A program made the translations under genes and the position numbers. A stretch of 64,000 nucleotides of DNA from an uncultured Paracoccaceae bacterium (GTDB lineage: Bacteria; Pseudomonadota; Alphaproteobacteria; Rhodobacterales; Rhodobacteraceae): NCBI GenBank assembly GCA_947499725.1, contig CANMPK010000001.1, positions 186,001 to 250,000 on the forward strand, written 5' to 3'. A model generated the notes under the pieces. That model was given only the letters and a program-made list of their open reading frames with translations. It was not told where the DNA came from and ran no database searches. Below are positions 1 to 64,000 of this stretch, in pieces; the stretch's first letter is position 1, and the number at the start of each line of letters is the position of its first letter.

Positions 1-665
1 GATTGGAATACCGTACAGCAGATCACGTTCTGATCGATGTGCGCGGGGTGGGATATATCGTTTATGTCTCGGAGCGCACACTAATGGAATTGCCAGCCAA
101 TGGCGAAGCCGTGGCCTTATACACCGAGATGCTGGTGCGCGAAGACAATATGCAGCTCTTTGGGTTCACGAGCCTTCTTGAAAAGGAATGGCACCGTCTG
201 TTGATTTCCGTGCAAGGCATTGGGGCAAAAGCCTCTTTGGCCATTCTTGGCACGCTAGGGCCCGATGGCGTGGGGCGCGCGATCGCGTTGGGGGATATCC
301 CAGCGATCAAGTCTGCGAAGGGCATCGGCCCCAAAACTGCGCAGCGCGTGGTGCATGAATTGAAAGACAAAGCACCGGCTGTCATGGCGCTGGGTGGATC
401 GCTGAGCGAGGCACAGGGCGAAGCGCCGGTGCCGGTGGACGATGTGATTGAACCCGCAGCGAAACCGGCGCCTGCAACCAAAGCGCCTGCGGCACCGGCA
501 GCAGGGGCGGCGGCGCAGGCTGAGGCGCTTTCAGCCCTTTCAAACCTTGGCTATGGGCCGGGGGATGCGGCGGCGGCGGTGGCGGAAGCCTCTGGACATG
601 ATCCGGATTTGGACACAGCAGGGCTTATTCGCGCAGCGTTACAGCTTTTGGCGCCGAAGGGGTAA
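1..665 (+). CDS. ruvA: Holliday junction branch migration protein RuvA (5' end outside window)
   Basis: RuvA binds four-way DNA junctions as a tetramer and loads the RuvB motor for branch migration. About 220 C-terminal residues are visible. They begin in the N-terminal OB-fold region, where the RuvA-type start would lie a few residues upstream, so the TTG at base 3 is not taken as the start. Two helix-hairpin-helix motifs follow (GIGAKAS and GIGPKTAQ), then an Ala/Pro-rich linker, then the small domain III that contacts RuvB ([16 protein letters not shown]). The stop lies 3 bases before ruvB, so the two are co-transcribed. ruvC and any LexA site would be upstream of the window. Confidence 0.97.
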
Positions 666-668
666 GTC

Positions 669-1694
669 ATGGAACAGCCAGACCCGACTTTGCGTCCAGA
701 AGAACGGCCCGAAGATGCAGATCGCGCCTTGCGACCACAGGGCTTGGGCGAGTTTATCGGCCAAGCCGAAGCGCGTGCGAACCTGCGTGTCTTTATTGAA
801 TCCGCCAAACAACGGCATGAAGCGATGGATCACACCTTGTTTCATGGGCCTCCGGGACTTGGGAAAACGACGCTTGCGCAGATCATGGCGCGTGAGTTGG
901 GGGTGAACTTCCGCATGACCTCTGGGCCTGTGTTGGCCAAAGCAGGGGATTTGGCGGCGATTTTGACCAACCTTGAAGCACGGGACGTTTTGTTTATCGA
1001 TGAAATCCATCGCCTCAATCCGGTTGTGGAAGAAGTTCTGTATCCAGCGATGGAAGATTTTGAACTGGATCTGGTGATCGGCGAAGGGCCGGCTGCACGG
1101 ACAGTTCGCATTGAATTACAACCGTTTACGCTGGTTGGGGCGACAACGCGCTTGGGTTTGTTGACCACGCCTTTGCGGGATCGTTTTGGGATTCCGACAC
1201 GTTTGCAGTTCTATACCGAAGATGAGCTGAACGAGATCGTTGATCGAAACGCAAGAAAACTTGGTGTTCCGGCGGAAGAGGGCGGGGCGCGGGAGATTGC
1301 GCGGCGTTCACGCGGCACGCCTCGGATTGCGGGGCGCTTGTTGCGGCGTGTTGTGGACTTTGCTTTGGTTGAAGGCGATGGGCGCATTACGACGGAATTG
1401 GCTGATGGCGCTTTGACCCGTTTGGGCGTGGATAATCTGGGTTTGGATGGGGCCGATCGGCGCTATCTTACTTTTATTGCAGAGAATTATGCCGGTGGTC
1501 CTGTGGGTGTAGAAACCATTGCAGCGGCTTTGAGCGAGAGTCGAGACGCCATTGAAGAGGTGATTGAGCCGTTTTTGCTGCAGCAAGGCCTGATCCAACG
1601 CACGCCGCGCGGGCGTATGTTGGCGCAGAAAGCGTGGCAGCATTTGGGCCTGAGCGCCCCGAAACCGAAGTCGCAGGATGATCTGTTTGAATAG
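669..1694 (+). CDS. ruvB: Holliday junction DNA helicase RuvB
   Basis: ATP-driven hexameric motor that pumps DNA through the RuvA-bound junction. The 341-residue protein has the normal family length. Walker A GPPGLGKT is at about 60-67, Walker B DEIH at about 111-114, an ATTR sensor follows, and a winged-helix DNA-binding domain lies at the C-terminus ([13 protein letters not shown]). The start sits 3 nt after the ruvA stop, as expected for a coupled ruvAB operon. The next gene is convergent, so ruvB ends the operon. No strong terminator hairpin was seen right after the stop. Confidence 0.98.
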
Positions 1695-1764
1695 GCCAGA
1701 CCGCTGCGTTTCGCGGCGAAACCTGTGTGCTATTGGGACGATGCCTTAACATTTAGGTAATGTA

Positions 1765-1800
1765 GCAATTCGCGCTTTTCAGGCGCTGAAATGTACAATT
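1765..1800 (+). repeat. 36-bp dispersed imperfect palindrome, copy A
   Basis: The unit begins GCAATTCGCG and ends TGAAATGTACAATT. Its core is the dyad TTTCAG-N3-CTGAAA. Near-identical 36-base copies occur at 63941 (same strand) and 41369 (opposite strand). This copy lies between the end of ruvB and the mer cluster. It may be a MITE or a relic of an insertion-sequence end; no transposase is attached. Confidence 0.75.
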
Positions 1801-1918
1801 CCATATTTGGGCTTTTGCTTTGCATAATTGCTGAGGTGAATCCCGTTGGCGGGTGCTTTTGCAGCGAGTGTCGGCTCTGAGACCTACGTGACCGATGCTG
1901 CGATGTGTCAAAAGTCCG

Positions 1919-2143
1919 CTATTTGCAGCACGACTTGCCTTCTTGGATAGGTGGACACGGCACTGTTGCGTAGGAACAGTACACGCAACAGTCGCCTTCA
2001 AGCGGTTTCAAAACTGTTTGGCAGGACTTGCATTCATAGAACCACTGGCAGGCGTCAGTGGGCATGGTTTCCGTTTCGACATGCCCGCAAGATGGACAGG
2101 TCAGCGTGGAATCCAAGACTACTTTTGTTGCTTCTGTCGCCAT
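1919..2143 (-). CDS. Cys-rich GDCCVxCSY family protein of the mer cluster
   Basis: A 74-residue protein with 11 cysteines. A CPSC and a CKSC pair form a zinc-ribbon-like first half, followed by the signature GDCCVYCSYATVPCPPIQ and a terminal SCCK. Small proteins with this GDCC(V/x)CSY signature are found beside mer genes, and a role in binding Hg(II) or another soft metal is inferred from the thiols and the neighbours. The ATG at 2143 was chosen because it gives a compact protein that overlaps the merF stop by 25 bases, consistent with coupled translation. The longer ORF upstream is merF read in another frame. Confidence 0.8.
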   Translation of the reverse strand: MATEATKVVLDSTLTCPSCGHVETETMPTDACQWFYECKSCQTVLKPLEGDCCVYCSYATVPCPPIQEGKSCCK

Positions 2144-2328
2144 AGCGCGTACCCCGTCAGTATGAGAAAACCTGCCAAGATCGGCAGCAAAACAGCATCG
2201 TTGTAGAGAACGCCAAGCAGGCCAGTCAGACCAAGTGCTGTGAGCACAATCGGCAACAGCGGCGTGAAGCAGCAAAGGATTGCGAGGATCGTTCCGCTCA
2301 CTCCAAGTGCCAATAGTTTGTTTTTCAT
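2119..2328 (-). CDS. merF: Mercury transport protein MerF
   Basis: A 69-residue inner-membrane protein with two membrane segments (about 6-26 and 35-60). The first ends in the vicinal pair CC followed by FTPLLP, the Hg(II)-accepting motif of MerF, which brings mercuric ion into the cytoplasm. The start ATG overlaps the merT stop (ATGA), which fixes it. The ORF track begins further upstream, inside merT. It is slightly shorter than plasmid MerF (about 80 residues). In known operons such uptake feeds MerA, which is not present here. Confidence 0.88.
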   Translation of the reverse strand: MKNKLLALGVSGTILAILCCFTPLLPIVLTALGLTGLLGVLYNDAVLLPILAGFLILTGYALWRQKQQK

Positions 2329-2711
2329 TGGGTCGATCTCCAGAAATCCCACATGAACCGTTGTGCCGAGGCTTCCCAATATGGCGATGACAGCGCAACC
2401 AAGAAGGCAATGGTGGCGAGGGATGTCCACACGACAGCGGATCGCTTACGCCTTGTGCATGTTCTGGGCCATATCAACCGATACCAAGCCCAGATGAGCG
2501 CTACGGCGACTGCGACTAGGATGAAACCCCGATACGCAATGAAAGGTCCGAGCATTGTAAGCCAAGCGCCTCCGAGGCCGATGATGGACAGCCCGATTGG
2601 CAACACACAGCATGAGGCTGACAACAATGCCAGAAGTGCCGCGATTGGCATGACCATCCGCGCAGCTATGCCAGATTCAGTCGCTGTTTGTTGATTTGCG
2701 TTCATGTCCAT
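2325..2711 (-). CDS. merT: Mercuric ion transporter MerT
   Basis: A 128-residue protein with three predicted membrane helices. The first carries the CC pair (LLSASCCVLPIGLS) followed by GLGGAWL, typical of MerT. The cytoplasmic loop has a single Cys (RTCTRRK), whereas classical MerT has two. No MerP-like C-terminal domain is fused and no separate merP is present. ATG codons at 2711 and 2705 are both possible starts. Both lie at or next to the predicted transcription start of the MerR-type promoter, so the message may be leaderless. It heads the merT-merF-GDCC operon. Confidence 0.85.
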   Translation of the reverse strand: MDMNANQQTATESGIAARMVMPIAALLALLSASCCVLPIGLSIIGLGGAWLTMLGPFIAYRGFILVAVAVALIWAWYRLIWPRTCTRRKRSAVVWTSLATIAFLVALSSPYWEASAQRFMWDFWRSTQ

Positions 2712-2726
2712 ACTGCGGTTTTAATT

Positions 2727-2743
2727 CCTGTAGTGGCTACAGG
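2727..2743. promoter_or_regulatory. MerR operator between merR and merT
   Basis: A perfect 7-3-7 dyad, CCTGTAG-TGG-CTACAGG. Read toward merT it lies between a -35-like TTGCTC and a -10-like TAAAAC separated by about 19 bases. That over-long spacing is diagnostic of promoters that MerR proteins untwist. The -10 ends about 7 bases before the first merT ATG. The dyad also lies just 10 bases upstream of merR, so autoregulation is expected. Confidence 0.8.
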
Positions 2744-2753
2744 AGCAAGTAAA

Positions 2754-3179
2754 ATGTTTACCATCGGCAAGGCATCAGAACAAAGCGGTGTGAACATCGA
2801 AACGATACGATACTATGAGCGCGAAGGCATTGTTCCTCGGCCGGGCCGGTCGGCGGGAGGGCGCAGGATATATTCACCCGATGAAATTGCGAAATTGAGG
2901 TTCGTTCGGCGATGTCGAGACTTGGGGTTCCCGATCTCAATCATCCAGACCTTCCTGTCCCTGACTGAACAAGATGATCGAAGTTGCGGCGAGGTGAAGA
3001 CGTTGGCGGAAAATCATTTAGATGAAATCAACGCAAAGATCGAAAACCTGAAATGCCTCCGCGAAGCACTTCTGAGCCTGTCTTCGAATTGTGACGACGG
3101 AACTGCGGCCTGTCCGATGCTGGACTCTCTCATGAAAGATGGCTTTGGCGAAGACAGGTCTGAGCAAAGCAGACATTGA
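2754..3179 (+). CDS. merR: Hg(II)-responsive transcriptional regulator MerR
   Basis: A 141-residue MerR-family dimeric regulator. The N-terminal winged HTH begins MFTIGKASEQSGVNIETIRYYE. A long dimerisation helix follows, and all three mercury-ligand cysteines of true MerR are present at C78 (DRSC), C113 (SNC) and C120 (AAC). This supports Hg(II) specificity rather than ZntR or CueR type sensing. The ATG at 2754 follows AGGAG; the longer ORF-track start runs through the operator. It is divergent from merT-merF-GDCC and should repress and activate that promoter. Confidence 0.93.
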   Translation: MFTIGKASEQSGVNIETIRYYEREGIVPRPGRSAGGRRIYSPDEIAKLRFVRRCRDLGFPISIIQTFLSLTEQDDRSCGEVKTLAENHLDEINAKIENLKCLREALLSLSSNCDDGTAACPMLDSLMKDGFGEDRSEQSRH

Positions 3180-3278
3180 GTGGCCTTGTGTGAACGACAG
3201 TTTTGTCCGCATTGTTGACATCCGCCGCGTCTCCGCCTCTGCTGACGACGATAGCGAACAATTGCCAAGGGTAGGGAC

Positions 3279-3659
3279 GTGGTGAAACCGGTTGGGACAG
3301 TCTGGGGCGTCAGCCTCTTGGCTTTTGCTTTATTTTGGGTCGTGGCTGTCGGTCTTGTTGATCTGACGACCCTTTTGTTGGGCAAGCCTTGGCGTGGCGT
3401 AAGTTATGGTATTGGCGTTTATTACCTGAGTATTTGCTTGGCGATGATTGGTGGTTTGGCGCTGTTGGTGTCTGGTTTTATGTCTGGACGGGTCGGGTCG
3501 CGATGGGCTTTGGGGCTGGGGGGGCTTGCGATTGGATTTGCGGTGTTCACCTTCTTGGGCCAGCCCAGTGTTTTGGTGCGTGGCGTGCTTAGCCTTGTGC
3601 TGAGTGGTCTTTTGTGGGGCGCTATGATTTTGCAGCGGCGGGTGTTGGGGCGGCGGTAG
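3279..3659 (+). CDS. Small hypothetical membrane protein
   Basis: A 126-residue protein with four predicted hydrophobic segments (about 8-28, 45-66, 75-95, 100-120) and a basic C-terminus (QRRVLGRR). No family was recognised. It starts at one of two consecutive GTG codons after AAGGGTAGGGA, and the base composition is T/G-rich on the coding strand as expected for a membrane protein. It lies alone between merR and a terminator shared with the convergent gene downstream. Confidence 0.6.
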   Translation: MVKPVGTVWGVSLLAFALFWVVAVGLVDLTTLLLGKPWRGVSYGIGVYYLSICLAMIGGLALLVSGFMSGRVGSRWALGLGGLAIGFAVFTFLGQPSVLVRGVLSLVLSGLLWGAMILQRRVLGRR

Positions 3660-3685
3660 ATCATTGCACGCGAGGCCCAAAAGAA

Positions 3686-3716
3686 ATGGCCCCCGAGACG
3701 GTGTCTCGAGGGCCAT
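3686..3716. terminator. Bidirectional terminator hairpin
   Basis: A long stem (about 14 bp, ATGGCCC...GGGCCAT with CGAGAC/GTCTCG) with loop GGT, followed by TGATTTTT on the plus strand. An A-rich run (AAAAGAA) precedes it and would give U residues on the minus strand. It lies between the convergent genes ending at 3659 and 3743. Confidence 0.8.
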
Positions 3717-3742
3717 GATTTTTCAGAGTGCTTCGCGGCGTT

Positions 3743-4366
3743 TTAGTAAACGTCGCCCTTGTCGACCTTTTGGGAGAAAGCGGTTTCGCCGCCTTCGGCC
3801 AGAAGTTTTGCTTGCGCAACCCATTCATCACGTGTGACGCGGCCGTTGAAGCCTTCGAGGTTGGCATCCACCCAAGCCACTTCGGATTCTGTCCATTTGG
3901 CGATCTGATCAAAGTGCCAGAAGCCCAAGGAGTTGCAGAGCTTCTCCATTTTCGGGCCGATGCCTTTGATGCGCTTTAGATCGTCTGCAGCGCCACCACG
4001 TGGGCCTGTCAGGGTTTCAGGTTTCACACCTTCGTCCTTGCCCTCGACAACACCGTCACCGTCGTAATCGACGCCGGTGACTGTGGTGTCTTCGACTGCT
4101 TCTGCGGCTTCAACTGCAGCAGGCGCTGCGGCTGCGGCAGAGGCTGCGGCCAGTTGGGCGCGTAGGTCTGCGAGGTTGGCGTCTTTTTCCGCGTGTTTGG
4201 CGCGGCAGGCGTCTAGGTCGGCACGCAGGGTGTCGGCCTCTGATGTGTCAATATTCACTTCGGAGCGACGGCCCCAGATGATCCAACCAGCCAGAAGGCC
4301 AATGAGTGCGGCCAGAGCCAGAAGGACCCAGATTTCGGTCAGCAAAAATCCCCAATCACGAAACAT
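3743..4366 (-). CDS. Membrane-anchored helix-hairpin-helix protein with EF-hand-like loop
   Basis: A 207-residue protein. One N-terminal membrane segment (about 10-30) is followed by a coiled coil rich in Ala, Asp and Leu (about 40-95), then a Ca-binding-like loop DYDGDGVVEGKDE (about 100-112). A C-terminal helix-hairpin-helix domain follows (LKRIKGIGPKMEKLCNSLG then FDQIAKW). The latter resembles the domain fused to some NADH dehydrogenase subunit E proteins and to FEN1-like hypothetical proteins of this group. Function unknown. It starts 2 bases after the stop of the upstream OmpA gene, so it belongs to that operon. Confidence 0.75.
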   Translation of the reverse strand: MFRDWGFLLTEIWVLLALAALIGLLAGWIIWGRRSEVNIDTSEADTLRADLDACRAKHAEKDANLADLRAQLAAASAAAAAPAAVEAAEAVEDTTVTGVDYDGDGVVEGKDEGVKPETLTGPRGGAADDLKRIKGIGPKMEKLCNSLGFWHFDQIAKWTESEVAWVDANLEGFNGRVTRDEWVAQAKLLAEGGETAFSQKVDKGDVY

Positions 4367-4368
4367 CT

Positions 4369-5889
4369 TTATTCTCCTGCGCTCGTGTTAACTTCAGTGT
4401 CTTGTGTCGCAGCCGGTGTAACGGGCTCGGCTGCGGCTGGCTCAAACCATGTGATGGCTGTGCGGCGGTTGGCGGCGCGGCCTTCTTCGGTTTCGTTGTC
4501 TGCGATTGGCTGGGTTTCCCCGTAGCCAACGGCTGTGATGCCAGCCTCTGGCACACCGCGCGCGATGAGCGCTGTGCGGACCGCTTCTGCGCGGGATTGC
4601 GACAGTTGCTGGTTCAGATCGTCGCCGCCTTGGCTGTCTGTGTGGCCGCCGATTTCGACGGTGAGGTCTGTCTCGTCCACACATTGGCCGATGATCGCGG
4701 CCACCGCGTTGACGGTGCGGATGGATTGCGGATCAAGCTGGGCAGAGCCGGTGACGAAATTCACACGATCTTTTTGCAGCGCTTCGTTTGAATAGCTGGC
4801 GCATGTATCAAGATCAGAGGTGAAATCCATGACAGGAAGCCAGAAGCCGCTGTTGAAGGCTTCAAGGCGGCCTGTGGCTTGGTTTGTGCGCTCTGTGCCG
4901 TCTGCTGGCAGGCTCGCTGCGTCAGAGACAGAGACATTCGCGCCGTCGCCCAATGCGCTGGACAGTCCGGATTGAAGCAGGGCTGCATCGACGCCCGGTG
5001 CGGCTTCGGCTGTGACCGTGACCACATCGTCATTGCTGTTGAGCGATAGGGTTTCGACTTCTGGCAACCATGCGCTGATGGCGCTGAGTTGCTGCTTTGT
5101 CTTTGGGCTTTCGCCAAGCAAGCCTTGGGCTGCATCGCCAGAGACCGTATCCAGTTTCAGAGCGGCGGCAATCGCTGCGTTGTCCAAATCTGTGGGCAGT
5201 TTCCCTGTGACGGTTGCGCCGGAGCCTGCGTTATAGACCACATCGAAGTTCGGCGGTGTGCCGTCGTCCATAAGATCCAGTTCGAAGGCTGCTTCGTATC
5301 CTTCCGGCAGATTGGCCAGCGCGGCTTGCGCGGCCTCTGCTTCGGCTGGAGAGAAGGCTCTGCCTGTCAGGGTGATTGTGCGATCTGACACGGCCAATGC
5401 GCCGCTTTCCAGAACAGACAGGCTGTCTAGGCCTTGGCCGACAACATCGGTCCAACCGGTGTCTGGCGCGCCAGCTTTAAGCTCTAGCGCATTGGCATCT
5501 GCGCCAATACGGGTTGCCAGCGCTTGGCGGTCTGCTTCTGTTGGGACCATGCCCGCATAGCGCATACCATCTGCATCTTTTTCAGCGTTCAACACAAACG
5601 GGCTGGCGGTTTCCAGCACGGTAAGGTCATCGCGCACCACGCGGCGTCCGTGGACGTCGTTCATTGCGGCGATGATTTGATCGCGTTCTTCTTCCCCATT
5701 GGCAACGCCTGACACTGTGATGTCGCGTCCCAAAACATTTGTGCTGATCGGGTGCACGGTTCCGCTTGCAGCGGCCAGAGCACCGGCAGACACACTAGAC
5801 TGCATCGTCTCAGCATTATTGGAAGAGCCGTACCATCCCAATAGTCCTGTTCCGACGACAAGTACTGTCCCACCTAACAGTTTTCGCAC
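4369..5889 (-). CDS. OmpA-family cell-envelope protein with repeated N-terminal domains
   Basis: A 506-residue exported protein. It has an N-terminal membrane/signal segment (KLLGGTVLVVGTGLLGWYG), then several tandem alpha/beta segments resembling BON repeats (patterns such as TVSGVANGEEERDQI and TLTGRAFSPAEAEAAQ). A C-terminal OmpA peptidoglycan-binding domain lies at about 375-485, with the motif GGHTDSQGGDDLNQQLSQSRA and VGYGETQPIADN. The likely role is peptidoglycan anchoring of the envelope. It is the first gene of an operon with the HhH protein. Assignment of the BON repeats is by pattern only. Confidence 0.85.
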   Translation of the reverse strand: MRKLLGGTVLVVGTGLLGWYGSSNNAETMQSSVSAGALAAASGTVHPISTNVLGRDITVSGVANGEEERDQIIAAMNDVHGRRVVRDDLTVLETASPFVLNAEKDADGMRYAGMVPTEADRQALATRIGADANALELKAGAPDTGWTDVVGQGLDSLSVLESGALAVSDRTITLTGRAFSPAEAEAAQAALANLPEGYEAAFELDLMDDGTPPNFDVVYNAGSGATVTGKLPTDLDNAAIAAALKLDTVSGDAAQGLLGESPKTKQQLSAISAWLPEVETLSLNSNDDVVTVTAEAAPGVDAALLQSGLSSALGDGANVSVSDAASLPADGTERTNQATGRLEAFNSGFWLPVMDFTSDLDTCASYSNEALQKDRVNFVTGSAQLDPQSIRTVNAVAAIIGQCVDETDLTVEIGGHTDSQGGDDLNQQLSQSRAEAVRTALIARGVPEAGITAVGYGETQPIADNETEEGRAANRRTAITWFEPAAAEPVTPAATQDTEVNTSAGE

Positions 5890-6522
<633 letters not shown>

Positions 6523-6547
6523 GGGCCAAAGCGGCCCTCAAGCTGGT

Positions 6548-6997
6548 TTATTTAGCGCCCACGCAATCGACTTCGACCTTTGCGCCAAAAGCGAGATCTG
6601 TTCCGCCAAGGGCGGCACGCGCTGGGAACTTCCCTGGTTCAAAGAACTCTGAATAGACCCCATTGAAGGCACCCCATTCGGAAATGTCATGCATGAAGAC
6701 CGTGCATTTCACGAGGTTCTCCATGCTATAGCCATTGCTGGTGAGCATCGTTTGAATGTTTTCCATGGTTTGGCGGCTTTCGGCTTCGATGCCGCCTTCG
6801 ACCAGTTCGAGCGTCAGGGGTTTGATGCCGATCATTCCGGACAGATAAAGGGTGTCTCCGGCCACGACAATTTCGCTGAAGGGCAAGTTGCCTGCGGGAA
6901 GTACTGTGCCGGAATTCAGACGTTCGATGCTTGTTTCTGCCGTGGCGATTTGGGCTGTCAGGATCGTGGCGGCGGTGAATAGCGACAAGGATTTCAA
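6548..6997 (-). CDS. RidA/YjgF-family protein with signal peptide
   Basis: A 149-residue protein. Residues 1-20 are a clear Sec signal (MKSLSLFTAATILTAQIATA) ahead of a RidA-type trimeric fold. RidA enzymes hydrolyse reactive enamines/imines in the cytosol, but this copy should be periplasmic. At the position of the conserved substrate-binding Arg the segment reads KFPARAALGGTDLAFGAKVEVDC, which keeps an Arg (in PARAA), so imine chemistry is possible but unproven. It is a single gene convergent with the VOC gene. Confidence 0.85.
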   Translation of the reverse strand: MKSLSLFTAATILTAQIATAETSIERLNSGTVLPAGNLPFSEIVVAGDTLYLSGMIGIKPLTLELVEGGIEAESRQTMENIQTMLTSNGYSMENLVKCTVFMHDISEWGAFNGVYSEFFEPGKFPARAALGGTDLAFGAKVEVDCVGAK

Positions 6998-7173
6998 AAT
7001 TTTGACCTCTCTCAGATAAGTTTCGTCTGGAGATGAGAGTGAGATCTTCGTTTTCTTACCACAAGGTCAAAGCGTGCTTAGCGCTGTGTTTTGGGAAGGT
7101 GATCGAAAGCTGTGTCGCTTTATTGAGCAAATGTAATGCGGTTGCGCGACTTCTATCATGCTGAATTAAGACG

Positions 7174-7638
7174 TTAAACTGGCAGTACTGTTGTGTCTTT
7201 GATGTCTTCCATCACAAAGCTGGCTGACACATCTGCGATGTCGATCTTGGCGATGAGACGTTGGTAGAAGGCATCATAGGCGGCCACGTCCGCCACGCGC
7301 ACGCGCAGCACGTAATCTAGATCCCCTGACATGCGCTGCGCGGTGAGGATTTCCGGCATTTGGCGGATCGCGCTGTGAAAGGCCTTGAGCCATTTGGCGC
7401 TGTGATCATTGGTGCGGATGAAGACAATCGCTTGCAGGCCAAGCCCCACGCGGGCTGGGTCGATCAGGGCAACGCGGCTTTGAATGATCCCTTCGGTCTC
7501 GAGCCGTTTGACGCGGCGCCAGCAGGCGTTGCGCGACAGGTTCACGCGGTCTGACAGCATATCAACGCTGAGGGAGGCGTCTTCTTGCAGAAGCTTTAGG
7601 AGGGCGCGGTCTATTTCGTCGATCAAATGCTGGGTCAT
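7174..7638 (-). CDS. Lrp/AsnC-family transcriptional regulator
   Basis: A 154-residue feast/famine regulator. The N-terminal HTH (DEIDRALLKLLQEDASLS through SRNACWRRVKRLETEGII) is joined to a C-terminal RAM ligand domain (QAIVFIRTN...MSGDLDYVLRVRVAD). The ligand is probably an amino acid. The ATG at 7638 was preferred over the GTG at 7647 because AGGA lies 10 bases before the ATG but would abut the GTG. It is divergent from the DUF6356 gene 100 bases away, a possible target. Confidence 0.9.
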   Translation of the reverse strand: MTQHLIDEIDRALLKLLQEDASLSVDMLSDRVNLSRNACWRRVKRLETEGIIQSRVALIDPARVGLGLQAIVFIRTNDHSAKWLKAFHSAIRQMPEILTAQRMSGDLDYVLRVRVADVAAYDAFYQRLIAKIDIADVSASFVMEDIKDTTVLPV

Positions 7639-7737
7639 TGGGATCACGTCCTAACTGTGCCGTCTGATGCGGTGTATTTTGGGATAATTTGGCTGATATT
7701 TTGGTGTAATTTTACTGCAAATGCAAGGAGGCTTGAG

Positions 7738-7950
7738 ATGAATGCTTTGTTGAAACGTGTTTTTGTGGAACATCCGCACAGTGTGGATGAGAGTTACATC
7801 CAGCACATGCGCTTTGCGATGGGCTTTGCGGGGCAGTTGTTTGTGGCGGGGGGGATGGCTTTGGTGCATGCGTTTATTCCTTGTCTGTTTGAGAAAACCG
7901 CCAGTGCGCGCATTCAGGCGATACATGCGCGGTTGCAGCATCGCGACTAA
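7738..7950 (+). CDS. DUF6356 family small membrane protein
   Basis: A 70-residue protein beginning MNALLKRVFVEHPHSVDESY, the signature of DUF6356. One hydrophobic segment follows (FAGQLFVAGGMALVHAFIPCLF), then a basic helix. Function unknown. The ATG follows a strong AAGGAGG at 8-base spacing, which decides this start over the longer ORF-track start lying in the Lrp upstream region. Confidence 0.85.
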   Translation: MNALLKRVFVEHPHSVDESYIQHMRFAMGFAGQLFVAGGMALVHAFIPCLFEKTASARIQAIHARLQHRD

Positions 7951-8017
7951 GGCGCGGCGCTTGCGCTTTTGGCGGCGAACGGGCATTTAGCGACAAAGTT
8001 TGGATAGGAACTGATCT

Positions 8018-8683
8018 ATGTCTGATGCGCCGCAGCCGCTGATCTCGCCGGAAGAGATTCAAAAGATGTTCACCCGTGCGGATGGCTCTTATGTGTTTGC
8101 CCGTTGGGGGCGCCCGATTGCGCCCGTGGCGTTTGGGGTGCAGGACGAGACGATTGCTGTGGTGAAAGGCGCGGTTGAGGCTGTGGTGACTTTGGCGGGC
8201 CATAAGGTGGCTGAGGTTGATCCGGAGCTTGGCTCGAACCTGATGTTCTTTTTCTTCCGCGAATGGGAAGAGCTGCTGGCGGTGCCAGATCTGGATCGCT
8301 TGATCCCAGATTTGCAACCTTTGGTGGGCCGTTTGGCGGGGGCGGATGCCAGCCAGTATCGCGCGTTCCGTTTTGATGATGACGGGGCCATTCAGGCGGC
8401 CTTTGTGTTTATCCGCATGAAGGGCGCGATGGCGGATGTGCCGGCTGAGACCTTGGCGTTGACCCAAGCGGCGCAGGTGATTGTGCTGTGGGGCGAAGGG
8501 GCCTTTGCTGATAAATCGCCGCTTGCTGTGATGCCGGAAACCGGCGCGACAATCCTAAGGCCGGATGTGGCTGGGGTGATCGCGGCGGCCTATGATCGGA
8601 TGATGCCAGTGGCGGCAGAGGATGCCAGCCATGCGCTGCGCTTGTTTGCACGGTTGCAGGGGCCTGTGGGCAATCAGGCTTAG
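8018..8683 (+). CDS. Conserved hypothetical protein (Rhodobacteraceae type)
   Basis: A 221-residue soluble protein with no signal peptide or membrane segment. It begins MSDAPQPLISPEEIQKMFTRADGSYVFARW and contains a FFFREWEEL segment and repeated Asp/Ala-rich stretches. Function not recognised. It has an AGGAA ribosome-binding site and normal codon use. It lies just upstream of the ybgC-tol operon but is separated from it by 138 bases holding an inverted repeat, so it is probably its own transcript. Confidence 0.8.
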   Translation: MSDAPQPLISPEEIQKMFTRADGSYVFARWGRPIAPVAFGVQDETIAVVKGAVEAVVTLAGHKVAEVDPELGSNLMFFFFREWEELLAVPDLDRLIPDLQPLVGRLAGADASQYRAFRFDDDGAIQAAFVFIRMKGAMADVPAETLALTQAAQVIVLWGEGAFADKSPLAVMPETGATILRPDVAGVIAAAYDRMMPVAAEDASHALRLFARLQGPVGNQA

Positions 8684-8705
8684 GTTGCTAGGCGAAACGC
8701 TTTCT

Positions 8706-8773
8706 TAAGGCAGGTTAAGGCGCGGCTTCGCGGGTTTGTTCGTTTTTGTTGAAAAATGTTCAAGCCTGCCTTA
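8706..8773. repeat. Spaced inverted repeat before ybgC-tolQ
   Basis: TAAGGCAGGTT (8706-8716) and AAGCCTGCCTTA (8762-8773) are inverted copies, about 45 bases apart, in the gap ahead of the Tol-Pal operon. They could form a long-loop hairpin in the leader or mark a dimeric protein site. Confidence 0.45.
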
Positions 8774-8821
8774 GGCCATTGCCCCAAGAGCCGTTAGAGC
8801 CAGAACATGAGGGCAGACCCG

Positions 8822-9211
8822 ATGCAGCATTCTTTTCCTGTACGTGTGTACTATGAAGACACCGATATGGCGGGGATCGTCTTTTACGCCAATTACCTGA
8901 AATACATTGAACGCGCTCGTAGCGATTGGGTTCGTGGTAAAGGTATTGATCAGGCAGAGCTGAAAGACACCGAAGGCTTGGTGTTTGCAGTGCGCCGCGT
9001 TGAGGCGGATTATCTGGCACCCGCGCGGTTTGATGATGAATTGATCGTAGAAACCCGCCCTGTGACGGTGACAGGCGCGCGTTTGGTGATGGAGCAGATC
9101 GTGAAACGGGGCAGTGATTTGCTGTTTCAGGCGATCGTGACCATCGTTTGCATCAATGAAGACGGCCAACCTGCGCGTCTTCCGGCAAATATTCGCTTAA
9201 TGTTGCATTGA
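8822..9211 (+). CDS. ybgC: Tol-Pal system-associated acyl-CoA thioesterase YbgC
   Basis: A 129-residue hot-dog-fold thioesterase that is usually the first gene of the tol-pal cluster and acts on acyl-CoA or acyl-ACP. The catalytic Asp motif YYEDTDMAGIVFYANYLKYIERAR is intact. The start at the second ATG follows GAGGG at good spacing and matches the usual start of the family (xHSFPVRVYYEDTD). The ORF-track ATG at 8807 has a weaker site and adds only five residues. tolQ begins 120 bases downstream. Confidence 0.92.
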   Translation: MQHSFPVRVYYEDTDMAGIVFYANYLKYIERARSDWVRGKGIDQAELKDTEGLVFAVRRVEADYLAPARFDDELIVETRPVTVTGARLVMEQIVKRGSDLLFQAIVTIVCINEDGQPARLPANIRLMLH

Positions 9212-9331
9212 ACGGCGGAAAACCGGCGCAAATTCTCGTGAATGCAACGGATTTTATGGCTTTCCCCGTGGAAACTTTGTAGTTTCTTGGCAAAAGGGGC
9301 CGGAAAAGGCCGTAAAACAAGAGCAGGCACA

Positions 9332-10006
9332 ATGGAAGCAGCAGTCGATTTCTCGATGTGGGCGCTATTCGCGCGCGCAACACTGACCGTAAAACTGGTA
9401 ATGATTATGTTGATCGGCGCCTCGTTTTGGTCGTGGTCCATCATCATTCAACGCACCATTCTTTTCCGCAAAGCGCGCAAAGAGGCCGAGGAGTTTGATC
9501 AGTCCTTCTGGTCCGGCGAGCCTTTGGATGGCTTGTTCGACGAGTTGGGGCCAGAGCCCGAGGGGCGCTCTGCCAAGATTTTTGCCGCGGGTATGATGGA
9601 GTGGCGCCGCAGTCATCGCCAAGACGGCGGTTTGATTGCCAATGCCACCAGCCGAATTGAACGGTCTATGGATGTGGCGGTGGCCAAAGAGGCCGAAGAT
9701 TTGCAGCGCGGCTTGCCTGTGCTGGCGACGATTGGGTCTACAACGCCGTTTGTGGGTCTGTTCGGGACCGTCTGGGGCATCATGAATGCCTTTATCGAAA
9801 TTGCAGAACAGCAAAACACCAACCTCGCGGTTGTTGCGCCTGGTATCGCCGAGGCTTTGTTGGCCACCGGTTTGGGCCTGCTGGCCGCGATCCCTGCGGT
9901 TATTTTCTACAACAAACTGTCTTCGGATAGCGATCGCATCCTGTCTGGCTACGAAGCCTTCGCCGATGAATTCGGCACCATCCTTAGCCGTCAGTTGGAT
10001 AGCTAA
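9332..10006 (+). CDS. tolQ: Tol-Pal system protein TolQ
   Basis: A 224-residue inner-membrane subunit of the proton-driven TolQRA motor, of the ExbB/MotA family. Three membrane helices are visible: about 18-38, then about 130-150 (GLFGTVWGIMNAF region) and about 165-190 (IAEALLATGLGLLAAIPAVIFYN). The start ATG EAAVDFSMWALF was chosen over the 30-residue longer ORF start because it matches TolQ lengths and follows GAGCAGG. tolR begins 1 base after the stop. Confidence 0.96.
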   Translation: MEAAVDFSMWALFARATLTVKLVMIMLIGASFWSWSIIIQRTILFRKARKEAEEFDQSFWSGEPLDGLFDELGPEPEGRSAKIFAAGMMEWRRSHRQDGGLIANATSRIERSMDVAVAKEAEDLQRGLPVLATIGSTTPFVGLFGTVWGIMNAFIEIAEQQNTNLAVVAPGIAEALLATGLGLLAAIPAVIFYNKLSSDSDRILSGYEAFADEFGTILSRQLDS

Positions 10007-10007
10007 G

Positions 10008-10478
10008 ATGGGGGCGGGTGTTATAGCCAAGAAAGACGGAGGCGGACGTCGCCGTCGCCGGACGCGCAGTGCGCCGATGGCAGAGATCAACGTGACGCCA
10101 TTTGTGGACGTGATGTTGGTGCTTTTGATCATCTTTATGGTGGCTGCGCCATTGCTGACGGTGGGTGTTCCGGTGGAATTGCCTAAGACCGCGGCCAACC
10201 CTTTGCCGGGTGAGCAGGAAGAGCCGTTGACGGTGACTGTGACCGCCGAAGGTCAGGTGATGATCCAGACCACGCCAACCACATTTGAAGAACTGGTGCC
10301 AAAGCTGCGCGCCATTGCGACAGAGCGCGATTCAGATCGTGTGTATCTGCGGGCGGATGGGTCTATCCCATATGAGACCGTGGTGCAGGTGATGGGCGCG
10401 CTGAATGCGGGTGGTTTTGCGGATATTGGCTTGGTCACGGATATTGGTGGCCCCTCGTTGGACGGGCAAGACGGTTAA
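10008..10478 (+). CDS. tolR: Tol-Pal system protein TolR
   Basis: A 156-residue ExbD/TolR-family protein. It has a basic cytoplasmic tail (RRRRRTRS), a single membrane helix at about 30-50 containing the proton-relay Asp (INVTPFVDVMLVLLIIFMV), and a periplasmic domain. It partners TolQ. The start ATG is 1 base after the tolQ stop. The ORF-track entry begins upstream in a tolQ shadow frame and was trimmed. Confidence 0.96.
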   Translation: MGAGVIAKKDGGGRRRRRTRSAPMAEINVTPFVDVMLVLLIIFMVAAPLLTVGVPVELPKTAANPLPGEQEEPLTVTVTAEGQVMIQTTPTTFEELVPKLRAIATERDSDRVYLRADGSIPYETVVQVMGALNAGGFADIGLVTDIGGPSLDGQDG

Positions 10479-10488
10479 GGCGCGATAG

Positions 10489-11589
10489 GTGCATATCGGT
10501 CAATATATCTCTGGGGGCGCCCATGCGGTGCTGATCAGCTGGGTGCTGTTTGGGGGCGTGTTCCGCTCTAGCCCAGAACCGGTCGAGGTGACCGGCGTGG
10601 ATATTATTACGACGGAACAGTTTGACGCTTTGCTGAACCCACAGGCCGCGCCTTCGCCGACGCCTGACATTGAAACGCCTGTTGCGCCAGAGATTACGCC
10701 CGAGCCTACGCCAGAGCCGCCGCAAATTACCCCCACAGAACCGGTGACACCGCCGGAGCCGCCTGCGCCGACCGAAGCGCCTGTGGCTGATCCGGTGCCA
10801 GAAGTAATTCCAGAGCCGCAGCCCCCTGCGCCTGTGGTTGCGCCAGAGCCAGAAGAAATCACGCCGCCTGCGCCAGAACCTGAAGTGTCAGCCCCCGTGC
10901 AGTCGCCGCGCCCTGTGGCGCGACCTGTGAACCGTGTTGCGCCTGAAGCTGTGGCTGCGCCAGAGCCGGATGTGCAGATCGCGGAAGTGAATCAAGCCCC
11001 CACAGAGCAGGCCGATGCCGCTGAGCAGGTGGAAGAAGCGCAAGAGGCCACGGCGCGCGAAGAAGCGGCCACGGAAATTCCAACAGAGCCACAGCAACAG
11101 GCGGCAGCGCCTGTGACCTCTGTGCGTCCGAAGGCGCGTCCAAGCCGCCCTGCGCAAAGCGCGCAGACGCAGACCGAAACGCCTGCGGAGCCTGCGCAAA
11201 CCAACAGCAGCAGCGTGGAAGATGCTTTGGCGCAGGCTTTGGCCGATACGCCCGCCGCGCCAAGTGGACCGCCGCTGACGCAGGGCGAAAAAGACGCGCT
11301 GCGTATCTCGGTTCAGGAATGCTGGGTCGTGGATGTGGGCAGCCAAGCTGCAAATGTTACAGTCACGGTTGGCATGTCGCTGGATCGTGAGGGCAAGGTG
11401 CAGAGCGGTTCTCTTCGGATGCTAAGTGCCGAAGGTGGCAATGAAAATGCAGCACGGGCGGCCTTTGATGCGGCGCGCCGTGCGATCCTGCGGTGTCAGC
11501 GGGGCGGCTATAATTTGCCGATTGAAAAATATGATCATTGGCGTGACGTCGAAATGACGTTTAATCCAGAAAACATGAGGCGCAGATGA
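10489..11589 (+). CDS. tolA: TolA-type Tol-Pal system protein
   Basis: A 366-residue protein that bridges the inner-membrane TolQR motor to Pal/TolB. It has an N-terminal membrane anchor (about 8-25), a very long Pro/Glu/Ala-rich periplasmic stalk of low complexity (about 50-255), and a TonB/TolA-like C-terminal domain ([13 protein letters not shown]...[14 protein letters not shown]). It starts with GTG 8 bases after AAGG. Its stop overlaps the tolB ATG (ATGA), so the two are coupled. The stalk is Pro-rich rather than the Lys/Ala helix of E. coli TolA. Confidence 0.9.
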
Positions 11590-12917
11590 AAAAGTTAATC
11601 GCAACGCTAATGCTTGGTTTGGTTGGCCTGACGGCGACCGCTCCGGTGGTTCATGCGCAAAGTGGGCCTTTGCGGATTGAGATCACCGATGGTGTGATTG
11701 AACCCTTGCCCTATGCGGTGCCGAATTTCGTGGCTGAGAATTCTGGCGCTGGGCAATTGGCGCAGGATATTGCACGGGTTGTGGCAGCAGATCTGTCTGG
11801 CACAGGTTTGTTCCGCGAAATTCCAAGCGACGCTTTCATTAGCAACATCACAAATTTCTCTGCCCCTGTGCAATTCGCTGACTGGAAAGCGATCAATGCG
11901 CAGGCTTTGATTTCTGGCGCGGTGAGCGTGGAGAGCAATGGCACCGTATCTGTGAAGTTCCGAGTGTATGACGTGTTTGCCGGCACAGAGCTGGGCAATG
12001 GTTTGCGCTTTAGCGGCACGCAGGATGGCTGGCGCCGGATGGCCCACAAGGTGGCGGATGCGGTTTATAGCCGGATCACCGGCGAAAGCGGCTATTTTGA
12101 CAGCCGCGTGGTGTATGTGTCTGAGACGGGTCCGAAGGATGATCGTAAGAAGCGTTTGGCGATCATGGATTATGACGGGGCAAACCTGAAATTCCTCACA
12201 GACAGCAGCAGCATTGTACTGGCGCCGCGTTTCTCTCCGAATGGGGATCGGGTGTTGTATACGTCTTATGAAACCGGTTTTCCGCAGGTGTTTGTGCTGG
12301 ATGTGGGCAGTGTTCAGCGCCGTGTGCTGGAGCAGCAAGCGGGTGGTATGAGCTTTGCGCCACGCTTCTCGCCAGATGGGCAGGATGTTGTGTTTAGTTT
12401 CACAGAGGGTGGCAATACCGACATCTATCGTATGAATATCGCCAGCGGTCAGCGCACGCGCCTGACCAGCGCGCCGTCGATTGAGACTGCGCCAAGCTTT
12501 AGTCCGGATGGCAGTAAGATCGTGTTTGAAAGCGACCGGTCTGGCCAGCAGCAGCTCTATGTTATGAGCGCCTCTGGCGGCAACGCAACGCGTATTAGTT
12601 TTGGCCAAGGCCGTTATGGTACGCCGGTCTGGAGCCCGCGCGGTGATTTGATTGCCTTTACCAAGCAAAACAAAGGTCGTTTCCACATTGGCGTGATGCG
12701 TGTGGATGGCAGTGAAGAGCGTTTGCTGACCGCAAGCTTTTTGGATGAAGGTCCAACGTGGGCGCCGAATGGGCGTGTGATCATGTTCACCCGCGAAACG
12801 CAGGGCGCGAATGGGTCGTCGTCTTTGTATTCGGTGGATGTGTCGGGCCGGAACCTAAAGCCTGTGCGGACACAAGGGGGCGGATCGGATCCAAGCTGGT
12901 CGCCTTTGCAACAGTAA
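11586..12917 (+). CDS. tolB: Tol-Pal system beta-propeller protein TolB
   Basis: A 443-residue periplasmic protein with a Sec signal (residues 1-24, ending VVHAQS), an N-terminal TolB domain, and a beta-propeller built of repeated WD40-like PD40 units ([38 protein letters not shown]). It shuttles between Pal and TolA during envelope constriction. It overlaps tolA by 4 bases. Length and order are normal for the family. Confidence 0.97.
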
Positions 12918-12994
12918 TTAAGAAAATCCGCAAATCTGTGGTAATAGAAAAATAAAAGAACATCTTAGAGGCGTTATCGTCAGGAGCTGAGACT

Positions 12995-13522
12995 ATGATC
13001 GGAACTTTTTCAAAGGTTGGCGCATTGTGCGCCGTGGTGGCGCTAAGCGCATGTACGAACCCTAATAGCCTTGGCGGCGGATTTGGCGGGGCGGGCTCTG
13101 GTGCCGGCACTGACGTGAATGCAGGGATCGTGCCAGGCAGCGCGAATGATCCGACAAGCCCAGCGTATTTCCAGCAAACTGTTGGCGACCGCGTTTTGTT
13201 TGTTGTGGATCAGTCCACGCTGACGGACGAAGGCCGTGCGGTGTTGGCTGGACAGGCAACTTGGTTGCAGACCAACACGGATTATGTGGCTGTGATCGAA
13301 GGCCATGCGGACGAGCAGGGCACACGTGAATATAACCTCGCGCTGGGTGCGCGTCGTGCCAATGCGGTTCGTGAATATCTTGTTTCACAAGGTGTGGATG
13401 GCAACCGTTTGAAAACACTGAGCTATGGTAAGGAACGTCCGGCTGAGATTTGTTCAGCAGAGGCGTGTTATTCTCTGAACCGCCGAGCGGTGACAATTAT
13501 TTCTGCTGGCCTGACCAGCTAA
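12995..13522 (+). CDS. pal: Peptidoglycan-associated lipoprotein Pal
   Basis: A 175-residue outer-membrane lipoprotein. The lipobox LSAC places the acylated Cys at residue 20. A Gly-rich linker follows, then an OmpA-like peptidoglycan-binding domain with VIEGHADEQGTREYNLALGA and the terminal NRRAV. The C-terminal domain binds the peptide stem of peptidoglycan and TolB. The 77-base gap after tolB is AT-rich and could hold an internal promoter. Confidence 0.97.
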   Translation: MIGTFSKVGALCAVVALSACTNPNSLGGGFGGAGSGAGTDVNAGIVPGSANDPTSPAYFQQTVGDRVLFVVDQSTLTDEGRAVLAGQATWLQTNTDYVAVIEGHADEQGTREYNLALGARRANAVREYLVSQGVDGNRLKTLSYGKERPAEICSAEACYSLNRRAVTIISAGLTS

Positions 13523-13553
13523 GCACCTAACTGACCGTTAAGAGGGTTTGATC

Positions 13554-14369
13554 ATGCGCGCTTTTGCTTTTGCTGTTCTTTTGATGGGGTCTGTGTCGCC
13601 AATGGCAGTGCAGGCACAACAAGAAGAGACTTTGGCGGATATTCGTCAGCAGATGTCTGTTCTGTACGTTGAAGTGCAGCGTCTGAAGCAGGAGCTTTCC
13701 ACAACCGGTGCGCCGCAGGGCGGTGTGTCTGGTGGATCGGTTCTGGCGCGTATGGATGCGATTGAGTTGGAATTACAGCGCCTTACAGGCAAAACCGAAG
13801 AGCTGGAGTTCCGCATTCAAAGCGTTGTGAATGATGGCACGAACCGGATCGGTGATCTGGAGTTTCGTTTGGTTGAGCTTGAAGGTGGTGACGTCAGCCA
13901 ATTGGGTGAAACCAGCACCTTAGGCGGGGATATCACGAGCCCTGCGGTGTCTGTTCCTGCGCCGACGGATCAAGGGAGCCAGCTTGCGGTTGGCGAAGAG
14001 GCTGATTTTAATCGCGCTGTTGCCGCGCTGGAAAACTTGGATTTCGGCGAGGCGGCCCAGCAATTTGCGATCTTTACCCAGACCTACCCAGGTAGCCCGC
14101 TTGAAGCGGAGGCGCATTTGCGTCGTGGCGAGGCGTTGGAAGGGGCTGGGATCAACTCTGATGCGGCGCGCGCTTTTTTGGAAAGCTATTCTGGCTATCC
14201 GCAAAGCCCTTTTGCCGCCGAGGCCTTGTATCGTTTGGGGTCCTCGCTTGGGAAGCTGGGGCAAGTGAACGAAGCCTGCGTGACATTGCGCGAGGTTGAA
14301 GTGCGTCATCCCTCGAGCCCTTTTGTGTCCAATGCCCAGCAAGACATTCTGGGCCTAGGGTGTAGCTAA
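13554..14369 (+). CDS. cpoB: Tol-Pal system protein CpoB (YbgF)
   Basis: A 271-residue periplasmic protein with a signal peptide (ending AVQAQQ), a trimerising coiled coil (about 20-110, LADIRQQMSVLYVEVQRLKQ), and C-terminal TPR repeats (about 150-270). It coordinates Tol function with peptidoglycan synthesis at division. The ATG at 13554 is 7 bases after GAGGG and is preferred over the TTG two codons earlier. It is followed after one base by tilS. Confidence 0.95.
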   Translation: MRAFAFAVLLMGSVSPMAVQAQQEETLADIRQQMSVLYVEVQRLKQELSTTGAPQGGVSGGSVLARMDAIELELQRLTGKTEELEFRIQSVVNDGTNRIGDLEFRLVELEGGDVSQLGETSTLGGDITSPAVSVPAPTDQGSQLAVGEEADFNRAVAALENLDFGEAAQQFAIFTQTYPGSPLEAEAHLRRGEALEGAGINSDAARAFLESYSGYPQSPFAAEALYRLGSSLGKLGQVNEACVTLREVEVRHPSSPFVSNAQQDILGLGCS

Positions 14370-14370
14370 G

Positions 14371-15615
14371 ATGCAGCTGACAGGAGACCACCAAACCCTG
14401 GTGCGCGCTCTTGCGGGTGAACTTTCGAAATATGCTGTGAAACGTGTTGGGGTTGCTGTCTCTGGGGGCAGTGACTCGATGGCTTTGTTGTGCTTGCTGT
14501 CTGCTTTGCAAAAGCAGGGTGATCTGGTGGTTGAGGCCATTACGGTCAATCACGGTCTGCGCCCCGAAGCGGCGGATGAGGCCAAGTTTGTTTATGAAAA
14601 CTGCGAGCGTTTGGGCGTGCCCCATGCGATTGCGGAATGGACTGGCTGGAATGGCGCAGGCAATCTGCAAGGCGCGGCGCGTTTGGCGCGGTATCGTTTG
14701 ATTGCGGAATGGGCCGAGCGACGTCAGCTTGATACGGTCTGTCTTGGCCATACGCAGGATGATGTAGCGGAAACCTTGCTGATGCGCCTGAAGCGCGAAA
14801 GCGGTGTGGACGGTTTGGCGCGCATGGACGAGCGGTTTCTGCGCAATGATGTATGGTTTCAACGCCCGATGATGGAGCTTTCCCGTGTGGAATTGCGCCG
14901 GTTCCTGAAAGACATTCGGGTGGATTGGAAAGAAGATCCGTCTAACAAGAACGAAGCTTTTGAACGGGTGCGGATGCGCCGCTTGCTTGGCGCGTTAGAA
15001 GAGGCCGGGCTGTCGCAGGGCGCTTTGGCGGCTGTGGCCAAGAACCTGTCTGATGCCAAAGAGGCTTTGGGGCGGGCGGCTTATGTGTTTTGCGTGAAAT
15101 ATGCTAAGATCGAACATGGAGATCTGGTGATCAACCGTGCCGCTTTCCTGAATGAGGGCGCAGAGCTGCGTCGCCGGATTTTGACCATGGCTTTGGATTG
15201 GGTCAGTCCGAGTGAATATCCAATGCGCCGCGCGCCTTTGGAAGAGCTGTATCTGGCCATCAAAGAAAAGCGCACCTTTGCTTTGAACGGCTGTTTGAGC
15301 TTTGTCAAAGAAGATAGCTTTCGCATTGGCCGCGAGTATAGCGCTGTGCGCGAGCGGGTGGAACATTCGCCGCGTTGGGATCGCTGGGTGATCAGCGGGC
15401 CTTGGCAGATGGGCATGCAGCTGCGCGCCTTGGGTGAGCCGAGCCTTTCGGGCCTTAAAAACTGGCGGGAAACGGCGGTTCCTCGCCAAACGCTTATGGC
15501 TTCGCCTGCGGTGTGGTATCATGACGAATTGATCGCGGCGCCCCTTGCGGAGCCGCATGATGACTGGGGCCTGACCCTTCAAAGGCCTAAATTTCCGGCA
15601 GAAGGGGCCAGTTAA
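14371..15615 (+). CDS. tilS: tRNA(Ile)-lysidine synthetase TilS
   Basis: This enzyme ATP-dependently attaches lysine to C34 of tRNA-Ile(CAU), converting its codon from AUG to AUA. The 414-residue protein has the PP-loop SGGSDS at about 31-36 and the downstream GHTQDDVAETLLMRL motif, followed by a divergent C-terminal region. It starts 1 base after cpoB, as is common in this group, so it rides on the tol-pal operon. Confidence 0.95.
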   Translation: MQLTGDHQTLVRALAGELSKYAVKRVGVAVSGGSDSMALLCLLSALQKQGDLVVEAITVNHGLRPEAADEAKFVYENCERLGVPHAIAEWTGWNGAGNLQGAARLARYRLIAEWAERRQLDTVCLGHTQDDVAETLLMRLKRESGVDGLARMDERFLRNDVWFQRPMMELSRVELRRFLKDIRVDWKEDPSNKNEAFERVRMRRLLGALEEAGLSQGALAAVAKNLSDAKEALGRAAYVFCVKYAKIEHGDLVINRAAFLNEGAELRRRILTMALDWVSPSEYPMRRAPLEELYLAIKEKRTFALNGCLSFVKEDSFRIGREYSAVRERVEHSPRWDRWVISGPWQMGMQLRALGEPSLSGLKNWRETAVPRQTLMASPAVWYHDELIAAPLAEPHDDWGLTLQRPKFPAEGAS

Positions 15616-15709
15616 GGCATTATCGCATTGAACACTGCGCTCTGATGTCTATTTATCAGGGATGGTAGCTGTGTTAGGACAGCGCCAATCGACTTTTAGG
15701 AGAATTGCC

Positions 15710-17626
15710 TTGGGCAACGCACGTAATATCGCATTTTGGGTGGTGCTTTTTCTGCTGATCCTCGCTCTGTTCAATTTGTTCAGCGGCAACAGCAGCACTT
15801 TGCAGAGCCGAGAGATTGGCTATTCGGATTTTGTCGCAGCTGTTGAAGACGGCGGCGTGACCAGCGTGACGCTGGATGGTGAGCAGATCATTTATGTTGG
15901 GGCCGATGGCAGCAACTATGTGACGATCGCACCAGAGGATGCACGTGTGACCGAGCTTTTGCTGGCGCAAGACGTGCCGGTGCAAGCTGAGGCGCAAGAG
16001 CAATCTGGCCTGCAGGCCTTCTTGCTGAGCTTGCTGCCATTTGCATTGCTGATCGGTGTTTGGATCTACTTCATGAACCGCATGCAAGGCGGCGGCAAAG
16101 GTGGCGCGATGGGCTTTGGCAAATCCAAAGCCAAGATGCTGACTGAAAAGCATGGCCGCGTCACATTTGACGACGTGGCTGGCATCGACGAAGCCAAAGA
16201 AGAGCTGGAAGAGATCGTAGAATTCCTGCGCAACCCACAGAAGTTTAGCCGTCTTGGCGGTAAAATTCCTAAGGGTGCGCTGCTGGTGGGCCCTCCGGGC
16301 ACTGGTAAAACCCTGCTGGCGCGCGCGATTGCGGGCGAGGCGGGTGTACCGTTCTTTACAATTTCCGGTTCTGACTTCGTGGAAATGTTCGTGGGTGTGG
16401 GTGCGTCTCGTGTGCGCGACATGTTCGAGCAGGCTAAGAAGAACGCGCCATGTATCGTATTTATCGACGAAATCGACGCCGTGGGTCGCCATCGTGGCGC
16501 CGGCTATGGCGGCGGGAACGACGAACGCGAGCAGACGCTGAACCAATTGCTGGTTGAGATGGACGGCTTTGAAGCCAATGAAGGCGTGATCATTCTGGCG
16601 GCGACCAACCGTCGTGATGTTCTGGACCCTGCGTTGCTGCGTCCGGGCCGTTTTGACCGCAACGTGACTGTGGGCAACCCAGACATCAAAGGCCGTGAGA
16701 AGATCCTTGCTGTGCACGCACGCAAGACACCTCTGGGCCCTGACGTTGATCTGCGCATCATCGCGCGCGGTACGCCAGGCTTCTCTGGTGCGGATCTGGC
16801 GAACCTTGTGAATGAATCAGCACTGATGGCTGCCCGTGTGGGCCGTCGTTTTGTGACGATGGAAGATTTTGAGAACGCGAAAGACAAGGTCATGATGGGC
16901 GCAGAGCGTCGGTCTATGGTTTTGACGCAGGATCAGAAAGAAAAGACCGCCTATCACGAAGCGGGCCACGCTGTGGTTGGGTTGCTGCTGCCGGAATGTG
17001 ATCCGGTTTATAAGGCGACCATCATTCCACGTGGCGGCGCTTTGGGTATGGTTGTGTCCTTGCCGGAAATGGATCGCCTGAACTGGCACCGTGATGAATG
17101 TGAGCAGAAGCTGGCCATGACCATGGCGGGTAAAGCGGCTGAGGTTCTGAAATACGGTGAAGATCACGTGTCCAACGGCCCAGCGGGCGACATCCAACAA
17201 GCCAGCCAATTGGCGCGCGCCATGGTGATGCGCTGGGGCATGTCCGACAAGGTGGGGAACATCGACTACGCTGAGGCTCATGAGGGCTATCAGGGCAACA
17301 CCGGTGGGTTCTCTGTTTCCGCGGACACGAAGGTTCTGATCGAGGACGAAGTGAAACGCTTTATCCAGAACGGCTATGACAAAGCGTATCAACTGCTGAC
17401 AGACCACAACAAAGAGTGGGAAAATCTGGCGCAGGGCTTGCTGGAGTATGAAACTCTGACAGGTGACGAGATCAAACGCGTTATGAATGGTGATGCACCA
17501 ACGCCGTCTGATGACGAAGATGGTGGAAACGCAGCAGCCGAGGATAAACCTTCTGTCACTGCGATCCCTAAAACCAAGCCGCGCAATAAGCCGGAAGGTG
17601 GGATGGAGCCAGAGCCAACCTCTTAA
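15710..17626 (+). CDS. ftsH: ATP-dependent zinc metalloprotease FtsH
   Basis: A membrane-bound AAA+ protease for quality control and regulatory turnover. The 638-residue protein has two N-terminal membrane segments (about 5-25 and about 105-125), Walker A GPPGTGKT at about 194, the SRH region, and the zinc site HEAGH at about 416. The start TTG-Gly-Asn-Ala-Arg was chosen because AGGAG lies 7 bases upstream and because homologues begin at this point. The ORF-track start at 15662 would add 16 unconserved residues. A terminator follows. Confidence 0.96.
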
Positions 17627-17647
17627 GGGACTTGGTCAAACAGTTAG

Positions 17648-17682
17648 AAACCCCCGATGCGGATCGCGCGTCGGGGGTTTTT
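17648..17682 (+). terminator. Rho-independent terminator of ftsH
   Basis: Stem AAACCCCCGA / TCGGGGGTTT with a 13-base loop, followed by TTCTTTG. It lies 21 bases after the ftsH stop. Confidence 0.85.
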
Positions 17683-17734
17683 CTTTGTGCAGAAGCCGCT
17701 TGTTTTATGCGTTGTGGTGCCCACATTGGGTGGC

Positions 17735-18799
17735 ATGAACAGTGATCCGCAGATTAATCGTTTGAAACGGCTTATGACGTCTTATGAGGGGCGCGATCAT
17801 TGCGTGACTGCCTTTTTCCTATCACAGGACGAGGTTGGTTTTTTAGGCGCAGGGCAAGGGCTTGAAGATGTCGCGCCTTCGGACACCCTGTTTGAGATCG
17901 GATCGATCACCAAGGTTTTCACCGCCATTCTGATGTGTGTCTTGGCGGAAGAGGGCGTGTTGGACCCGAAAGCGCCCTTGCGTGATATGTCCTCGGGCTT
18001 GGCAGTGGTGCCTGACTGGATCACGCCCGAGCGTTTGGCCAGCCATACCAGTGGCTTGCCGCGCATTCATGTGCCGATTTGGAAAGCCCTGATCAAGCCT
18101 TTGCCCAAAGATCCCTATGCTGTGTTCTCGCGGGATGATCTGTTGGCATGGATGCAGGAGTGGTCGCAAAAGGCGCGGCAGGGCAAACCCTCTCATTCCT
18201 ATTCAAACCTTGGGGTGGGGCTTTTGGGCGAGGCGATGGCGATCCAAGCTGGGGTGCCGTATTTTGATCTGCTGGCTGATAAGGTCTTGGTGCCGCTTGG
18301 CATGCAAGACACGGTGCAAAGCCTATCCACAGAGCAGTACAATCGCTTTGCGCGGCCTAAGACGCCCAAAGGAAAACCTGTGCCGGATTGGACATTCCAA
18401 TCTATGGCGGCGGCTGGGTGTTTGCGGTCTTCGACTGCGGATCTGGCGCGGTTTGCGAGGGCGGTATTAAAGGCGCTGGAGGCGCCAGAAACAGTGTTGG
18501 ATCGCGCCTTTGTGCGATCAGCCGCGCCTGTGTTTGGTTTGGGCGTTAAGGGCGGCATGGAGCCTGCCGCGCAATGTTTGGGCTGGTTTCGCAACGTGCA
18601 TGGCAAAACGAAGCAAGCGCTGTTGCATCACGATGGGGGCACGGCTGGATCGACCAGCGCGATCTATATCTGCCCTGAAACCTCAGAGGCCTGCGCGGTG
18701 CTGTCAAACAATGGAATTGCGGCCAATCTTTGGGCGGGTACGAAGTTTGGCTTATCCAACCCGCTTGCCAAGGCGCATGACGTGTTTCAGGCGCGATAA
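17735..18799 (+). CDS. Serine hydrolase of the beta-lactamase (class C/PBP4-like) family
   Basis: A 354-residue predicted cytosolic serine hydrolase. Motif 1 SxxK is SITK (in EIGSITKVFTAI), motif 2 YxN is YSN, and the third motif is HDGGTAG. The fold therefore fits esterases and D-aminopeptidases of the class C family; true beta-lactamase activity is not implied. No signal peptide was seen. The ATG at 17735 was chosen because the longer ORF start lies inside the ftsH terminator. Confidence 0.88.
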   Translation: MNSDPQINRLKRLMTSYEGRDHCVTAFFLSQDEVGFLGAGQGLEDVAPSDTLFEIGSITKVFTAILMCVLAEEGVLDPKAPLRDMSSGLAVVPDWITPERLASHTSGLPRIHVPIWKALIKPLPKDPYAVFSRDDLLAWMQEWSQKARQGKPSHSYSNLGVGLLGEAMAIQAGVPYFDLLADKVLVPLGMQDTVQSLSTEQYNRFARPKTPKGKPVPDWTFQSMAAAGCLRSSTADLARFARAVLKALEAPETVLDRAFVRSAAPVFGLGVKGGMEPAAQCLGWFRNVHGKTKQALLHHDGGTAGSTSAIYICPETSEACAVLSNNGIAANLWAGTKFGLSNPLAKAHDVFQAR

Positions 18800-18808
18800 T
18801 CCGCGCGG

Positions 18809-19648
18809 CTAAAAGCGTTCCCCGAGCAACCGATAGCACCAAAAGGGCTCTTCGGTTTCAATGGCTTGGTTTAGGCGGGCAGGGGAAAAGCCAGTGGCGC
18901 GTCGTACAGAACGCCCCATATGGGATTGATCTGAATAGCCTGCATCTTGGGCGATTTCTGCCAGAGACGCATCTTTCTGTTGCCGTGAGAGGCGGTGCAG
19001 GTTTTCAAAGCTGCTGTAGAATTCCAGTTCCTGTTGGGACTGTCCACTCAGGCGCTTGATCTTGCGTTCGAGGGTCCGCAGGCTTTGGCCAGAGCTTGAC
19101 AGGGCTGCACGCACGGCGATGGCTTTGGCCCAATCTGTCACCCCATTCAGAACAGAGCGGTTGGCTGCCCAGTGCGGCAGCAGAGCCTCGCAAAAGCTGT
19201 TCCATTGGTCTGTGGGGGCTTGAGGGTGTGCAAAGGTTTGGAAGGCCTCTGCCATACTGTCTGGCAGGCTGGTATAATCAGCAGAGCCGCCCAGCGTGAT
19301 CCAGGCATCGTGGTAAAAGCCAACAGTGATTGCAGTGCAGGGGCCCTTTGACCAGCTGATGGTTGGGCTATCGGTTGGTCCAGATACGTAAAGCTCCGGC
19401 AGGGGCGGGCTGAGAGGGGCGTCTTGCCAGTCGCCCTTTGAGGGCAATAAATGCAGCGCGCCATGGAGGACTTGGGTGACAGAGACCAAGGGCGAGGCTG
19501 GGAAGTGGTTGACGCGGTCTTGATCGCTCAGGTCTGCGCCGCGGGTGTCGCGGAATATGCCAACAAAGACACAGCCGGACAGGTTGGTTGAGGGACGCAG
19601 AAGTTTTGAAATGGGTTGCACGGAAATCTCGTGATTTGTCGCAATCAT
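18809..19648 (-). CDS. AraC-family transcriptional regulator
   Basis: A 279-residue protein. An N-terminal sensor region without recognisable ligand motifs is followed by the double-HTH AraC domain at about 170-265, with the second helix-turn-helix ASLAEIAQDAGYSDQSHMGR then ATGFSPARL. It is convergent with the serine hydrolase (9-base gap) and divergent from the alpha/beta hydrolase 59 bases away, which is its most likely target. Confidence 0.88.
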   Translation of the reverse strand: MIATNHEISVQPISKLLRPSTNLSGCVFVGIFRDTRGADLSDQDRVNHFPASPLVSVTQVLHGALHLLPSKGDWQDAPLSPPLPELYVSGPTDSPTISWSKGPCTAITVGFYHDAWITLGGSADYTSLPDSMAEAFQTFAHPQAPTDQWNSFCEALLPHWAANRSVLNGVTDWAKAIAVRAALSSSGQSLRTLERKIKRLSGQSQQELEFYSSFENLHRLSRQQKDASLAEIAQDAGYSDQSHMGRSVRRATGFSPARLNQAIETEEPFWCYRLLGERF

Positions 19649-19707
19649 TCTATATGGGCGCGGCGCGCTTTGGCAAGAAAACGCGGACGACTAGCCAAGG
19701 AAAGACC

Positions 19708-20745
19708 ATGTCTCAGATCAAATTCTCAGGACCGCGTTCTATGCGGCTTCGTAGCTTTTCAAAGTTGAACCAAATCGCGATTGCAACCTACGTCAGACAT
19801 GCGTTTGGGCGTCGTTTGGCGCAGGACTGGGATGCCAACCTTGAGATTGGCATTCGGTTTGTCCGCCACCAGTTTACCGCTGCCATGACAGGTGCGGATA
19901 TCTCGGACGGGCGTAAGCTGTTTGATAGCGTGCAGCTGGAAACAGATGATGTGTATGAGGTGACGACTGAGGCGGTGAATACGCCAAAGGGCACTTGGTA
20001 TGTACCAAAGCACAAAGCAAGCGATGCTGTGCTGCTGTATTTGCATGGCGGCGGATATACCTTTGGCGGCGCGGTGAGTGATCGGTTTGCCGCCATGTTG
20101 GCGCATCGCGTGGGGGCGGTTCTGTTTGCGCCGAAGTATCGTTTGACGCCAGAACACCCGCATCCTGCCCAGCAAGAAGATGCTTTGTCTGCTTGGGACT
20201 ATGTGACCAAAGATGTCGCGCCAGAGAAGGTTGTGGTGATTGGCGATAGCGCCGGTGGGCACATGGCGTTGATGTTGTTGAAATCTCTGCAAAAAGCGCA
20301 ACTGCCACAACCAGCTTTGTGCATTGGTTTGTGTCCTTGGACTGATATTGACAACAGCAGCCCAAGCATGAGCGAGAATGATCGCTATGACCTTGTGCAG
20401 GGATGGATGGCGCAGCGGTTTGGGGAATGGTTGGACCCCTATCATATCTATGGCCGCGAAATGCTGTCGCCGGTTTTGATGGATTTTTCAGATCTGGCGC
20501 CGCTGTATCTGCAAGCGGGTGGGCGCGAAGTGTTGCATGACATGATCGTCGCCTTCGCTCAGGCGCAGAAAGAGAAAGGTGCAGAGGTGATGTTGGATGT
20601 GTGGCCTGACATGCCACATGACTTTCAGGCCTATGACACCTTGAAGACATCTGCCACAGAAGCGCTTGGCCGCATCAAAGAAGCGGTTGAGGCCCATGTG
20701 GGATCTGATCGCAGTTTTGAGACCTGCGACAGGACCGTGAAGTAA
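19708..20745 (+). CDS. Alpha/beta hydrolase (hormone-sensitive-lipase-like esterase)
   Basis: A 345-residue HSL-family esterase. The oxyanion-hole motif HGGGYTFGG is at about 115, the nucleophile elbow GDSAGG at about 180, the acid/His residues come from YLQAGGREVLHD and MPHDFQ, and an N-terminal cap is present. The substrate is probably a short-chain ester. The ATG at 19708 follows AAGGAAAG; the ORF-track start overlaps the AraC gene. Divergent from the AraC regulator. Confidence 0.9.
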   Translation: MSQIKFSGPRSMRLRSFSKLNQIAIATYVRHAFGRRLAQDWDANLEIGIRFVRHQFTAAMTGADISDGRKLFDSVQLETDDVYEVTTEAVNTPKGTWYVPKHKASDAVLLYLHGGGYTFGGAVSDRFAAMLAHRVGAVLFAPKYRLTPEHPHPAQQEDALSAWDYVTKDVAPEKVVVIGDSAGGHMALMLLKSLQKAQLPQPALCIGLCPWTDIDNSSPSMSENDRYDLVQGWMAQRFGEWLDPYHIYGREMLSPVLMDFSDLAPLYLQAGGREVLHDMIVAFAQAQKEKGAEVMLDVWPDMPHDFQAYDTLKTSATEALGRIKEAVEAHVGSDRSFETCDRTVK

Positions 20746-20760
20746 CACCGCTGAGACCCG

Positions 20761-20784
20761 CCGCCCCCTTTGGCCTAGGGGCGG
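20761..20784 (+). terminator. Possible terminator after the esterase gene
   Basis: Stem CCGCCCC / GGGGCGG with a 10-base loop, 15 bases after the stop codon. No clear T-tract follows (CCCCTGTCTC), so it may be a weak or Rho-assisted terminator. Confidence 0.45.
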
Positions 20785-20941
20785 CCCCTGTCTCTTGATT
20801 GAACCCTCTGTTGCCGATCGGATCGAAATGTTGCGCATATTTTTGCTTTCATTGCGATTTGCCGAGGCTGCGACATTGGCTGGGGTTGTTCTCCTCGGCA
20901 AAATAGGGTTTTTGGGGCCAATATTGCTTTGGGAGCCTAAG

Positions 20942-21259
20942 ATGAGCGCACGCCGCCCTGCAAAAGACTGCACTGACATGACGGAAGTCCGCGCCGGTAT
21001 CGACGCATTGGACAAAGATCTGGTGTCTTTATTGTCGACGCGCGCCGGTTACATTCAGCGCGCGATGGAGCTAAAGCAAAGCAACGGTTGGCCAGCCCGC
21101 ATTCCGGACCGTGTGGAAGAAGTGGTCAACAATGCTAAAGCCGAAGCGCGCCAGCAAGGGCTTGACCCAGAGCTGGTGGAAACGCTGTGGCGCCAGTTGA
21201 TTGACTGGTCGATTGAACAAGAAGAGGTGGGGCTGTCTCAGCACCGCTCTGAACCTTAA
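20942..21259 (+). CDS. Chorismate mutase (AroQ class)
   Basis: A 105-residue all-helical AroQ-type chorismate mutase converting chorismate to prephenate for Phe/Tyr synthesis. Characteristic elements are VRAGIDALDKDLVSLLSTRAGYIQ (active-site Arg and helix 1), AMELKQ (Lys), then DRVEEVVNNAKAEA and WRQLIDWSIEQEE. The start ATG SARRPAKD was used; the longer upstream ORF lacks conservation to the family. It is probably co-transcribed with folD, which begins 35 bases later. Confidence 0.9.
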   Translation: MSARRPAKDCTDMTEVRAGIDALDKDLVSLLSTRAGYIQRAMELKQSNGWPARIPDRVEEVVNNAKAEARQQGLDPELVETLWRQLIDWSIEQEEVGLSQHRSEP

Positions 21260-21294
21260 GCCCTAAGACCTCAGACAGAGAGTAGGAGACACTC

Positions 21295-22185
21295 ATGGCC
21301 GCAGACATTATCGATGGTAAGGCTTTTGCCGCCTCTGTTCGTGAAAAAGTTGCTGAACATGTGGCCCGTTTGAAGGAAGAGAACGGCATCACCGCTGGTC
21401 TGGCCGTGATCTTGGTGGGCGAAGACCCAGCCAGCGAAGTGTATGTGCGCAACAAAGGCAAGCAAACGCTTGAGGTTGGCATGAACTCGTTTGAGCACAA
21501 GCTGCCTGCGGATGTCTCTGAAGAAGAGCTGTTTGCACTGGTGGATAAGCTGAATGCGGATCCGGCGGTGCATGGTATTCTATGCCAATTCCCCGTGCCG
21601 GATCATCTGGATGAACGCGCGATTGTGGCGCGGATTGATCCTGCCAAAGATGTTGATGGTCTTAGCGTTGTGAATGCGGGGCGTTTGGCCAGCGGTCAGA
21701 AAGCCCTGATCAGCTGCACGCCTTTGGGCTGCTTGATGCTGCTGCGCGACAAACTGGGCAGCCTGTCTGGATTGGATGCGGTTGTGATTGGCCGCTCGAA
21801 CCTTGTGGGCAAGCCGATGGCGCAACTGTTGCTCGGCGATAGCTGCACTGTAACCATGGCGCATTCGCGCACGAAAGACCTGAAAGAGGTTGTGGGCCGC
21901 GCCGATATTGTGATCGCCGCTGTAGGCCGCCCAGAGATGGTGCCAGGCGACTGGATCAAGGAAGGCGCAACGGTAATCGACGTGGGCATCAACCGCATCG
22001 AGCGGGACGGTAAGCGCAAGCTGGTGGGTGATGTAGACTTCGCCAGCGTGTCTGCACGTGCCGGCGCTGTGACCCCAGTTCCAGGCGGCGTTGGCCCGAT
22101 GACCATCGCGTGCCTCTTGGCCAATACGGTCACCGCCTGCTGCCGCGCGCATGGTTTGGCAGAGCCAGAAGGGCTTACAGCATAA
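21295..22185 (+). CDS. folD: Bifunctional methylenetetrahydrofolate dehydrogenase/cyclohydrolase FolD
   Basis: Interconverts methylene-, methenyl- and formyl-THF using NADP. The 296-residue protein has the catalytic YVRNKGKQ (Tyr and Lys), the second motif QFPVPDHLD, the Rossmann motif [11 protein letters not shown], and the closing [11 protein letters not shown]. The ribosome-binding site is AGGAGA. A terminator follows about 40 bases after the stop. Confidence 0.97.
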
Positions 22186-22224
22186 ACTCTCTTTTGAGTT
22201 GTAAGTTTGATACATGATCTACTG

Positions 22225-22258
22225 AAAGCCACTTATACCTAAGGGTATGGTGGCTTTT
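22225..22258 (+). terminator. Rho-independent terminator of folD
   Basis: Outer stem AAAGCCAC / GTGGCTTT, inner stem ATACC / GGTAT with loop TAAG, then TTCTCG. The arms are strong and uninterrupted except for a small internal bulge. Confidence 0.8.
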
Positions 22259-22418
22259 CTCGTAATAAGTGAAAGAAAATTTTAGATTTCTCTTTTCAAA
22301 TCACTGAAAATGCGATCTTTTTAGGGAAGAAGAAGATCGTAAGTGCAAGTGATCGTTGAAAGTATTTCACGCTAGGGTTTCTAGCCTGAGGTGCCCTTGG
22401 CGAGGATAAAGGGGTAGA

Positions 22419-23258
22419 ATGCTTCAAATTGTAAGGGAAACCTTTTCCTCAATTTTGTCGCGTCAAACCATTGCGATCTGGCTTATCTGCAATTTTTGCG
22501 CTGTGACGACGGGCCCCTTTGGCACGTTTAATACGATGAGCTTTGAGCTGCGTTTGCTCTATTGGCCATTGGTGATCACGGTGTCGATTGTACTTGGCTA
22601 CACAGCCGCCGCCTGCGCCCGCATGATTTGCGGCGGCCCCGAAGGCTTGAAGCGGGATATGATCCAAGCTGTGATTGGCTCTTTGTTGGTGTCCGGCTCG
22701 ATCTGGGCCTTTGGAAACCAAGTGTTTTACGTGTTCGTTCAACCGATCTCTTACGGGCTGTTGTTGGGATATGTGGCCTTGGTGTTCTTGGCTGTGATCG
22801 CAAGCCGACACATTCTGCGCCTTGTGATCCGCAAAGCGCGTATGGAGGCCATAGAAAGCGACGTTTCTGTTGAAGCGGACACGGCGCCTGTGTCTTTGAT
22901 CGCGCCTTTGTTGGTGCGCCGTTTGAATGGCGATCATTCCGGTGACATTTTGCGCCTGACAGCCGACAACCATTTTGTTGAAGTGATCTCGGAAACCGGC
23001 GCGACCTCGTTGCGGATGCGGTTTCGCGATGCGATTGCGGAAATGGAAGGCGTTCAGGGTGGGTTGGTGCACCGCTCGCATTGGGTGGCATTTGATGCGG
23101 TGGAAAGCGCCGAGAAACAGCGAGGTAAGTTGATCTTGCGCCTGCGCAATGGCGATGAAGTACCCGTGAGCCGCAGCTATCGCGCTGATCTAGAGGGCAG
23201 CAAGATTGCCACGCTGATCAACGGTTCATCGGAACAATCCGAGGCGTCTGGCCCGTAA
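22419..23258 (+). CDS. Membrane-anchored LytTR-domain transcriptional regulator
   Basis: A 279-residue protein. Four predicted membrane helices in the first ~135 residues are followed by a C-terminal LytTR DNA-binding domain (about 165-270: ILRLTADNHFVEVISETG, LVHRSHWVAFDAV, LRLRNGDEVPVSRSYR). It has no receiver domain, so it would act as a one-component membrane sensor-regulator. The target is unknown. Its last 41 bases overlap the 3' end of pdeM on the other strand. Confidence 0.88.
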   Translation: MLQIVRETFSSILSRQTIAIWLICNFCAVTTGPFGTFNTMSFELRLLYWPLVITVSIVLGYTAAACARMICGGPEGLKRDMIQAVIGSLLVSGSIWAFGNQVFYVFVQPISYGLLLGYVALVFLAVIASRHILRLVIRKARMEAIESDVSVEADTAPVSLIAPLLVRRLNGDHSGDILRLTADNHFVEVISETGATSLRMRFRDAIAEMEGVQGGLVHRSHWVAFDAVESAEKQRGKLILRLRNGDEVPVSRSYRADLEGSKIATLINGSSEQSEASGP

Positions 23259-23880
23259 CGATGGCTTTGGCTTCGGGCCGCATGAGGGTTTCAAAGGCTT
23301 TATCCGTGCTGCGCAGACCACCCGTAAAGGTGCCATAAGCCGGCATAATCACCCGATCCACATCAAACAGAAACGCAGGGCGCGAAATCCCGCGATGCCG
23401 CGTTTGAACGCGCACCTTCGGATGGTAATGCCCCGAGATTTCTCCGCTTTTGCCATCCTTAGCGATATGGCGGAAGGTCAGCGGAGGCACAGGTAATTCA
23501 GCCAAATGGCTGCCGGGCAATTCAATCGGGCCGGGATCATGGTTGCCTTCGATCCAAACCCAGCGCCGCCCCGCCTGTAGGCGGTTGATCCACGCGGTGT
23601 TCTCTTCAGGAAGCGCCTCGAGCGCGTCCAGATCATCAAAACTGTCGCCCAAACACACCACCGTCTGTGCATTGGTGGCGCGCAGGTCTTGTTCCAGTCG
23701 GATCAAAGTGTCCTGCGTGTCATACGGGGGCAGGGTGGTGCCGCTACGGCGGGCCACGCGCTCGGATTTACCAAGGTGCAGGTCAGACACGCACAGCAGG
23801 TCTTTGTCGCGCCACCACAGCGCGCCAGAGCCAAGCGCAGAGAGTTGCGCCCCTGCGAGGGAAAAGTCGACAGTCTTCAT
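23218..23880 (-). CDS. pdeM: Ligase-associated DNA damage response endonuclease PdeM
   Basis: A 220-residue calcineurin-like metallophosphoesterase. Its metal-binding motifs are in order: SDLHLGKS, GDSFDD, EGNHDPG and GHYHPK. PdeM occurs with an Lhr-type helicase in alphaproteobacterial DNA-repair clusters. The start ATG KTVDFS was chosen; the longer ORF would overlap the helicase stop. It follows the helicase gene by 49 bases on the same strand. The cluster's ligase and exonuclease partners are not in this window. Confidence 0.9.
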   Translation of the reverse strand: MKTVDFSLAGAQLSALGSGALWWRDKDLLCVSDLHLGKSERVARRSGTTLPPYDTQDTLIRLEQDLRATNAQTVVCLGDSFDDLDALEALPEENTAWINRLQAGRRWVWIEGNHDPGPIELPGSHLAELPVPPLTFRHIAKDGKSGEISGHYHPKVRVQTRHRGISRPAFLFDVDRVIMPAYGTFTGGLRSTDKAFETLMRPEAKAIVTGQTPRIVPMNR

Positions 23881-23929
23881 AGGGGTATTGGTGGGGCGAT
23901 TCCCATGTTGGGGCAAGCGAATAACAGGC

Positions 23930-26347
23930 TTAGGTTGATAAACCTGCCGCATCCATCAGCGCGGCTTCTTCTTCGGCCAGCAATCTTTCATCCGCAGATC
24001 CTGTGACCGTGACCTTGCCCACCTCAAGGAACAGCGGCGCGGCCAAAGGCGTGACGCGATCCAGCGTGACCAGATCGATGCGGTCTTGGATACGGTCCAG
24101 CATGGCGTCGATACGGGCGAAATCCACAAGGCCGCGCATGGCCTCTTGGCGCGTGACACGCATCAGCAAATGATCCGGATCGTATTTCAGCAGAGTGTCA
24201 TACAGGATATCGCTGGAAAACGTCGCTTGGCGGCCAGATTTACGCTGGCCCGGTTGGTTACGTTCGATCAGCCCCGCGATGGTGGCCACGCCGCGAAACG
24301 TGCGTTTCATCAGGGCGTTTTGAGCCAGCCACCCGTCCAGCCCCTCGGTGAGCGTCGCGCGATCAAACAAGGGCGTCGGGTCCGTGACCGCATCCAGCCC
24401 CCAGATCAGCGTAGCGTAATCGGTAGCGACAAAGCCCATGGGCGCAAGCCCAGCCTCTTCCATCTGTTTGGTCAGCAGCAGCCCAAGGGTTTGCTGCGCA
24501 TTGCGCCCTGCAAAGCCGTACACACACAGATGATGCCGCCCATTGTGCGGAAAGCTTTCGATCAGCAATCGATCTGGCCCGGGCAATTGCGACATATCAC
24601 GTTGCAGCGCCAGCCAATCGGCCGTGTGATCGGGCAGGGCGGGCCAAGTGTCTTGCTGAAAAAGCCGCAGAATGCGCTGCGACAGCTGGGTGGAGGTCGC
24701 GAATTTGGTGCCAGAGAACGTGGCGACCTTGGGTTTGCGGCCTTTGTCGCGGCTGACTTCTACCGTCATCTCGCGCAATCCTTCATAGCGCACGATCTTG
24801 CCGCCGATCAGGAAGGTATCTCCAGCGCTAAGGGATGCCGCAAAGGCCTCTTCGATCTCCCCCAAGGGTTTGCCCCCTCGGCTGCGCTTCATACGCACTT
24901 TCAGCAGGTCGCTGTCTTGGATCGTGCCCGCGTTCATACGCAGCTTGGCGGCGGCGCGGGGGTCGCGCAATTGCCATTGCCCATCGGGACGCTGCATCAG
25001 CCGTTGCCATTGATCATAAGCGCGCAGGGCATAGCCGCCGGTGGCGCAGAAATTCAGGCAATCGTCAAACTCTGTGCGTGTCATGTCCGCATAGGCCCCG
25101 ACGCTGCGCATTTCTTCGAACAGATCATCTGCCATGAATGGCCCGCTGGCGGCGCGTAGCAGGATATGTTGGCACAGCACATCCAAGGGACCTGCGCCGC
25201 GCGGCTCTCCGTCTAGATCATTTTCCTGCACGGCTTCCAAGGCGGCAAGGCATTCCACGACTTCAAACCGGTTGGCGGGCACCAAAAGCGCCTTTGAGGG
25301 CGCGTTATAGCGGTGATTGGCGCGGCCAATGCGTTGTACCAAACGTTTTACATTCTTAGGCGCTCCGATCTGGATCACCAAATCCACGTCGCCCCAGTCG
25401 ATGCCCAGATCAAGGCTGCCGGTGCAAACAATGGCGCGCAATTGGCCTGCCACCATAGCGGCTTCGACCTTTTGGCGCTGCTCGCGGTCTAGGCTGCCGT
25501 GGTGAATGCCGATGGGCAGGCTGTCTTCATTGGCAAGCCACAGGTTGTGAAAGAAAATCTCGGCCTGCGCGCGGGTGTTGTGAAAGATCAGCGTGGTTTT
25601 ATGGGCTTTGATCTGCTCGATCACAGCGGGAATGGAATAGGCCGCACCACCGCCAGCCCAAGGGGGCGGCTCGGATGTGGTGAGCATTTTGATGTCCGGC
25701 TTGGGGCCGGGATCGGCCTGCAAGATCTCGCAAGGGTCTGGATGGCGGGCCAGAAGCTGCGCGATGGCTTGCGGATCATCCACCGTGGCCGACAGGCCGA
25801 CGCGCTTTAGATCGGGGCAGAGCGATTGCAGCCGCGCCAAAGCCAGCATCAGCTGATCGCCCCGTTTGCTTTCGGCCAGCGCGTGGATTTCATCTACCAC
25901 GATGCGTTTCAGCCCCTTAAAGGTGCGCGCCGCATCTTCGTAGCTGGTGAGCAGCGCAAGGCTTTCTGGGGTGGTCAGCAAGATATGCGGCGGGTCAGCT
26001 CGTTGGCGTTTTTTGTGAAAGTTGGATGTGTCGCCCGTGCGATCTTCGATGCGGATATCCAGCCCCATCTCATCCACGGGCGTGCGCAGGTTGCGTTTGA
26101 TATCCGTCGCCAGTGCCTTCAGCGGCGACACATAAAGCGTATGCATCCCCTCATGCGGGGTTTGGGCCAAATCCACCAAAGTGGGAAGAAACCCCGCCAA
26201 GGTTTTCCCGCCGCCCGTGGGCGCGATCAACATCAGGGCCGGGACATCCGCCTTGGCCAGCATCTCTTGTTGGTGGGGATGGACAGACCAGCCACGGCTT
26301 GCAAACCAATCGTTAAAGGTGGCTGGCAAGCAAGGGGCGTTGGTCAT
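23930..26347 (-). CDS. Ligase-associated DNA damage response DEXH-box helicase (Lhr-like)
   Basis: An 805-residue superfamily 2 helicase of the Lhr type. Walker A is APTGGGKT at about 40-47, the DEIH box lies in VVDEIHALAESKRG, the ATP-coupling motif VI is QRIGRANHR, and a long Lhr-specific C-terminal region follows. It is predicted to unwind 3'-tailed duplexes or DNA/RNA hybrids in repair. It begins 9 bases after the ArsR stop, so the regulator, helicase and pdeM form an apparent operon. Confidence 0.93.
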   Translation of the reverse strand: MTNAPCLPATFNDWFASRGWSVHPHQQEMLAKADVPALMLIAPTGGGKTLAGFLPTLVDLAQTPHEGMHTLYVSPLKALATDIKRNLRTPVDEMGLDIRIEDRTGDTSNFHKKRQRADPPHILLTTPESLALLTSYEDAARTFKGLKRIVVDEIHALAESKRGDQLMLALARLQSLCPDLKRVGLSATVDDPQAIAQLLARHPDPCEILQADPGPKPDIKMLTTSEPPPWAGGGAAYSIPAVIEQIKAHKTTLIFHNTRAQAEIFFHNLWLANEDSLPIGIHHGSLDREQRQKVEAAMVAGQLRAIVCTGSLDLGIDWGDVDLVIQIGAPKNVKRLVQRIGRANHRYNAPSKALLVPANRFEVVECLAALEAVQENDLDGEPRGAGPLDVLCQHILLRAASGPFMADDLFEEMRSVGAYADMTRTEFDDCLNFCATGGYALRAYDQWQRLMQRPDGQWQLRDPRAAAKLRMNAGTIQDSDLLKVRMKRSRGGKPLGEIEEAFAASLSAGDTFLIGGKIVRYEGLREMTVEVSRDKGRKPKVATFSGTKFATSTQLSQRILRLFQQDTWPALPDHTADWLALQRDMSQLPGPDRLLIESFPHNGRHHLCVYGFAGRNAQQTLGLLLTKQMEEAGLAPMGFVATDYATLIWGLDAVTDPTPLFDRATLTEGLDGWLAQNALMKRTFRGVATIAGLIERNQPGQRKSGRQATFSSDILYDTLLKYDPDHLLMRVTRQEAMRGLVDFARIDAMLDRIQDRIDLVTLDRVTPLAAPLFLEVGKVTVTGSADERLLAEEEAALMDAAGLST

Positions 26348-26356
26348 CTGCGTGGA

Positions 26357-26668
26357 TCAGTCCGCGCAGAAGTGGCGATACATCAGCGCGATAAACTCGG
26401 ATGTTTTTTCATCCGCCAGCGCGTAATAGATGGTTTTGCCCTCGCGGCGGGTTTGCACCAGATTTTCATCACGCAGGCGGGCCAACATCTGGCTGACCGT
26501 GGCTTGGCGCAGGTTCAGCAGCTCTTCCAGCTCTCCGACAGACCGTTCGCCACTGGCCAGATAACACAGGATCATCAAGCGCCCATCATGGGCGAGCGTT
26601 TTCAAATATGCGGCGGCGGCTTTGGCGTTTTCCGCCATGTCCTGCGTGGGGGCTGTCGTCTGTGTCAT
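26357..26668 (-). CDS. ArsR/SmtB-family regulator with a BigR/SqrR-type cysteine pair
   Basis: A 103-residue winged-HTH repressor. The two cysteines at C35 (LMILCYLA) and C101 (RHFCAD) occupy the positions used by the persulfide/thiol sensors BigR and SqrR; no metal-site Cys cluster (ELCVCDL) is present. The recognition region is LRQATVSQMLARLRDENLVQ. Sulfane-sulfur or oxidant sensing is therefore inferred. It lies directly upstream of the helicase gene. A dyad sits 9 bases before its ATG. No good Shine-Dalgarno site was seen. Confidence 0.88.
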   Translation of the reverse strand: MTQTTAPTQDMAENAKAAAAYLKTLAHDGRLMILCYLASGERSVGELEELLNLRQATVSQMLARLRDENLVQTRREGKTIYYALADEKTSEFIALMYRHFCAD

Positions 26669-26677
26669 AGGTGTGAG

Positions 26678-26695
26678 ACTGTTTTTGAATACAGT
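26678..26695. promoter_or_regulatory. Dyad before the ArsR-helicase operon
   Basis: ACTGT-N8-ACAGT, lying 9 bases upstream of the ArsR start codon. The position suits autorepression by the ArsR protein. The half-sites also resemble the enterobacterial LexA box, but Alphaproteobacteria use GTTC-N7-GTTC instead. Confidence 0.5.
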
Positions 26696-26771
26696 AGGTT
26701 AGAGAATGTTTGCGTTACCATATCACCCTTTCCTGTAAAGAGCGAGGTGTCTTGGAGCGAAAGACGCAGGG

Positions 26772-28013
26772 CTATTCTGCCGCGCTTGGCTGTGCTTCAG
26801 AAACAGGCACCTTGGTGTGGTTCCAGTTCCAAATCAGGATAATCTGAGCGATGACAATCAACAGTGTTGCCAGCAAGAACGAGGCTCCTGGGAAGTAGAT
26901 CGGCGCATCTGGGCCAGAGAAATAAGCAAAGGTCTGTGTCATCATCAGCGGGGCAATGATCATCGCAACCGATCCGATCGAGCCTAGAACGCCTTGCAAT
27001 TCACCCTGTGCATTGTCCGGCACATTGCGTGACATGATGCTTTGCAGGGCTGGCAAGCCAATCGCCGCCAACGCCGCCACAGGCACAGAAATCATGCCAA
27101 GCAGCCCAGACACAACAAAGCTATAGAACAGCAAAGCGCCGAGTTCGAGCGATTGCCCAAGGAAGACAGTTTGCTTAAGCCCCAAACGCTTGGTGACCGG
27201 CCCCACCAGCGCACCTTGCACCACTGCATAGGCCGCCCCAAACAGGGCCAAGGATAGGCCAATCCTTTGCGGTGACCAGCCAAAACGTTCAGCGGTGAAG
27301 AAGGGCCAAATCACCGGATAGACCAACGTGGCCAATTGATAGAACAGAAAAATCAGCAGCAAAGGCGCAAGCCCCGGTAAACGGGCGATGGCTGCAAATG
27401 CGCCAAAGGGATTAGAACGGCGCCACTCAAACCGGCGGCGCATCTCGTCGGTCACGCTTTCCTTAAGCACCACAAAGCCCAAAACGCCGTTCGCTGCTGC
27501 CAATGCCCCAGCCGCATAAAACGGCGCGCGGGTGCCAAACTGCGCCAGCAAACCGCCCAGCATTGGACCAAGCACCAAGCCCACGCCAAAGCCCGCACCG
27601 ATCAGGCCAAAGTTGCGAGCTTTGTCTTCGGGGCGGCTGATGTCGGCCATATAGGCCGAGGCCGTGCCCTGCGTGGCCGCCGCAATGCCGCCCGCCAAAC
27701 GCCCCGCCAGCAAAATCCAGATCGTCGGCGCAATGGCCATCAGCCCATAAGCCAGCGTCATGAAGCCAAGCGAGATCAACAGCACAGGCCGCCGTCCGAA
27801 TTGATCGGATAGCGCGCCGATCAATGGGCTGAACAAAAACAGCATGGTCGCAAAGCCACTGCCCAGAATGCCGCCCCAGATGGCAGCGTTTGACAGATCG
27901 CCGCCATGCACCTCTTGGATCAGGTCCGGCAGAACCGGCATGATCAGGCCCAACCCCATGGCGTCAATCGTCATGGTGAACAGAATGAACAGGGTAGAGG
28001 TGCTGAATGTCAT
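26772..28013 (-). CDS. MFS efflux transporter, TetA-like (TCR/Tet family)
   Basis: A 413-residue protein with 12 predicted membrane helices. The loop 2-3 motif A reads [14 protein letters not shown] and motif C-like [15 protein letters not shown] is in helix 5, as in drug/H+ antiporters such as TetA. The substrate cannot be assigned. The [12 protein letters not shown] was used; the 17 residues upstream in the ORF track are hydrophilic and not typical. It lies 103 bases upstream of the ArsR gene on the same strand. Confidence 0.88.
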
Positions 28014-28109
28014 CAAGCCGCCTGCGGTAAGGGAATCATGCGCCCTCAAAGAGCGCTCGGCCAATATATGCCAAGCGCCATATGTGTTAAGGTGTGGAAT
28101 GCATGACTT

Positions 28110-28142
28110 GCAAAGACCCGCCGATCTTTGGCGGGTCTTTGC
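28110..28142. terminator. 13-bp perfect inverted repeat between two minus-strand genes
   Basis: GCAAAGACCCGCC and its exact complement GGCGGGTCTTTGC flank a 7-base loop. It lies 9 bases downstream of the alpha/beta hydrolase stop on the minus strand. There is no following T-run on either strand, so termination may be weak or the structure may protect an mRNA 3' end. Confidence 0.6.
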
Positions 28143-28151
28143 GTCAGGTGC

Positions 28152-28949
28152 TTATGCGCAATGCGCGATGTCTGTTAGGAAGGCCGTCACTGCCTCGCCC
28201 ATAGCCTCTGGCGCATCCACCGGCATGGCGTGGCCGGATTTGCGGATCAGTTTGAATTCAGACGCAGGCACCAGCCCCGTGGTCTCGCGCACCATATCCG
28301 GTGGCACCATACGGTTCTCAGCGCCGCCCAGACCCAAGGTCGACAGACGCAGCCCAGCGGTTTGCGTGTAGAAATCCGTGCCCATCAGCGCAGCCAAAGC
28401 CCCGCAAAGCCCGTCCACGTCTGTGCGTTCAAAGATATCCTGCGTTTGCAGATGCAGCTTGCTATTGATCGCCGCGCGATGAAACCACAAAGGCATAAGG
28501 CGCTGGGCCAAGGCGCTGCGGCCTTTTTCTTTCTTGTCTGACAGCTCGTCGATCATGGCCTGCCAATGGGGCGGGTGGCCGATCTTGGCGGCGGTATTAC
28601 ACAGGATCAACGCGCGCACTTGATCCAAACGTTTCACTGCAAGACCTTGCGCGATCATTCCGCCCAAGCCGATCCCCATCACAGCTGCATCATAGATGCC
28701 TTTGTCGGTCAAAATCGCCTCGGCATCACGAATAAGACGCCCCATCGCATAGGGGGGCTTCACCACCTCCGTGCCCCCATGACCGCGCAGATCATAGCGG
28801 ATCACCCGCAGCGATTTGGGCAGGTGGGGCAGCAGGTTGTCCCACACGGTCAGGTCCATCCCGAAATCATGGATCAAGAATAAAACAGGCCCGTCCTTTG
28901 GGCCTGTCTCTTCCATGTTCACCTCTAGGTCTTTGGCAAACAGGCTCAT
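28152..28949 (-). CDS. Alpha/beta-fold hydrolase, nucleophile Ser replaced by Gly
   Basis: A 265-residue protein resembling 3-oxoadipate enol-lactonase-type hydrolases (FLIHDFGMDLTVWDNLLPHL; RYDLRGHGGTE; final His in KSGHAMPVDAPE). At the nucleophile elbow, where GxSxG is expected, the protein reads MGIGLGGM, so Ser is replaced by Gly (codon GGC, one base from AGC). It is therefore either catalytically dead with a binding role, or in early decay. The frame is intact. It overlaps the upstream exonuclease-family gene by 4 bases. Confidence 0.85.
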   Translation of the reverse strand: MSLFAKDLEVNMEETGPKDGPVLFLIHDFGMDLTVWDNLLPHLPKSLRVIRYDLRGHGGTEVVKPPYAMGRLIRDAEAILTDKGIYDAAVMGIGLGGMIAQGLAVKRLDQVRALILCNTAAKIGHPPHWQAMIDELSDKKEKGRSALAQRLMPLWFHRAAINSKLHLQTQDIFERTDVDGLCGALAALMGTDFYTQTAGLRLSTLGLGGAENRMVPPDMVRETTGLVPASEFKLIRKSGHAMPVDAPEAMGEAVTAFLTDIAHCA

Positions 28950-30157
28950 CGCGCGCGGCTCTTATCACCGCCAAGACGCATATGGGCCATGATCTGCCCA
29001 TGGTCCGAGGCCAGTTTGTTATATGGCGCTTCAGGGTGGCTGCCATCTGTCAGGTGGTCGTTAAACACGCTGAAATATTCCATGCCGCCCAAAGCCTCTG
29101 GGTTGTCTGGATGGAAGTGACGGCTCAGGTAGATCTGATCAATGCTTTCATGCACCCCGCCAAAGGCCGTGGTATAGACCATGTCGCGCAGGCTCTTGCG
29201 CACAAACAGGTTCTCGGCAGAGACCAACTGCAGCGCTTCCATCTCGCCGCGAATATAAGCGTCTTGCTCATCGGAATACCGATCGCGCGGGGTCTTCGCG
29301 TCATGGCGCAGCATCCACGCGTAGTTCTTAAACGGCGTCTCACCCGAGATAATCTCGGAACTCACCGCATGTTCGCTGTCGTTAAAGTCGCCGGTCACCA
29401 TGACGGGGCGGCCTTGTTTCAGCTCGTCCACAATGGCGCGGCGCAAAATCCACGCCTCGGCCATACGGCGCAATGCAGCGCGCATCGCGCCAAGCGCACG
29501 GCCCACGGCATCGTATTGCGTCAGGTCGGATTCTGGCGCGAAATCGGCCCCCTCTGGACGGATGAATTCGCCCAGTTTGGATTTCAGATGGCAGTTAAAC
29601 ACGGTGATCACCTGATCGCCCACCGGAATGCGTGCTTTCAAAACAGGGCGTGACAGGCGGCTGATGGTGAAATGCCCCGCATCGCCGCCGCCGAGCTCTT
29701 GCAACGGAATGGTCACAGGCTCTGGCAGCTCTTGGATCACCTCTGGCGTTTCAGCAAAGCCAAAGCGGCTGAGGATCGCCACACCTGGGCGGCGCTGGCC
29801 GGGCTTGCCTGTGTCATTTACATTGGGCGCAAAGGCGAGGGCGGTTTCATCATATGGCGTAAATCCAAGCTTCTTAAAAATCGCCTTGCGGTGATAGCGC
29901 TTGTCTTTGCCCGGCACGACGGCTTCATTCAAAGCCGCCCCGCGACGGTTGGTTTCTGCGATAACCTCCGCCAAAGCCTCTTCTTCAAAGATTTCCTGAA
30001 AGCCCACGATATCCGCATTCATTGACAGGATCTGGTCGGCCATCCAATCGACCTTCCACGCGTGTTCCTCGGGCGTATAGCTTTGGAAGGTATAGTATTC
30101 TTTGTCCGCTCCGATCAGGTTCTTGACGTTGAACGAAGAGATGGTGAATTCGGTCAT
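28946..30157 (-). CDS. Endonuclease/exonuclease/phosphatase (EEP) family protein
   Basis: A 403-residue protein with all key EEP motifs: SFNVKNL (Asn), FQEIF (metal-binding Glu), FNCHLKSK, GDFNDSEH, and the terminal SDHGQ (catalytic Asp-His). The fold hydrolyses phosphodiesters or phosphomonoesters; the substrate is unknown. No signal peptide was seen. It lies between two hydrolase genes with a 4-base overlap downstream and 39 bases upstream, consistent with an operon. Confidence 0.87.
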   Translation of the reverse strand: MTEFTISSFNVKNLIGADKEYYTFQSYTPEEHAWKVDWMADQILSMNADIVGFQEIFEEEALAEVIAETNRRGAALNEAVVPGKDKRYHRKAIFKKLGFTPYDETALAFAPNVNDTGKPGQRRPGVAILSRFGFAETPEVIQELPEPVTIPLQELGGGDAGHFTISRLSRPVLKARIPVGDQVITVFNCHLKSKLGEFIRPEGADFAPESDLTQYDAVGRALGAMRAALRRMAEAWILRRAIVDELKQGRPVMVTGDFNDSEHAVSSEIISGETPFKNYAWMLRHDAKTPRDRYSDEQDAYIRGEMEALQLVSAENLFVRKSLRDMVYTTAFGGVHESIDQIYLSRHFHPDNPEALGGMEYFSVFNDHLTDGSHPEAPYNKLASDHGQIMAHMRLGGDKSRAR

Positions 30158-30196
30158 AGGGCACCTTTGTGAGGTCGCGTGTGTCTTTGGCTCGTT

Positions 30197-31030
30197 TTAC
30201 TGCGCCGCCTTCAAAGCCGCCACCCATTTATGCAGCGCATCCAGCGAGGCTGGTTCGTCCAAAAACGGAATATGCGCACGATCCGGTACATTGGCCATGA
30301 TCGCATCAGGTAGGGTGGTTTGCATCTTTTCAAAGGTTTCAAGCGACAACAGATCAGAGTTTGCGCCACGGATCACCGCCACAGGCTTGCCTTCAAAGGC
30401 CGCGTAAAACGGCCAAAGGTCCGGCACCTCTTGCAGGCTCGCGCCCAAGATCGCGTCGCGCAGTTTGGGATCGTATGTGTTGCTTAGACCATTTGGGGTT
30501 TGCACAAACAGCTTCTCACATTCTTCGCGCCAGCGTCCTTCCGGCACATTGGCAAAGCCCTGCATCAAGGCAGCCCGCGCCTCGGCGGCGGCACCAAGGG
30601 TTTTCCAAATCGGCGGGCGGCCAATGTAGTTCATGATCACATCAATGCCCTTGGCATCAATATCCGGCCCGATGTCATTGAATGCCACGCCCAGCAAACG
30701 ATCCATATTAATCGCCCCCATGGTAAAGGCGCACAGCCCCCCGCGAGAGCTGCCCAAAATAGCAAAACGCGCGATGCCCAGATGGTCCATCAATTCAAAG
30801 GCATCCATGCTTTCGCGTGGCACATTATAGGTGGTGAAATCCTCAGCCCAATCCGAGCGACCCCGCCCGCGATAATCCATCTTGATCAGGCGCACGCCGG
30901 GCAGGTGGCCGTTGATGTAACTGAAATCGCTGCTGTTGCGCGTCAGCCCTGACAAGCACAGCACCGGCAAGCCTTTGCCGCTGTCTTCATAATACAGCGT
31001 CAGCCCGTCCGACGTTTGAAAATTCGCCAT
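30197..31030 (-). CDS. Alpha/beta-fold hydrolase
   Basis: A 277-residue protein with the intact nucleophile elbow GSSRGGL, an oxyanion region CLSGLTRNSSDF, and the catalytic His in PDRAHIPFLDEP. The RGRGRSDWA segment is typical of the family. It is an esterase or C-C bond hydrolase of unknown substrate. Unlike its operon neighbour at 28152, it retains the catalytic Ser. Confidence 0.88.
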   Translation of the reverse strand: MANFQTSDGLTLYYEDSGKGLPVLCLSGLTRNSSDFSYINGHLPGVRLIKMDYRGRGRSDWAEDFTTYNVPRESMDAFELMDHLGIARFAILGSSRGGLCAFTMGAINMDRLLGVAFNDIGPDIDAKGIDVIMNYIGRPPIWKTLGAAAEARAALMQGFANVPEGRWREECEKLFVQTPNGLSNTYDPKLRDAILGASLQEVPDLWPFYAAFEGKPVAVIRGANSDLLSLETFEKMQTTLPDAIMANVPDRAHIPFLDEPASLDALHKWVAALKAAQ

Positions 31031-31061
31031 AAAATCTGCCTATGAAACTGCGCTGGGCGGA

Positions 31062-31763
31062 TCAGGTCACAGGCCGTTCTGCCGCGCAAAAGGTTGGAAT
31101 CTTTGTCAGGTCTCGCAAAATATGATGCGGGCGATGGGGCAGGTGGTCAACCGGTTCGTTGGCGCGATTAACCCATGCGGTGACAAAGCCAAAGCCCGAG
31201 GCCCCCGCCGCATCCCAGCCATTAGAAGACACAAACAACACCTCATCGGCGGCGCAGTCAAACCGATCCAGCACCATCTGATAGACGCGCGCATCTGGCT
31301 TAAACACGCCCACCTCTTCTACGCTCAGGCAATCATCCAGCAAGGGCCCAATGCCCGCGCTTTGCACTGCGCCCTTCAGCATATCCGGCGCGCCATTCGA
31401 CAAAATCGCGGTTTTCAAACCGGCTGCTTTGAGTTCGTGCAACATATCCGGCACTTCGGGATAGGCAGACAGTTCCCAGTATAGCTGCAACAGCCGCGTG
31501 CGCAGGCGCTGATCGCCATGCAGGCCCGAGGCTTCCAAAGCCCAATCCAGCCCGTTCTGCGTGACGGTCCAGAAATCCGTATGTTCTTGGGTGATCGCGC
31601 GCAGCCAAGTGTATTGCAGCTGCTTTAGTCGCCAATCATTTGCGACCTTTTGCCAGTGATCTTTCAAAATCGCATCGTCGGGCTCTTCTGCCGCTTGCCG
31701 CGCGGCCGAGGCCACATCAAACAAGGTTCCGTATGCATCAAAAATGCAAGTGGTCACTGCCAT
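31062..31763 (-). CDS. Haloacid dehalogenase, type II
   Basis: A 233-residue HAD-superfamily enzyme with L-2-haloacid dehalogenase features. The nucleophile is Asp9 in IFDAYGTLFDV, motif II is SNGAPDML, the Lys motif is KPDARVYQ, and motif III SSNGWDAAGASGFGF is diagnostic of the type II group. The expected reaction is conversion of L-2-haloalkanoates to D-2-hydroxyacids. The ribosome-binding site GGGGAGG is strong. It is first in a four-gene minus-strand run. Confidence 0.9.
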   Translation of the reverse strand: MAVTTCIFDAYGTLFDVASAARQAAEEPDDAILKDHWQKVANDWRLKQLQYTWLRAITQEHTDFWTVTQNGLDWALEASGLHGDQRLRTRLLQLYWELSAYPEVPDMLHELKAAGLKTAILSNGAPDMLKGAVQSAGIGPLLDDCLSVEEVGVFKPDARVYQMVLDRFDCAADEVLFVSSNGWDAAGASGFGFVTAWVNRANEPVDHLPHRPHHILRDLTKIPTFCAAERPVT

Positions 31764-31935
31764 TTCAAACCCTCCCCAGAGTCTCCGGTTTCGGCCTCCC
31801 CAGACCTATGGTCGCAAGAATGCCCGTGCCCTAACGTTTGTCAATTCCGCAGTTTGCACTTTAGAGCACATCCGCGTAGGGTCCGCCGCTAAAGCGCTTG
31901 GATTCTCTGGCGCGACGTAACGTTAGGAACACATC

Positions 31936-32409
31936 ATGGCAGCAGCAAAAAAGGGCGACACAGTCCGTATTCACTACACCGGCACGTTGGATGACGGCAC
32001 AACCTTTGACAGCTCTGCGGGTCGCGATCCGCTGGAATTCACTTTGGGCACTGGCCAAGTGATCAAAGGCTTTGATGACGGTGTGATGGACATGGAAGTC
32101 GGCGAAAAGAAAACCGTCAACATCCCATGTGAATACGCCTATGGCGCAGCCAACGAAGCGATGATCCAAGATGTCCCACGCGAGCAGATCCCTGCAGAGA
32201 TCCCACTCGAAGTTGGTCTGATGCTGCAAATGCAAGGCCCAGGTGGTCAGGTGCTGCCGGTGAAAGTGGTTAAGATCACTGATGAATCCGTCACGCTGGA
32301 TGCCAACCACGAGCTGGCAGGCAAAGACCTGACCTTCGCTCTGGAACTGGTCAGCATCGGCGCGGCAGCGGATGAAGGCAAAGAAGAAGGCGGCTGCGGT
32401 TGCTGCTAA
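31936..32409 (+). CDS. FKBP-type peptidyl-prolyl isomerase, SlyD-like
   Basis: A 157-residue cytosolic prolyl isomerase/chaperone. The split FKBP fold ([34 protein letters not shown]) carries an inserted flap domain ([20 protein letters not shown]) as in SlyD. The C-terminus ends CGCC, a short Cys-rich metal-binding tail in place of the long His-rich tail of E. coli SlyD. It is a single gene with its own terminator. Confidence 0.92.
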
Positions 32410-32428
32410 GTCTTTGACCCAGAATTAG

Positions 32429-32456
32429 AAAAGCCGGCCCTTGAGGCCGGCTTTTT
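32429..32456. terminator. Terminator between FKBP gene and fabI
   Basis: Perfect 11-bp stem AAAAGCCGGCC / GGCCGGCTTTT with a 5-base loop and a run of seven T. The A-run on the other side makes it usable in both directions for the convergent genes. Confidence 0.88.
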
Positions 32457-32478
32457 TGTTTGTAGCTTTGCGGAAACC

Positions 32479-33267
32479 TTACAGGTTTTCAGGCTGCGGC
32501 ATGCCCAGCACGTGATACCCACCATCCACGCGGATGATTTCGCCAGTGGTGTAAGCCCCCGCCTCAGACGCCAGATACACTGCTGTGCCGCCAACGGCTT
32601 CCAGCGTGGCGTTGCTGCGCATTGGGCTGTTCGCTTCTGTCTGACGGAATGTCTTACGTGCCCCGCCAATCGCAGCGCCGGCCAGTGTTTTCATTGGGCC
32701 AGGAGAAATCGCATTCACGCGAATGCCGTCTGGGCCCAGATCGTTGGCCAGATAGCGTGTTGTGGCTTCCAATGCGGCTTTGGCCACGCCCATCACGTTG
32801 TAATATGGCGTTACACGGTTCGAACCTTGGTAGGTCAGCGTCAGCATTGTGCCGCCGTTGTCTTTCATCATCGGATGCGCACGGCGCGCCACTTCGATGA
32901 AGCTATAGGCTGAGATATCCAAAGAGTTCTTAAAGTTCTCGCGGGATGTATCTTTAAAACGACCTGTCAGCTCGTTTTTGTCGGCAAAGGCAATCGCATG
33001 CACCACGAAATCAATCGTGTCCCAACGCTCTTTTAGCTTGTCAAAGGCGGCATCCAAGGATGCATCGTCGGTGACGTCCACATCCACCATGAAGTCGCTA
33101 CCGACGGTTTCAGCCAAAGGTGCCAAACGTTTGCCGAAGGCTTCGCCTTGATAAGAGAAGGCCAGCTCTGCGCCGGCTTCTGACATGGCTTTGGCAATGC
33201 CCCAAGCGATGGAACGTTCGTTTGCGACACCCATAATCAGGCCGCGTTTTCCAGATAAAGACTGCAT
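32479..33267 (-). CDS. fabI: Enoyl-[acyl-carrier-protein] reductase FabI (NADH)
   Basis: Catalyses the last step of each fatty-acid elongation cycle. The 262-residue protein has the FabI-type cofactor motif GVANERSIAWGIA and the active-site YYNVMGVAK (Tyr-X6-Lys), then SPGPMKTLA. It starts 3 bases after the upstream marR stop; its Shine-Dalgarno sequence GAGGGA lies inside the last marR codons, so the two are translationally coupled. Confidence 0.95.
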   Translation of the reverse strand: MQSLSGKRGLIMGVANERSIAWGIAKAMSEAGAELAFSYQGEAFGKRLAPLAETVGSDFMVDVDVTDDASLDAAFDKLKERWDTIDFVVHAIAFADKNELTGRFKDTSRENFKNSLDISAYSFIEVARRAHPMMKDNGGTMLTLTYQGSNRVTPYYNVMGVAKAALEATTRYLANDLGPDGIRVNAISPGPMKTLAGAAIGGARKTFRQTEANSPMRSNATLEAVGGTAVYLASEAGAYTTGEIIRVDGGYHVLGMPQPENL

Positions 33268-33270
33268 GGT

Positions 33271-33777
33271 CTATCCCTCGTTTTTTTTGTTGGATAGGCT
33301 TTTTCGGTTTGGGTCGTCAAGGTCGCCCAAGCCATCCAGAAAGCTTGCAAATTCAAATAGGTTTTCAGTAAATTGTTTAAGTTTCGCGTCGTCCCATCCC
33401 ATCAGGTAAGGGCCGAGTTCTGGTAGCAAAGATTTCTGTACAGAAACAAGATGTTCGCCGCCCTTTGGGGTGATCTGTGCGACCTTGCTGCGCTTGTCTG
33501 TGTCCGAGGCGATCATCTTGATCCAGCCTGCGGTTTCAAACTTGGCGAGCATTTTTGTCACAGCCGGTTGGCCCACTTGCACAGTTTTCGCAATATCCGT
33601 GACCCTTTGCGGCGACCGCCTGCGGGCCAAATGCGACAGCACAGACAGCTGCGCCGAGGTTAAGCCCATAGGGGCCAACCGCCGATCCAGAAGCGACTGA
33701 AACAGCTGCGAGGCCAAACCAAACCGATTGGCAAAATCCATGATGTCTTTTGGCTCGACCACTTTTTTCAGACTCAC
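33271..33777 (-). CDS. MarR-family regulator co-transcribed with fabI
   Basis: A 168-residue winged-HTH regulator (LTSAQLSVLSHLAR; VTDIAKTVQVGQPAVTKMLAKFE; wing ASDTDKRSKVAQIT). It ends in a Lys/Asn tail coded by a run of eight A. It is directly upstream of fabI, with twin dyads in front of it. By analogy with FabT, a MarR protein controlling fatty-acid genes in streptococci, it may sense acyl chains; the analogy is inference from context. Confidence 0.9.
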   Translation of the reverse strand: MSLKKVVEPKDIMDFANRFGLASQLFQSLLDRRLAPMGLTSAQLSVLSHLARRRSPQRVTDIAKTVQVGQPAVTKMLAKFETAGWIKMIASDTDKRSKVAQITPKGGEHLVSVQKSLLPELGPYLMGWDDAKLKQFTENLFEFASFLDGLGDLDDPNRKSLSNKKNEG

Positions 33778-33788
33778 TCTTGATCTTT

Positions 33789-33821
33789 ATTCCAAGGAAT
33801 GTAATTTATATTCCACGGAAT
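33789..33821. promoter_or_regulatory. Twin MarR-type operator
   Basis: Two dyads ATTCC-AA-GGAAT (33789-33800) and ATTCC-AC-GGAAT (33810-33821), 21 bases centre to centre and so on the same face of the helix. They lie between divergent marR-fabI and a membrane-protein gene, 11 bases upstream of the marR start. Both flanking transcripts could be controlled. Confidence 0.75.
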
Positions 33822-33840
33822 GCAAATAGGGATTCGCACC

Positions 33841-34434
33841 ATGTTTTTGAAAAAGATGTTTGAGAAAATGACTGAAATGCCGATTTGGCTGCACCTTGGC
33901 CTTACAGCAGGGGCCTTTGTGGGCTTTGGGCAGGTGAAGAATAAGCTCGATGTTCTTTATGCCGCCAGCCAACACCCGGTTGATTTCGCCACGGGGCAGA
34001 CAGGGTTCGATGGCGCTTTGGTGAAAAGCTACTACGCCCATATGCAGGCGCAGGGCACCTTGGATGTTTACGTGTTCACGCAGCAGTTTGATTTCCTGTT
34101 TATGGCCTGCCTTGCGCTATTTGGCGCCTTGTTCGGCACGCTGGTCGCGCGCTATGCGGGGCAGGGCACAAAACGAGGCACATGGGGCCGCCGCTTTGGC
34201 TTCATCGCCGCAGGTCTGGCCATCGCAGGCGCAACAATGGACGCAATGGAAAACCTTGTGTCTTTCGTGATGCTCGCCCAACCGCAGACTTTCGCAAACT
34301 GGCTGGCTCTGCCGTATTCCGGCTTCGCGAGTGTGAAATTCGCGCTGATCACTTTGGCGATGGCGGCTGTTCTCGTAAGCCTGATCTTGGGCGCCCTCAG
34401 CCACCTGCGCCGCCGCCAACCTGTACTGGCCTAA
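33841..34434 (+). CDS. Four-helix membrane protein, unknown function
   Basis: A 197-residue protein with four predicted membrane helices. Conserved-looking features are GTLDVYVFTQQFDFLF before helix 2 and MDAMEN ahead of helix 3. The gene at 52411 shares these positions (GRTFYLNTQHRLDFVF; DFLEN), so the two seem to belong to one family. The ATG FLKKMFEK was used (AGGGA site); the ORF-track start lies within the operator. Divergent from marR-fabI. Confidence 0.75.
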   Translation: MFLKKMFEKMTEMPIWLHLGLTAGAFVGFGQVKNKLDVLYAASQHPVDFATGQTGFDGALVKSYYAHMQAQGTLDVYVFTQQFDFLFMACLALFGALFGTLVARYAGQGTKRGTWGRRFGFIAAGLAIAGATMDAMENLVSFVMLAQPQTFANWLALPYSGFASVKFALITLAMAAVLVSLILGALSHLRRRQPVLA

Positions 34435-34464
34435 CCGTTAAAGCCTAAACCATCCCACAAACGA

Positions 34465-34497
34465 AAACGCCGGAGCTGCATAACAGCTCCGGCGTTT
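34465..34497. terminator. Bidirectional terminator
   Basis: Perfect 14-bp stem AAACGCCGGAGCTG / CAGCTCCGGCGTTT with a 5-base loop, flanked by A-rich and T-rich ends. It serves the convergent membrane-protein gene and fabB. Confidence 0.88.
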
Positions 34498-34521
34498 CTC
34501 ATTTTCAAAAGCAGCTAGGTT

Positions 34522-35751
34522 TTAGCCGTTGTACTTGGACAGGATCATCGATCCGTTTGTGCCGCCAAAGCCAAAGCTGTTGGTCATCACAGAATCCAGA
34601 CCCGCGTTTTCCACGTAATCTGTGGCGATTTCGCCTTCCAGAATACCTTCCGCCAAAGTGTCCACGTTGATGGATGGCGTGATGAAGTCATTGTCCAGCA
34701 TCAGCAGACAGAAGATCGCTTCCATCGCGCCCGCCGCGCCTTGGCCGTGACCGGTCATAGACTTGGTCGAGCTGATCGGAGGCGTGTTGCCTTCGCCAAA
34801 CACACGGCGCACCGCTTCAACTTCGCCCACATCACCCACTGGCGTAGATGTGCCGTGCGCGTTGATATAGCTCACTTCGCGGCCCTCTGGCAGGGTTTGC
34901 AACGCCAAACGCATCGCGCGCTCACCGCCTTCACCAGACGGAGCCACCATGTCATGGCCATCAGATGTTGCAGCAAAACCAGTGACTTCCGCGTAAATCT
35001 TCGCGCCGCGCGCAAGGGCGTGCTCCAGATCTTCCAGAACCACAATGCCGCCACCACCGGTGATCACAAAACCATCACGGTCTTGGTCAAAGGCACGAGA
35101 CGCCGCCTCTGGCGTGTCGTTCTTCTTGGAAGACATCGCGCCCATCGCGTCAAACAGACAAGACAATGTCCAGTCCAGCTCTTCGCCGCCGCCCGCAAAC
35201 ATCACGTCTTGCTTGCCCATCATGATCTGCTCTGCCGCATTGCCGATACAGTGCAGCGATGTAGAGCACGCCGAGGTGATGGAATAGTTGATGCCTTTGA
35301 TCTTAAACGCCGTCGCAAGGTTGGCAGAGATCGTAGAGCTCATGCACTTAGGCACAGCAAATGGCCCAATGCGTTTCGTCGCGCCGGTTTTCGCAACCGT
35401 TTGGTGCGCGGTCAGCATCGCAGAGGTAGACGGACCACCAGAGCCAGCCACCAGACCGGTGCGCTCATTCACAACCTGATCTTCACCCAGACCAGAATCC
35501 GCAATCGCCTGTTGCATGGCAATATGCGCATAAGCCGCGCCATCCCCCATGAAACGCAGCGCGCGCTTATCGATGTGCTCGGCTGTGTTGATCTTCAGCG
35601 TGCCCGCGATCTGGCTGCGGAACCCGTGTTCCACCATCTCTGGGCTGGCTTCGATACCAGATTTACCTGCGCGCAAAGACGCGGTGACTTCTTCTGCGTT
35701 ATTGCCGATCGAGCTTACGATGCCCAGACCAGTGACGACGACACGACGCAT
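34522..35751 (-). CDS. fabB: 3-oxoacyl-ACP synthase I FabB
   Basis: Condensing enzyme needed to elongate unsaturated acyl chains. The 409-residue protein has the nucleophile Cys in TSACSTSLHCIG, the His motifs NAHGTSTPVGD and SMTGHGQGAAG, and the closing NSFGFGGTN. It lies 33 bases downstream of fabA, the standard fabA-fabB pair for anaerobic-type unsaturated fatty-acid synthesis. Confidence 0.95.
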   Translation of the reverse strand: MRRVVVTGLGIVSSIGNNAEEVTASLRAGKSGIEASPEMVEHGFRSQIAGTLKINTAEHIDKRALRFMGDGAAYAHIAMQQAIADSGLGEDQVVNERTGLVAGSGGPSTSAMLTAHQTVAKTGATKRIGPFAVPKCMSSTISANLATAFKIKGINYSITSACSTSLHCIGNAAEQIMMGKQDVMFAGGGEELDWTLSCLFDAMGAMSSKKNDTPEAASRAFDQDRDGFVITGGGGIVVLEDLEHALARGAKIYAEVTGFAATSDGHDMVAPSGEGGERAMRLALQTLPEGREVSYINAHGTSTPVGDVGEVEAVRRVFGEGNTPPISSTKSMTGHGQGAAGAMEAIFCLLMLDNDFITPSINVDTLAEGILEGEIATDYVENAGLDSVMTNSFGFGGTNGSMILSKYNG

Positions 35752-35784
35752 AAGCGTACTCCTGATTTAAATGCCGATAAGGGC

Positions 35785-36294
35785 TTAAGCTTCGGACAGC
35801 GCGACCTTCATGTCTTTGACTTCATAAGCCAGCTCGCCGTCGATTTTCACAATACCATCTGCCACGCCCATTGTCAGGCGGCGGGTTTGTACAGCTTTGG
35901 TGAAATCAATCTCATAGGTCAGCAATTTGCTGTCCGGACGTACCATGCCCTTCAGCTTCACTTCGCCCACACCCAGCGCATAGCCGCGGCCTTTCCAGCC
36001 ACGCCAGCCCAGGTTGAACCCTGTCAGCTGCCACAGACCATCCAAGCCCAAGCAGCCCGGCATGATTGGGTTGCCAGGGAAATGGCACTCAAAGAACCAA
36101 AGGTCAGGTGTGATGTCGAATTCTGCAAGCACGTGGCCTTTGCCATGCGCGCCGCCATCACCAGAGATCTCTGTGATGCGGTCCATCATCAGCATCGGAG
36201 GAGCCGGCAATTGCGCGTTCCCCGGGCCGAACAATTCGCCACGGGCGCATTTCAATAGACCTTCTTTATCGAAGCTGCTTGGATATTCTGACAT
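35785..36294 (-). CDS. fabA: 3-hydroxydecanoyl-ACP dehydratase/isomerase FabA
   Basis: A 169-residue bifunctional enzyme that dehydrates 3-hydroxydecanoyl-ACP and isomerises trans-2 to cis-3, introducing the double bond. The catalytic-His motif [20 protein letters not shown] is intact. The start [16 protein letters not shown] is 49 codons inside the ORF-track entry and matches the family. The operon is fabA-fabB; the divergent neighbour is irr. Confidence 0.96.
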
Positions 36295-36483
36295 GCTGGC
36301 CTGTCCCCCGCTTTTATATAACTCAGCCCCCTCTATCATTGTGCGAAAGGGGCGTGCAAGTAGATCAGATACCCAAGCGTCAACATGACAGGCTTTCTGT
36401 GCGCAAATCGCGCACTTGGTGTTTTGATTTGAAATGCCCAAGAAAAGCGCCTAAATGTGGATAAGATTTAAGGCAGGCTCCGA

Positions 36484-36900
36484 ATGACAGCAGATGCTCT
36501 GACACATGGTACCAACTGGTTGACCCAAGCGGGCGTGCGCCCAACGCGCCAGCGCGTGGCTTTGGCGTCTTTGCTGGTGGGCGATGGTCAAGACCGTCAC
36601 GTGACCGCCGAAAGTCTTTTCGCTGATGCGCAAGCGCAGGGCGAAAGCGTGTCTTTGGCCACTGTTTACAACACCTTGCGCGCCTTCTGTGATGCGGGCC
36701 TCATGCAAGAGGTTCTGGTAGATGGCGCCAAAAGCTATTTTGACACCAACACCCACGATCACCCACATTTCTTCTGGGAAGACCGCGGTGAATTGGAAGA
36801 CGCACCCGCAGACCAGCTGAAGATCATCGGCCTGCCTCAAGCGCCAGCGGGCGCCGAGATCGCCAAGGTCGATGTGGTGATCCGCCTGCGCCGCAAGTAA
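36484..36900 (+). CDS. irr: Iron response regulator Irr (Fur family)
   Basis: A 138-residue Fur-superfamily protein that, in Alphaproteobacteria, regulates iron and haem genes in response to haem status. The HTH region is VRPTRQRVALASLLVG through SLATVYNTLRAFCDAGL, and the metal/haem-binding stretch THDHPHFFWEDRGE lacks the full Fur site, as in Irr. It is divergent from fabA-fabB. The intergenic region is A/T-rich. Confidence 0.92.
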   Translation: MTADALTHGTNWLTQAGVRPTRQRVALASLLVGDGQDRHVTAESLFADAQAQGESVSLATVYNTLRAFCDAGLMQEVLVDGAKSYFDTNTHDHPHFFWEDRGELEDAPADQLKIIGLPQAPAGAEIAKVDVVIRLRRK

Positions 36901-36941
36901 ACGCAAGTTTTACGGTTTCAGAAATTCGTTGTCTTTTGAGT

Positions 36942-36986
36942 GGGGCTTCGCCCCTCTTGGCTGCGCCAATTCACCCCAAGGTATTT
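36942..36986 (+). repeat. Two-hairpin intergenic element, copy 1
   Basis: Hairpin 1 is GGGGCTTCGCCCC, hairpin 2 is TTGGCTGCGCCAA, followed by the box CACCCCAAGGTATTT. It lies just after irr, and copy 2 faces it on the other strand. The layout matches copy 3 at 50793. Confidence 0.72.
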
Positions 36987-37017
36987 GGCCAAAGAGAAAT
37001 ATTGCTTCTTCTTGATG

Positions 37018-37067
37018 AAAATACCTCGGGGGAATGTGGCGCATAGCGCCACAGGGGGCAGAGCCCC
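37018..37067 (-). repeat. Two-hairpin intergenic element, copy 2
   Basis: On the minus strand: GGGGCTCTGCCCCC, then the perfect hairpin GTGGCGCTATGCGCCAC, then CCCCCGAGGTATTT. It begins right at the stop codon of the GT2-like gene. It is tail-to-tail with copy 1 across 31 bases. Probably a REP-like element with a terminator or mRNA-stabilising role. Confidence 0.72.
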
Positions 37068-37937
37068 TTAGAACCACTGTCCCGGTTCCATCAGCCCTAG
37101 ATCCAGCAACTGACGGCTATGCCATTCAAACGGCACAGAGTTATGCCATTTGAAATGTTTGATGTCATAGGTGCTGCCAGCGTTGGTTTTCAGCGCTTTG
37201 GCGGTGCGGAAAGAACAGACCGTTGCCGTCAGGTTGTTATGCCATTCACAGGCGTAGGTGTTGTATTCTTCATCGTTAAAGGTGAAGTCATCGCGCAGTT
37301 GCAGATCTTCCTTTGCGCGAAAGATCGAGATGCGATCAATTTTGCGACGGGCCTCGCGAATATGTTCTTCAAAGCGCCAGCGCAAACCTCCGTAGAAGTT
37401 CAACTGGCGGCTTTTGGGATGCCCATGGTTGTCTGGGTCTGGCCGCCCCAGCGCGTAGTATCCGGTTTTGTCGATCATCGCGTTTTCCAGCGATACCGCG
37501 TTTGGGAATTGCCCAAACTGATCGGCGTATAGATCAACCACATAGGTCAGCATCGCATCACGACGCTCTTCTGTGTGAAACGCCAGCATCTCGCCAATCT
37601 TGCGCGATTCGCAGAACGGGTAGAGCAGGTATTCCGCGTTGAAACAGTAATAGACCCAAGCGCCAGGCAGGGCGTCATTCACCTGGTTCACCGCCGCAAT
37701 CATCGCGCCACCGGTGGGGTGATCGAAATCCACGCGGATCACGTCTTCGGACACATCATAGGCCATCTTAAAGGCCGGCGGCATGATCGCCACCACCTGT
37801 TTAAAGCCCAAATCCACGTGATGGCGCAGGGTCGAGTCGATCTCCACCTCGTCTTCCACAAAGATCAGCGCAATCGCGCCTTTTCCGATCTTTTCTTTTT
37901 CCGCGTCTAAATACGCATCTATCGACGAATACTGCAT
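37068..37937 (-). CDS. Glycosyltransferase family 2-like protein
   Basis: A 289-residue soluble protein. The N-terminal third resembles the Glyco_tranf_2_4 type domain: [26 protein letters not shown], then [15 protein letters not shown] where these enzymes have the metal-binding D-x-D-like segment. The Asp residues of that segment are not clearly kept. Activity and acceptor are unknown. The [12 protein letters not shown] was chosen; the extra ORF-track residues run into the miaB promoter region. Divergent from miaB. Confidence 0.65.
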
Positions 37938-38061
37938 TGTTTGCTTCGGTCCTGCCCCTGTTTGCTGTCTAAAATCGGCGAATTTGTCGTGCATTGCAAG
38001 CGGGGTGATAACTGATGTAAGAGACCCTCTTGAAACCGTGCCAATCCGTAAGGGGCTTACC

Positions 38062-39384
38062 ATGGCTGATCCCAAGAAACTGTTTATCAAAACATATGGC
38101 TGTCAGATGAATGTTTATGACAGTGAGCGCATGGTCGAAGCCATGGGCGGGGCAGGCTATGAAGCCACGGATACGCCGGATGATGCGGATATGATCCTGC
38201 TCAACACCTGCCACATCCGCGAAAAGGCCGCTGAAAAGGTCTATTCCGAATTGGGCCGTTTCAAAGGTCTGAAAACCGAAAAGCCTGACCTCAAGATCGG
38301 CGTCGCCGGCTGCGTTGCGCAGGCCGAGGGCGCAGAGATCATGAAACGCCAGCCGATGGTCGATCTGGTGGTTGGCCCGCAGGCCTATCACCGCCTGCCA
38401 GAGATGGAAGAGAAGACCCGCAAAGGCAAAAAGGCGCTCGACACGGACTTCCCTGAAGAAGACAAGTTCGAAAAGCTCAAATCCCGCCCCAAAGCCAAAC
38501 GCGCCCCAGCGGCGTTCCTGACGGTCCAAGAAGGCTGCGATAAATTCTGCGCCTTCTGCGTGGTGCCTTACACCCGCGGCGCCGAAGTCTCCCGTCCAGC
38601 CGAGCGTGTGATCCGCGAAGCGCAGGATCTGGTCGAGCGCGGCGTGCGCGAAATCACCCTCTTGGGGCAGAACGTCAACGCCTATCACGGCGAAGGTCTC
38701 AATGGCGGCAGCATGACCCTTGCGCAGCTCATCTGGGAGCTGGATAAAGTCGATGGGCTAGAGCGCATCCGCTTCACCACAAGCCACCCAAATGACATGC
38801 AGGACGATCTGATCGAAGCCCATGGCACCTGCAAAAAACTGATGCCTTACCTGCACTTACCTGTGCAATCGGGCAGCGACAAAATCCTAAAACGCATGAA
38901 CCGCAGCCATACCGCCGAAAGCTATATCCGCTTGATCGAGCGTATCCGCGAAGCGCGTCCAGACCTGTTGCTCTCTGGCGATTTCATCGTTGGCTTCCCA
39001 GAAGAAACCGAAGAAGATTTCCAAGCCACCATGGATTTGGTGCGCGAAGTGAAATACGGCCAAGCCTATTCGTTTAAATACTCCACCCGCCCAGGCACCC
39101 CAGCGGCAGAACGCCCCTTGGTCGACAGCGCCGAAGCGGATGACCGCTTGCAACGCCTGCAAGCGCTGCTGCGCGATCAGCAGACGGAAATCCAAGACAG
39201 TATGGTGGGCCGCGAAGTGTCGGTTCTGCTAGAGCGCGAAGGGCGCGAGGCAGGTCAGATGGTCGGTAAATCCGAGTATCTGCATTCTGTACATTTGGAT
39301 GCCAAGGGACTGAAAATCGGTGATGTGGCCCGCGCGAAGATCGTGAAATCTATGACCAATTCGTTGACAGGCGAGCTGATCTAA
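38062..39384 (+). CDS. miaB: tRNA-2-methylthio-N6-dimethylallyladenosine synthase MiaB
   Basis: A radical-SAM methylthiotransferase acting on i6A37 of tRNA. The 440-residue protein has an N-terminal UPF0004 domain with cluster cysteines (TYGCQMN, NTCHIR, AGCVAQ), the radical-SAM motif CDKFCAFC, and a C-terminal TRAM domain ([23 protein letters not shown]). The start [16 protein letters not shown] fits the family. The following segment is a foreign-looking insertion. Confidence 0.96.
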
Positions 39385-39559
39385 GAGGCGTTTTTCGCAG
39401 CCTTGCGACGTTTGTAGTGTTTCAGGCCCAGCACGATGTATTGGCAGCCTTAGGGCCATCGAATACGCCAATGCCCTGTGAGAAATTACCCGCATTGCAG
39501 TTGACGAAAATGCGCCTTTCAGCCAGAGATTGTGTGTTTTCTAAGTTTGCGTGAGGGTT
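39381..39559 (-). pseudogene. 3' remnant of an unidentified gene, frameshifted
   Basis: On the minus strand, one frame reads SLAERRIFVNCNAGNFSQGI followed by GVFDGPK. Near 39450 the sense continues in another frame as CQYIVLGLKHYKRRKAAKNA and ends in TAG, overlapping the miaB stop. A single-base change would join the two frames. No start codon is present and the gene is cut off by the OLD-nuclease segment. The family was not recognised, so this is inferred from coding-like composition only. Confidence 0.4.
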
Positions 39560-39561
39560 TT

Positions 39562-41346
39562 ATGCCAACCTACCTTGAAGGTATAGCAATTCGGTTTTAC
39601 CGCGGTATTGGCGAAGAAACTCAGTATATCGCTCCTTTTTCGGAAATGAATTTCTTTGTCGGCGCGAACAATGCTGGCAAGTCTATTGTCCTGAATTTGC
39701 TGACAGATCATCTTTTGCAAAGCGGCAACAACATGTTGGCAGATCGGTCACTAGTTTATCGTGGAGGGAAGGAGGGTCAGTTCGAAAGCCTTCTAGCTCT
39801 AAGTGATAAGACAATAAGCGTTGTGATATTTGATGAACTGCAAAAGCGCGCCAAATCTTATCAGAAAATTAATTTTGGCAAGCCTCCTATAAATGCCGAG
39901 GAAATTGCAGGTTTGACGAGAGAAATTACCGATTGTCTTCTCTATCGGGGAGGGGTTTGGATCAAAGAGGAACGCAGATCTCGTAATATGGAGTTGAATT
40001 CTGCCGTCTATGATAACAGCTATGACTTTGGCTTGAGTATCGAGCGTTGGACAGACTTGACCAGTTTGTTTGGACTGCCCCGTCAAACTCATACTGCGCA
40101 TGCAGCAAGGCAGGTTTTGGGTCAAATTTTGCGTTTCCTAAAAACAGGCTTCCCGCAAAGGATGCTCATACCTGCAAAACGGCAGCTTTTGTCTGGCGAT
40201 GAAGCATTTGATGATCTTTCTGGTAAGGGGCTGATTCATCACCTTGCTGAGATACAAAATCCTGATTTCCATGAACGTGATCGAAAGAACGTTTTTGATC
40301 AGATTAATGCGTTTATCCAAGACGTCACCGGAAAGCCCGAGGCGCTTCTGGAAGTTCCGAGCCATCGTGAACATTTGATTGTGCATATGGACGGGAAAGT
40401 ACTGCCGCTTTCGTCGTTAGGTACGGGAATTCATGAAGTTATTTTGATTGCCGCATTCTGTACGATCCATCAGCATAAGATCATGTGCATCGAAGAACCT
40501 GAAATCCATTTACACCCTGTTTTGCAACGCAAACTCATTCGATATTTGCAAGAAAACACAGAAAATCAGTACTTCATCGCAACCCATTCTGCTGCTTTAA
40601 TTGATACAGATGGGGCGTCTGTCTTTCACGTTAGAAATGACGGCGTACAGACATATTTAGAAGCTGCAATCACCCAAGATCAGCAGCGAAAGATTTGTGA
40701 TGATTTGGGCTATCGCGCGTCTGATATTTTGCAAGCCAATTCTGTAGTCTGGGTCGAAGGACCATCAGATCGAATTTACCTGAAACATTGGTTAAAGGCT
40801 TTCGATAGCCGATTGGTTGAAGGCGTTCACTATACCATCATGTTTTATGGTGGTGGACTGATCAGCCACCTTTCAGCGGATGACAATTCGGTAGATGAAT
40901 TCATTAAATTGCGAAGCCTCAATCGTAATATTGCGATTTTGATAGATAGCGACAAAGACAACGCCAGCGCACAACTGAAGCCTGCTGCAAGTCGCCTTGA
41001 TGAAGAAATCTCTAAAGATGGCGGTATCGTTTGGATCACGGAAGGTCGAGAGGTTGAAAATTACGTTCCTTTTGATGATCTCCATGCCGCTTTGAAAGAG
41101 CAACACACAAGGGTCTACGGCGCTCCCCATCTGAAAGGGCAGTATGAGCTCGCATTTCATTTTAAACGAAAGTCTACAGAAGGGAGCGCTGAAGGCGTTT
41201 ACAAGGACGCAGACAAGGTAGGCGTAGCTAGCCGCATTTGTCAGCAAGGAAATCCGGTAGATTTTGGTGTGCTCGACTTGAACGATCGTGTGGTTGAATT
41301 GGGTCAGATGATTTTGCAGGCCAATGGGATGGAGCGCCCCGAATAG
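39562..41346 (+). CDS. Stand-alone OLD-family ATPase/TOPRIM nuclease
   Basis: A 594-residue protein with a class 1 OLD architecture. Walker A GANNAGKS is at about 34-41, the ABC-type signature region SLGTGIHEV at about 287, Walker B EEPEIHLHP at about 311, and the H-loop ATHSAALI. The TOPRIM domain follows, with VEGPSDRIY at about 398 and LIDSDKDN at about 460. OLD nucleases act against phages, alone or as in Gabija (GajA) and PARIS; no gajB helicase or partner gene is adjacent. The segment looks AT-richer than its neighbours and is flanked by a gene remnant and by repeat copy B. Confidence 0.88.
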   Translation: MPTYLEGIAIRFYRGIGEETQYIAPFSEMNFFVGANNAGKSIVLNLLTDHLLQSGNNMLADRSLVYRGGKEGQFESLLALSDKTISVVIFDELQKRAKSYQKINFGKPPINAEEIAGLTREITDCLLYRGGVWIKEERRSRNMELNSAVYDNSYDFGLSIERWTDLTSLFGLPRQTHTAHAARQVLGQILRFLKTGFPQRMLIPAKRQLLSGDEAFDDLSGKGLIHHLAEIQNPDFHERDRKNVFDQINAFIQDVTGKPEALLEVPSHREHLIVHMDGKVLPLSSLGTGIHEVILIAAFCTIHQHKIMCIEEPEIHLHPVLQRKLIRYLQENTENQYFIATHSAALIDTDGASVFHVRNDGVQTYLEAAITQDQQRKICDDLGYRASDILQANSVVWVEGPSDRIYLKHWLKAFDSRLVEGVHYTIMFYGGGLISHLSADDNSVDEFIKLRSLNRNIAILIDSDKDNASAQLKPAASRLDEEISKDGGIVWITEGREVENYVPFDDLHAALKEQHTRVYGAPHLKGQYELAFHFKRKSTEGSAEGVYKDADKVGVASRICQQGNPVDFGVLDLNDRVVELGQMILQANGMERPE

Positions 41347-41651
41347 GTGCTGACCCCCTCTGTTTTTCAATTGTACATTTCAGCCGCTGAAAGGGGCGAA
41401 TTGTCACCTTTCTTAGAAGTGAACGCAGCGTACGGCACCTTGGCCAGCAGGGCTGAATTGGCGCTTTGATCGACCAAAAACGTGCCCAAAACACCACTTT
41501 TTGCCCTCAATCACCTAGGGGCTGCCACTATATATGGTATTATTCCTTCACAAGACGCAGAAATTTGCTAGAGTGACTGCATTAAAGGACTTCGAACCTC
41601 TTGTGGTGACTGCTCATCACAAGCAACCGAGGCAACACAGAGGATAAGATC
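41347..41651. other. Intergenic segment after the OLD gene
   Basis: Holds repeat copy B (41369-41404) near its left end and an AT-rich stretch (CACTATATATGGTATTATTCC) further right. A possible promoter for the OmpA-like gene is TTCACA-N16-TAGAGT at about 41548-41575. No gene was recognised. Confidence 0.45.
41369..41404 (-). repeat. 36-bp dispersed imperfect palindrome, copy B
   Basis: Read on the minus strand, it begins ACAATTCGCCCCTTTCAG and ends GCTGAAATGTACAATT. It matches copies A and C. Similarity to copy C continues outward (AAAGGTG and CGCTGCGTTCA at matching spacing), so the ancestral unit was at least about 65 bases. It lies 22 bases after the OLD gene stop. Confidence 0.75.
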
Positions 41652-42224
41652 GTGGCGGACAAATTGATTGCGACTGCGCGCAAAATGTTGGGGGGAGCTG
41701 TCGTCGCAGCCATGACTCTGACTGCTGCTGGCGCCGTAAGTGCCCAAGAAACAAGACAAATTCGTGGTGAGGCCTATGTGCCAACGATCTGGGTTGACCC
41801 AGATGGATGTGAGCACTGGGTGATGGATGACGGCGCCGAGGGCTACATGACCCCGCACGTGAACCGTCAAGGTATTCCGGTTTGTCACACAGGTAGCCTC
41901 TGCGGCATGCTGGACAGCGATCAGTTCTTTAAGACAAATCAAGCGTCAATCCACGCTTCTGGCCGTGCCCGCCTTGCAGAATTCTTCAAATCCGCTGGTG
42001 CGCAGGCATATATGGTGACAGGCCATACAGACAGCCGCGCGAGCGATGAGTACAACATGAACCTCAGCTTCCGCCGCGCAACAGCTGTTGCGAAAATCGG
42101 AGCAAGCGTTGGTGCAAACATCGTTGACGTCCGCGGCTACGGCGAACGCCAGCCACGCGCTACAAACAAAACATCCGCTGGTCGCGCCGAGAACCGTCGC
42201 GTCGAAATCATGTGCATTCGTTAA
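41652..42224 (+). CDS. OmpA-domain exported protein with WVDPDGCEHW motif
   Basis: A 190-residue protein with a long signal peptide (cleavage near AVSAQE), then a short module IWVDPDGCEHWVMDDGAEGY with Cys residues, and an OmpA-type peptidoglycan-binding domain (VTGHTDSRASDEYNMNLSFR; VRGYGERQPRATN; NRRVEI). It starts with GTG after GAGGATAAG. The next gene, 10 bases on, carries a near-copy of the same module, suggesting paired function in the envelope. Confidence 0.85.
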   Translation: MADKLIATARKMLGGAVVAAMTLTAAGAVSAQETRQIRGEAYVPTIWVDPDGCEHWVMDDGAEGYMTPHVNRQGIPVCHTGSLCGMLDSDQFFKTNQASIHASGRARLAEFFKSAGAQAYMVTGHTDSRASDEYNMNLSFRRATAVAKIGASVGANIVDVRGYGERQPRATNKTSAGRAENRRVEIMCIR

Positions 42225-42234
42225 GGGGACGGTC

Positions 42235-42549
42235 ATGAAACTTGTAAAAGTCTGCTTGGCCCTCGCGGCCGCTACAACACTCTCTGCCTGTTTCGGTGAA
42301 GAATCCGGTGGCCCGATCACAGATAAAACTGTGGATCACGGTTTTGATGAAAAGCACCTGAGCCAGCTGAAAGCCGGTATCTGGGTCGATCCAAACGGCT
42401 GTGACCACTGGATTATCGATGACGGTAAAGAAGGGTACCTGAGCGCTCGTATGGATCGCTATGGTAAGCCAATTTGCTCTGGCATCGCGCCACCATCCAC
42501 AGCGACAGGGCCATATAAACAAGGCTCTAAGTTCCACGATCCAGCGTAA
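42235..42549 (+). CDS. Small lipoprotein sharing the WVDPxGCxHW module
   Basis: A 104-residue predicted lipoprotein: signal ends in the lipobox LSAC (MKLVKVCLALAAATTLSAC). The mature part contains IWVDPNGCDHWIIDDGKEGY then a conserved GKPIC, closely matching the upstream OmpA-domain protein but lacking the OmpA domain. Function unknown. The ATG at 42235 was used; the longer ORF is a shadow of the upstream gene. A terminator follows. Confidence 0.82.
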   Translation: MKLVKVCLALAAATTLSACFGEESGGPITDKTVDHGFDEKHLSQLKAGIWVDPNGCDHWIIDDGKEGYLSARMDRYGKPICSGIAPPSTATGPYKQGSKFHDPA

Positions 42550-42577
42550 TGCACAGCGCATCGCGCAATCAAAATTC

Positions 42578-42612
42578 AAAGGGCCGCATGTTTCAGCATG
42601 CGGTCTTTTTTT
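42578..42612 (+). terminator. Terminator after the paired envelope genes
   Basis: Stem with core CCGCATG / CATGCGG extended by AAAGGG / TCTTT and loop TTTCAG, followed by a run of seven T. Confidence 0.82.
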
Positions 42613-42708
42613 GTAACGGCTGCGTGAAAAGTGGGGGTGTCAAGCTTGCATCTTCCTTACGAAAGATGGCAGCCTGAGACTCAGTAAACCGCTAGATAGG
42701 AGACGTTT

Positions 42709-43734
42709 TTGGCCATCGGCGAATTGACCCAACCGCATAACCCAGAAAATGTAAAACCACATGAACTGGAATTCCCTGACAACCGCCTTTTGATTGATCT
42801 GTGCGGCGAATATGACAGGAACCTCGCGGATATAGAGAAGAAACTCGGGGTTCAAATCATTCGACGTGGGAACCAATTGTCTATCTTTGGCGAGGAAGCC
42901 GCGCAGCAAGAAGCTGAAGAAGTGCTTCAGTCTTTGTATGAACGGCTCGAAAGCGGCAAATCCGTAGAACATGGCGATATCGATCGCGAAGTGCGTATGG
43001 GGGGCTCTGAAAAGAACACCGGCACGCGCGATGGCGATCAGATGGAGCTGTTCAAAGGCGGTAAAGTCGAGATCAAAACCCGCAAAAAACTGGTTGAACC
43101 GCGCACCGATGCACAGAAGGCCTATGTGCATAGCCTGTTTAAGAACGAACTGGCCTTTGGCATTGGCCCTGCTGGTACAGGTAAAACCTATCTGGCTGTC
43201 GCTGTTGGCGTGTCGATGTTCATCAGCGGCGAAGTGGATCGCATTATCCTGTCACGCCCTGCAGTCGAAGCGGGCGAAAAGCTGGGCTATCTGCCGGGTG
43301 ACATGAAAGACAAGGTCGATCCTTATATGCAGCCTTTGTATGATGCGCTGAACGACTTTTTGCCAAGCAAACAACTGGCGAAGCTGATCGAAGAAAAGCG
43401 TATCGAGATTGCGCCTTTGGCCTTTATGCGAGGTCGGACCTTGGCGAATGCCTTTGTCGTGTTGGATGAAGCGCAAAACGCAACCACCATGCAGATGAAG
43501 ATGTTCCTGACGCGTTTGGGCGAGGGCAGCCGCATGGCCATCACTGGCGACCGCTCGCAGGTGGACTTGCCGCGCGGTGTGCAGTCGGGCCTGCGCGATG
43601 CCGAACGCCTGCTTGGTGGCGTAAAGGGTATTAGTTTCAATTACTTCACAGCAGATGATGTTGTGCGCCACCCACTTGTGGCCGCGATCATTAAAGCCTA
43701 CGACGCAGATGCCGAGAAGGCTGTGAAAACCTAA
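42709..43734 (+). CDS. phoH: PhoH-family ATPase
   Basis: A 341-residue PhoH-like P-loop ATPase. An N-terminal KH-like segment (about 20-75, KKLGVQIIRRGNQLSIFG) precedes the ATPase domain with Walker A GIGPAGTGKTYLAVA at about 155 and Walker B VVLDEAQNAT. It is consistently next to ybeY in this group, suggesting an RNA-processing role. The TTG start is 6 bases after TAGGAG and is the only well-placed start. Confidence 0.92.
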   Translation: MAIGELTQPHNPENVKPHELEFPDNRLLIDLCGEYDRNLADIEKKLGVQIIRRGNQLSIFGEEAAQQEAEEVLQSLYERLESGKSVEHGDIDREVRMGGSEKNTGTRDGDQMELFKGGKVEIKTRKKLVEPRTDAQKAYVHSLFKNELAFGIGPAGTGKTYLAVAVGVSMFISGEVDRIILSRPAVEAGEKLGYLPGDMKDKVDPYMQPLYDALNDFLPSKQLAKLIEEKRIEIAPLAFMRGRTLANAFVVLDEAQNATTMQMKMFLTRLGEGSRMAITGDRSQVDLPRGVQSGLRDAERLLGGVKGISFNYFTADDVVRHPLVAAIIKAYDADAEKAVKT

Positions 43735-43752
43735 CCAAACGGAGAGCCTCTG

Positions 43753-44223
43753 ATGCTGCGGTTCATATTTTTATCTGCAACGCATTTGGGGGCTCTGGCC
43801 ATTGGCTTTGCCTTAGGTGTTTATCTTTTACCGATCCTGACAGCGCCGCCTGCACCAGATGCGGCGGCTCTGCAGGCCGAAGCGGCAGGCGCCGCTTATT
43901 CCGCTGAATTCACCCGAGACTTGGCTGGCAGCGACTTTTTGCATTGGGGGGAAGGCACGGTGAGCGTTTCCGCCGATATGATTGTTCATGAAGGAAAGCT
44001 CGCGCCGGGTCCGGACTATAAGGTCTATCTGGTGAAGGATTTTGTGGAAGACGAGGCGAGTTTTGAAGCCATCAAGCCCGAGGCTGTTTTGGTTGGGGAT
44101 GTGAAAACTTTTGGTGGTTTTCTTCTGAATGTCCCTGAAACTGTTGATGTTTCTGAGTTTTCCACCGTTTTGGTCTGGTGTGAATCCTTCGGAGAGTTCA
44201 TTACAGCAGCCAAATATCAGTAA
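43753..44223 (+). CDS. DM13-domain membrane-anchored protein
   Basis: A 156-residue protein with one N-terminal membrane segment (about 10-30), a short Ala-rich linker and a DM13 domain: LHWGEGTVSVSADMIVHEGK, then APGPDYKVYLV and the final VWCESFGEFITAAKYQ with the conserved Cys. DM13 domains are proposed to take part in extracytoplasmic redox reactions. It is inserted between phoH and ybeY, which are usually adjacent. Confidence 0.85.
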   Translation: MLRFIFLSATHLGALAIGFALGVYLLPILTAPPAPDAAALQAEAAGAAYSAEFTRDLAGSDFLHWGEGTVSVSADMIVHEGKLAPGPDYKVYLVKDFVEDEASFEAIKPEAVLVGDVKTFGGFLLNVPETVDVSEFSTVLVWCESFGEFITAAKYQ

Positions 44224-44279
44224 ACGAATTGGTCATGGTTCCATGATTTGCTGATGGCACCATTTCACAAGGGCAGAAA

Positions 44280-44780
44280 ATGTCTGTTGATGTATTAATC
44301 GAAGATCGCCGTTGGGCACAGGTTGACTTAGAAAGCCTTGCTATACGTGCTGCAGAGGCGGTGTTTACCAAACTCGGCCTGTCTGATGGGGCATGGGAGG
44401 TAAGCTTGCTGGCCTGCAACGATACGCGTATCGCTGATTTGAATGCTGATTTTCGCGGTAAGCCCAGCCCAACGAATGTTTTGTCTTGGCCATCTGAAGA
44501 ACGCGGGGCACAGGTGGATGGAGGCGCGCCCGATGCGCCAGAAGGCCCAGACCCAGAGCTTGGGGATGTGGCGATTGCCTTTGAAACCTGCGAGCGTGAG
44601 GCCGCAGATTTAGGCAAAGACATGCCCGATCACGTGATGCATTTGCTGGTTCATGGCATTTTGCATCTGTTGGGCTACGATCATATCCGTGACCAAGATG
44701 CCACTTTAATGGAAACTTTGGAAACACAGATACTTGCAGATATGGGTATAGCTGACCCATATATAAGGGAGACGGGGTAG
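44280..44780 (+). CDS. ybeY: Endoribonuclease YbeY
   Basis: A 166-residue zinc-dependent RNase for 16S rRNA 3' maturation and ribosome quality control. The three-His zinc motif is HGILHLLGYDH. The Gly/Pro-rich insertion AQVDGGAPDAPEGPDPELGD before the conserved GDVAIAFE is typical of alphaproteobacterial YbeY. corC lies 21 bases downstream. Confidence 0.95.
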   Translation: MSVDVLIEDRRWAQVDLESLAIRAAEAVFTKLGLSDGAWEVSLLACNDTRIADLNADFRGKPSPTNVLSWPSEERGAQVDGGAPDAPEGPDPELGDVAIAFETCEREAADLGKDMPDHVMHLLVHGILHLLGYDHIRDQDATLMETLETQILADMGIADPYIRETG

Positions 44781-44801
44781 ACCCCTATTTGGAAAGGTAC
44801 A

Positions 44802-45698
44802 ATGGGCGACAGCACTGACGGCTCTTCTAACGCGGCGCAAAGCGCGCGGGTAGAAGCCCAAATGAAAAAGAAAACGGGCGGGTTCTTCCGTCGTTTGATC
44901 GAAGCAATCAGCCCTGCAGATGCAGGCGTGGTGCTTGAAAATTCCTCTGCGACTGCGGCGCCCGCGCCTACGGTGGGCATGATCAACCTGCGCAAAATGC
45001 GGGTTGAGGATGTTGCTGTGCCGAAGGTCGATATCGTGGGCTTGCCAGCAACGGCCAGCCGCGCTGAGGTGATTGATGTTTTTCGCGAAAGCGGTTTGAC
45101 GCGTCTGCCTGTCTATGACGGCACGCTGGATACACCGCTTGGTTTTGTTCACCTCAAAGACGTGGCTCTGAAATATGGGTTCAACGGCGGGGGCGGGCGC
45201 TTTGCGCTGCGCCAGATGCTGCGCAAGCTGTTGTTTGTGCCGCCATCCATGCCGATTGGTGTCTTGCTGGCCAAGATGCAGACAGAGCGTCGGCATATGG
45301 CTTTGGTGATCGATGAATACGGCGGTGTGGACGGTTTGGTGACCATCGAAGACCTGATCGAACAGGTTGTGGGTGAGATCGAAGACGAACACGACCAAGC
45401 CGAAGAAGCGCTTTGGATCCAAGATGCGCCGGGCTGTTATTCGGCCTTGGCAAAGACGCCTTTGGATGAATTCCAAAGTGAAATTGGCCGTTCTTTGGTG
45501 CATTTCGAAGATATCGATCCGGAAGAGATCGATACTTTGGGCGGGCTTGTCTTCAAACTGGCAGGCCGCGTGCCTGCACGCGGCGAGGTTGTGGTGCATC
45601 CAGATGGCACGGAATTTGAAGTGCTGGATGCTGACCCGCGTCGGATCAAGCGTTTGCGCGTTTTGCTGACCGAAGCGCAGCAACATGTGGCCGAATAA
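44802..45698 (+). CDS. CorC/HlyC-type CBS-domain protein
   Basis: A 298-residue soluble protein: N-terminal linker, a pair of CBS domains (about 70-190; RLPVYDGTLDTPLGFVHLKD and ALVIDEYGGVDGLVTIEDL) and a C-terminal CorC_HlyC transporter-associated domain (about 210-290). Implicated in Mg/Co efflux; often called hemolysin-like, a name without biochemical support here. Its stop overlaps the lnt start by 14 bases. Confidence 0.92.
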   Translation: MGDSTDGSSNAAQSARVEAQMKKKTGGFFRRLIEAISPADAGVVLENSSATAAPAPTVGMINLRKMRVEDVAVPKVDIVGLPATASRAEVIDVFRESGLTRLPVYDGTLDTPLGFVHLKDVALKYGFNGGGGRFALRQMLRKLLFVPPSMPIGVLLAKMQTERRHMALVIDEYGGVDGLVTIEDLIEQVVGEIEDEHDQAEEALWIQDAPGCYSALAKTPLDEFQSEIGRSLVHFEDIDPEEIDTLGGLVFKLAGRVPARGEVVVHPDGTEFEVLDADPRRIKRLRVLLTEAQQHVAE

Positions 45699-47202
45699 AG
45701 CGGTTAACGCATTTTATGCGCAGCGCCCTGTGCTGCGCTTTTTCTTTACAGTCGCATTGGGCGTTCTGGCCAGTTTAGGTCAGGCGCCCTTTGGCGTTCC
45801 GCTTGTATCCTTGTTCAGCTTTGCGGCGATCATGCTGCTCTATTCTGGCGTAAGCTCGGGCAAGCAGGCGGCCAAGCTGGGCTGGGTCTTTGCGCTTGGG
45901 TATTTCGCACTGACCATGCAGTGGCTGGTCTCTCCTTTCTTAGTGGAGCCTGAGATACACGGCTGGATGGCACCTTTTGCTGTGGTGTTTATGGCTGGGG
46001 GCCTCGCCTTGTTTTGGGGCGCGGCTTTTGCGGGCGCCTACCGCTTTGGCGCTGTGGGCTTGATCATCACAGTGCCTTTGGCTGAATTGGGACGGGCATA
46101 TGTGTTTACAGGCTTCCCATGGGGCATGCCGGCTTATGGACTGGTGGATCGCTGGTTTGGGCAAGGGGCCGCGTTTGTTGGATCGCATGGGCTGAACATG
46201 GCCTTTTTATTGGTGGCCTATGCGTTTTGCGCGGTGGTGACCCAGCGCGGCGGGAAACGTGTCATCGCTGCCGTTGTCAGCGGGCTGGGCGTTCTGGCAT
46301 TGCTGGAAGGGCCTGCGCCGCTGCCTGTTGCTGAAGATGCACCTGTTGTGCGTCTTGTGCAGCCCAATGCGCCACAGCACCAGAAATGGGACCCTGATTA
46401 CATGGGCCTGTTTTATGATCGCGCTCTTGCGGCCACCCGCGCTGAGGGCGAGGTGGACCTGATCCTTTGGCCTGAAACCAGCTTGCCGGGCGCGTTGCCG
46501 GGTGGTCAGCGTTTCATTGATGAGATTTCGGAAGCTGCGGGCGATACGCCCTTTGTGATTGGTGCGAACCGCTTTGAGGGCCCGTTACTGATGAACGCGG
46601 CGGTGTATGTAGGGGCCGCTGGCGAGATCGAGCAGACTTACGATAAATATCATCTGGTGCCCTTTGGTGAATACATGCCCTTTGGGGAGTGGCTGGCAGA
46701 GCTGGGTATTCATGGCCTCGCGGCAAGCCAAGGCATGGGGTTCTTCCCCGGACCGGGCGCAGAATTGATGGACCTTGGACCATTGGGCAAAGCTCTGCCG
46801 CTGATTTGCTACGAGGCGGTTTTCCCGCAGGATGTAAATCGGTGGGACACGCGTCCTGATGTTTTGATGCAAATCACCAATGATGCGTGGTTTGGAACGT
46901 TCTCTGGTCCGTACCAGCATTTGGCCCAAGCGCAGATGCGCGCGATCGAGCAGGGTTTGCCTTTTGTGCGCGTGGCCAACACGGGTGTCTCTGCAATGAT
47001 TGATCCAAGAGGGCGCGTGCTGGATGCCCTGCCTTTGAACGAAGCGGGGCATCTTGATGTGGGCTTACCTGCGCCTTTGCCGCAAACGCTTTATTCCAAA
47101 ACCGGCGACGGGTTGGTGTTTTTGTTCCTGTTGGCAGGACTTATTGCGCTTTGTGTCCGAAAGCGCCCTGTTAGAGTTGACGATACCGGCGCACAGCATT
47201 AA
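45685..47202 (+). CDS. lnt: Apolipoprotein N-acyltransferase Lnt
   Basis: Final step of lipoprotein maturation: N-acylation of the lipid-modified Cys. The 505-residue protein has six to eight membrane helices and a periplasmic nitrilase domain with the catalytic triad Glu ([11 protein letters not shown]), Lys ([13 protein letters not shown]) and Cys ([10 protein letters not shown]). It should act on Pal and the 42235 lipoprotein among others. It overlaps the upstream gene. Confidence 0.95.
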
Positions 47203-47218
47203 GTGCAGCCTACTGTTC

Positions 47219-47261
47219 TGTCACAACGGCTTCCTGGCGTGGCAGAGAAACTTAATGGAGC
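47219..47261 (+). ncRNA. SAM/SAH riboswitch upstream of metK
   Basis: The leader carries TCACAACGGCTTCCTGGCGT, nearly identical to the known SAM/SAH riboswitch core. The P1 stem is TGTCAC / GTGGCA (47219-47224 with 47239-47244). Downstream GGAGC (47257-47261), which is the metK Shine-Dalgarno sequence, can pair with GCTTC in the loop (47229-47233) to form the pseudoknot. SAM binding should therefore sequester the ribosome-binding site and reduce MetK synthesis. Confidence 0.9.
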
Positions 47262-47266
47262 GCTTC

Positions 47267-48448
47267 ATGGCCAGACAGAACTACACTTTCACTTCCGAAT
47301 CCGTTTCGGAGGGTCATCCAGATAAAGTATGCGACCGTATTTCGGACGCAGTGTTGGATGCGTTTTTGGCTGAAGAACCAGAAGCGCGCGTGGCAGCAGA
47401 GACCTTTGCAACAACCGACCGCGTCGTGATTGGCGGCGAGGTTGGCCTGTATGATCAAGACAAGCTGAAGGATTACTTGGGCAAGATCGACGAGATCGCT
47501 CGCGATTGTATCAAAGACATCGGGTACGAGCAGGACAAGTTCCACCACGAGACTGTTGAGATCACCAACCTTCTACACGCCCAATCCGCGCATATTGCGC
47601 AGGGTGTCGATGCCTCTGCCGATAAGGAAGAGGGCGCTGGCGACCAAGGGATCATGTTTGGCTATGCCACGACAGAAACCCCTGATCTGATGCCGGCTCC
47701 GATCCAATATGCCCATGCGATCCTGCGTCGTTTGGCTGAGGTGCGTAAATCTGGCGAGCAAGCCGTGCTTGGCCCAGATGCGAAAACGCAGCTGTCCGTG
47801 CGCTATGAAGATGGCAAGCCGGTGGGCGTGAGCTCTTTGGTTCTGTCCACGCAGCACATGGATGAAAGCCTGACCAGCGCCGATATCCATCAGATCGTTG
47901 CGCCATACATCACCGAAGTTCTGCCAGAGGGCTGGCTGACCGAGGAAACCGAATGGCACGTGAACCCAACTGGGAAATTCGTGATCGGCGGCCCTGATGG
48001 GGATGCTGGTTTGACGGGCCGTAAGATCATCGTCGACACATATGGCGGTGCGGCGCCACATGGTGGCGGGGCGTTTTCTGGCAAAGACCCAACCAAGGTG
48101 GACCGCTCTGCGGCCTATGCTGCGCGCTATTTGGCGAAGAACGTTGTGGCGGCTGGCATGGCAGAACGCTGCACAATTCAGCTGTCTTACGCGATTGGTG
48201 TGTCTAAGCCTTTGTCGATCTACGCGGAAACCTATGGCACTGGCCAAGTCTCTGATGCTGAAATCGAAGCGGCGGTGGCTTCTGTGATGGATCTGACACC
48301 GCGCGGCATTCGCGAGCACCTGCAGTTAAACAAACCGATTTACCAGCGCACCGCTGCTTATGGTCACTTTGGCCGCAAGCCAGACGCGGATGGCGGCTTT
48401 AGCTGGGAACGCACAGATTTGGCGGATGCTTTGAAAGCCTCTGTTTAA
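47267..48448 (+). CDS. metK: S-adenosylmethionine synthetase MetK
   Basis: Makes SAM from Met and ATP. The 393-residue protein has all the family motifs: [24 protein letters not shown], and [19 protein letters not shown]. The ATG ARQNYTF is placed 5 bases after the riboswitch GGAGC and fits family length; the ORF-track start lies in lnt. Feedback control by its product is expected. Confidence 0.97.
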
Positions 48449-48475
48449 TCTTTTCTAGCATTGGTACTGTTAGCA

Positions 48476-48509
48476 CGCGGCGCTTCGGATCGAAGCGCCG
48501 CGTTTGTGT
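48476..48509 (+). terminator. Terminator of metK
   Basis: Perfect 12-bp stem CGCGGCGCTTCG / CGAAGCGCCGCG with a 3-base loop, followed by TTTGTGTTTG, 27 bases after the metK stop. Confidence 0.82.
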
Positions 48510-48526
48510 TTGTAAGTGGGTGTCAG

Positions 48527-49033
48527 ATGAAACGGATCATGTTGGTTGGAGGGCCGGGGGCAGGTAAGTCGACCTTGGCGCGCCAGATTGGCGACAAACT
48601 AGGGTTGCCGGTTGTGCATATGGATGCACTGTTTTGGCAGCCCGGTTGGAACAGTCGCGATGAGGATGATTTTCAACGTTTGGCGACAGAGGCCGCCGCG
48701 GGCGAAGCTTGGGTCATCGACGGCAATTACACGCGCACGCAGGCTTTGCGACTAGAACGCGTTGATCTTATTGTCTTTGTGGATGTGCCGCATCTTTTGC
48801 GCATGTGGCGGATTTTGAAGCGACGGATCGTGAACCATGGGCGCACGCGCGCAGATTTGGGCGAAGGTTGCCCAGAGCGCTTGAACCTAGAATTCTTGCA
48901 GTGGACGTGGGAGTTCGAAACCAAACGCGCGCCTGCAATGCGCGAGAAATTTGCGAAGTTGGCTGAAACCAAAACAGTCGTGCATTTGAAGACCCGCGCA
49001 GAGGTGCGTCAGTTTTTGCAGGGGTTAACCTGA
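48527..49033 (+). CDS. P-loop nucleotide kinase-like protein (AAA/adenylate-kinase type)
   Basis: A 168-residue protein similar to the DNA topology modulation (FlaR)-like kinases. Walker A GGPGAGKSTLA is at about 8-16, then HMDALFWQPGW, DGNYTRT and the lid-like RILKRRIVNHGRTR. The substrate is unknown. The start ATG KRIMLVGGPG was chosen because the longer ORF covers the metK terminator. Confidence 0.85.
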   Translation: MKRIMLVGGPGAGKSTLARQIGDKLGLPVVHMDALFWQPGWNSRDEDDFQRLATEAAAGEAWVIDGNYTRTQALRLERVDLIVFVDVPHLLRMWRILKRRIVNHGRTRADLGEGCPERLNLEFLQWTWEFETKRAPAMREKFAKLAETKTVVHLKTRAEVRQFLQGLT

Positions 49034-49127
49034 AATTTACGCCTTCTGTTAGGTAAGTCTTTGGAGTTTGCGCCGATTATGCCAATGTCCGTGCAACTAA
49101 AAAAATCCTATTGGGGGACGCGCAGAT

Positions 49128-49988
49128 ATGTTGGTTGATGTGGGCTTGCCGCTGTCACTGGCTTTTATCATGTTTTCATTGGGCTACGGGCTGACCTTCG
49201 CTGATTTCGGGCGCGTGATTGCGATGCCCAAGGCGGTTTTGACCGGCGTGATTTTGCAAATCATCATGGTGCCCGCGGTGGTTTATGCGCTGCTGCTGTT
49301 TACAGATTTGCCGCCCGAAATGGCCTTTGGCACGATGATCCTGTCGTTTTGCCCAGGGGGCGTGACGTCGAGTATCCTCACGAAGTTCGCGCGGGGCAAT
49401 GTGGCCTTGTCGATTAGCCTTACGGCGGTGGTTAGCTTGGTCTCGGTTCTAACAGTGCCTGCTTTTGTGGGCTGGGCCGCGCAGACTTTTCTGGGCGAAG
49501 CAGCGCCTGCGATTAATATCACGCGCATTGGCCTTACGATGTTTGCGCTGACTGCTGTGCCGGTGCTGATCGGGCTTTTGGCGCGCCATAAGGCGCCGAA
49601 GTTTGCCAAGGAAACCGAAAAGTTTGTGTTTGGCCTGTCGTTGTTGCTGTTCTTTGCGGTGGTGACAGCGACGCTTGGCACCAACATGGACATGGTGAAG
49701 GCGAACTTCCCTAAGCTTGGGCCTTTGTTGATTATCATCAACCTGATCTTGCTGGTGACTGGTTTTGTTGTGGCGCAGGTGATTGGGCTGAAATCTAAAG
49801 ATGGCATCTGTATTTCGATTGAACTTGGCGTGCAAAACGCGGCTTCGGGTATCACCGTGGCAGGTCTTGTGGCGGCGGCGTCTGGCGTGTCGGACTATGG
49901 TATTCCTTCCGCGCTTTATGGGCTGGTGATGTATCTGGTGACCATTCCCGGCGTCATTGTCATTCGCCGTCGGTTTCGCAAGGCTTGA
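49128..49988 (+). CDS. Bile acid:sodium symporter (SBF) family transporter
   Basis: A 286-residue membrane protein with about 9-10 helices. Family hallmarks are the PGGVTSSILTKFARGNVALS stretch in the first crossover region and the ELGVQNAASGITVAGLV stretch in the second. It probably couples Na+ to uptake of an organic anion; bile acids are an unlikely substrate in a marine bacterium. A single gene with an AT-rich upstream region. Confidence 0.88.
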   Translation: MLVDVGLPLSLAFIMFSLGYGLTFADFGRVIAMPKAVLTGVILQIIMVPAVVYALLLFTDLPPEMAFGTMILSFCPGGVTSSILTKFARGNVALSISLTAVVSLVSVLTVPAFVGWAAQTFLGEAAPAINITRIGLTMFALTAVPVLIGLLARHKAPKFAKETEKFVFGLSLLLFFAVVTATLGTNMDMVKANFPKLGPLLIIINLILLVTGFVVAQVIGLKSKDGICISIELGVQNAASGITVAGLVAAASGVSDYGIPSALYGLVMYLVTIPGVIVIRRRFRKA

Positions 49989-50040
49989 CCTAGGCGGGCG
50001 CATTGGGCAAAGGGGGCGCTGATTGTGAGACGAGATCCCC

Positions 50041-50778
50041 ATGCCTGAGAAAAAGCCAAACACTCCCCCCGAGCAGCACCCAAACGGCGCGCCTTGGCGC
50101 AACTTCTATGGGCGTTTCAAAGGCAAGAGCCTGAAGAAAACGCAGGAAGAGTGGCTGGAGAAGGACTTGGCAGAGCTGAGCCCGGGCAAAGTGACATGGG
50201 AAGAAAACCCAGAGCGTGAGAATATTGACCTGAAAGGTCTGTTTGGCGATCGCGATGTCTGGCTTGAGGTTGGCTTTGGCGGCGGCGAGCATTTGGTCCA
50301 CCAAGCGGCGCAAAACCCTGATGTGGGGATTATCGGCTGCGAGCCGTATATCAACGGCGTGGCTATGTTGCTGGGCAAAATCCGTAAGGCAGGTGGCGAC
50401 AATATCCGCGTCCACCCAGGCGATGCGCGGGACATGTTTGATGTATTGCCGGAAGCATCCATTTCCAAAGCATTCTTGCTCTATCCTGATCCATGGCCCA
50501 AAAAGCGCCACCACCGTCGTCGTTTTGTGACGCCAGAGCATCTGGAGCCACTGGCGCGTGTTCTGAAGCCGGGCGCGATTTTCCGTGTGGCAACGGACAT
50601 CGAAGACTATGTGCGCCAGACCTTGGAAGAGGTGCCGCGCGCAGGGTTTGAGTGGTTGGCAGAAGGTCCAGAAGATTGGCGCCAGCCGTGGGAAGATTGG
50701 ATTTCCACACGCTATGAGCAGAAAGCCTTCCGCGAAGGGCGCAAAGCGCATTACCTGACATTCCGCCGTAAGGGATAA
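50041..50778 (+). CDS. trmB: tRNA (guanine-N7-)-methyltransferase TrmB
   Basis: A 245-residue SAM-dependent enzyme forming m7G46 in tRNA. The SAM site is LEVGFGGGEHLVHQA, the catalytic region FLLYPDPWPKKRHHRRRFV is highly conserved, and the C-terminal TRYEQKAFREGR is typical. A basic N-terminal extension of about 65 residues is common in this group. It is near metK, the SAM source. Confidence 0.95.
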   Translation: MPEKKPNTPPEQHPNGAPWRNFYGRFKGKSLKKTQEEWLEKDLAELSPGKVTWEENPERENIDLKGLFGDRDVWLEVGFGGGEHLVHQAAQNPDVGIIGCEPYINGVAMLLGKIRKAGGDNIRVHPGDARDMFDVLPEASISKAFLLYPDPWPKKRHHRRRFVTPEHLEPLARVLKPGAIFRVATDIEDYVRQTLEEVPRAGFEWLAEGPEDWRQPWEDWISTRYEQKAFREGRKAHYLTFRRKG

Positions 50779-50792
50779 GCTGAGGGGCGGGC

Positions 50793-50837
50793 AGGGGCTT
50801 TGCCCCTCGCGCGTACCGCGCTCACCCCAAGGTATTT
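50793..50837 (+). repeat. Two-hairpin intergenic element, copy 3
   Basis: Hairpin 1 AGGGGCTTTGCCCCT, hairpin 2 GCGCG-TAC-CGCGC, then the same CACCCCAAGGTATTT box as copy 1. It begins 14 bases after the trmB stop. Confidence 0.72.
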
Positions 50838-50959
50838 GAGCCAAGCAAAAGCCGTATGGGCATTTTGCCTGAAAGTATCTGTGTTGCGTGCTGAGGGCAT
50901 GGACCTTGGCCTTGTTCTGCGCTAACAGCCTTGGCCAAGACCACAGGAGAATTGCGACT

Positions 50960-52312
50960 ATGTCAGGCCACGGCACCCCTATTCCTATGACCTCTCGTCC
51001 TTGCGGACCTTTGAAGGGCGAGGCCAATGTGCCGGGCGATAAGTCGATTTCGCACCGCTCTTTGATTTTGGGCGCTTTGTCTGTTGGAGAGACACATATC
51101 ACTGGCTTGCTGGAAGGCGAGGATGTTCTGGACACAGCCAAAGCGATGCGCGCTTTTGGCGCCGAGGTGACCGAGCATGGTGGCGGTGAATGGACTGTTC
51201 AGGGCGTTGGCGTTGGTGGCTTTGCTGAACCAGACAATGTGATTGATTGCGGCAACTCTGGCACTGGTGTGCGTCTGATTATGGGCTGCATGGCGACCTC
51301 TGATATTTCGGTGACCTTCACTGGCGATGCCTCTTTAAACAAGCGCCCGATGGCGCGTGTGACAGATCCGATTGCTTTGTTTGGCGCGCAATCTGTGGGC
51401 CGCTCTGGTGGGCGCTTGCCGATGACCATTGTAGGCGCAGCTGATCCTGTGCCGGTGCGATATGAAGTGCCGATGCCATCCGCGCAGGTGAAATCTGCGG
51501 TTTTGCTGGCGGGCTTGAATGCGCCGGGCAAGACGGTTGTGATTGAGAAAGAAGCAACCCGCGATCACACAGAGCGTATGTTGCAAGGCTTTGGTGCAGA
51601 GCTGACCGTTGAGGATACCGACGAAGGCCGTGTGATCACTTTGGTTGGCCAGCCTGAGCTGAAGGCGCAAACGATTGTTGTGCCGCGCGATCCTTCAAGC
51701 GCTGCTTTCCCTGTGTGTGCGGCGATTGTCACGCCGGGGTCTGATGTGCTTGTGCCAAATATCGGCCTGAACCCAACGCGTGCGGGCTTGTTCACAACGC
51801 TGCGCGAAATGGGCGCTGATCTGACGTATGAAAACGAACGCGAAGAAGGCGGTGAGCCGGTTGCAGACCTGCGTGCGAAATTCTCGCCGAACCTGAAAGG
51901 CATTGAGGTTGATCCGGCACGCGCGGCGTCGATGATTGATGAATATCCGGTTCTGTCCGTTGTGGCGGCCTATGCTGAAGGCGACACGGTGATGAATGGC
52001 GTGAAAGAGCTGCGCGTGAAGGAATCTGACCGTATTGACGCGATGGCAAAGGGCCTGCGCTTGAACGGTATTGAAGTGGATGAAGGCGATGATTGGTGGA
52101 TTGTCAAAGGCCTGGGCCATGGCAATGTGCCGGGCGGCGGCACTTGCGCGACCGAGCTGGATCACCGTATCGCCATGAGCTTTATGATCTTGGGCATGGC
52201 GGCGCAAAAGCCTGTCAGCGTGGATGATGGCAGCCCGATCGCCACATCTTTCCCGATCTTTGAAGGCCTAATGGCGGAACTGGGCGCGCAGCTTGTGCGT
52301 GGCAACGGCTAA
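50960..52312 (+). CDS. aroA: 3-phosphoshikimate 1-carboxyvinyltransferase (EPSP synthase) AroA
   Basis: Makes EPSP in the shikimate pathway. The 450-residue protein has [16 protein letters not shown] at the shikimate-3-phosphate site and the [12 protein letters not shown] motif. In the glyphosate-contact loop it reads [10 protein letters not shown], with Ala at the class II-defining position not assignable by eye. The start [11 protein letters not shown] follows ACAGGAGA. It supplies chorismate for the chorismate mutase and trp genes in this window. Confidence 0.95.
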
Positions 52313-52340
52313 AGCGTCGAAACGCTTTTCTTGATTTTTA

Positions 52341-52377
52341 GGCCGCATTGGGCAAAATCGCCCGGTGCGGCCTTTTT
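52341..52377 (+). terminator. Terminator of aroA
   Basis: Stem GGCCGCA / TGCGGCC with inner GGGC / GCCC, then TTTTT, 28 bases after the aroA stop. Confidence 0.85.
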
Positions 52378-52410
52378 GTGCCGCCTGTCTGGGGAGAGGG
52401 GAGGCTGCCC

Positions 52411-52926
52411 ATGCGACTTTGGTTTTGGCTTTGTGCGTTGATCTCGCTGGTGTTGCTGGCGTTGATGAGCCTTTGGAGTTTTCCGTTTATTGCCCGCGAA
52501 GCCGGTGGCTTGGCGGCGTTTGATCTGCGGTTGTTTGGGTATTCTGCGGCGCAGGGGCAGGCGTTTTTGGCTGCTTTATCTGAAGACGGACGGACGTTTT
52601 ACCTCAATACACAGCATCGGTTGGATTTCGTGTTTCCGGTGTTTCTGACGGCCAGCATGATGTTGGCGGGGGCTTTGTTGTTTCGCGCGTTGGGCAGTCG
52701 CTGCATACAGATTTTGGCGTTGATGTATCTGTCATCAGATTTCCTAGAGAACCGCACCATCGCGGCCATGTTGCGCATGCCGGATGGGCAGGATTCGGCG
52801 ATGATAGATATGGCGAGCCTTTGGACCATGGCGAAGTTTTCCTTGATTGCCATTCTGTTGGTTTGCTTGGCCCTTGGACTTTTCGCGCGGATTTGGGGCG
52901 CGAACTGGGCCAAACGTCAGGTCTGA
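52411..52926 (+). CDS. Four-helix membrane protein related to the 33841 gene
   Basis: A 171-residue protein with four predicted membrane helices. Motifs GRTFYLNTQHRLDFVF and SSDFLEN match the positions of GTLDVYVFTQQFDFLF and TMDAMEN in the protein at 33841, and a Lys-Phe pair precedes the last helix in both. Function unknown. The ATG RLWFWL was used with GAGGGGAGG upstream. Followed by cmk after 66 bases. Confidence 0.75.
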   Translation: MRLWFWLCALISLVLLALMSLWSFPFIAREAGGLAAFDLRLFGYSAAQGQAFLAALSEDGRTFYLNTQHRLDFVFPVFLTASMMLAGALLFRALGSRCIQILALMYLSSDFLENRTIAAMLRMPDGQDSAMIDMASLWTMAKFSLIAILLVCLALGLFARIWGANWAKRQV

Positions 52927-52992
52927 TGGCTAAGTGCTTGCGCCTTTGAGCCGAACGCAGTTTAAAGCGTCAAAAGGTATGACGAGGCAAAG

Positions 52993-53598
52993 ATGCGCAA
53001 GACAGTCGCGATTGATGGGCCTGCAGCAGCAGGCAAAGGTACGATTTCCAAAGCAGTGGCGCAGCACTTCGGTTTTGCGCATTTGGACACTGGGCTTTTG
53101 TATCGCGCGGTCGGGGCGAAGGTTTTGCAAGGTATTGATCCGGTTGAAGCGGCCAAGGCGCTGACTGCCGAAGATCTAGAGGCTGATAATCTGCGGACGC
53201 CCGAAGTTGCGCAAGCGGCCTCCAAGACCGCCGTGGTTGCCGATGTTCGTGCAGCTCTGGTGGATTTCCAACGCGCCTTTGCGCGTCGCGCCGGTGGTGC
53301 CGTTTTGGATGGGCGCGACATTGGCACGGTGATTTGCCCGAACGCCGAGGTGAAGCTGTTTGTGACCGCCAGCGCAGAGGTGCGCGCAGAGCGCCGGTAT
53401 TTGGAGCTGTCTGGCAAAGGTCATTCGGATACGCGCGAAGAGGTGCTTGCGGATGTGAAAGCACGCGATGAGCGAGATATGAACCGCGCAGAAGCTCCTT
53501 TGAAGCCGGCAGAGGATGCGGTTTTGATCGATACCTCTGATCTGAGCATCGAAGATGCGGTGGCGAAAGCCGTTGCGGCGATTACGGCGAAAGATTAA
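52993..53598 (+). CDS. cmk: Cytidylate kinase Cmk
   Basis: Phosphorylates CMP and dCMP. The 201-residue protein has the P-loop [11 protein letters not shown] at about 6-16, [12 protein letters not shown], the [11 protein letters not shown] motif and the Arg-rich lid (AERRYLEL). The usual rpsA neighbour follows, but a convergent acetyltransferase gene lies between, overlapping the cmk 3' end by 17 bases. Confidence 0.96.
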
Positions 53599-53998
53599 GT
53601 TCCATCATCTGGCAGGGTTCGTTTTCAACCAGATAAGGCGCTCCATAGGTTGAAAACCCCAGCTTTTCATAAAACCCATGGGCAGACACCCGACCGTTTA
53701 GAATAATGCGCCTGCCGCCGTTGTTTTTCACATGATCGATGCCGGTGCGCACCATGGCTGCCCCGATGCCTTGGCCTTGATAGCTGGGTTCGGTGGCCAG
53801 TTTGCGCAATTGCACGGCGCCTTCGACATCAAACAGCGACATAACCGCAATGATGCGATCCCCGTCAAAAGCTGCGAAATGAGTGGCTTGGTCATCGCCC
53901 TTCACGGCCACAAAATCGCGGGGTTTGTCGGGCCGCATCACGGAATGACGCAGATCATAGGTTTGCTGAACGGTGACTTGGCGGATCGGATAGGTCAT
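53582..53998 (-). CDS. GNAT-family N-acetyltransferase
   Basis: A 138-residue single-domain GNAT protein. The acetyl-CoA site is [17 protein letters not shown] (Q/R-x-x-G-x-G/A) and the C-terminal strand [18 protein letters not shown] is typical. The acceptor is unknown. The [13 protein letters not shown] was used. It is oriented against cmk and inserted between cmk and rpsA. Confidence 0.88.
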
Positions 53999-54141
53999 GC
54001 GCCTTTCGTGGCAAAGATCATCTGCCGCCGCAAGGGGTGTGTAAGATTCAGACAATCAAGCCAAAGCCCTTGCAAACAAGGCGCAATCGTCATATACGCG
54101 CCCAAGTCTGACGACCGTTAAGAGTCGCTGATGTGGTGAGC

Positions 54142-54170
54142 AGGGCCCGGGGAATGCCTCCGGCCCTTCT
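54142..54170 (+). terminator. GC-rich hairpin in the rpsA leader region
   Basis: Stem AGGGCC(C)GG / CCGGCCCT with an 9-base loop, followed by TCTTGTTTG, about 120 bases before rpsA. It may stop transcripts running through the acetyltransferase antisense strand, or act as an attenuator for rpsA. A second weaker stem CCAAG / CTTGG lies closer to rpsA. Confidence 0.5.
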
Positions 54171-54290
54171 TGTTTGTGTGATCACCACCTTGGCAATCCT
54201 AAGAAAAACGGCCCAAGACGCAATGAAACCAAGACCGGCGGAGACAACCGCTTGGCCCGTATAAACGTTTGTAAAGGAATTTGAGACCAC

Positions 54291-55970
54291 ATGGCTCAGA
54301 ACGTATCTATGGAGGATTTCGAAGCCCTCCTTAATGAAAGCTTCGAAATGGACACCCCTCAAGAGGGTTCCGTTGTAAAAGGCTCGATCATTGCTATTGA
54401 AGCAGGTCAAGCGATCATCGACGTTGGCTACAAAATGGAAGGCCGCGTTGATCTGAAAGAATTCGCAAACCCTGGCGAAGCTCCTGAAGTTTCTGTTGGC
54501 GACGAGGTAGAAGTTTACCTGCGCGCAGCTGAAAACGCTCGTGGCGAAGCGGTTATCTCTCGTGAGATGGCACGTCGCGAAGAAGCTTGGGATCGTCTGG
54601 AAAAAGCATACGCTGACGATGCACGCGTTGAAGGCGCGATCTTCGGCCGCGTTAAAGGTGGCTTCACAGTTGATCTGGGCGGCGCAGTTGCGTTCTTGCC
54701 TGGTTCCCAAGTTGACGTACGTCCAGTACGTGACGCGGGCCCACTGATGGGTCTGAAGCAGCCATTCCAAATCCTGAAAATGGACCGTCGTCGTGGCAAC
54801 ATCGTTGTATCCCGTCGTGCGATCCTCGAAGAGTCCCGCGCAGAACAGCGTGCTGAAGTTATCGGCAAGCTGGCTGAAGGCGACTCTGTTGACGGTGTGG
54901 TTAAGAACATCACTGAATACGGTGCGTTCGTTGACCTGGGCGGCGTAGACGGCCTGCTGCACGTGACAGACATGGCGTGGCGCCGTGTGAACCACCCATC
55001 TGAAATCCTGACAATCGGTGAGACTGTTAAGGTTCAGGTGATCAAGATCAACAAAGAGACACACCGTATCTCCTTGGGCATGAAACAGCTGATGGAAGAT
55101 CCATGGGATCTGGTTGCTGGCAAGTACCCACTGGAATCCACACACACTGGTCGTGTGACAAACATCACCGATTACGGTGCGTTTGTTGAGCTGGAGCCAG
55201 GTGTTGAAGGTCTGGTACACGTTTCTGAAATGTCTTGGACGAAGAAGAACGTACACCCAGGCAAGATCGTTTCTACATCTCAGGAAGTAGAAGTGATGGT
55301 TCTGGAAATCGATGGCGTGAAGCGTCGTGTATCCTTGGGTCTGAAGCAAACTCAGCGTAACCCATGGGAAGTGTTTGCAGAAACACACCCAGAGAACACT
55401 GAAGTTGAAGGTGAAGTTAAGAACATCACCGAATTCGGCCTGTTCATCGGTCTGCCTGGCGAAATCGACGGCATGGTTCACCTGTCCGACATTTCTTGGG
55501 ACGAGCGCGGCGAAGACGCGATCCAGAACTTCCGCAAAGGCGACATGGTCAAAGCGGTTGTATCTGAAGTCGACGTTGAAAAAGAGCGTATCTCTCTGTC
55601 CATCAAAGGCCTCGGCGGCGACAAGTTTGCTGAAGCAACTGGCGGCGTAAAGCGCGGTTCTATCGTAACTGTTGAAGTAACAGCGATCGAAGAAGGCGGT
55701 ATCGAAGTGGAATACGAAGGCATGAAGTCCTTCATCCGTCGTTCCGACCTGGCACGCGATCGTGCGGACCAACGTCCAGAGCGCTTCAACGTTGGCGACA
55801 AAGTCGACGTACGCGTGACCAACGTAGATGGCAAAACACGCCGTCTGGGTCTGTCCGTGAAAGCACGCGAAATCGCAGAAGAGAAGGAAGCAGTTGAACA
55901 GTATGGTTCCTCTGACTCCGGCGCATCCTTGGGTGATATCCTTGGCGCGGCTCTGAAGGGTGACGAATAA
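54291..55970 (+). CDS. rpsA: 30S ribosomal protein S1
   Basis: A 559-residue RNA-binding ribosomal protein needed for initiation on structured mRNAs. Six S1 OB-fold repeats are visible, the central ones most clearly (GVVKNITEYGAFVDLGGVDG; GRVTNITDYGAFVELEPG; GEVKNITEFGLFIGLPGEI). Codon use is strongly biased, as for highly expressed genes. S1 represses its own synthesis in other bacteria; the structured leader is compatible with this. Confidence 0.98.
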   Translation: MAQNVSMEDFEALLNESFEMDTPQEGSVVKGSIIAIEAGQAIIDVGYKMEGRVDLKEFANPGEAPEVSVGDEVEVYLRAAENARGEAVISREMARREEAWDRLEKAYADDARVEGAIFGRVKGGFTVDLGGAVAFLPGSQVDVRPVRDAGPLMGLKQPFQILKMDRRRGNIVVSRRAILEESRAEQRAEVIGKLAEGDSVDGVVKNITEYGAFVDLGGVDGLLHVTDMAWRRVNHPSEILTIGETVKVQVIKINKETHRISLGMKQLMEDPWDLVAGKYPLESTHTGRVTNITDYGAFVELEPGVEGLVHVSEMSWTKKNVHPGKIVSTSQEVEVMVLEIDGVKRRVSLGLKQTQRNPWEVFAETHPENTEVEGEVKNITEFGLFIGLPGEIDGMVHLSDISWDERGEDAIQNFRKGDMVKAVVSEVDVEKERISLSIKGLGGDKFAEATGGVKRGSIVTVEVTAIEEGGIEVEYEGMKSFIRRSDLARDRADQRPERFNVGDKVDVRVTNVDGKTRRLGLSVKAREIAEEKEAVEQYGSSDSGASLGDILGAALKGDE

Positions 55971-55999
55971 TCCCCGCTGCTAGATAGCGTATGACATTT

Positions 56000-56032
56000 G
56001 GCCTCGCCCACGCGGCGGGGCCTTTCTTATTT
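56000..56032 (+). terminator. Terminator of rpsA
   Basis: Stem GGCCTCGCC / GGCGGGGCC (one T-G pair) with a 5-base loop, followed by TTTCTTATTT. Confidence 0.85.
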
Positions 56033-56075
56033 CGCGCAAGTTGCGTGATACCCTCCTGAAAAGAAAAGACTTACC

Positions 56076-58142
56076 GTGAAACAATCCCTCCGTGATGCGT
56101 TAGACGATCGTGGCTATGAGACCCTGACCCCTGTGCAACAAGCTGTGCTTGAGCCAGAGCTGGAAGGGCGCGACCTCTTGGTTTCGGCGCAAACCGGATC
56201 GGGTAAGACATTGGGCTTTGGTCTGGCGATCTCGTCGACTGTTCTGGCTGAAGGGGATCGTTTTGCCCGTGCAAATGCGCCGCTGGCTTTGGTGATTGCA
56301 CCAACGCGCGAGCTGGCCTTGCAAGTGAAACGCGAGCTCGGCTGGCTTTATGCCAAAGCCGGTGCTGTGATGGCGTCCTGTGTGGGCGGCATGGATATGC
56401 GCGATGAACGTCGCGCTTTGGGTCGTGGTGCCCATATCGTTGTGGCCACACCGGGCCGTCTGCGCGACCACATCATGCGCGGATCTATCGACCTGAGCGA
56501 GTTGCGCGCGGTTGTTCTGGACGAAGCAGATGAGATGCTGGATCTGGGCTTCCGTGAAGATCTGGAATTCATTCTGGGTGAAGCCCCAGAAGAGCGCCAG
56601 ACATTGCTTTTCTCTGCAACCGTTCCAAAAACGATTTTGGGTCTGGCCAAGAACTATCAAACCGACGCGCAACGCGTTGTCGTGAAATCAGAAAACAAAC
56701 AGCACGCCGATATTCAGTATCGCGCGATGCAGGTTGTGGACCGTGATGTCGAAAACGCAGTGATCAACACATTGCTGTTTCACGATGCACCAAACGCCAT
56801 CGTCTTTGGCAACACACGCGCTACGGTTAACCGTTTAACCACACGTCTGTCCAACCGTGGCTTCAAGGTTGTGGCCCTGTCTGGTGAGCTGTCGCAAAGC
56901 GAGCGGACCCACGCCCTGCAAGCGATGCGCGATGGTCGTGCGAATGTTTGTGTTGCCACAGATGTTGCTGCGCGCGGGATCGATCTGCCGAACCTTGATC
57001 TGGTTGTACATGCAGAATTGCCGGGCAGCCATGAAACGCTGCTGCACCGCTCTGGCCGAACAGGCCGCGCGGGCCGTAAAGGTGTCAGCGCTTTGGTTGT
57101 GACCAAACGCAACATGAAAAAAGCGCAGCGCATTCTAGGCATGGCCAAGCTTCAGGCTGAATGGGGCAGCGCGCCAAGTGCAGATGATGTGCAGGGCCGT
57201 GAAGAAGAACGTTTGCTGACCAGCGAGTCTTGGCAGCAAGAGACAACGGAAAAAGAAGCTGGCTTGGTGGCGAAGCTGCTAGAGCAGTTCACACCGGAAC
57301 AAGTCGCAACTGCATTTGTACGTGTGCGTTCTGAAAACCGCTCTGCGCCAGAAGATATTACAGCATTTGACGCCAAGCCGCGCCCACGCGAAGAGTTCGG
57401 CGCAAGTGTTTGGTTCTCTGTTGAAGGTGGCCGTAAAGCAGGCGCAGAGCCGCGCTTTATGCTGCCAATGCTTTGTAAAATCGGCGGTCTGACCAAAGAC
57501 GATATCGGTGCGATCCGTGTTCAGTCTGAAGAGACCTTTGTGCAAATTCTGGAAGCCAGCGTGCCTAAGTTCCTAGAACGCGTTGGTTCTGACATGACCG
57601 TTGAAGATGGCGCTGTTCTGACGCAACTAGACAGCGCACCTGTTTTGGAACGCCGCGAACGTCCGTCTGGTGGCTTTGATCGCAAGGGCGGCGGTTACAA
57701 AGGCAAACCACGTGGCGATCGTCGTGGCCGTGATGATCGCGGCCAGCGCGACGACTACGGCGCGCGCGGTGACCGTGGCGATCGTAAGCCGCGCAATGAT
57801 GGCCCACGCGATTGGAACGACAGCTCCGAGCCGCGTCAGCGTAAGCCAAAGCCGCCTTCAAAAGGTGGCCCAGCGAAACCGCACCGTAAAGGGCGTGATG
57901 GAGATGCGCCGCGTCGTCCATCTGCTGAGGAATGGTCTGGTGCTTCTAAACGCTCTGGCGGAGACGGTGGTGGCTACAAGGGTGGCAAGCCGGGTGGCAA
58001 ATTCGGCAAGCCAGGTGACAAGCCAAAAGGTCCACCTCCGCCAAAGGGCAAATCCAATAGCAAGAAGAACAAAGCACGTGCAGCAGCGCGTGCCGCAGGC
58101 GCTGGCAATCAGCCACCAAAGCGCGGTCGCAATAAAGACTAA
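56076..58142 (+). CDS. DEAD-box RNA helicase with DbpA-type domain and basic tail
   Basis: A 688-residue ATP-dependent RNA helicase. Motifs in order: TPVQQAVL (Q motif), AQTGSGKT, PTRELALQ, TPGRL, DEADEML, SAT, and HRSGRTGRAGR. A DbpA-type RNA-binding domain follows (about 450-525, FSVEGGRKAGAEPRFMLPML). The last ~150 residues form a low-complexity Arg/Gly/Asp/Lys tail, ending KAR-AAARAAG. The DeaD/CsdA group acts in ribosome assembly and cold growth. Exact orthology is uncertain, so no symbol is given. Confidence 0.92.
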   Translation: MKQSLRDALDDRGYETLTPVQQAVLEPELEGRDLLVSAQTGSGKTLGFGLAISSTVLAEGDRFARANAPLALVIAPTRELALQVKRELGWLYAKAGAVMASCVGGMDMRDERRALGRGAHIVVATPGRLRDHIMRGSIDLSELRAVVLDEADEMLDLGFREDLEFILGEAPEERQTLLFSATVPKTILGLAKNYQTDAQRVVVKSENKQHADIQYRAMQVVDRDVENAVINTLLFHDAPNAIVFGNTRATVNRLTTRLSNRGFKVVALSGELSQSERTHALQAMRDGRANVCVATDVAARGIDLPNLDLVVHAELPGSHETLLHRSGRTGRAGRKGVSALVVTKRNMKKAQRILGMAKLQAEWGSAPSADDVQGREEERLLTSESWQQETTEKEAGLVAKLLEQFTPEQVATAFVRVRSENRSAPEDITAFDAKPRPREEFGASVWFSVEGGRKAGAEPRFMLPMLCKIGGLTKDDIGAIRVQSEETFVQILEASVPKFLERVGSDMTVEDGAVLTQLDSAPVLERRERPSGGFDRKGGGYKGKPRGDRRGRDDRGQRDDYGARGDRGDRKPRNDGPRDWNDSSEPRQRKPKPPSKGGPAKPHRKGRDGDAPRRPSAEEWSGASKRSGGDGGGYKGGKPGGKFGKPGDKPKGPPPPKGKSNSKKNKARAAARAAGAGNQPPKRGRNKD

Positions 58143-58170
58143 GCTTTGCCTGTAAAGACCCTGCACGAAC

Positions 58171-58203
58171 CCGCGCAACAGTTTCAGTTGCGCGGTTTTT
58201 TTT
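58171..58203 (+). terminator. Terminator of the DEAD-box helicase gene
   Basis: Stem CCGCGCAAC / GTTGCGCGG with a 7-base loop and a run of eight T. Confidence 0.88.
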
Positions 58204-58635
58204 GCGCCTGCCAGTCAGAAGTGACGCAGCGTTTCTCGGTACTGTTCCTGCCAGCCACAGGAACCTGTGGCGCCGGTCTTGTTGCTTTCTCTGAGTGGGG
58301 CAACGAAGATTGCAACGCGTATAAAGGCTCTGCTTCTCGCCTGTCTGGGACAGCCAAAGGACGTTGCGAAAAGCAATTGTATCGCGATGCCGCCGTGCAA
58401 GACAGAGATCCCTCTAGTCCCGAATCGATTGTTCCTTTCTGCGATGCGGCATCGGGTAAAAACATAATATCGGGAAAAATGAGACCGCTTTCCGATACAA
58501 AAAACCAGTAGTTACCCACATTTTTGCTAAAAATCAGTGGTTTGGCAGATCAAATTGTTTCCGCATTGAGAGAGAATTCGTATAGTCGAGTGCAATGCCA
58601 AGATAAAAACATTTGGGCCCGGGGAGAGGACGACA
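58204..58635. other. 432-base gap before ihfB
   Basis: No recognised gene. The only ORF of note (58146-58511 plus) runs over the preceding terminator and has no family resemblance. The right part is AT-rich and includes TATAGT at about 58580 as a possible -10 for ihfB, with GGGGAGAGGA as the ihfB ribosome-binding site. An unrecognised small RNA cannot be excluded. Confidence 0.45.
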
Positions 58636-58920
58636 ATGATCCGTTCTGAACTTATTCAAAAAATTGCGGACGAAAATCCGCATCTTTACCAACGCGATGT
58701 CGAGCGTATCGTAAATTCTATTTTCGAAGAAATTACCGATGCGATGTCTCGCGGTGACCGCGTTGAACTGCGCGGCTTTGGTGCGTTTTCTGTGAAGCAG
58801 CGTGATGCACGTGTGGGCCGAAATCCGCGCACAGGTGAATCTGTCGCAGTTGAAGAAAAGCACGTTCCGTTCTTTAAGACAGGAAAGCTCCTACGGGATC
58901 GTCTTAACGGAAAAGCTTAA
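58636..58920 (+). CDS. ihfB: Integration host factor subunit beta
   Basis: A 94-residue DNA-bending protein of the HU/IHF family that pairs with IhfA. It has the start [15 protein letters not shown] and the arm motif [22 protein letters not shown], whose Pro intercalates at the bend. The IhfB identity follows from the [21 protein letters not shown] pattern. Its stop overlaps the lapA start (TAATG). Confidence 0.96.
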
Positions 58921-59270
58921 TGCGTTACATTCGATATGCCTTTTTGGCCACGCTCGGCGTGATTTTGATTTCGGTGGCTCTGGCCAACCGCTCTATTGTT
59001 ACTTTGAACTTGCTGCCTGATCCTTTGGCTCAGTTGTTGAACCTAAACTACTCCATAGAACTGCCACTGTTTGTGGTGATCTTTGGTGGGATCGTTGCCG
59101 GTTTGCTGATTGGGTTCTTTTGGGAATGGCTGCGCGAATATAAAATCCGCGCTGCCGCTGGCCGTACAGAGCGTGAGTTGGTTCAAACCAAACGCGAAGT
59201 GCGCCGCCTAAAGGGCAAACAAGAGGAAGGCAAAGACGAGGTTCTGGCACTTTTGGAAGAAGCCAGCTAA
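58920..59270 (+). CDS. LapA-family membrane protein
   Basis: A 116-residue lipopolysaccharide assembly protein A (LapA/YciS)-domain protein. Two membrane helices (about 5-22 and about 42-65) are followed by a cytoplasmic coiled coil rich in Arg, Glu and Lys. The ihfB-lapA order is common in Proteobacteria. Start and ihfB stop share one base. Confidence 0.88.
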
Positions 59271-59294
59271 ATCAAACCTTAGAGATTGTCAGCG

Positions 59295-59322
59295 CGCCTC
59301 GGAGATAATCCGGGGCGTTTTG
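59295..59322 (+). terminator. Terminator of ihfB-lapA
   Basis: Stem CGCCTCGG / CCGGGGCG (one T-G pair) with a 7-base loop and TTTT, 24 bases after the lapA stop. trpF starts 16 bases beyond, so readthrough may contribute to trpF expression. Confidence 0.75.
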
Positions 59323-59337
59323 CATTTGGAGACTAGG

Positions 59338-59997
59338 ATGAAAACGCGCGTAAAAATTTGCGGTTTGAAAGAGCCAGAACATGTTGCCGCTGCCTGCGAG
59401 GCAGGGGCCAGCTATTTGGGTTTTGTGTTCTTTGAAAAGTCTCCGCGCAATGTGGCGGCTGAACTCGCGCGAGACTTGGCCGTGGATGTGCCCGTTGGCG
59501 TGGCGAAAGTTGCGTTAACGGTGAATGCGGATGATCAGGCGCTGGATCACATTCTTGGGCGTGTCCCGATCGATATCTTGCAGCTTCACGGCTCTGAGAC
59601 CCCGCAGCGCGTGGCCGAGGTGCGCAAACGCTATGGCTTGCCGGTAATGAAGGCGCTTGGGATCGCGGATGCCTCTGACGTGGCGAAGATTGATCAATTT
59701 GGATCAGACGCGGATCAAATTTTGGTGGATGCCAAAGCCCCAAAAGGCGCGGCCTTGCCGGGGGGCAATGGCTTGGCCTTTGATTGGAAGCTCGTGAACC
59801 GCAAATACTGGCCGTGTCCGTGGATGCTGGCCGGTGGGCTGACCCCTGAAAACGTTGCGCTTGCGATCAAGATGACGGGCGCGCGGCAGGTGGATGTGTC
59901 GAGCGGGGTAGAGACCACGCCGGGCCAGAAAGATGCTGAATTGATCCGCCGTTTTATCCAAGCTGCGAAAGAAAAGCCTGCTCCAAAGCTGGTATAA
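59338..59997 (+). CDS. trpF: Phosphoribosylanthranilate isomerase TrpF
   Basis: Third step of tryptophan synthesis (PRA to CdRP). The 219-residue TIM-barrel has the catalytic Cys in [11 protein letters not shown], the LQLHGSE motif, the catalytic Asp in [15 protein letters not shown] and the phosphate-binding [10 protein letters not shown] and VDVSSGVE. The start ATG KTRVKIC is decided by the conserved N-terminus. trpB follows after 69 bases. Confidence 0.95.
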
Positions 59998-60066
59998 CAC
60001 TTTGCGTTGGACGTTTGCCTGTCCGCGCTCTAAGACATGCCTAAGACGTCAAAGAAAGATACATCC

Positions 60067-61305
60067 ATGGCCAACGAACTTTTCAATAGCTTCATGAACG
60101 GACCTGATGAAAAAGGTCGTTTTGGTGATTTTGGCGGGCGCTTTGTCTCTGAGACATTGATGCCGCTGATCCTTGATCTGGAAGCCGAATACGAAAAGGC
60201 CAAGACTGACCCAACGTTCTGGGCAGAGATGGATGATCTGTGGACGCATTACGTGGGTCGTCCAAGCCCACTGTATTTTGCGCCGCGCATGACCGAGGAA
60301 CTTGGTGGCGCGAAAATCTATCTGAAACGCGACGAGCTGAACCACACAGGCGCGCATAAGATCAACAACGTGTTGGGTCAGATCATTCTGGCAAAACGCA
60401 TGGGCAAGACGCGTATCATCGCGGAAACCGGCGCTGGCCAACACGGTGTGGCGACGGCGACGGTCTGTGCGAAGTTCGGCTTGAAATGCGTGGTTTACAT
60501 GGGTGCGCATGACGTAGAGCGTCAAGCGCCGAACGTCTTCCGCATGCGCCTGCTGGGCGCAGAGGTCGTGCCGGTGACCTCTGGTCGTGGCACGCTGAAA
60601 GACGCGATGAACGATGCGCTGCGTGACTGGGTGACCAACGTTGCAGACACCTTCTATTGCATCGGCACAGTGGCCGGCCCACACCCGTATCCTGCGATGG
60701 TCCGTGATTTCCAAGCCATCATCGGCAAGGAAGTGCGCGAACAGCTGGCCGAGCAAGAGGGCGAAGGCCGTTTGCCGGATACTGTGATCGCTGCGATCGG
60801 TGGTGGTTCCAACGCGATGGGCCTGTTCTTCCCGTTCTTGGATGATGAAAGCGTGAATATCATCGGCGTTGAAGCCGGTGGTAAAGGCGTTGATCAGAAA
60901 TACGAACACTGCGCATCTTTGACAGGTGGTCGTCCGGGCGTTCTGCATGGCAACCGCACCTACCTGCTGCAAGATGATGATGGACAAATCCTTGAGGGTT
61001 TCTCGATCTCTGCGGGTCTGGATTATCCGGGTATTGGCCCAGAGCACGCATGGCTGCATGAAATTGGCCGCGCGCAATATGTGTCGATCACCGATAAAGA
61101 AGCGCTAGAGGCGTTCCAGTTCTCTTGCCGCACCGAAGGTATCATTCCAGCGCTAGAGCCGAGCCATGCTTTGGCCCATGTGATGAAGCTGGCACCGACA
61201 TTGCCGAAAGATCATATCTTGGTCATGAACATGTGTGGCCGCGGTGACAAAGACATCTTCACTGTCGCGCGTCACCTTGGCTTTGACATGACTGGCGCTG
61301 AATAA
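60067..61305 (+). CDS. trpB: Tryptophan synthase beta chain TrpB
   Basis: Makes L-Trp from indole and serine with PLP. The 412-residue protein has the PLP Lys in [11 protein letters not shown], the phosphate loop GGGSNAMG, and a substrate loop [12 protein letters not shown]. The [22 protein letters not shown] was chosen by family start; an in-frame ATG ten codons upstream is possible. trpA is not adjacent: a terminator follows directly. Confidence 0.96.
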
Positions 61306-61324
61306 GTAATTGCAAAGATTAAAG

Positions 61325-61357
61325 AAAACGGCGCTTCTTCGGAGGCGCCGTTTTTCT
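61325..61357 (+). terminator. Terminator of trpFB
   Basis: Stem AAAACGGCGC / GCGCCGTTTT with a 10-base loop, then TTCTTTG, 20 bases after the trpB stop. Confidence 0.85.
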
Positions 61358-61401
61358 TTGGGCGGGCATAAATTCAGCCAAAACCCATCAATATTTGCGC
61401 T

Positions 61402-61415
61402 TAAACTTAAGTTTA
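61402..61415. promoter_or_regulatory. 14-bp perfect palindrome in promoter region
   Basis: TAAACTTAAGTTTA is a perfect palindrome. It is flanked by a wider imperfect stem (GCGCTTA / TGAGCGC), and a second dyad GCAAAC-N7-GTTTGC lies at 61501-61519. Both are upstream of the small gene at 61538 and may be operator sites for the LuxR-type regulator encoded downstream. Confidence 0.5.
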
Positions 61416-61537
61416 GGTCCATAAACCTGAGCGCCAGAGGGGCGGTTTTAAACTTCTGACCAATAGATTTCCCTTCTCTGATCAAGCGAGATGACCGCAA
61501 GCAAACCAAATGTGTTTGCAAGAGAAAGGACTGAACT

Positions 61538-61795
61538 ATGACCCGCTTGCTTTTGACGTCATGCGCCGTTCTGACGGGGCTATGGGGGCAAGGCCAACCT
61601 GACCTAAGCGTCACGCAGCTGTCTGCAGAAGACGCAGTGCAAAGACAGACGACAGATCACCGGGCCCTTCGTTCACGCCTTATGTTAGCCGATGGCGATT
61701 TCAAAACGTTGGTCTTCTTTGCGGCGTATCCCCCCGATCCGGGCGCGAGGGAAGATTGCTTAGGCATCGGCCTTGAACGAGAGGAGGATGTTTAA
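61538..61795 (+). CDS. Small hypothetical protein, possibly exported
   Basis: An 85-residue ORF with a weak signal-like start (MTRLLLTSCAVLTGLWGQ), where the Cys is not in a lipobox, and a polar remainder. The ATG is 7 bases after AAAGGA. No family was recognised. Coding status is supported only by the ribosome-binding site and position; it may be spurious. Confidence 0.4.
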   Translation: MTRLLLTSCAVLTGLWGQGQPDLSVTQLSAEDAVQRQTTDHRALRSRLMLADGDFKTLVFFAAYPPDPGAREDCLGIGLEREEDV

Positions 61796-61904
61796 CTCAA
61801 ATCAAATGGGGCGAGGCGCTTGATTCCCCATCCTCGTCCTGAGTACTCTCATACTGGTTGGCGTGTTTTCCCCGACAATCGCCAACCAGCTTCTGGAGCC
61901 TGAA

Positions 61905-62240
61905 ATGCACTTACGATCCTATGCTTTGATTTGCTCGCTGGCGCTGTTTTCAGCGGGGGCGTCTCAGGCAAATGAACTCGACGATATTCTGAACCAGCTA
62001 CGTGCGCAGGGCTATATCGAGATCGAAGTAGAACGCACGCTTTTGGGCCGTATCCGTATTGAAGCGGATGGCGTTTTGCACGAGCGAGAGATCATTCTCA
62101 ATCGCCGTAGCTATGAGATTTTGCGAGATTTTTCAGAACCTTATATAAATCACGCCGTCCCGCCACCGAAAGAAGAAAACGCGCCTCCACCACCGCGACC
62201 TCATGGGCCACCACCCGGGGGGTTGTTCAAATATGAATAA
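61905..62240 (+). CDS. Small periplasmic protein with PepSY-like repeat and Pro-rich tail
   Basis: A 111-residue protein with a signal peptide cleaved near SQANE. The mature domain ELDDILNQLRAQGYIEIEVE through GRIRIEADGVLHEREIIL, ending RRSYEILRD, has the beta-alpha-beta pattern of PepSY-like domains that bind or inhibit envelope enzymes. The last 25 residues are Pro-rich (APPPPRPHGPPPGG). The ATG follows TGGAGCC. It overlaps the LuxR gene by 8 bases, so the two act together. Confidence 0.72.
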   Translation: MHLRSYALICSLALFSAGASQANELDDILNQLRAQGYIEIEVERTLLGRIRIEADGVLHEREIILNRRSYEILRDFSEPYINHAVPPPKEENAPPPPRPHGPPPGGLFKYE

Positions 62241-62751
62241 GTTTGTGGGGGGGACCAAAGGGCAGAGGCTGCTTGTCGGATTGATCATCGTGCAGGGCGG
62301 TTGTGCGTTGTTCTTTGTTCTAGAGATTATCCTGACCATTCTGGGCGCGCGCGCGACGCCGATCAGTTGGCATATCCGCGAGCTGCTAGAGATTGGCGCT
62401 GCGGTGGGATTGATCCTGGGGACCACCTTGGGGTTGATCGCTTTGCGGGCGGCCATGCGACAGCGTGCTGTCGCCGAGGAGAGCCTGCGTGTGGTGCGTT
62501 CGGCTTTTCGGGACCATGTGTTTGAGCAATTCACACACTGGGGCCTGACGAGCGCTGAGGCAGATGTGGCGCTGTTTACGTTGAAGGGGCTTTCCGTTGC
62601 AGAGATCGCGGGGCTGCGTGAGACGTCAGAAGGCACCGTAAAAGCGCAGAGCAATGCGATCTATCGCAAGGCGGGCGTCAGCAGTCGCGCGCAACTCTTG
62701 AGCCTGTTCATCGAAGATATGATGGACGAGGGTTCTGATCTAAGCGATTGA
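62233..62751 (+). CDS. Membrane-anchored LuxR-type HTH regulator
   Basis: A 172-residue protein. Two membrane helices (about 11-37 and 50-74) precede a linker and a C-terminal GerE/LuxR HTH (LTSAEADVALFTLKGLSVAE, then TVKAQSNAIYRKAGVSSRAQ). No receiver or PAS domain is present, so it would act as a one-component membrane regulator. It is co-translated with the small periplasmic protein upstream, which may be its sensor or inhibitor. It overlaps DUF2237 on the other strand by 12 bases. Confidence 0.82.
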   Translation: MNKFVGGTKGQRLLVGLIIVQGGCALFFVLEIILTILGARATPISWHIRELLEIGAAVGLILGTTLGLIALRAAMRQRAVAEESLRVVRSAFRDHVFEQFTHWGLTSAEADVALFTLKGLSVAEIAGLRETSEGTVKAQSNAIYRKAGVSSRAQLLSLFIEDMMDEGSDLSD

Positions 62752-63111
62752 ATGTTCTTGTAAAACTCGCAAGGGCACGATGTCTAAGGCGCGGCCATGT
62801 GTGGCTTGAAGATCCACCTTCGGAGCGCAGCCTTCATCATGAGCCTGCAAGAAACGAGCTGCGCAGAGGCACCATTTGTCGCCCGGATTGAGACCCTGAA
62901 AATTATACTCTGGTCGCGGGGTAGATAGGTCGTTTCCGACGTATTTACTGTAGGCCAAAAACTCTGCCGTCATGACCGCGCAGACCGTGTGGCTGCCGTG
63001 ATCTGCATCGCAGATATTGCAATGGCCATCACGGAAGAAACCGGTTTTTGGCTCGTTAGAACAAAGGGTTAGCTCACCACCCAGAACGTTGACTGCGGGA
63101 TCTTTTTCCAT
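62740..63111 (-). CDS. DUF2237 family protein
   Basis: A 123-residue protein with the DUF2237 pattern: NVLGGELTLCSNEPKTGFFRDG, HTVCAVMTAEFLAYSK, GNDLSTPRPE and GDKWCLCAARF. Conserved Cys residues suggest metal or redox chemistry, but the function is unknown. It lies 18 bases downstream of pth on the same strand. Confidence 0.9.
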   Translation of the reverse strand: MEKDPAVNVLGGELTLCSNEPKTGFFRDGHCNICDADHGSHTVCAVMTAEFLAYSKYVGNDLSTPRPEYNFQGLNPGDKWCLCAARFLQAHDEGCAPKVDLQATHGRALDIVPLRVLQEHSIA

Positions 63112-63129
63112 GGGAATAGCCTGATGCGG

Positions 63130-63810
63130 TTATTTGAATTTGTCTATCAACTTTTGCATCGAAGACCGTGTGTCTTCAGATGGGACATCTTCCTTGGGCG
63201 TTTCGGCTGGCTTTGGCTTGGCTTTGCCCGTGGAAGAGCGGGGTGGGGCGACGCGTAGGGCGACTGCATTCATGAATTTCGCGCTGTCATCTTGCGCCAA
63301 ATGGGCTGCGCCGTCGCTGATACCGCGTTGCAAATCGTCCAGCCAGTCATGGTCTGATTTTGAAAAATCCCTTAAAACATAACCACTTACAGCATCTTTG
63401 TGACCGGGGTGACCGATGCCAAGGCGGACGCGATCATAGGCGGGGCTGATATGTTGGTGGATGGAGCGCAAACCGTTGTGGCCCGCGTGTCCGCCGCCGG
63501 ATTTGACGCGGCATTTTCCGGGGGCGAGGTCGAGCTCGTCGTGGAAGACAACCACATCTGTGCTGTCGAGCTTGTGAAAGCGCATGGCCTCGCCAACCGC
63601 TTGGCCAGAGAGGTTCATGAAGGTTTCTGGTTTTAGAAGAATGACTTTGGTGCTGCCAAATTTCCCCTCGGAGACAAGGCCTTGGAACTTTTTGCGCCAA
63701 GGGGAAAAGCCATGATCTTCCGCAATGCGGTCCAGAGCCATGAAGCCGATATTGTGGCGGTTGCCTGCGTATTTTGGGCCGGGGTTGCCGAGGCCGACGA
63801 AGAGTTTCAT
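63130..63810 (-). CDS. pth: Peptidyl-tRNA hydrolase Pth
   Basis: Releases peptides from tRNAs that dropped off the ribosome. The 226-residue protein has the active-site [18 protein letters not shown] (catalytic His20), the substrate-contact [10 protein letters not shown], and [20 protein letters not shown]-terminal tail of about 35 charged residues is common in this group. Upstream genes are beyond the window. Confidence 0.96.
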
Positions 63811-63940
63811 GGCGCCTTATCCGTATATTTGGTCGCTGTGGTTGATCTGAGTTTTACGCGGGCAGGGGCGGAAAAGCGAGGGGGATTTGGAAAGGGCGTG
63901 TCTAGGGCTACGGGCGCTGCGTTCATCTTTCGCAAAGGTG

Positions 63941-63976
63941 GCAATTCGCGCCTTTCAGGTGCTGAAATGTACAATT
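63941..63976 (+). repeat. 36-bp dispersed imperfect palindrome, copy C
   Basis: Begins GCAATTCGCGCCTTTCAG and ends GCTGAAATGTACAATT. It is in the same orientation as copy A and opposite to B. Upstream similarity to B (CGCTGCGTTCA, AAAGGTG) is clear. It lies upstream of pth. Confidence 0.75.
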
Positions 63977-64000
63977 GGGGTTGTGGGGGAGGAGGCGAGA

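Follow-up and report, generated by a model that had tools for sequence, protein, structure and literature searches.

In the standard model, mercury importers make sense only together with the mercuric reductase MerA. The closest described system without the reductase is the merR-merT-merP module of Tn5563 on plasmid pRA2 (Yeo et al. 1998, as cited in PMC4785139). Its mer locus has been called defective (PMC4785139) and the transposon a deletion derivative of Tn5044 (PMC4447125). A Tn5563a module cut the mercury MIC by a factor of at least 2 in six strains; in two others, both Pseudomonas, the MIC rose, which the authors tentatively put down to a merA on the chromosome (PMC4447125). These values support real import and show that such a module is something other than a simple resistance determinant. 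They also lend published support to the premise from which the original prediction started, that uptake without reduction sensitises cells.

The prototype Tn5563 (pRA2) carries merR-merT-merP-GDCCVxC and no merA; its fourth gene is not mentioned in the available parts of the Tn5563 literature. The family of that gene product is listed as the hypothetical selenoprotein family GOS_B, without function (PMC13188914). No use of the name GDCCVxC was found in the literature searched, and no function is known for the family. A working import-and-store analogue does exist in engineered strains that combine MerT/P with metallothionein (PMC6215804). Here we describe a four-gene cassette with a GDCCVxC gene in a 64,000-nucleotide stretch of DNA from an uncultured marine Paracoccaceae bacterium (the window).

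Gene content and layout

The cassette occupies positions 1919-3179 of the window, with merR divergent from a minus-strand trio of merT, merF and the GDCCVxC gene. Its features are as follows.

2754-3179, plus strand: merR, MerR-family metal regulator, 141 aa from ATG; C78/C113/C120, C-to-C loop distance 7
2725-2744, no strand: operator dyad TTCCTGTAGTGGCTACAGGA, core CTGTAG-N3-CTACAG at 2728-2742, between merR and merT
2718-2748, minus strand: predicted MerR-type merT promoter; -35 TTGCTC (2748-2743), 19-bp spacer, -10 TAAAAC (2723-2718)
2325-2711, minus strand: divergent merT ("MerT-alt"), 128 aa; SCCVLP in TM1 and one further Cys only; PF02411
2119-2328, minus strand: merF, 69 aa; CC pair in the first TM helix, no C-terminal Cys pair; NF033565, PF11431
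1919-2143, minus strand: GDCCVxC-domain protein, 74 aa, 11 Cys; NF041374

All four genes named in the original prediction are therefore in place, including the Cys-rich GDCC-type protein with 11 Cys in 74 residues and a merR with three Hg-ligand cysteines. The latter, C78/C113/C120, align with the MerR mercury ligands, which are Cys82, Cys117 and Cys126 in Tn501 MerR (PMC5027573); the first two are 35 residues apart in both proteins, and the last two are 7 apart here versus 9 in Tn501. MerF and the GDCCVxC protein pass their models (NF033565, 66.5 bits, cut-off 50; NF041374, 106.5 bits, cut-off 40, full-length match). MerR scores 107.7 bits against the mercury equivalog TIGR02051 (cut-off 150.85) and nearly the same, 106.5 bits, against the CueR model, falling below both cut-offs. 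MerT passes PF02411 marginally (33.2 bits, gathering score 32.9) and stays below the NF010314 equivalog cut-off (33.7 bits against 150). The "MerR" and "MerT" of the cassette are thus divergent members of their families. The second, C-terminal CC of characterised MerF is missing here, as it is from other MerFs of the bacterial family. On the minus strand, merT and merF overlap by 4 bp and merF and the GDCCVxC gene by 25 bp, so the trio is almost certainly a single, translationally coupled transcript.

The operator core has one match in the 64-kb window against 0.01 expected, and the full dyad is unique in the genome except for one non-palindromic match with two mismatches. Upstream of the merA operons found in this bacterial family lies an identical or almost identical core. 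A long-spacer promoter is typical of MerR activation, and the cassette shares with reductive mer operons a predicted 19-bp-spaced promoter combined with a dyad and a MerR-type regulator. The merT ATG starts 6 nt past the predicted -10 (window 2709-2723), a spacing kept in close relatives, and the mRNA is for this reason probably leaderless or nearly leaderless. A sigma-70 promoter scan found nothing at merT because it takes spacers of 16-18 nt only; like the intrinsic-terminator scan, it performed no better than on shuffled sequence.

Absence of MerA and MerP from the genome

The host genome (3.15 Mb, 99.9% complete) has no gene over the TIGR02053 cut-off of 454 for MerA. The best match reaches 346 bits, and the top six are three lipoamide dehydrogenases, a glutathione reductase, the SthA transhydrogenase and one FAD oxidoreductase. 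HMA domains are confined to two large ORFs (721 and 828 aa), and MerP is therefore absent too. MerB gave no match either, an absence that is weakly shown since the control genomes also gave none. The lack of merA and merP, originally noticed for the neighbourhood, thus extends to the whole genome. The original prediction had also allowed that merA might lie elsewhere under the same operator, making this an ordinary split operon. That reading is rejected for this genome, which is without merA or merP and has no good second copy of the dyad.

Recurrence of the gene set without merA

The original prediction proposed comparing neighbourhoods within the bacterial family, and this comparison reveals that the absence of merA is the rule for the gene set. 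Of 199 family genomes, 33 encode GDCCVxC and 27 encode MerA; the two coincide in only two genomes, each time on separate contigs. This overlap does not fall significantly short of the chance expectation (Fisher p = 0.26). The idea that GDCCVxC avoids merA-bearing genomes was consequently dropped, and only non-adjacency holds.

A scan of GTDB genomes yielded at least 80 GDCCVxC loci, for which up to 6 kb was fetched on each side and 79 genes were parsed. The hosts of the listed loci are alpha-, beta- and gammaproteobacteria, Bacteroidota and one actinomycete (Nocardioides). By profile or motif, a Mer importer precedes GDCCVxC on the same strand in 55 of the 79 listed genes; at least two more follow a MerC-type importer found by hand, for a total of at least 57. 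These partners are MerT, MerF, MerC, MerTP or a new 107-aa MerT-like type that scores only 19.8 bits against PF02411. With a MerA profile built from 28 MerAs, no true MerA was found within reach among the listed GTDB loci, the loci of the bacterial family or the annotated plasmid loci. Four weaker flavoprotein matches were found near GDCCVxC loci, and all lack the C-terminal Cys pair of MerA. Agrobacterium tumefaciens and Sulfitobacter plasmids carry the exact merR-merT-merF-GDCCVxC set, as do several Rhodobacterales genomes. The cassette is thus an instance of a merA-less module that recurs. As the pairing of an importer with the Cys-rich protein is found across many bacteria, it seems to work as an alternative and not to be a mercury-resistance operon that has broken down.

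We note that a same-strand MerR precedes the set at six loci from marine gammaproteobacteria (L153, L162, L165, L172, L205 and L213), and that a MerC-type protein is encoded between MerR and GDCCVxC at all four of them whose intervening gene was inspected (L153, L162, L205 and L213).

The regulator and the importer form a distinct branch. The window MerR belongs to a 33-member clade (support 100/99) drawn entirely from merA-less sets. The C-to-C loop distance is 7 in 13 of 13 sets with MerT-alt and MerF and in 15 of 16 sets with the 107-aa importer, versus 8 in all 13 merA-linked MerRs of the bacterial family. Similarly, the second MerT Cys pair is found in none of 14 MerT-alt proteins versus 19 of 19 merA-linked MerTs of the family. 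Loss of this pair through loss of the MerA acceptor was considered and discarded: 26 of 28 canonical MerTs beside GDCCVxC without merA keep the pair (as do 17 of 17 MerTP fusions), and its absence is therefore a trait of the clade, not a mark of merA-lessness.

Mobility and selection

The cassette is found in three of nine species of the genus, at different sites. Identity to one congener is 77% at the DNA level over window 1891-3151; it is limited to the four genes, which are located elsewhere in that genome. Judged from such comparisons, the cassette is horizontally mobile, moving as a unit of ~1.26 kb. In four of five congeners checked (L234-L237), ruvB is followed within a few hundred bases by the gene that starts at window position 8018. 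The two are separated by ~6.3 kb in the window (1695-8017), and another congener (L233) has ~5 kb of other DNA at this place. Different DNA in the place filled by 6.3 kb in the window suggests that this site is an insertion hot spot. By inspection, no transposase-like gene was noticed within 9 kb of the cassette.

All four genes are under purifying selection, which is strongest on GDCCVxC. Against relatives, dN/dS is 0.01-0.06 for GDCCVxC, 0.04-0.09 for merR, 0.04-0.15 for merF and 0.05-0.24 for merT. Values are mostly below 0.2, leaving aside one Roseobacter assembly (L142) in which merT is broken (a 52-aa ORF) and merF and GDCCVxC are intact. These ratios indicate that the cassette is not decaying and, together with the single operator core, that the gene set is not a product of chance.

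The GDCCVxC protein and its other contexts

The GDCCVxC protein combines a zinc-ribbon-like CPxC...CxxC, the GDCCVxC motif and a C-terminal CC; no signal peptide is evident in its sequence. It has Cys in place of the Sec of the NF041374/GOS_B selenoprotein family. Across 65 homologues, C16, C19, C32, C38, C41, C52, C53 and C56 are invariant, and C63, C72 and C73 nearly so. The AlphaFold model (pLDDT 77, pTM 0.56) has no Foldseek match at E <= 0.001; weak matches include the zinc-ribbon proteins RbpA and LysW. At the level of sequence profiles, the protein touches the TFIIS-type zinc ribbon of an RNA polymerase II subunit (E = 0.0036) and the PaaD zinc ribbon (E = 0.0077, below the Pfam cut-off).

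In 8 of 17 loci of the bacterial family that lack an importer, GDCCVxC is adjoined by msrP and/or msrQ. It lies directly after msrP, and before msrQ where the contig allows, at L102, L116, L119, L120, L121, L123, L124 and L126. At L110 and L112, and at L175 from the GTDB scan, merF and GDCCVxC together follow msrP, and a curated model confirms msrQ downstream of msrP-merF-GDCCVxC in L112 (407-2361). No report of GDCCVxC in methionine sulfoxide reductase operons was found in the literature searched. One further copy lies inside an ars operon. Given these contexts and the GOS_B listing, the role of GDCCVxC is wider than mercury.

Two other neighbourhoods deserve mention. At L108, GDCCVxC adjoins genes for a CobW/ZigA-type metallochaperone GTPase and an acetyltransferase-like protein. 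In two Flavobacteriia (L177:823-2388 and L194:4658-6222), a 448-aa glutathione-reductase-like flavoprotein is encoded directly before GDCCVxC, and after MerTP in L194. It is identical in both genera, and hence recently transferred.

Proposed mechanism and alternatives

We propose that the cassette is a horizontally mobile, merA-independent set for soft-metal import and capture, a reading to which we give an even chance. A MerR-type protein on the dyad would bind a thiophilic ion through its three cysteines and activate the 19-bp-spaced merT promoter. This step is very probable, given the layout, operator and spacing, with activation as its inferred part. By analogy with their families, MerT and MerF would then carry the ion over the inner membrane through the CC pairs of their first helices. 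The co-translated GDCCVxC protein would serve as the cytosolic acceptor in place of MerA, either buffering the ion or handing it on to cellular thiols or to export. The recurrent pairing, the cysteine content and the strongest constraint of the four genes point to this role, for which we judge the chances even or slightly better. The ion is probably Hg(II), in view of the mer operator, the three retained MerR ligands and partners drawn from mercury-importer families; a different soft ion is conceivable, given how divergent the regulator is.

Of the options in the original prediction other than a distant merA, sequestration by the Cys-rich protein is compatible with everything found and is our leading reading. 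The other, a different role for the set, remains alive on account of the divergent regulator and transporter and the msrPQ and ars contexts. Three points count against the proposal. GDCCVxC may not be protective by itself, because Tn5563a sensitised six strains and the gene is known from prototype Tn5563. The MerR is below the mercury-equivalog cut-off and has a shorter loop than merA-linked MerRs, and GDCCVxC also occurs in msrPQ operons without any importer.

A first alternative is that the cassette deals with a soft ion other than mercury, such as Cu(I), Ag, Cd, Zn or As(III), or with a thiol-oxidation stress, and that its mer names reflect homology only. We regard it as unlikely; the weight that it does receive comes mainly from the wider role of GDCCVxC. 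The nearly equal CueR and MerR scores, the loop of 7, the missing second Cys pair of MerT-alt, and GDCCVxC alone or with MerF inside msrPQ operons and once in an ars operon all favour it, as does the link between MsrP and copper stress in E. coli (PMC9302797). Against this, the three Hg-ligand cysteines are kept, the operator core is identical to that of merA operons and the importers come from several different mercury-transport families. Distinctly improbable is a split MerA, in which GDCCVxC would pass Hg(II) on for reduction by glutathione reductase or a related general flavoprotein disulfide reductase. The flavoprotein between MerTP and GDCCVxC in Leeuwenhoekiella and that just before GDCCVxC in Sinomicrobium would fit, as would those near the set in Brevundimonas and Methylobacterium, and the host genome encodes glutathione reductase and five other such flavoproteins. 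However, they amount to 4 of ~130 loci, two with identical proteins; none has the C-terminal Cys pair of MerA, and by our own estimate such genes are common enough to be chance neighbours.

An accessory uptake role, dependent on a merA encoded separately in some hosts, is very improbable. One congener (G199) does carry the cassette on contig C12 and a true MerA on C26, and the tolerance gained by two Pseudomonas strains agrees with such an arrangement, but a search of the host genome and seven others with the cassette found no MerA over the cut-off in the host or in six of the seven. Scarcely tenable, finally, is the idea that an ordinary mer operon lost merA and merP and that the cassette is what is left of it, in decay. 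The published descriptions of Tn5563 as defective and a deletion derivative, and the broken merT of one relative, would agree with decay. It is largely refuted by the strong purifying selection on all four genes, by a gene order that is the same in many genera and by a MerR clade with no merA-linked member. Moreover, no GDCCVxC gene was found adjacent to merA, so removing merA from a merA operon would not by itself yield this set.

The import-and-capture reading could tentatively be extended, although we doubt it more than we favour it. GDCCVxC would then act, independently of MerA, as the general cytosolic partner for every family of mercury importers and for msrPQ. The undescribed system so defined would couple the capture of soft metals to the repair of oxidation damage in the periplasm, and the Tn5563 locus would be an intact module of it, not a defective mer locus. 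The arrangement itself is conserved, selected and mobile, and breaks the rule that importers need MerA in several phyla; mercury specialists would not expect it to be the norm throughout a protein family. If the acceptor is GDCCVxC, an uncharacterised selenoprotein family gains a function, the reading of Tn5563 is revised (its GDCCVxC recurs on many sequenced plasmids, clinical ones included), and metagenomic counts of merT and merF do not measure mercury reduction.

Comparison with known systems

The cassette resembles Tn5563 in its divergent merR, its importer genes, GDCCVxC directly downstream, the absence of merA and its mobility. It differs in that Tn5563 has MerP, a canonical MerT with the second Cys pair and no MerF, and its MerR belongs to another clade with a loop distance of 9 versus 7 here; Tn5563-type modules are also carried on a Tn3-family transposon, and no transposase-like gene was noticed within 9 kb of the cassette. 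With the canonical merRT(P)(F)A operons of the same bacterial family it shares a divergent three-Cys merR, the operator core and the MerT and MerF importers. Unlike these reductive operons, it has GDCCVxC and lacks merA and merP; their MerR loop distance is 8 and their MerT has a C-x(3-5)-C pair that is absent here. The engineered MerT/P-metallothionein accumulators likewise couple import to a Cys-rich cytosolic store; they are man-made, and their metallothionein is unrelated to GDCCVxC.
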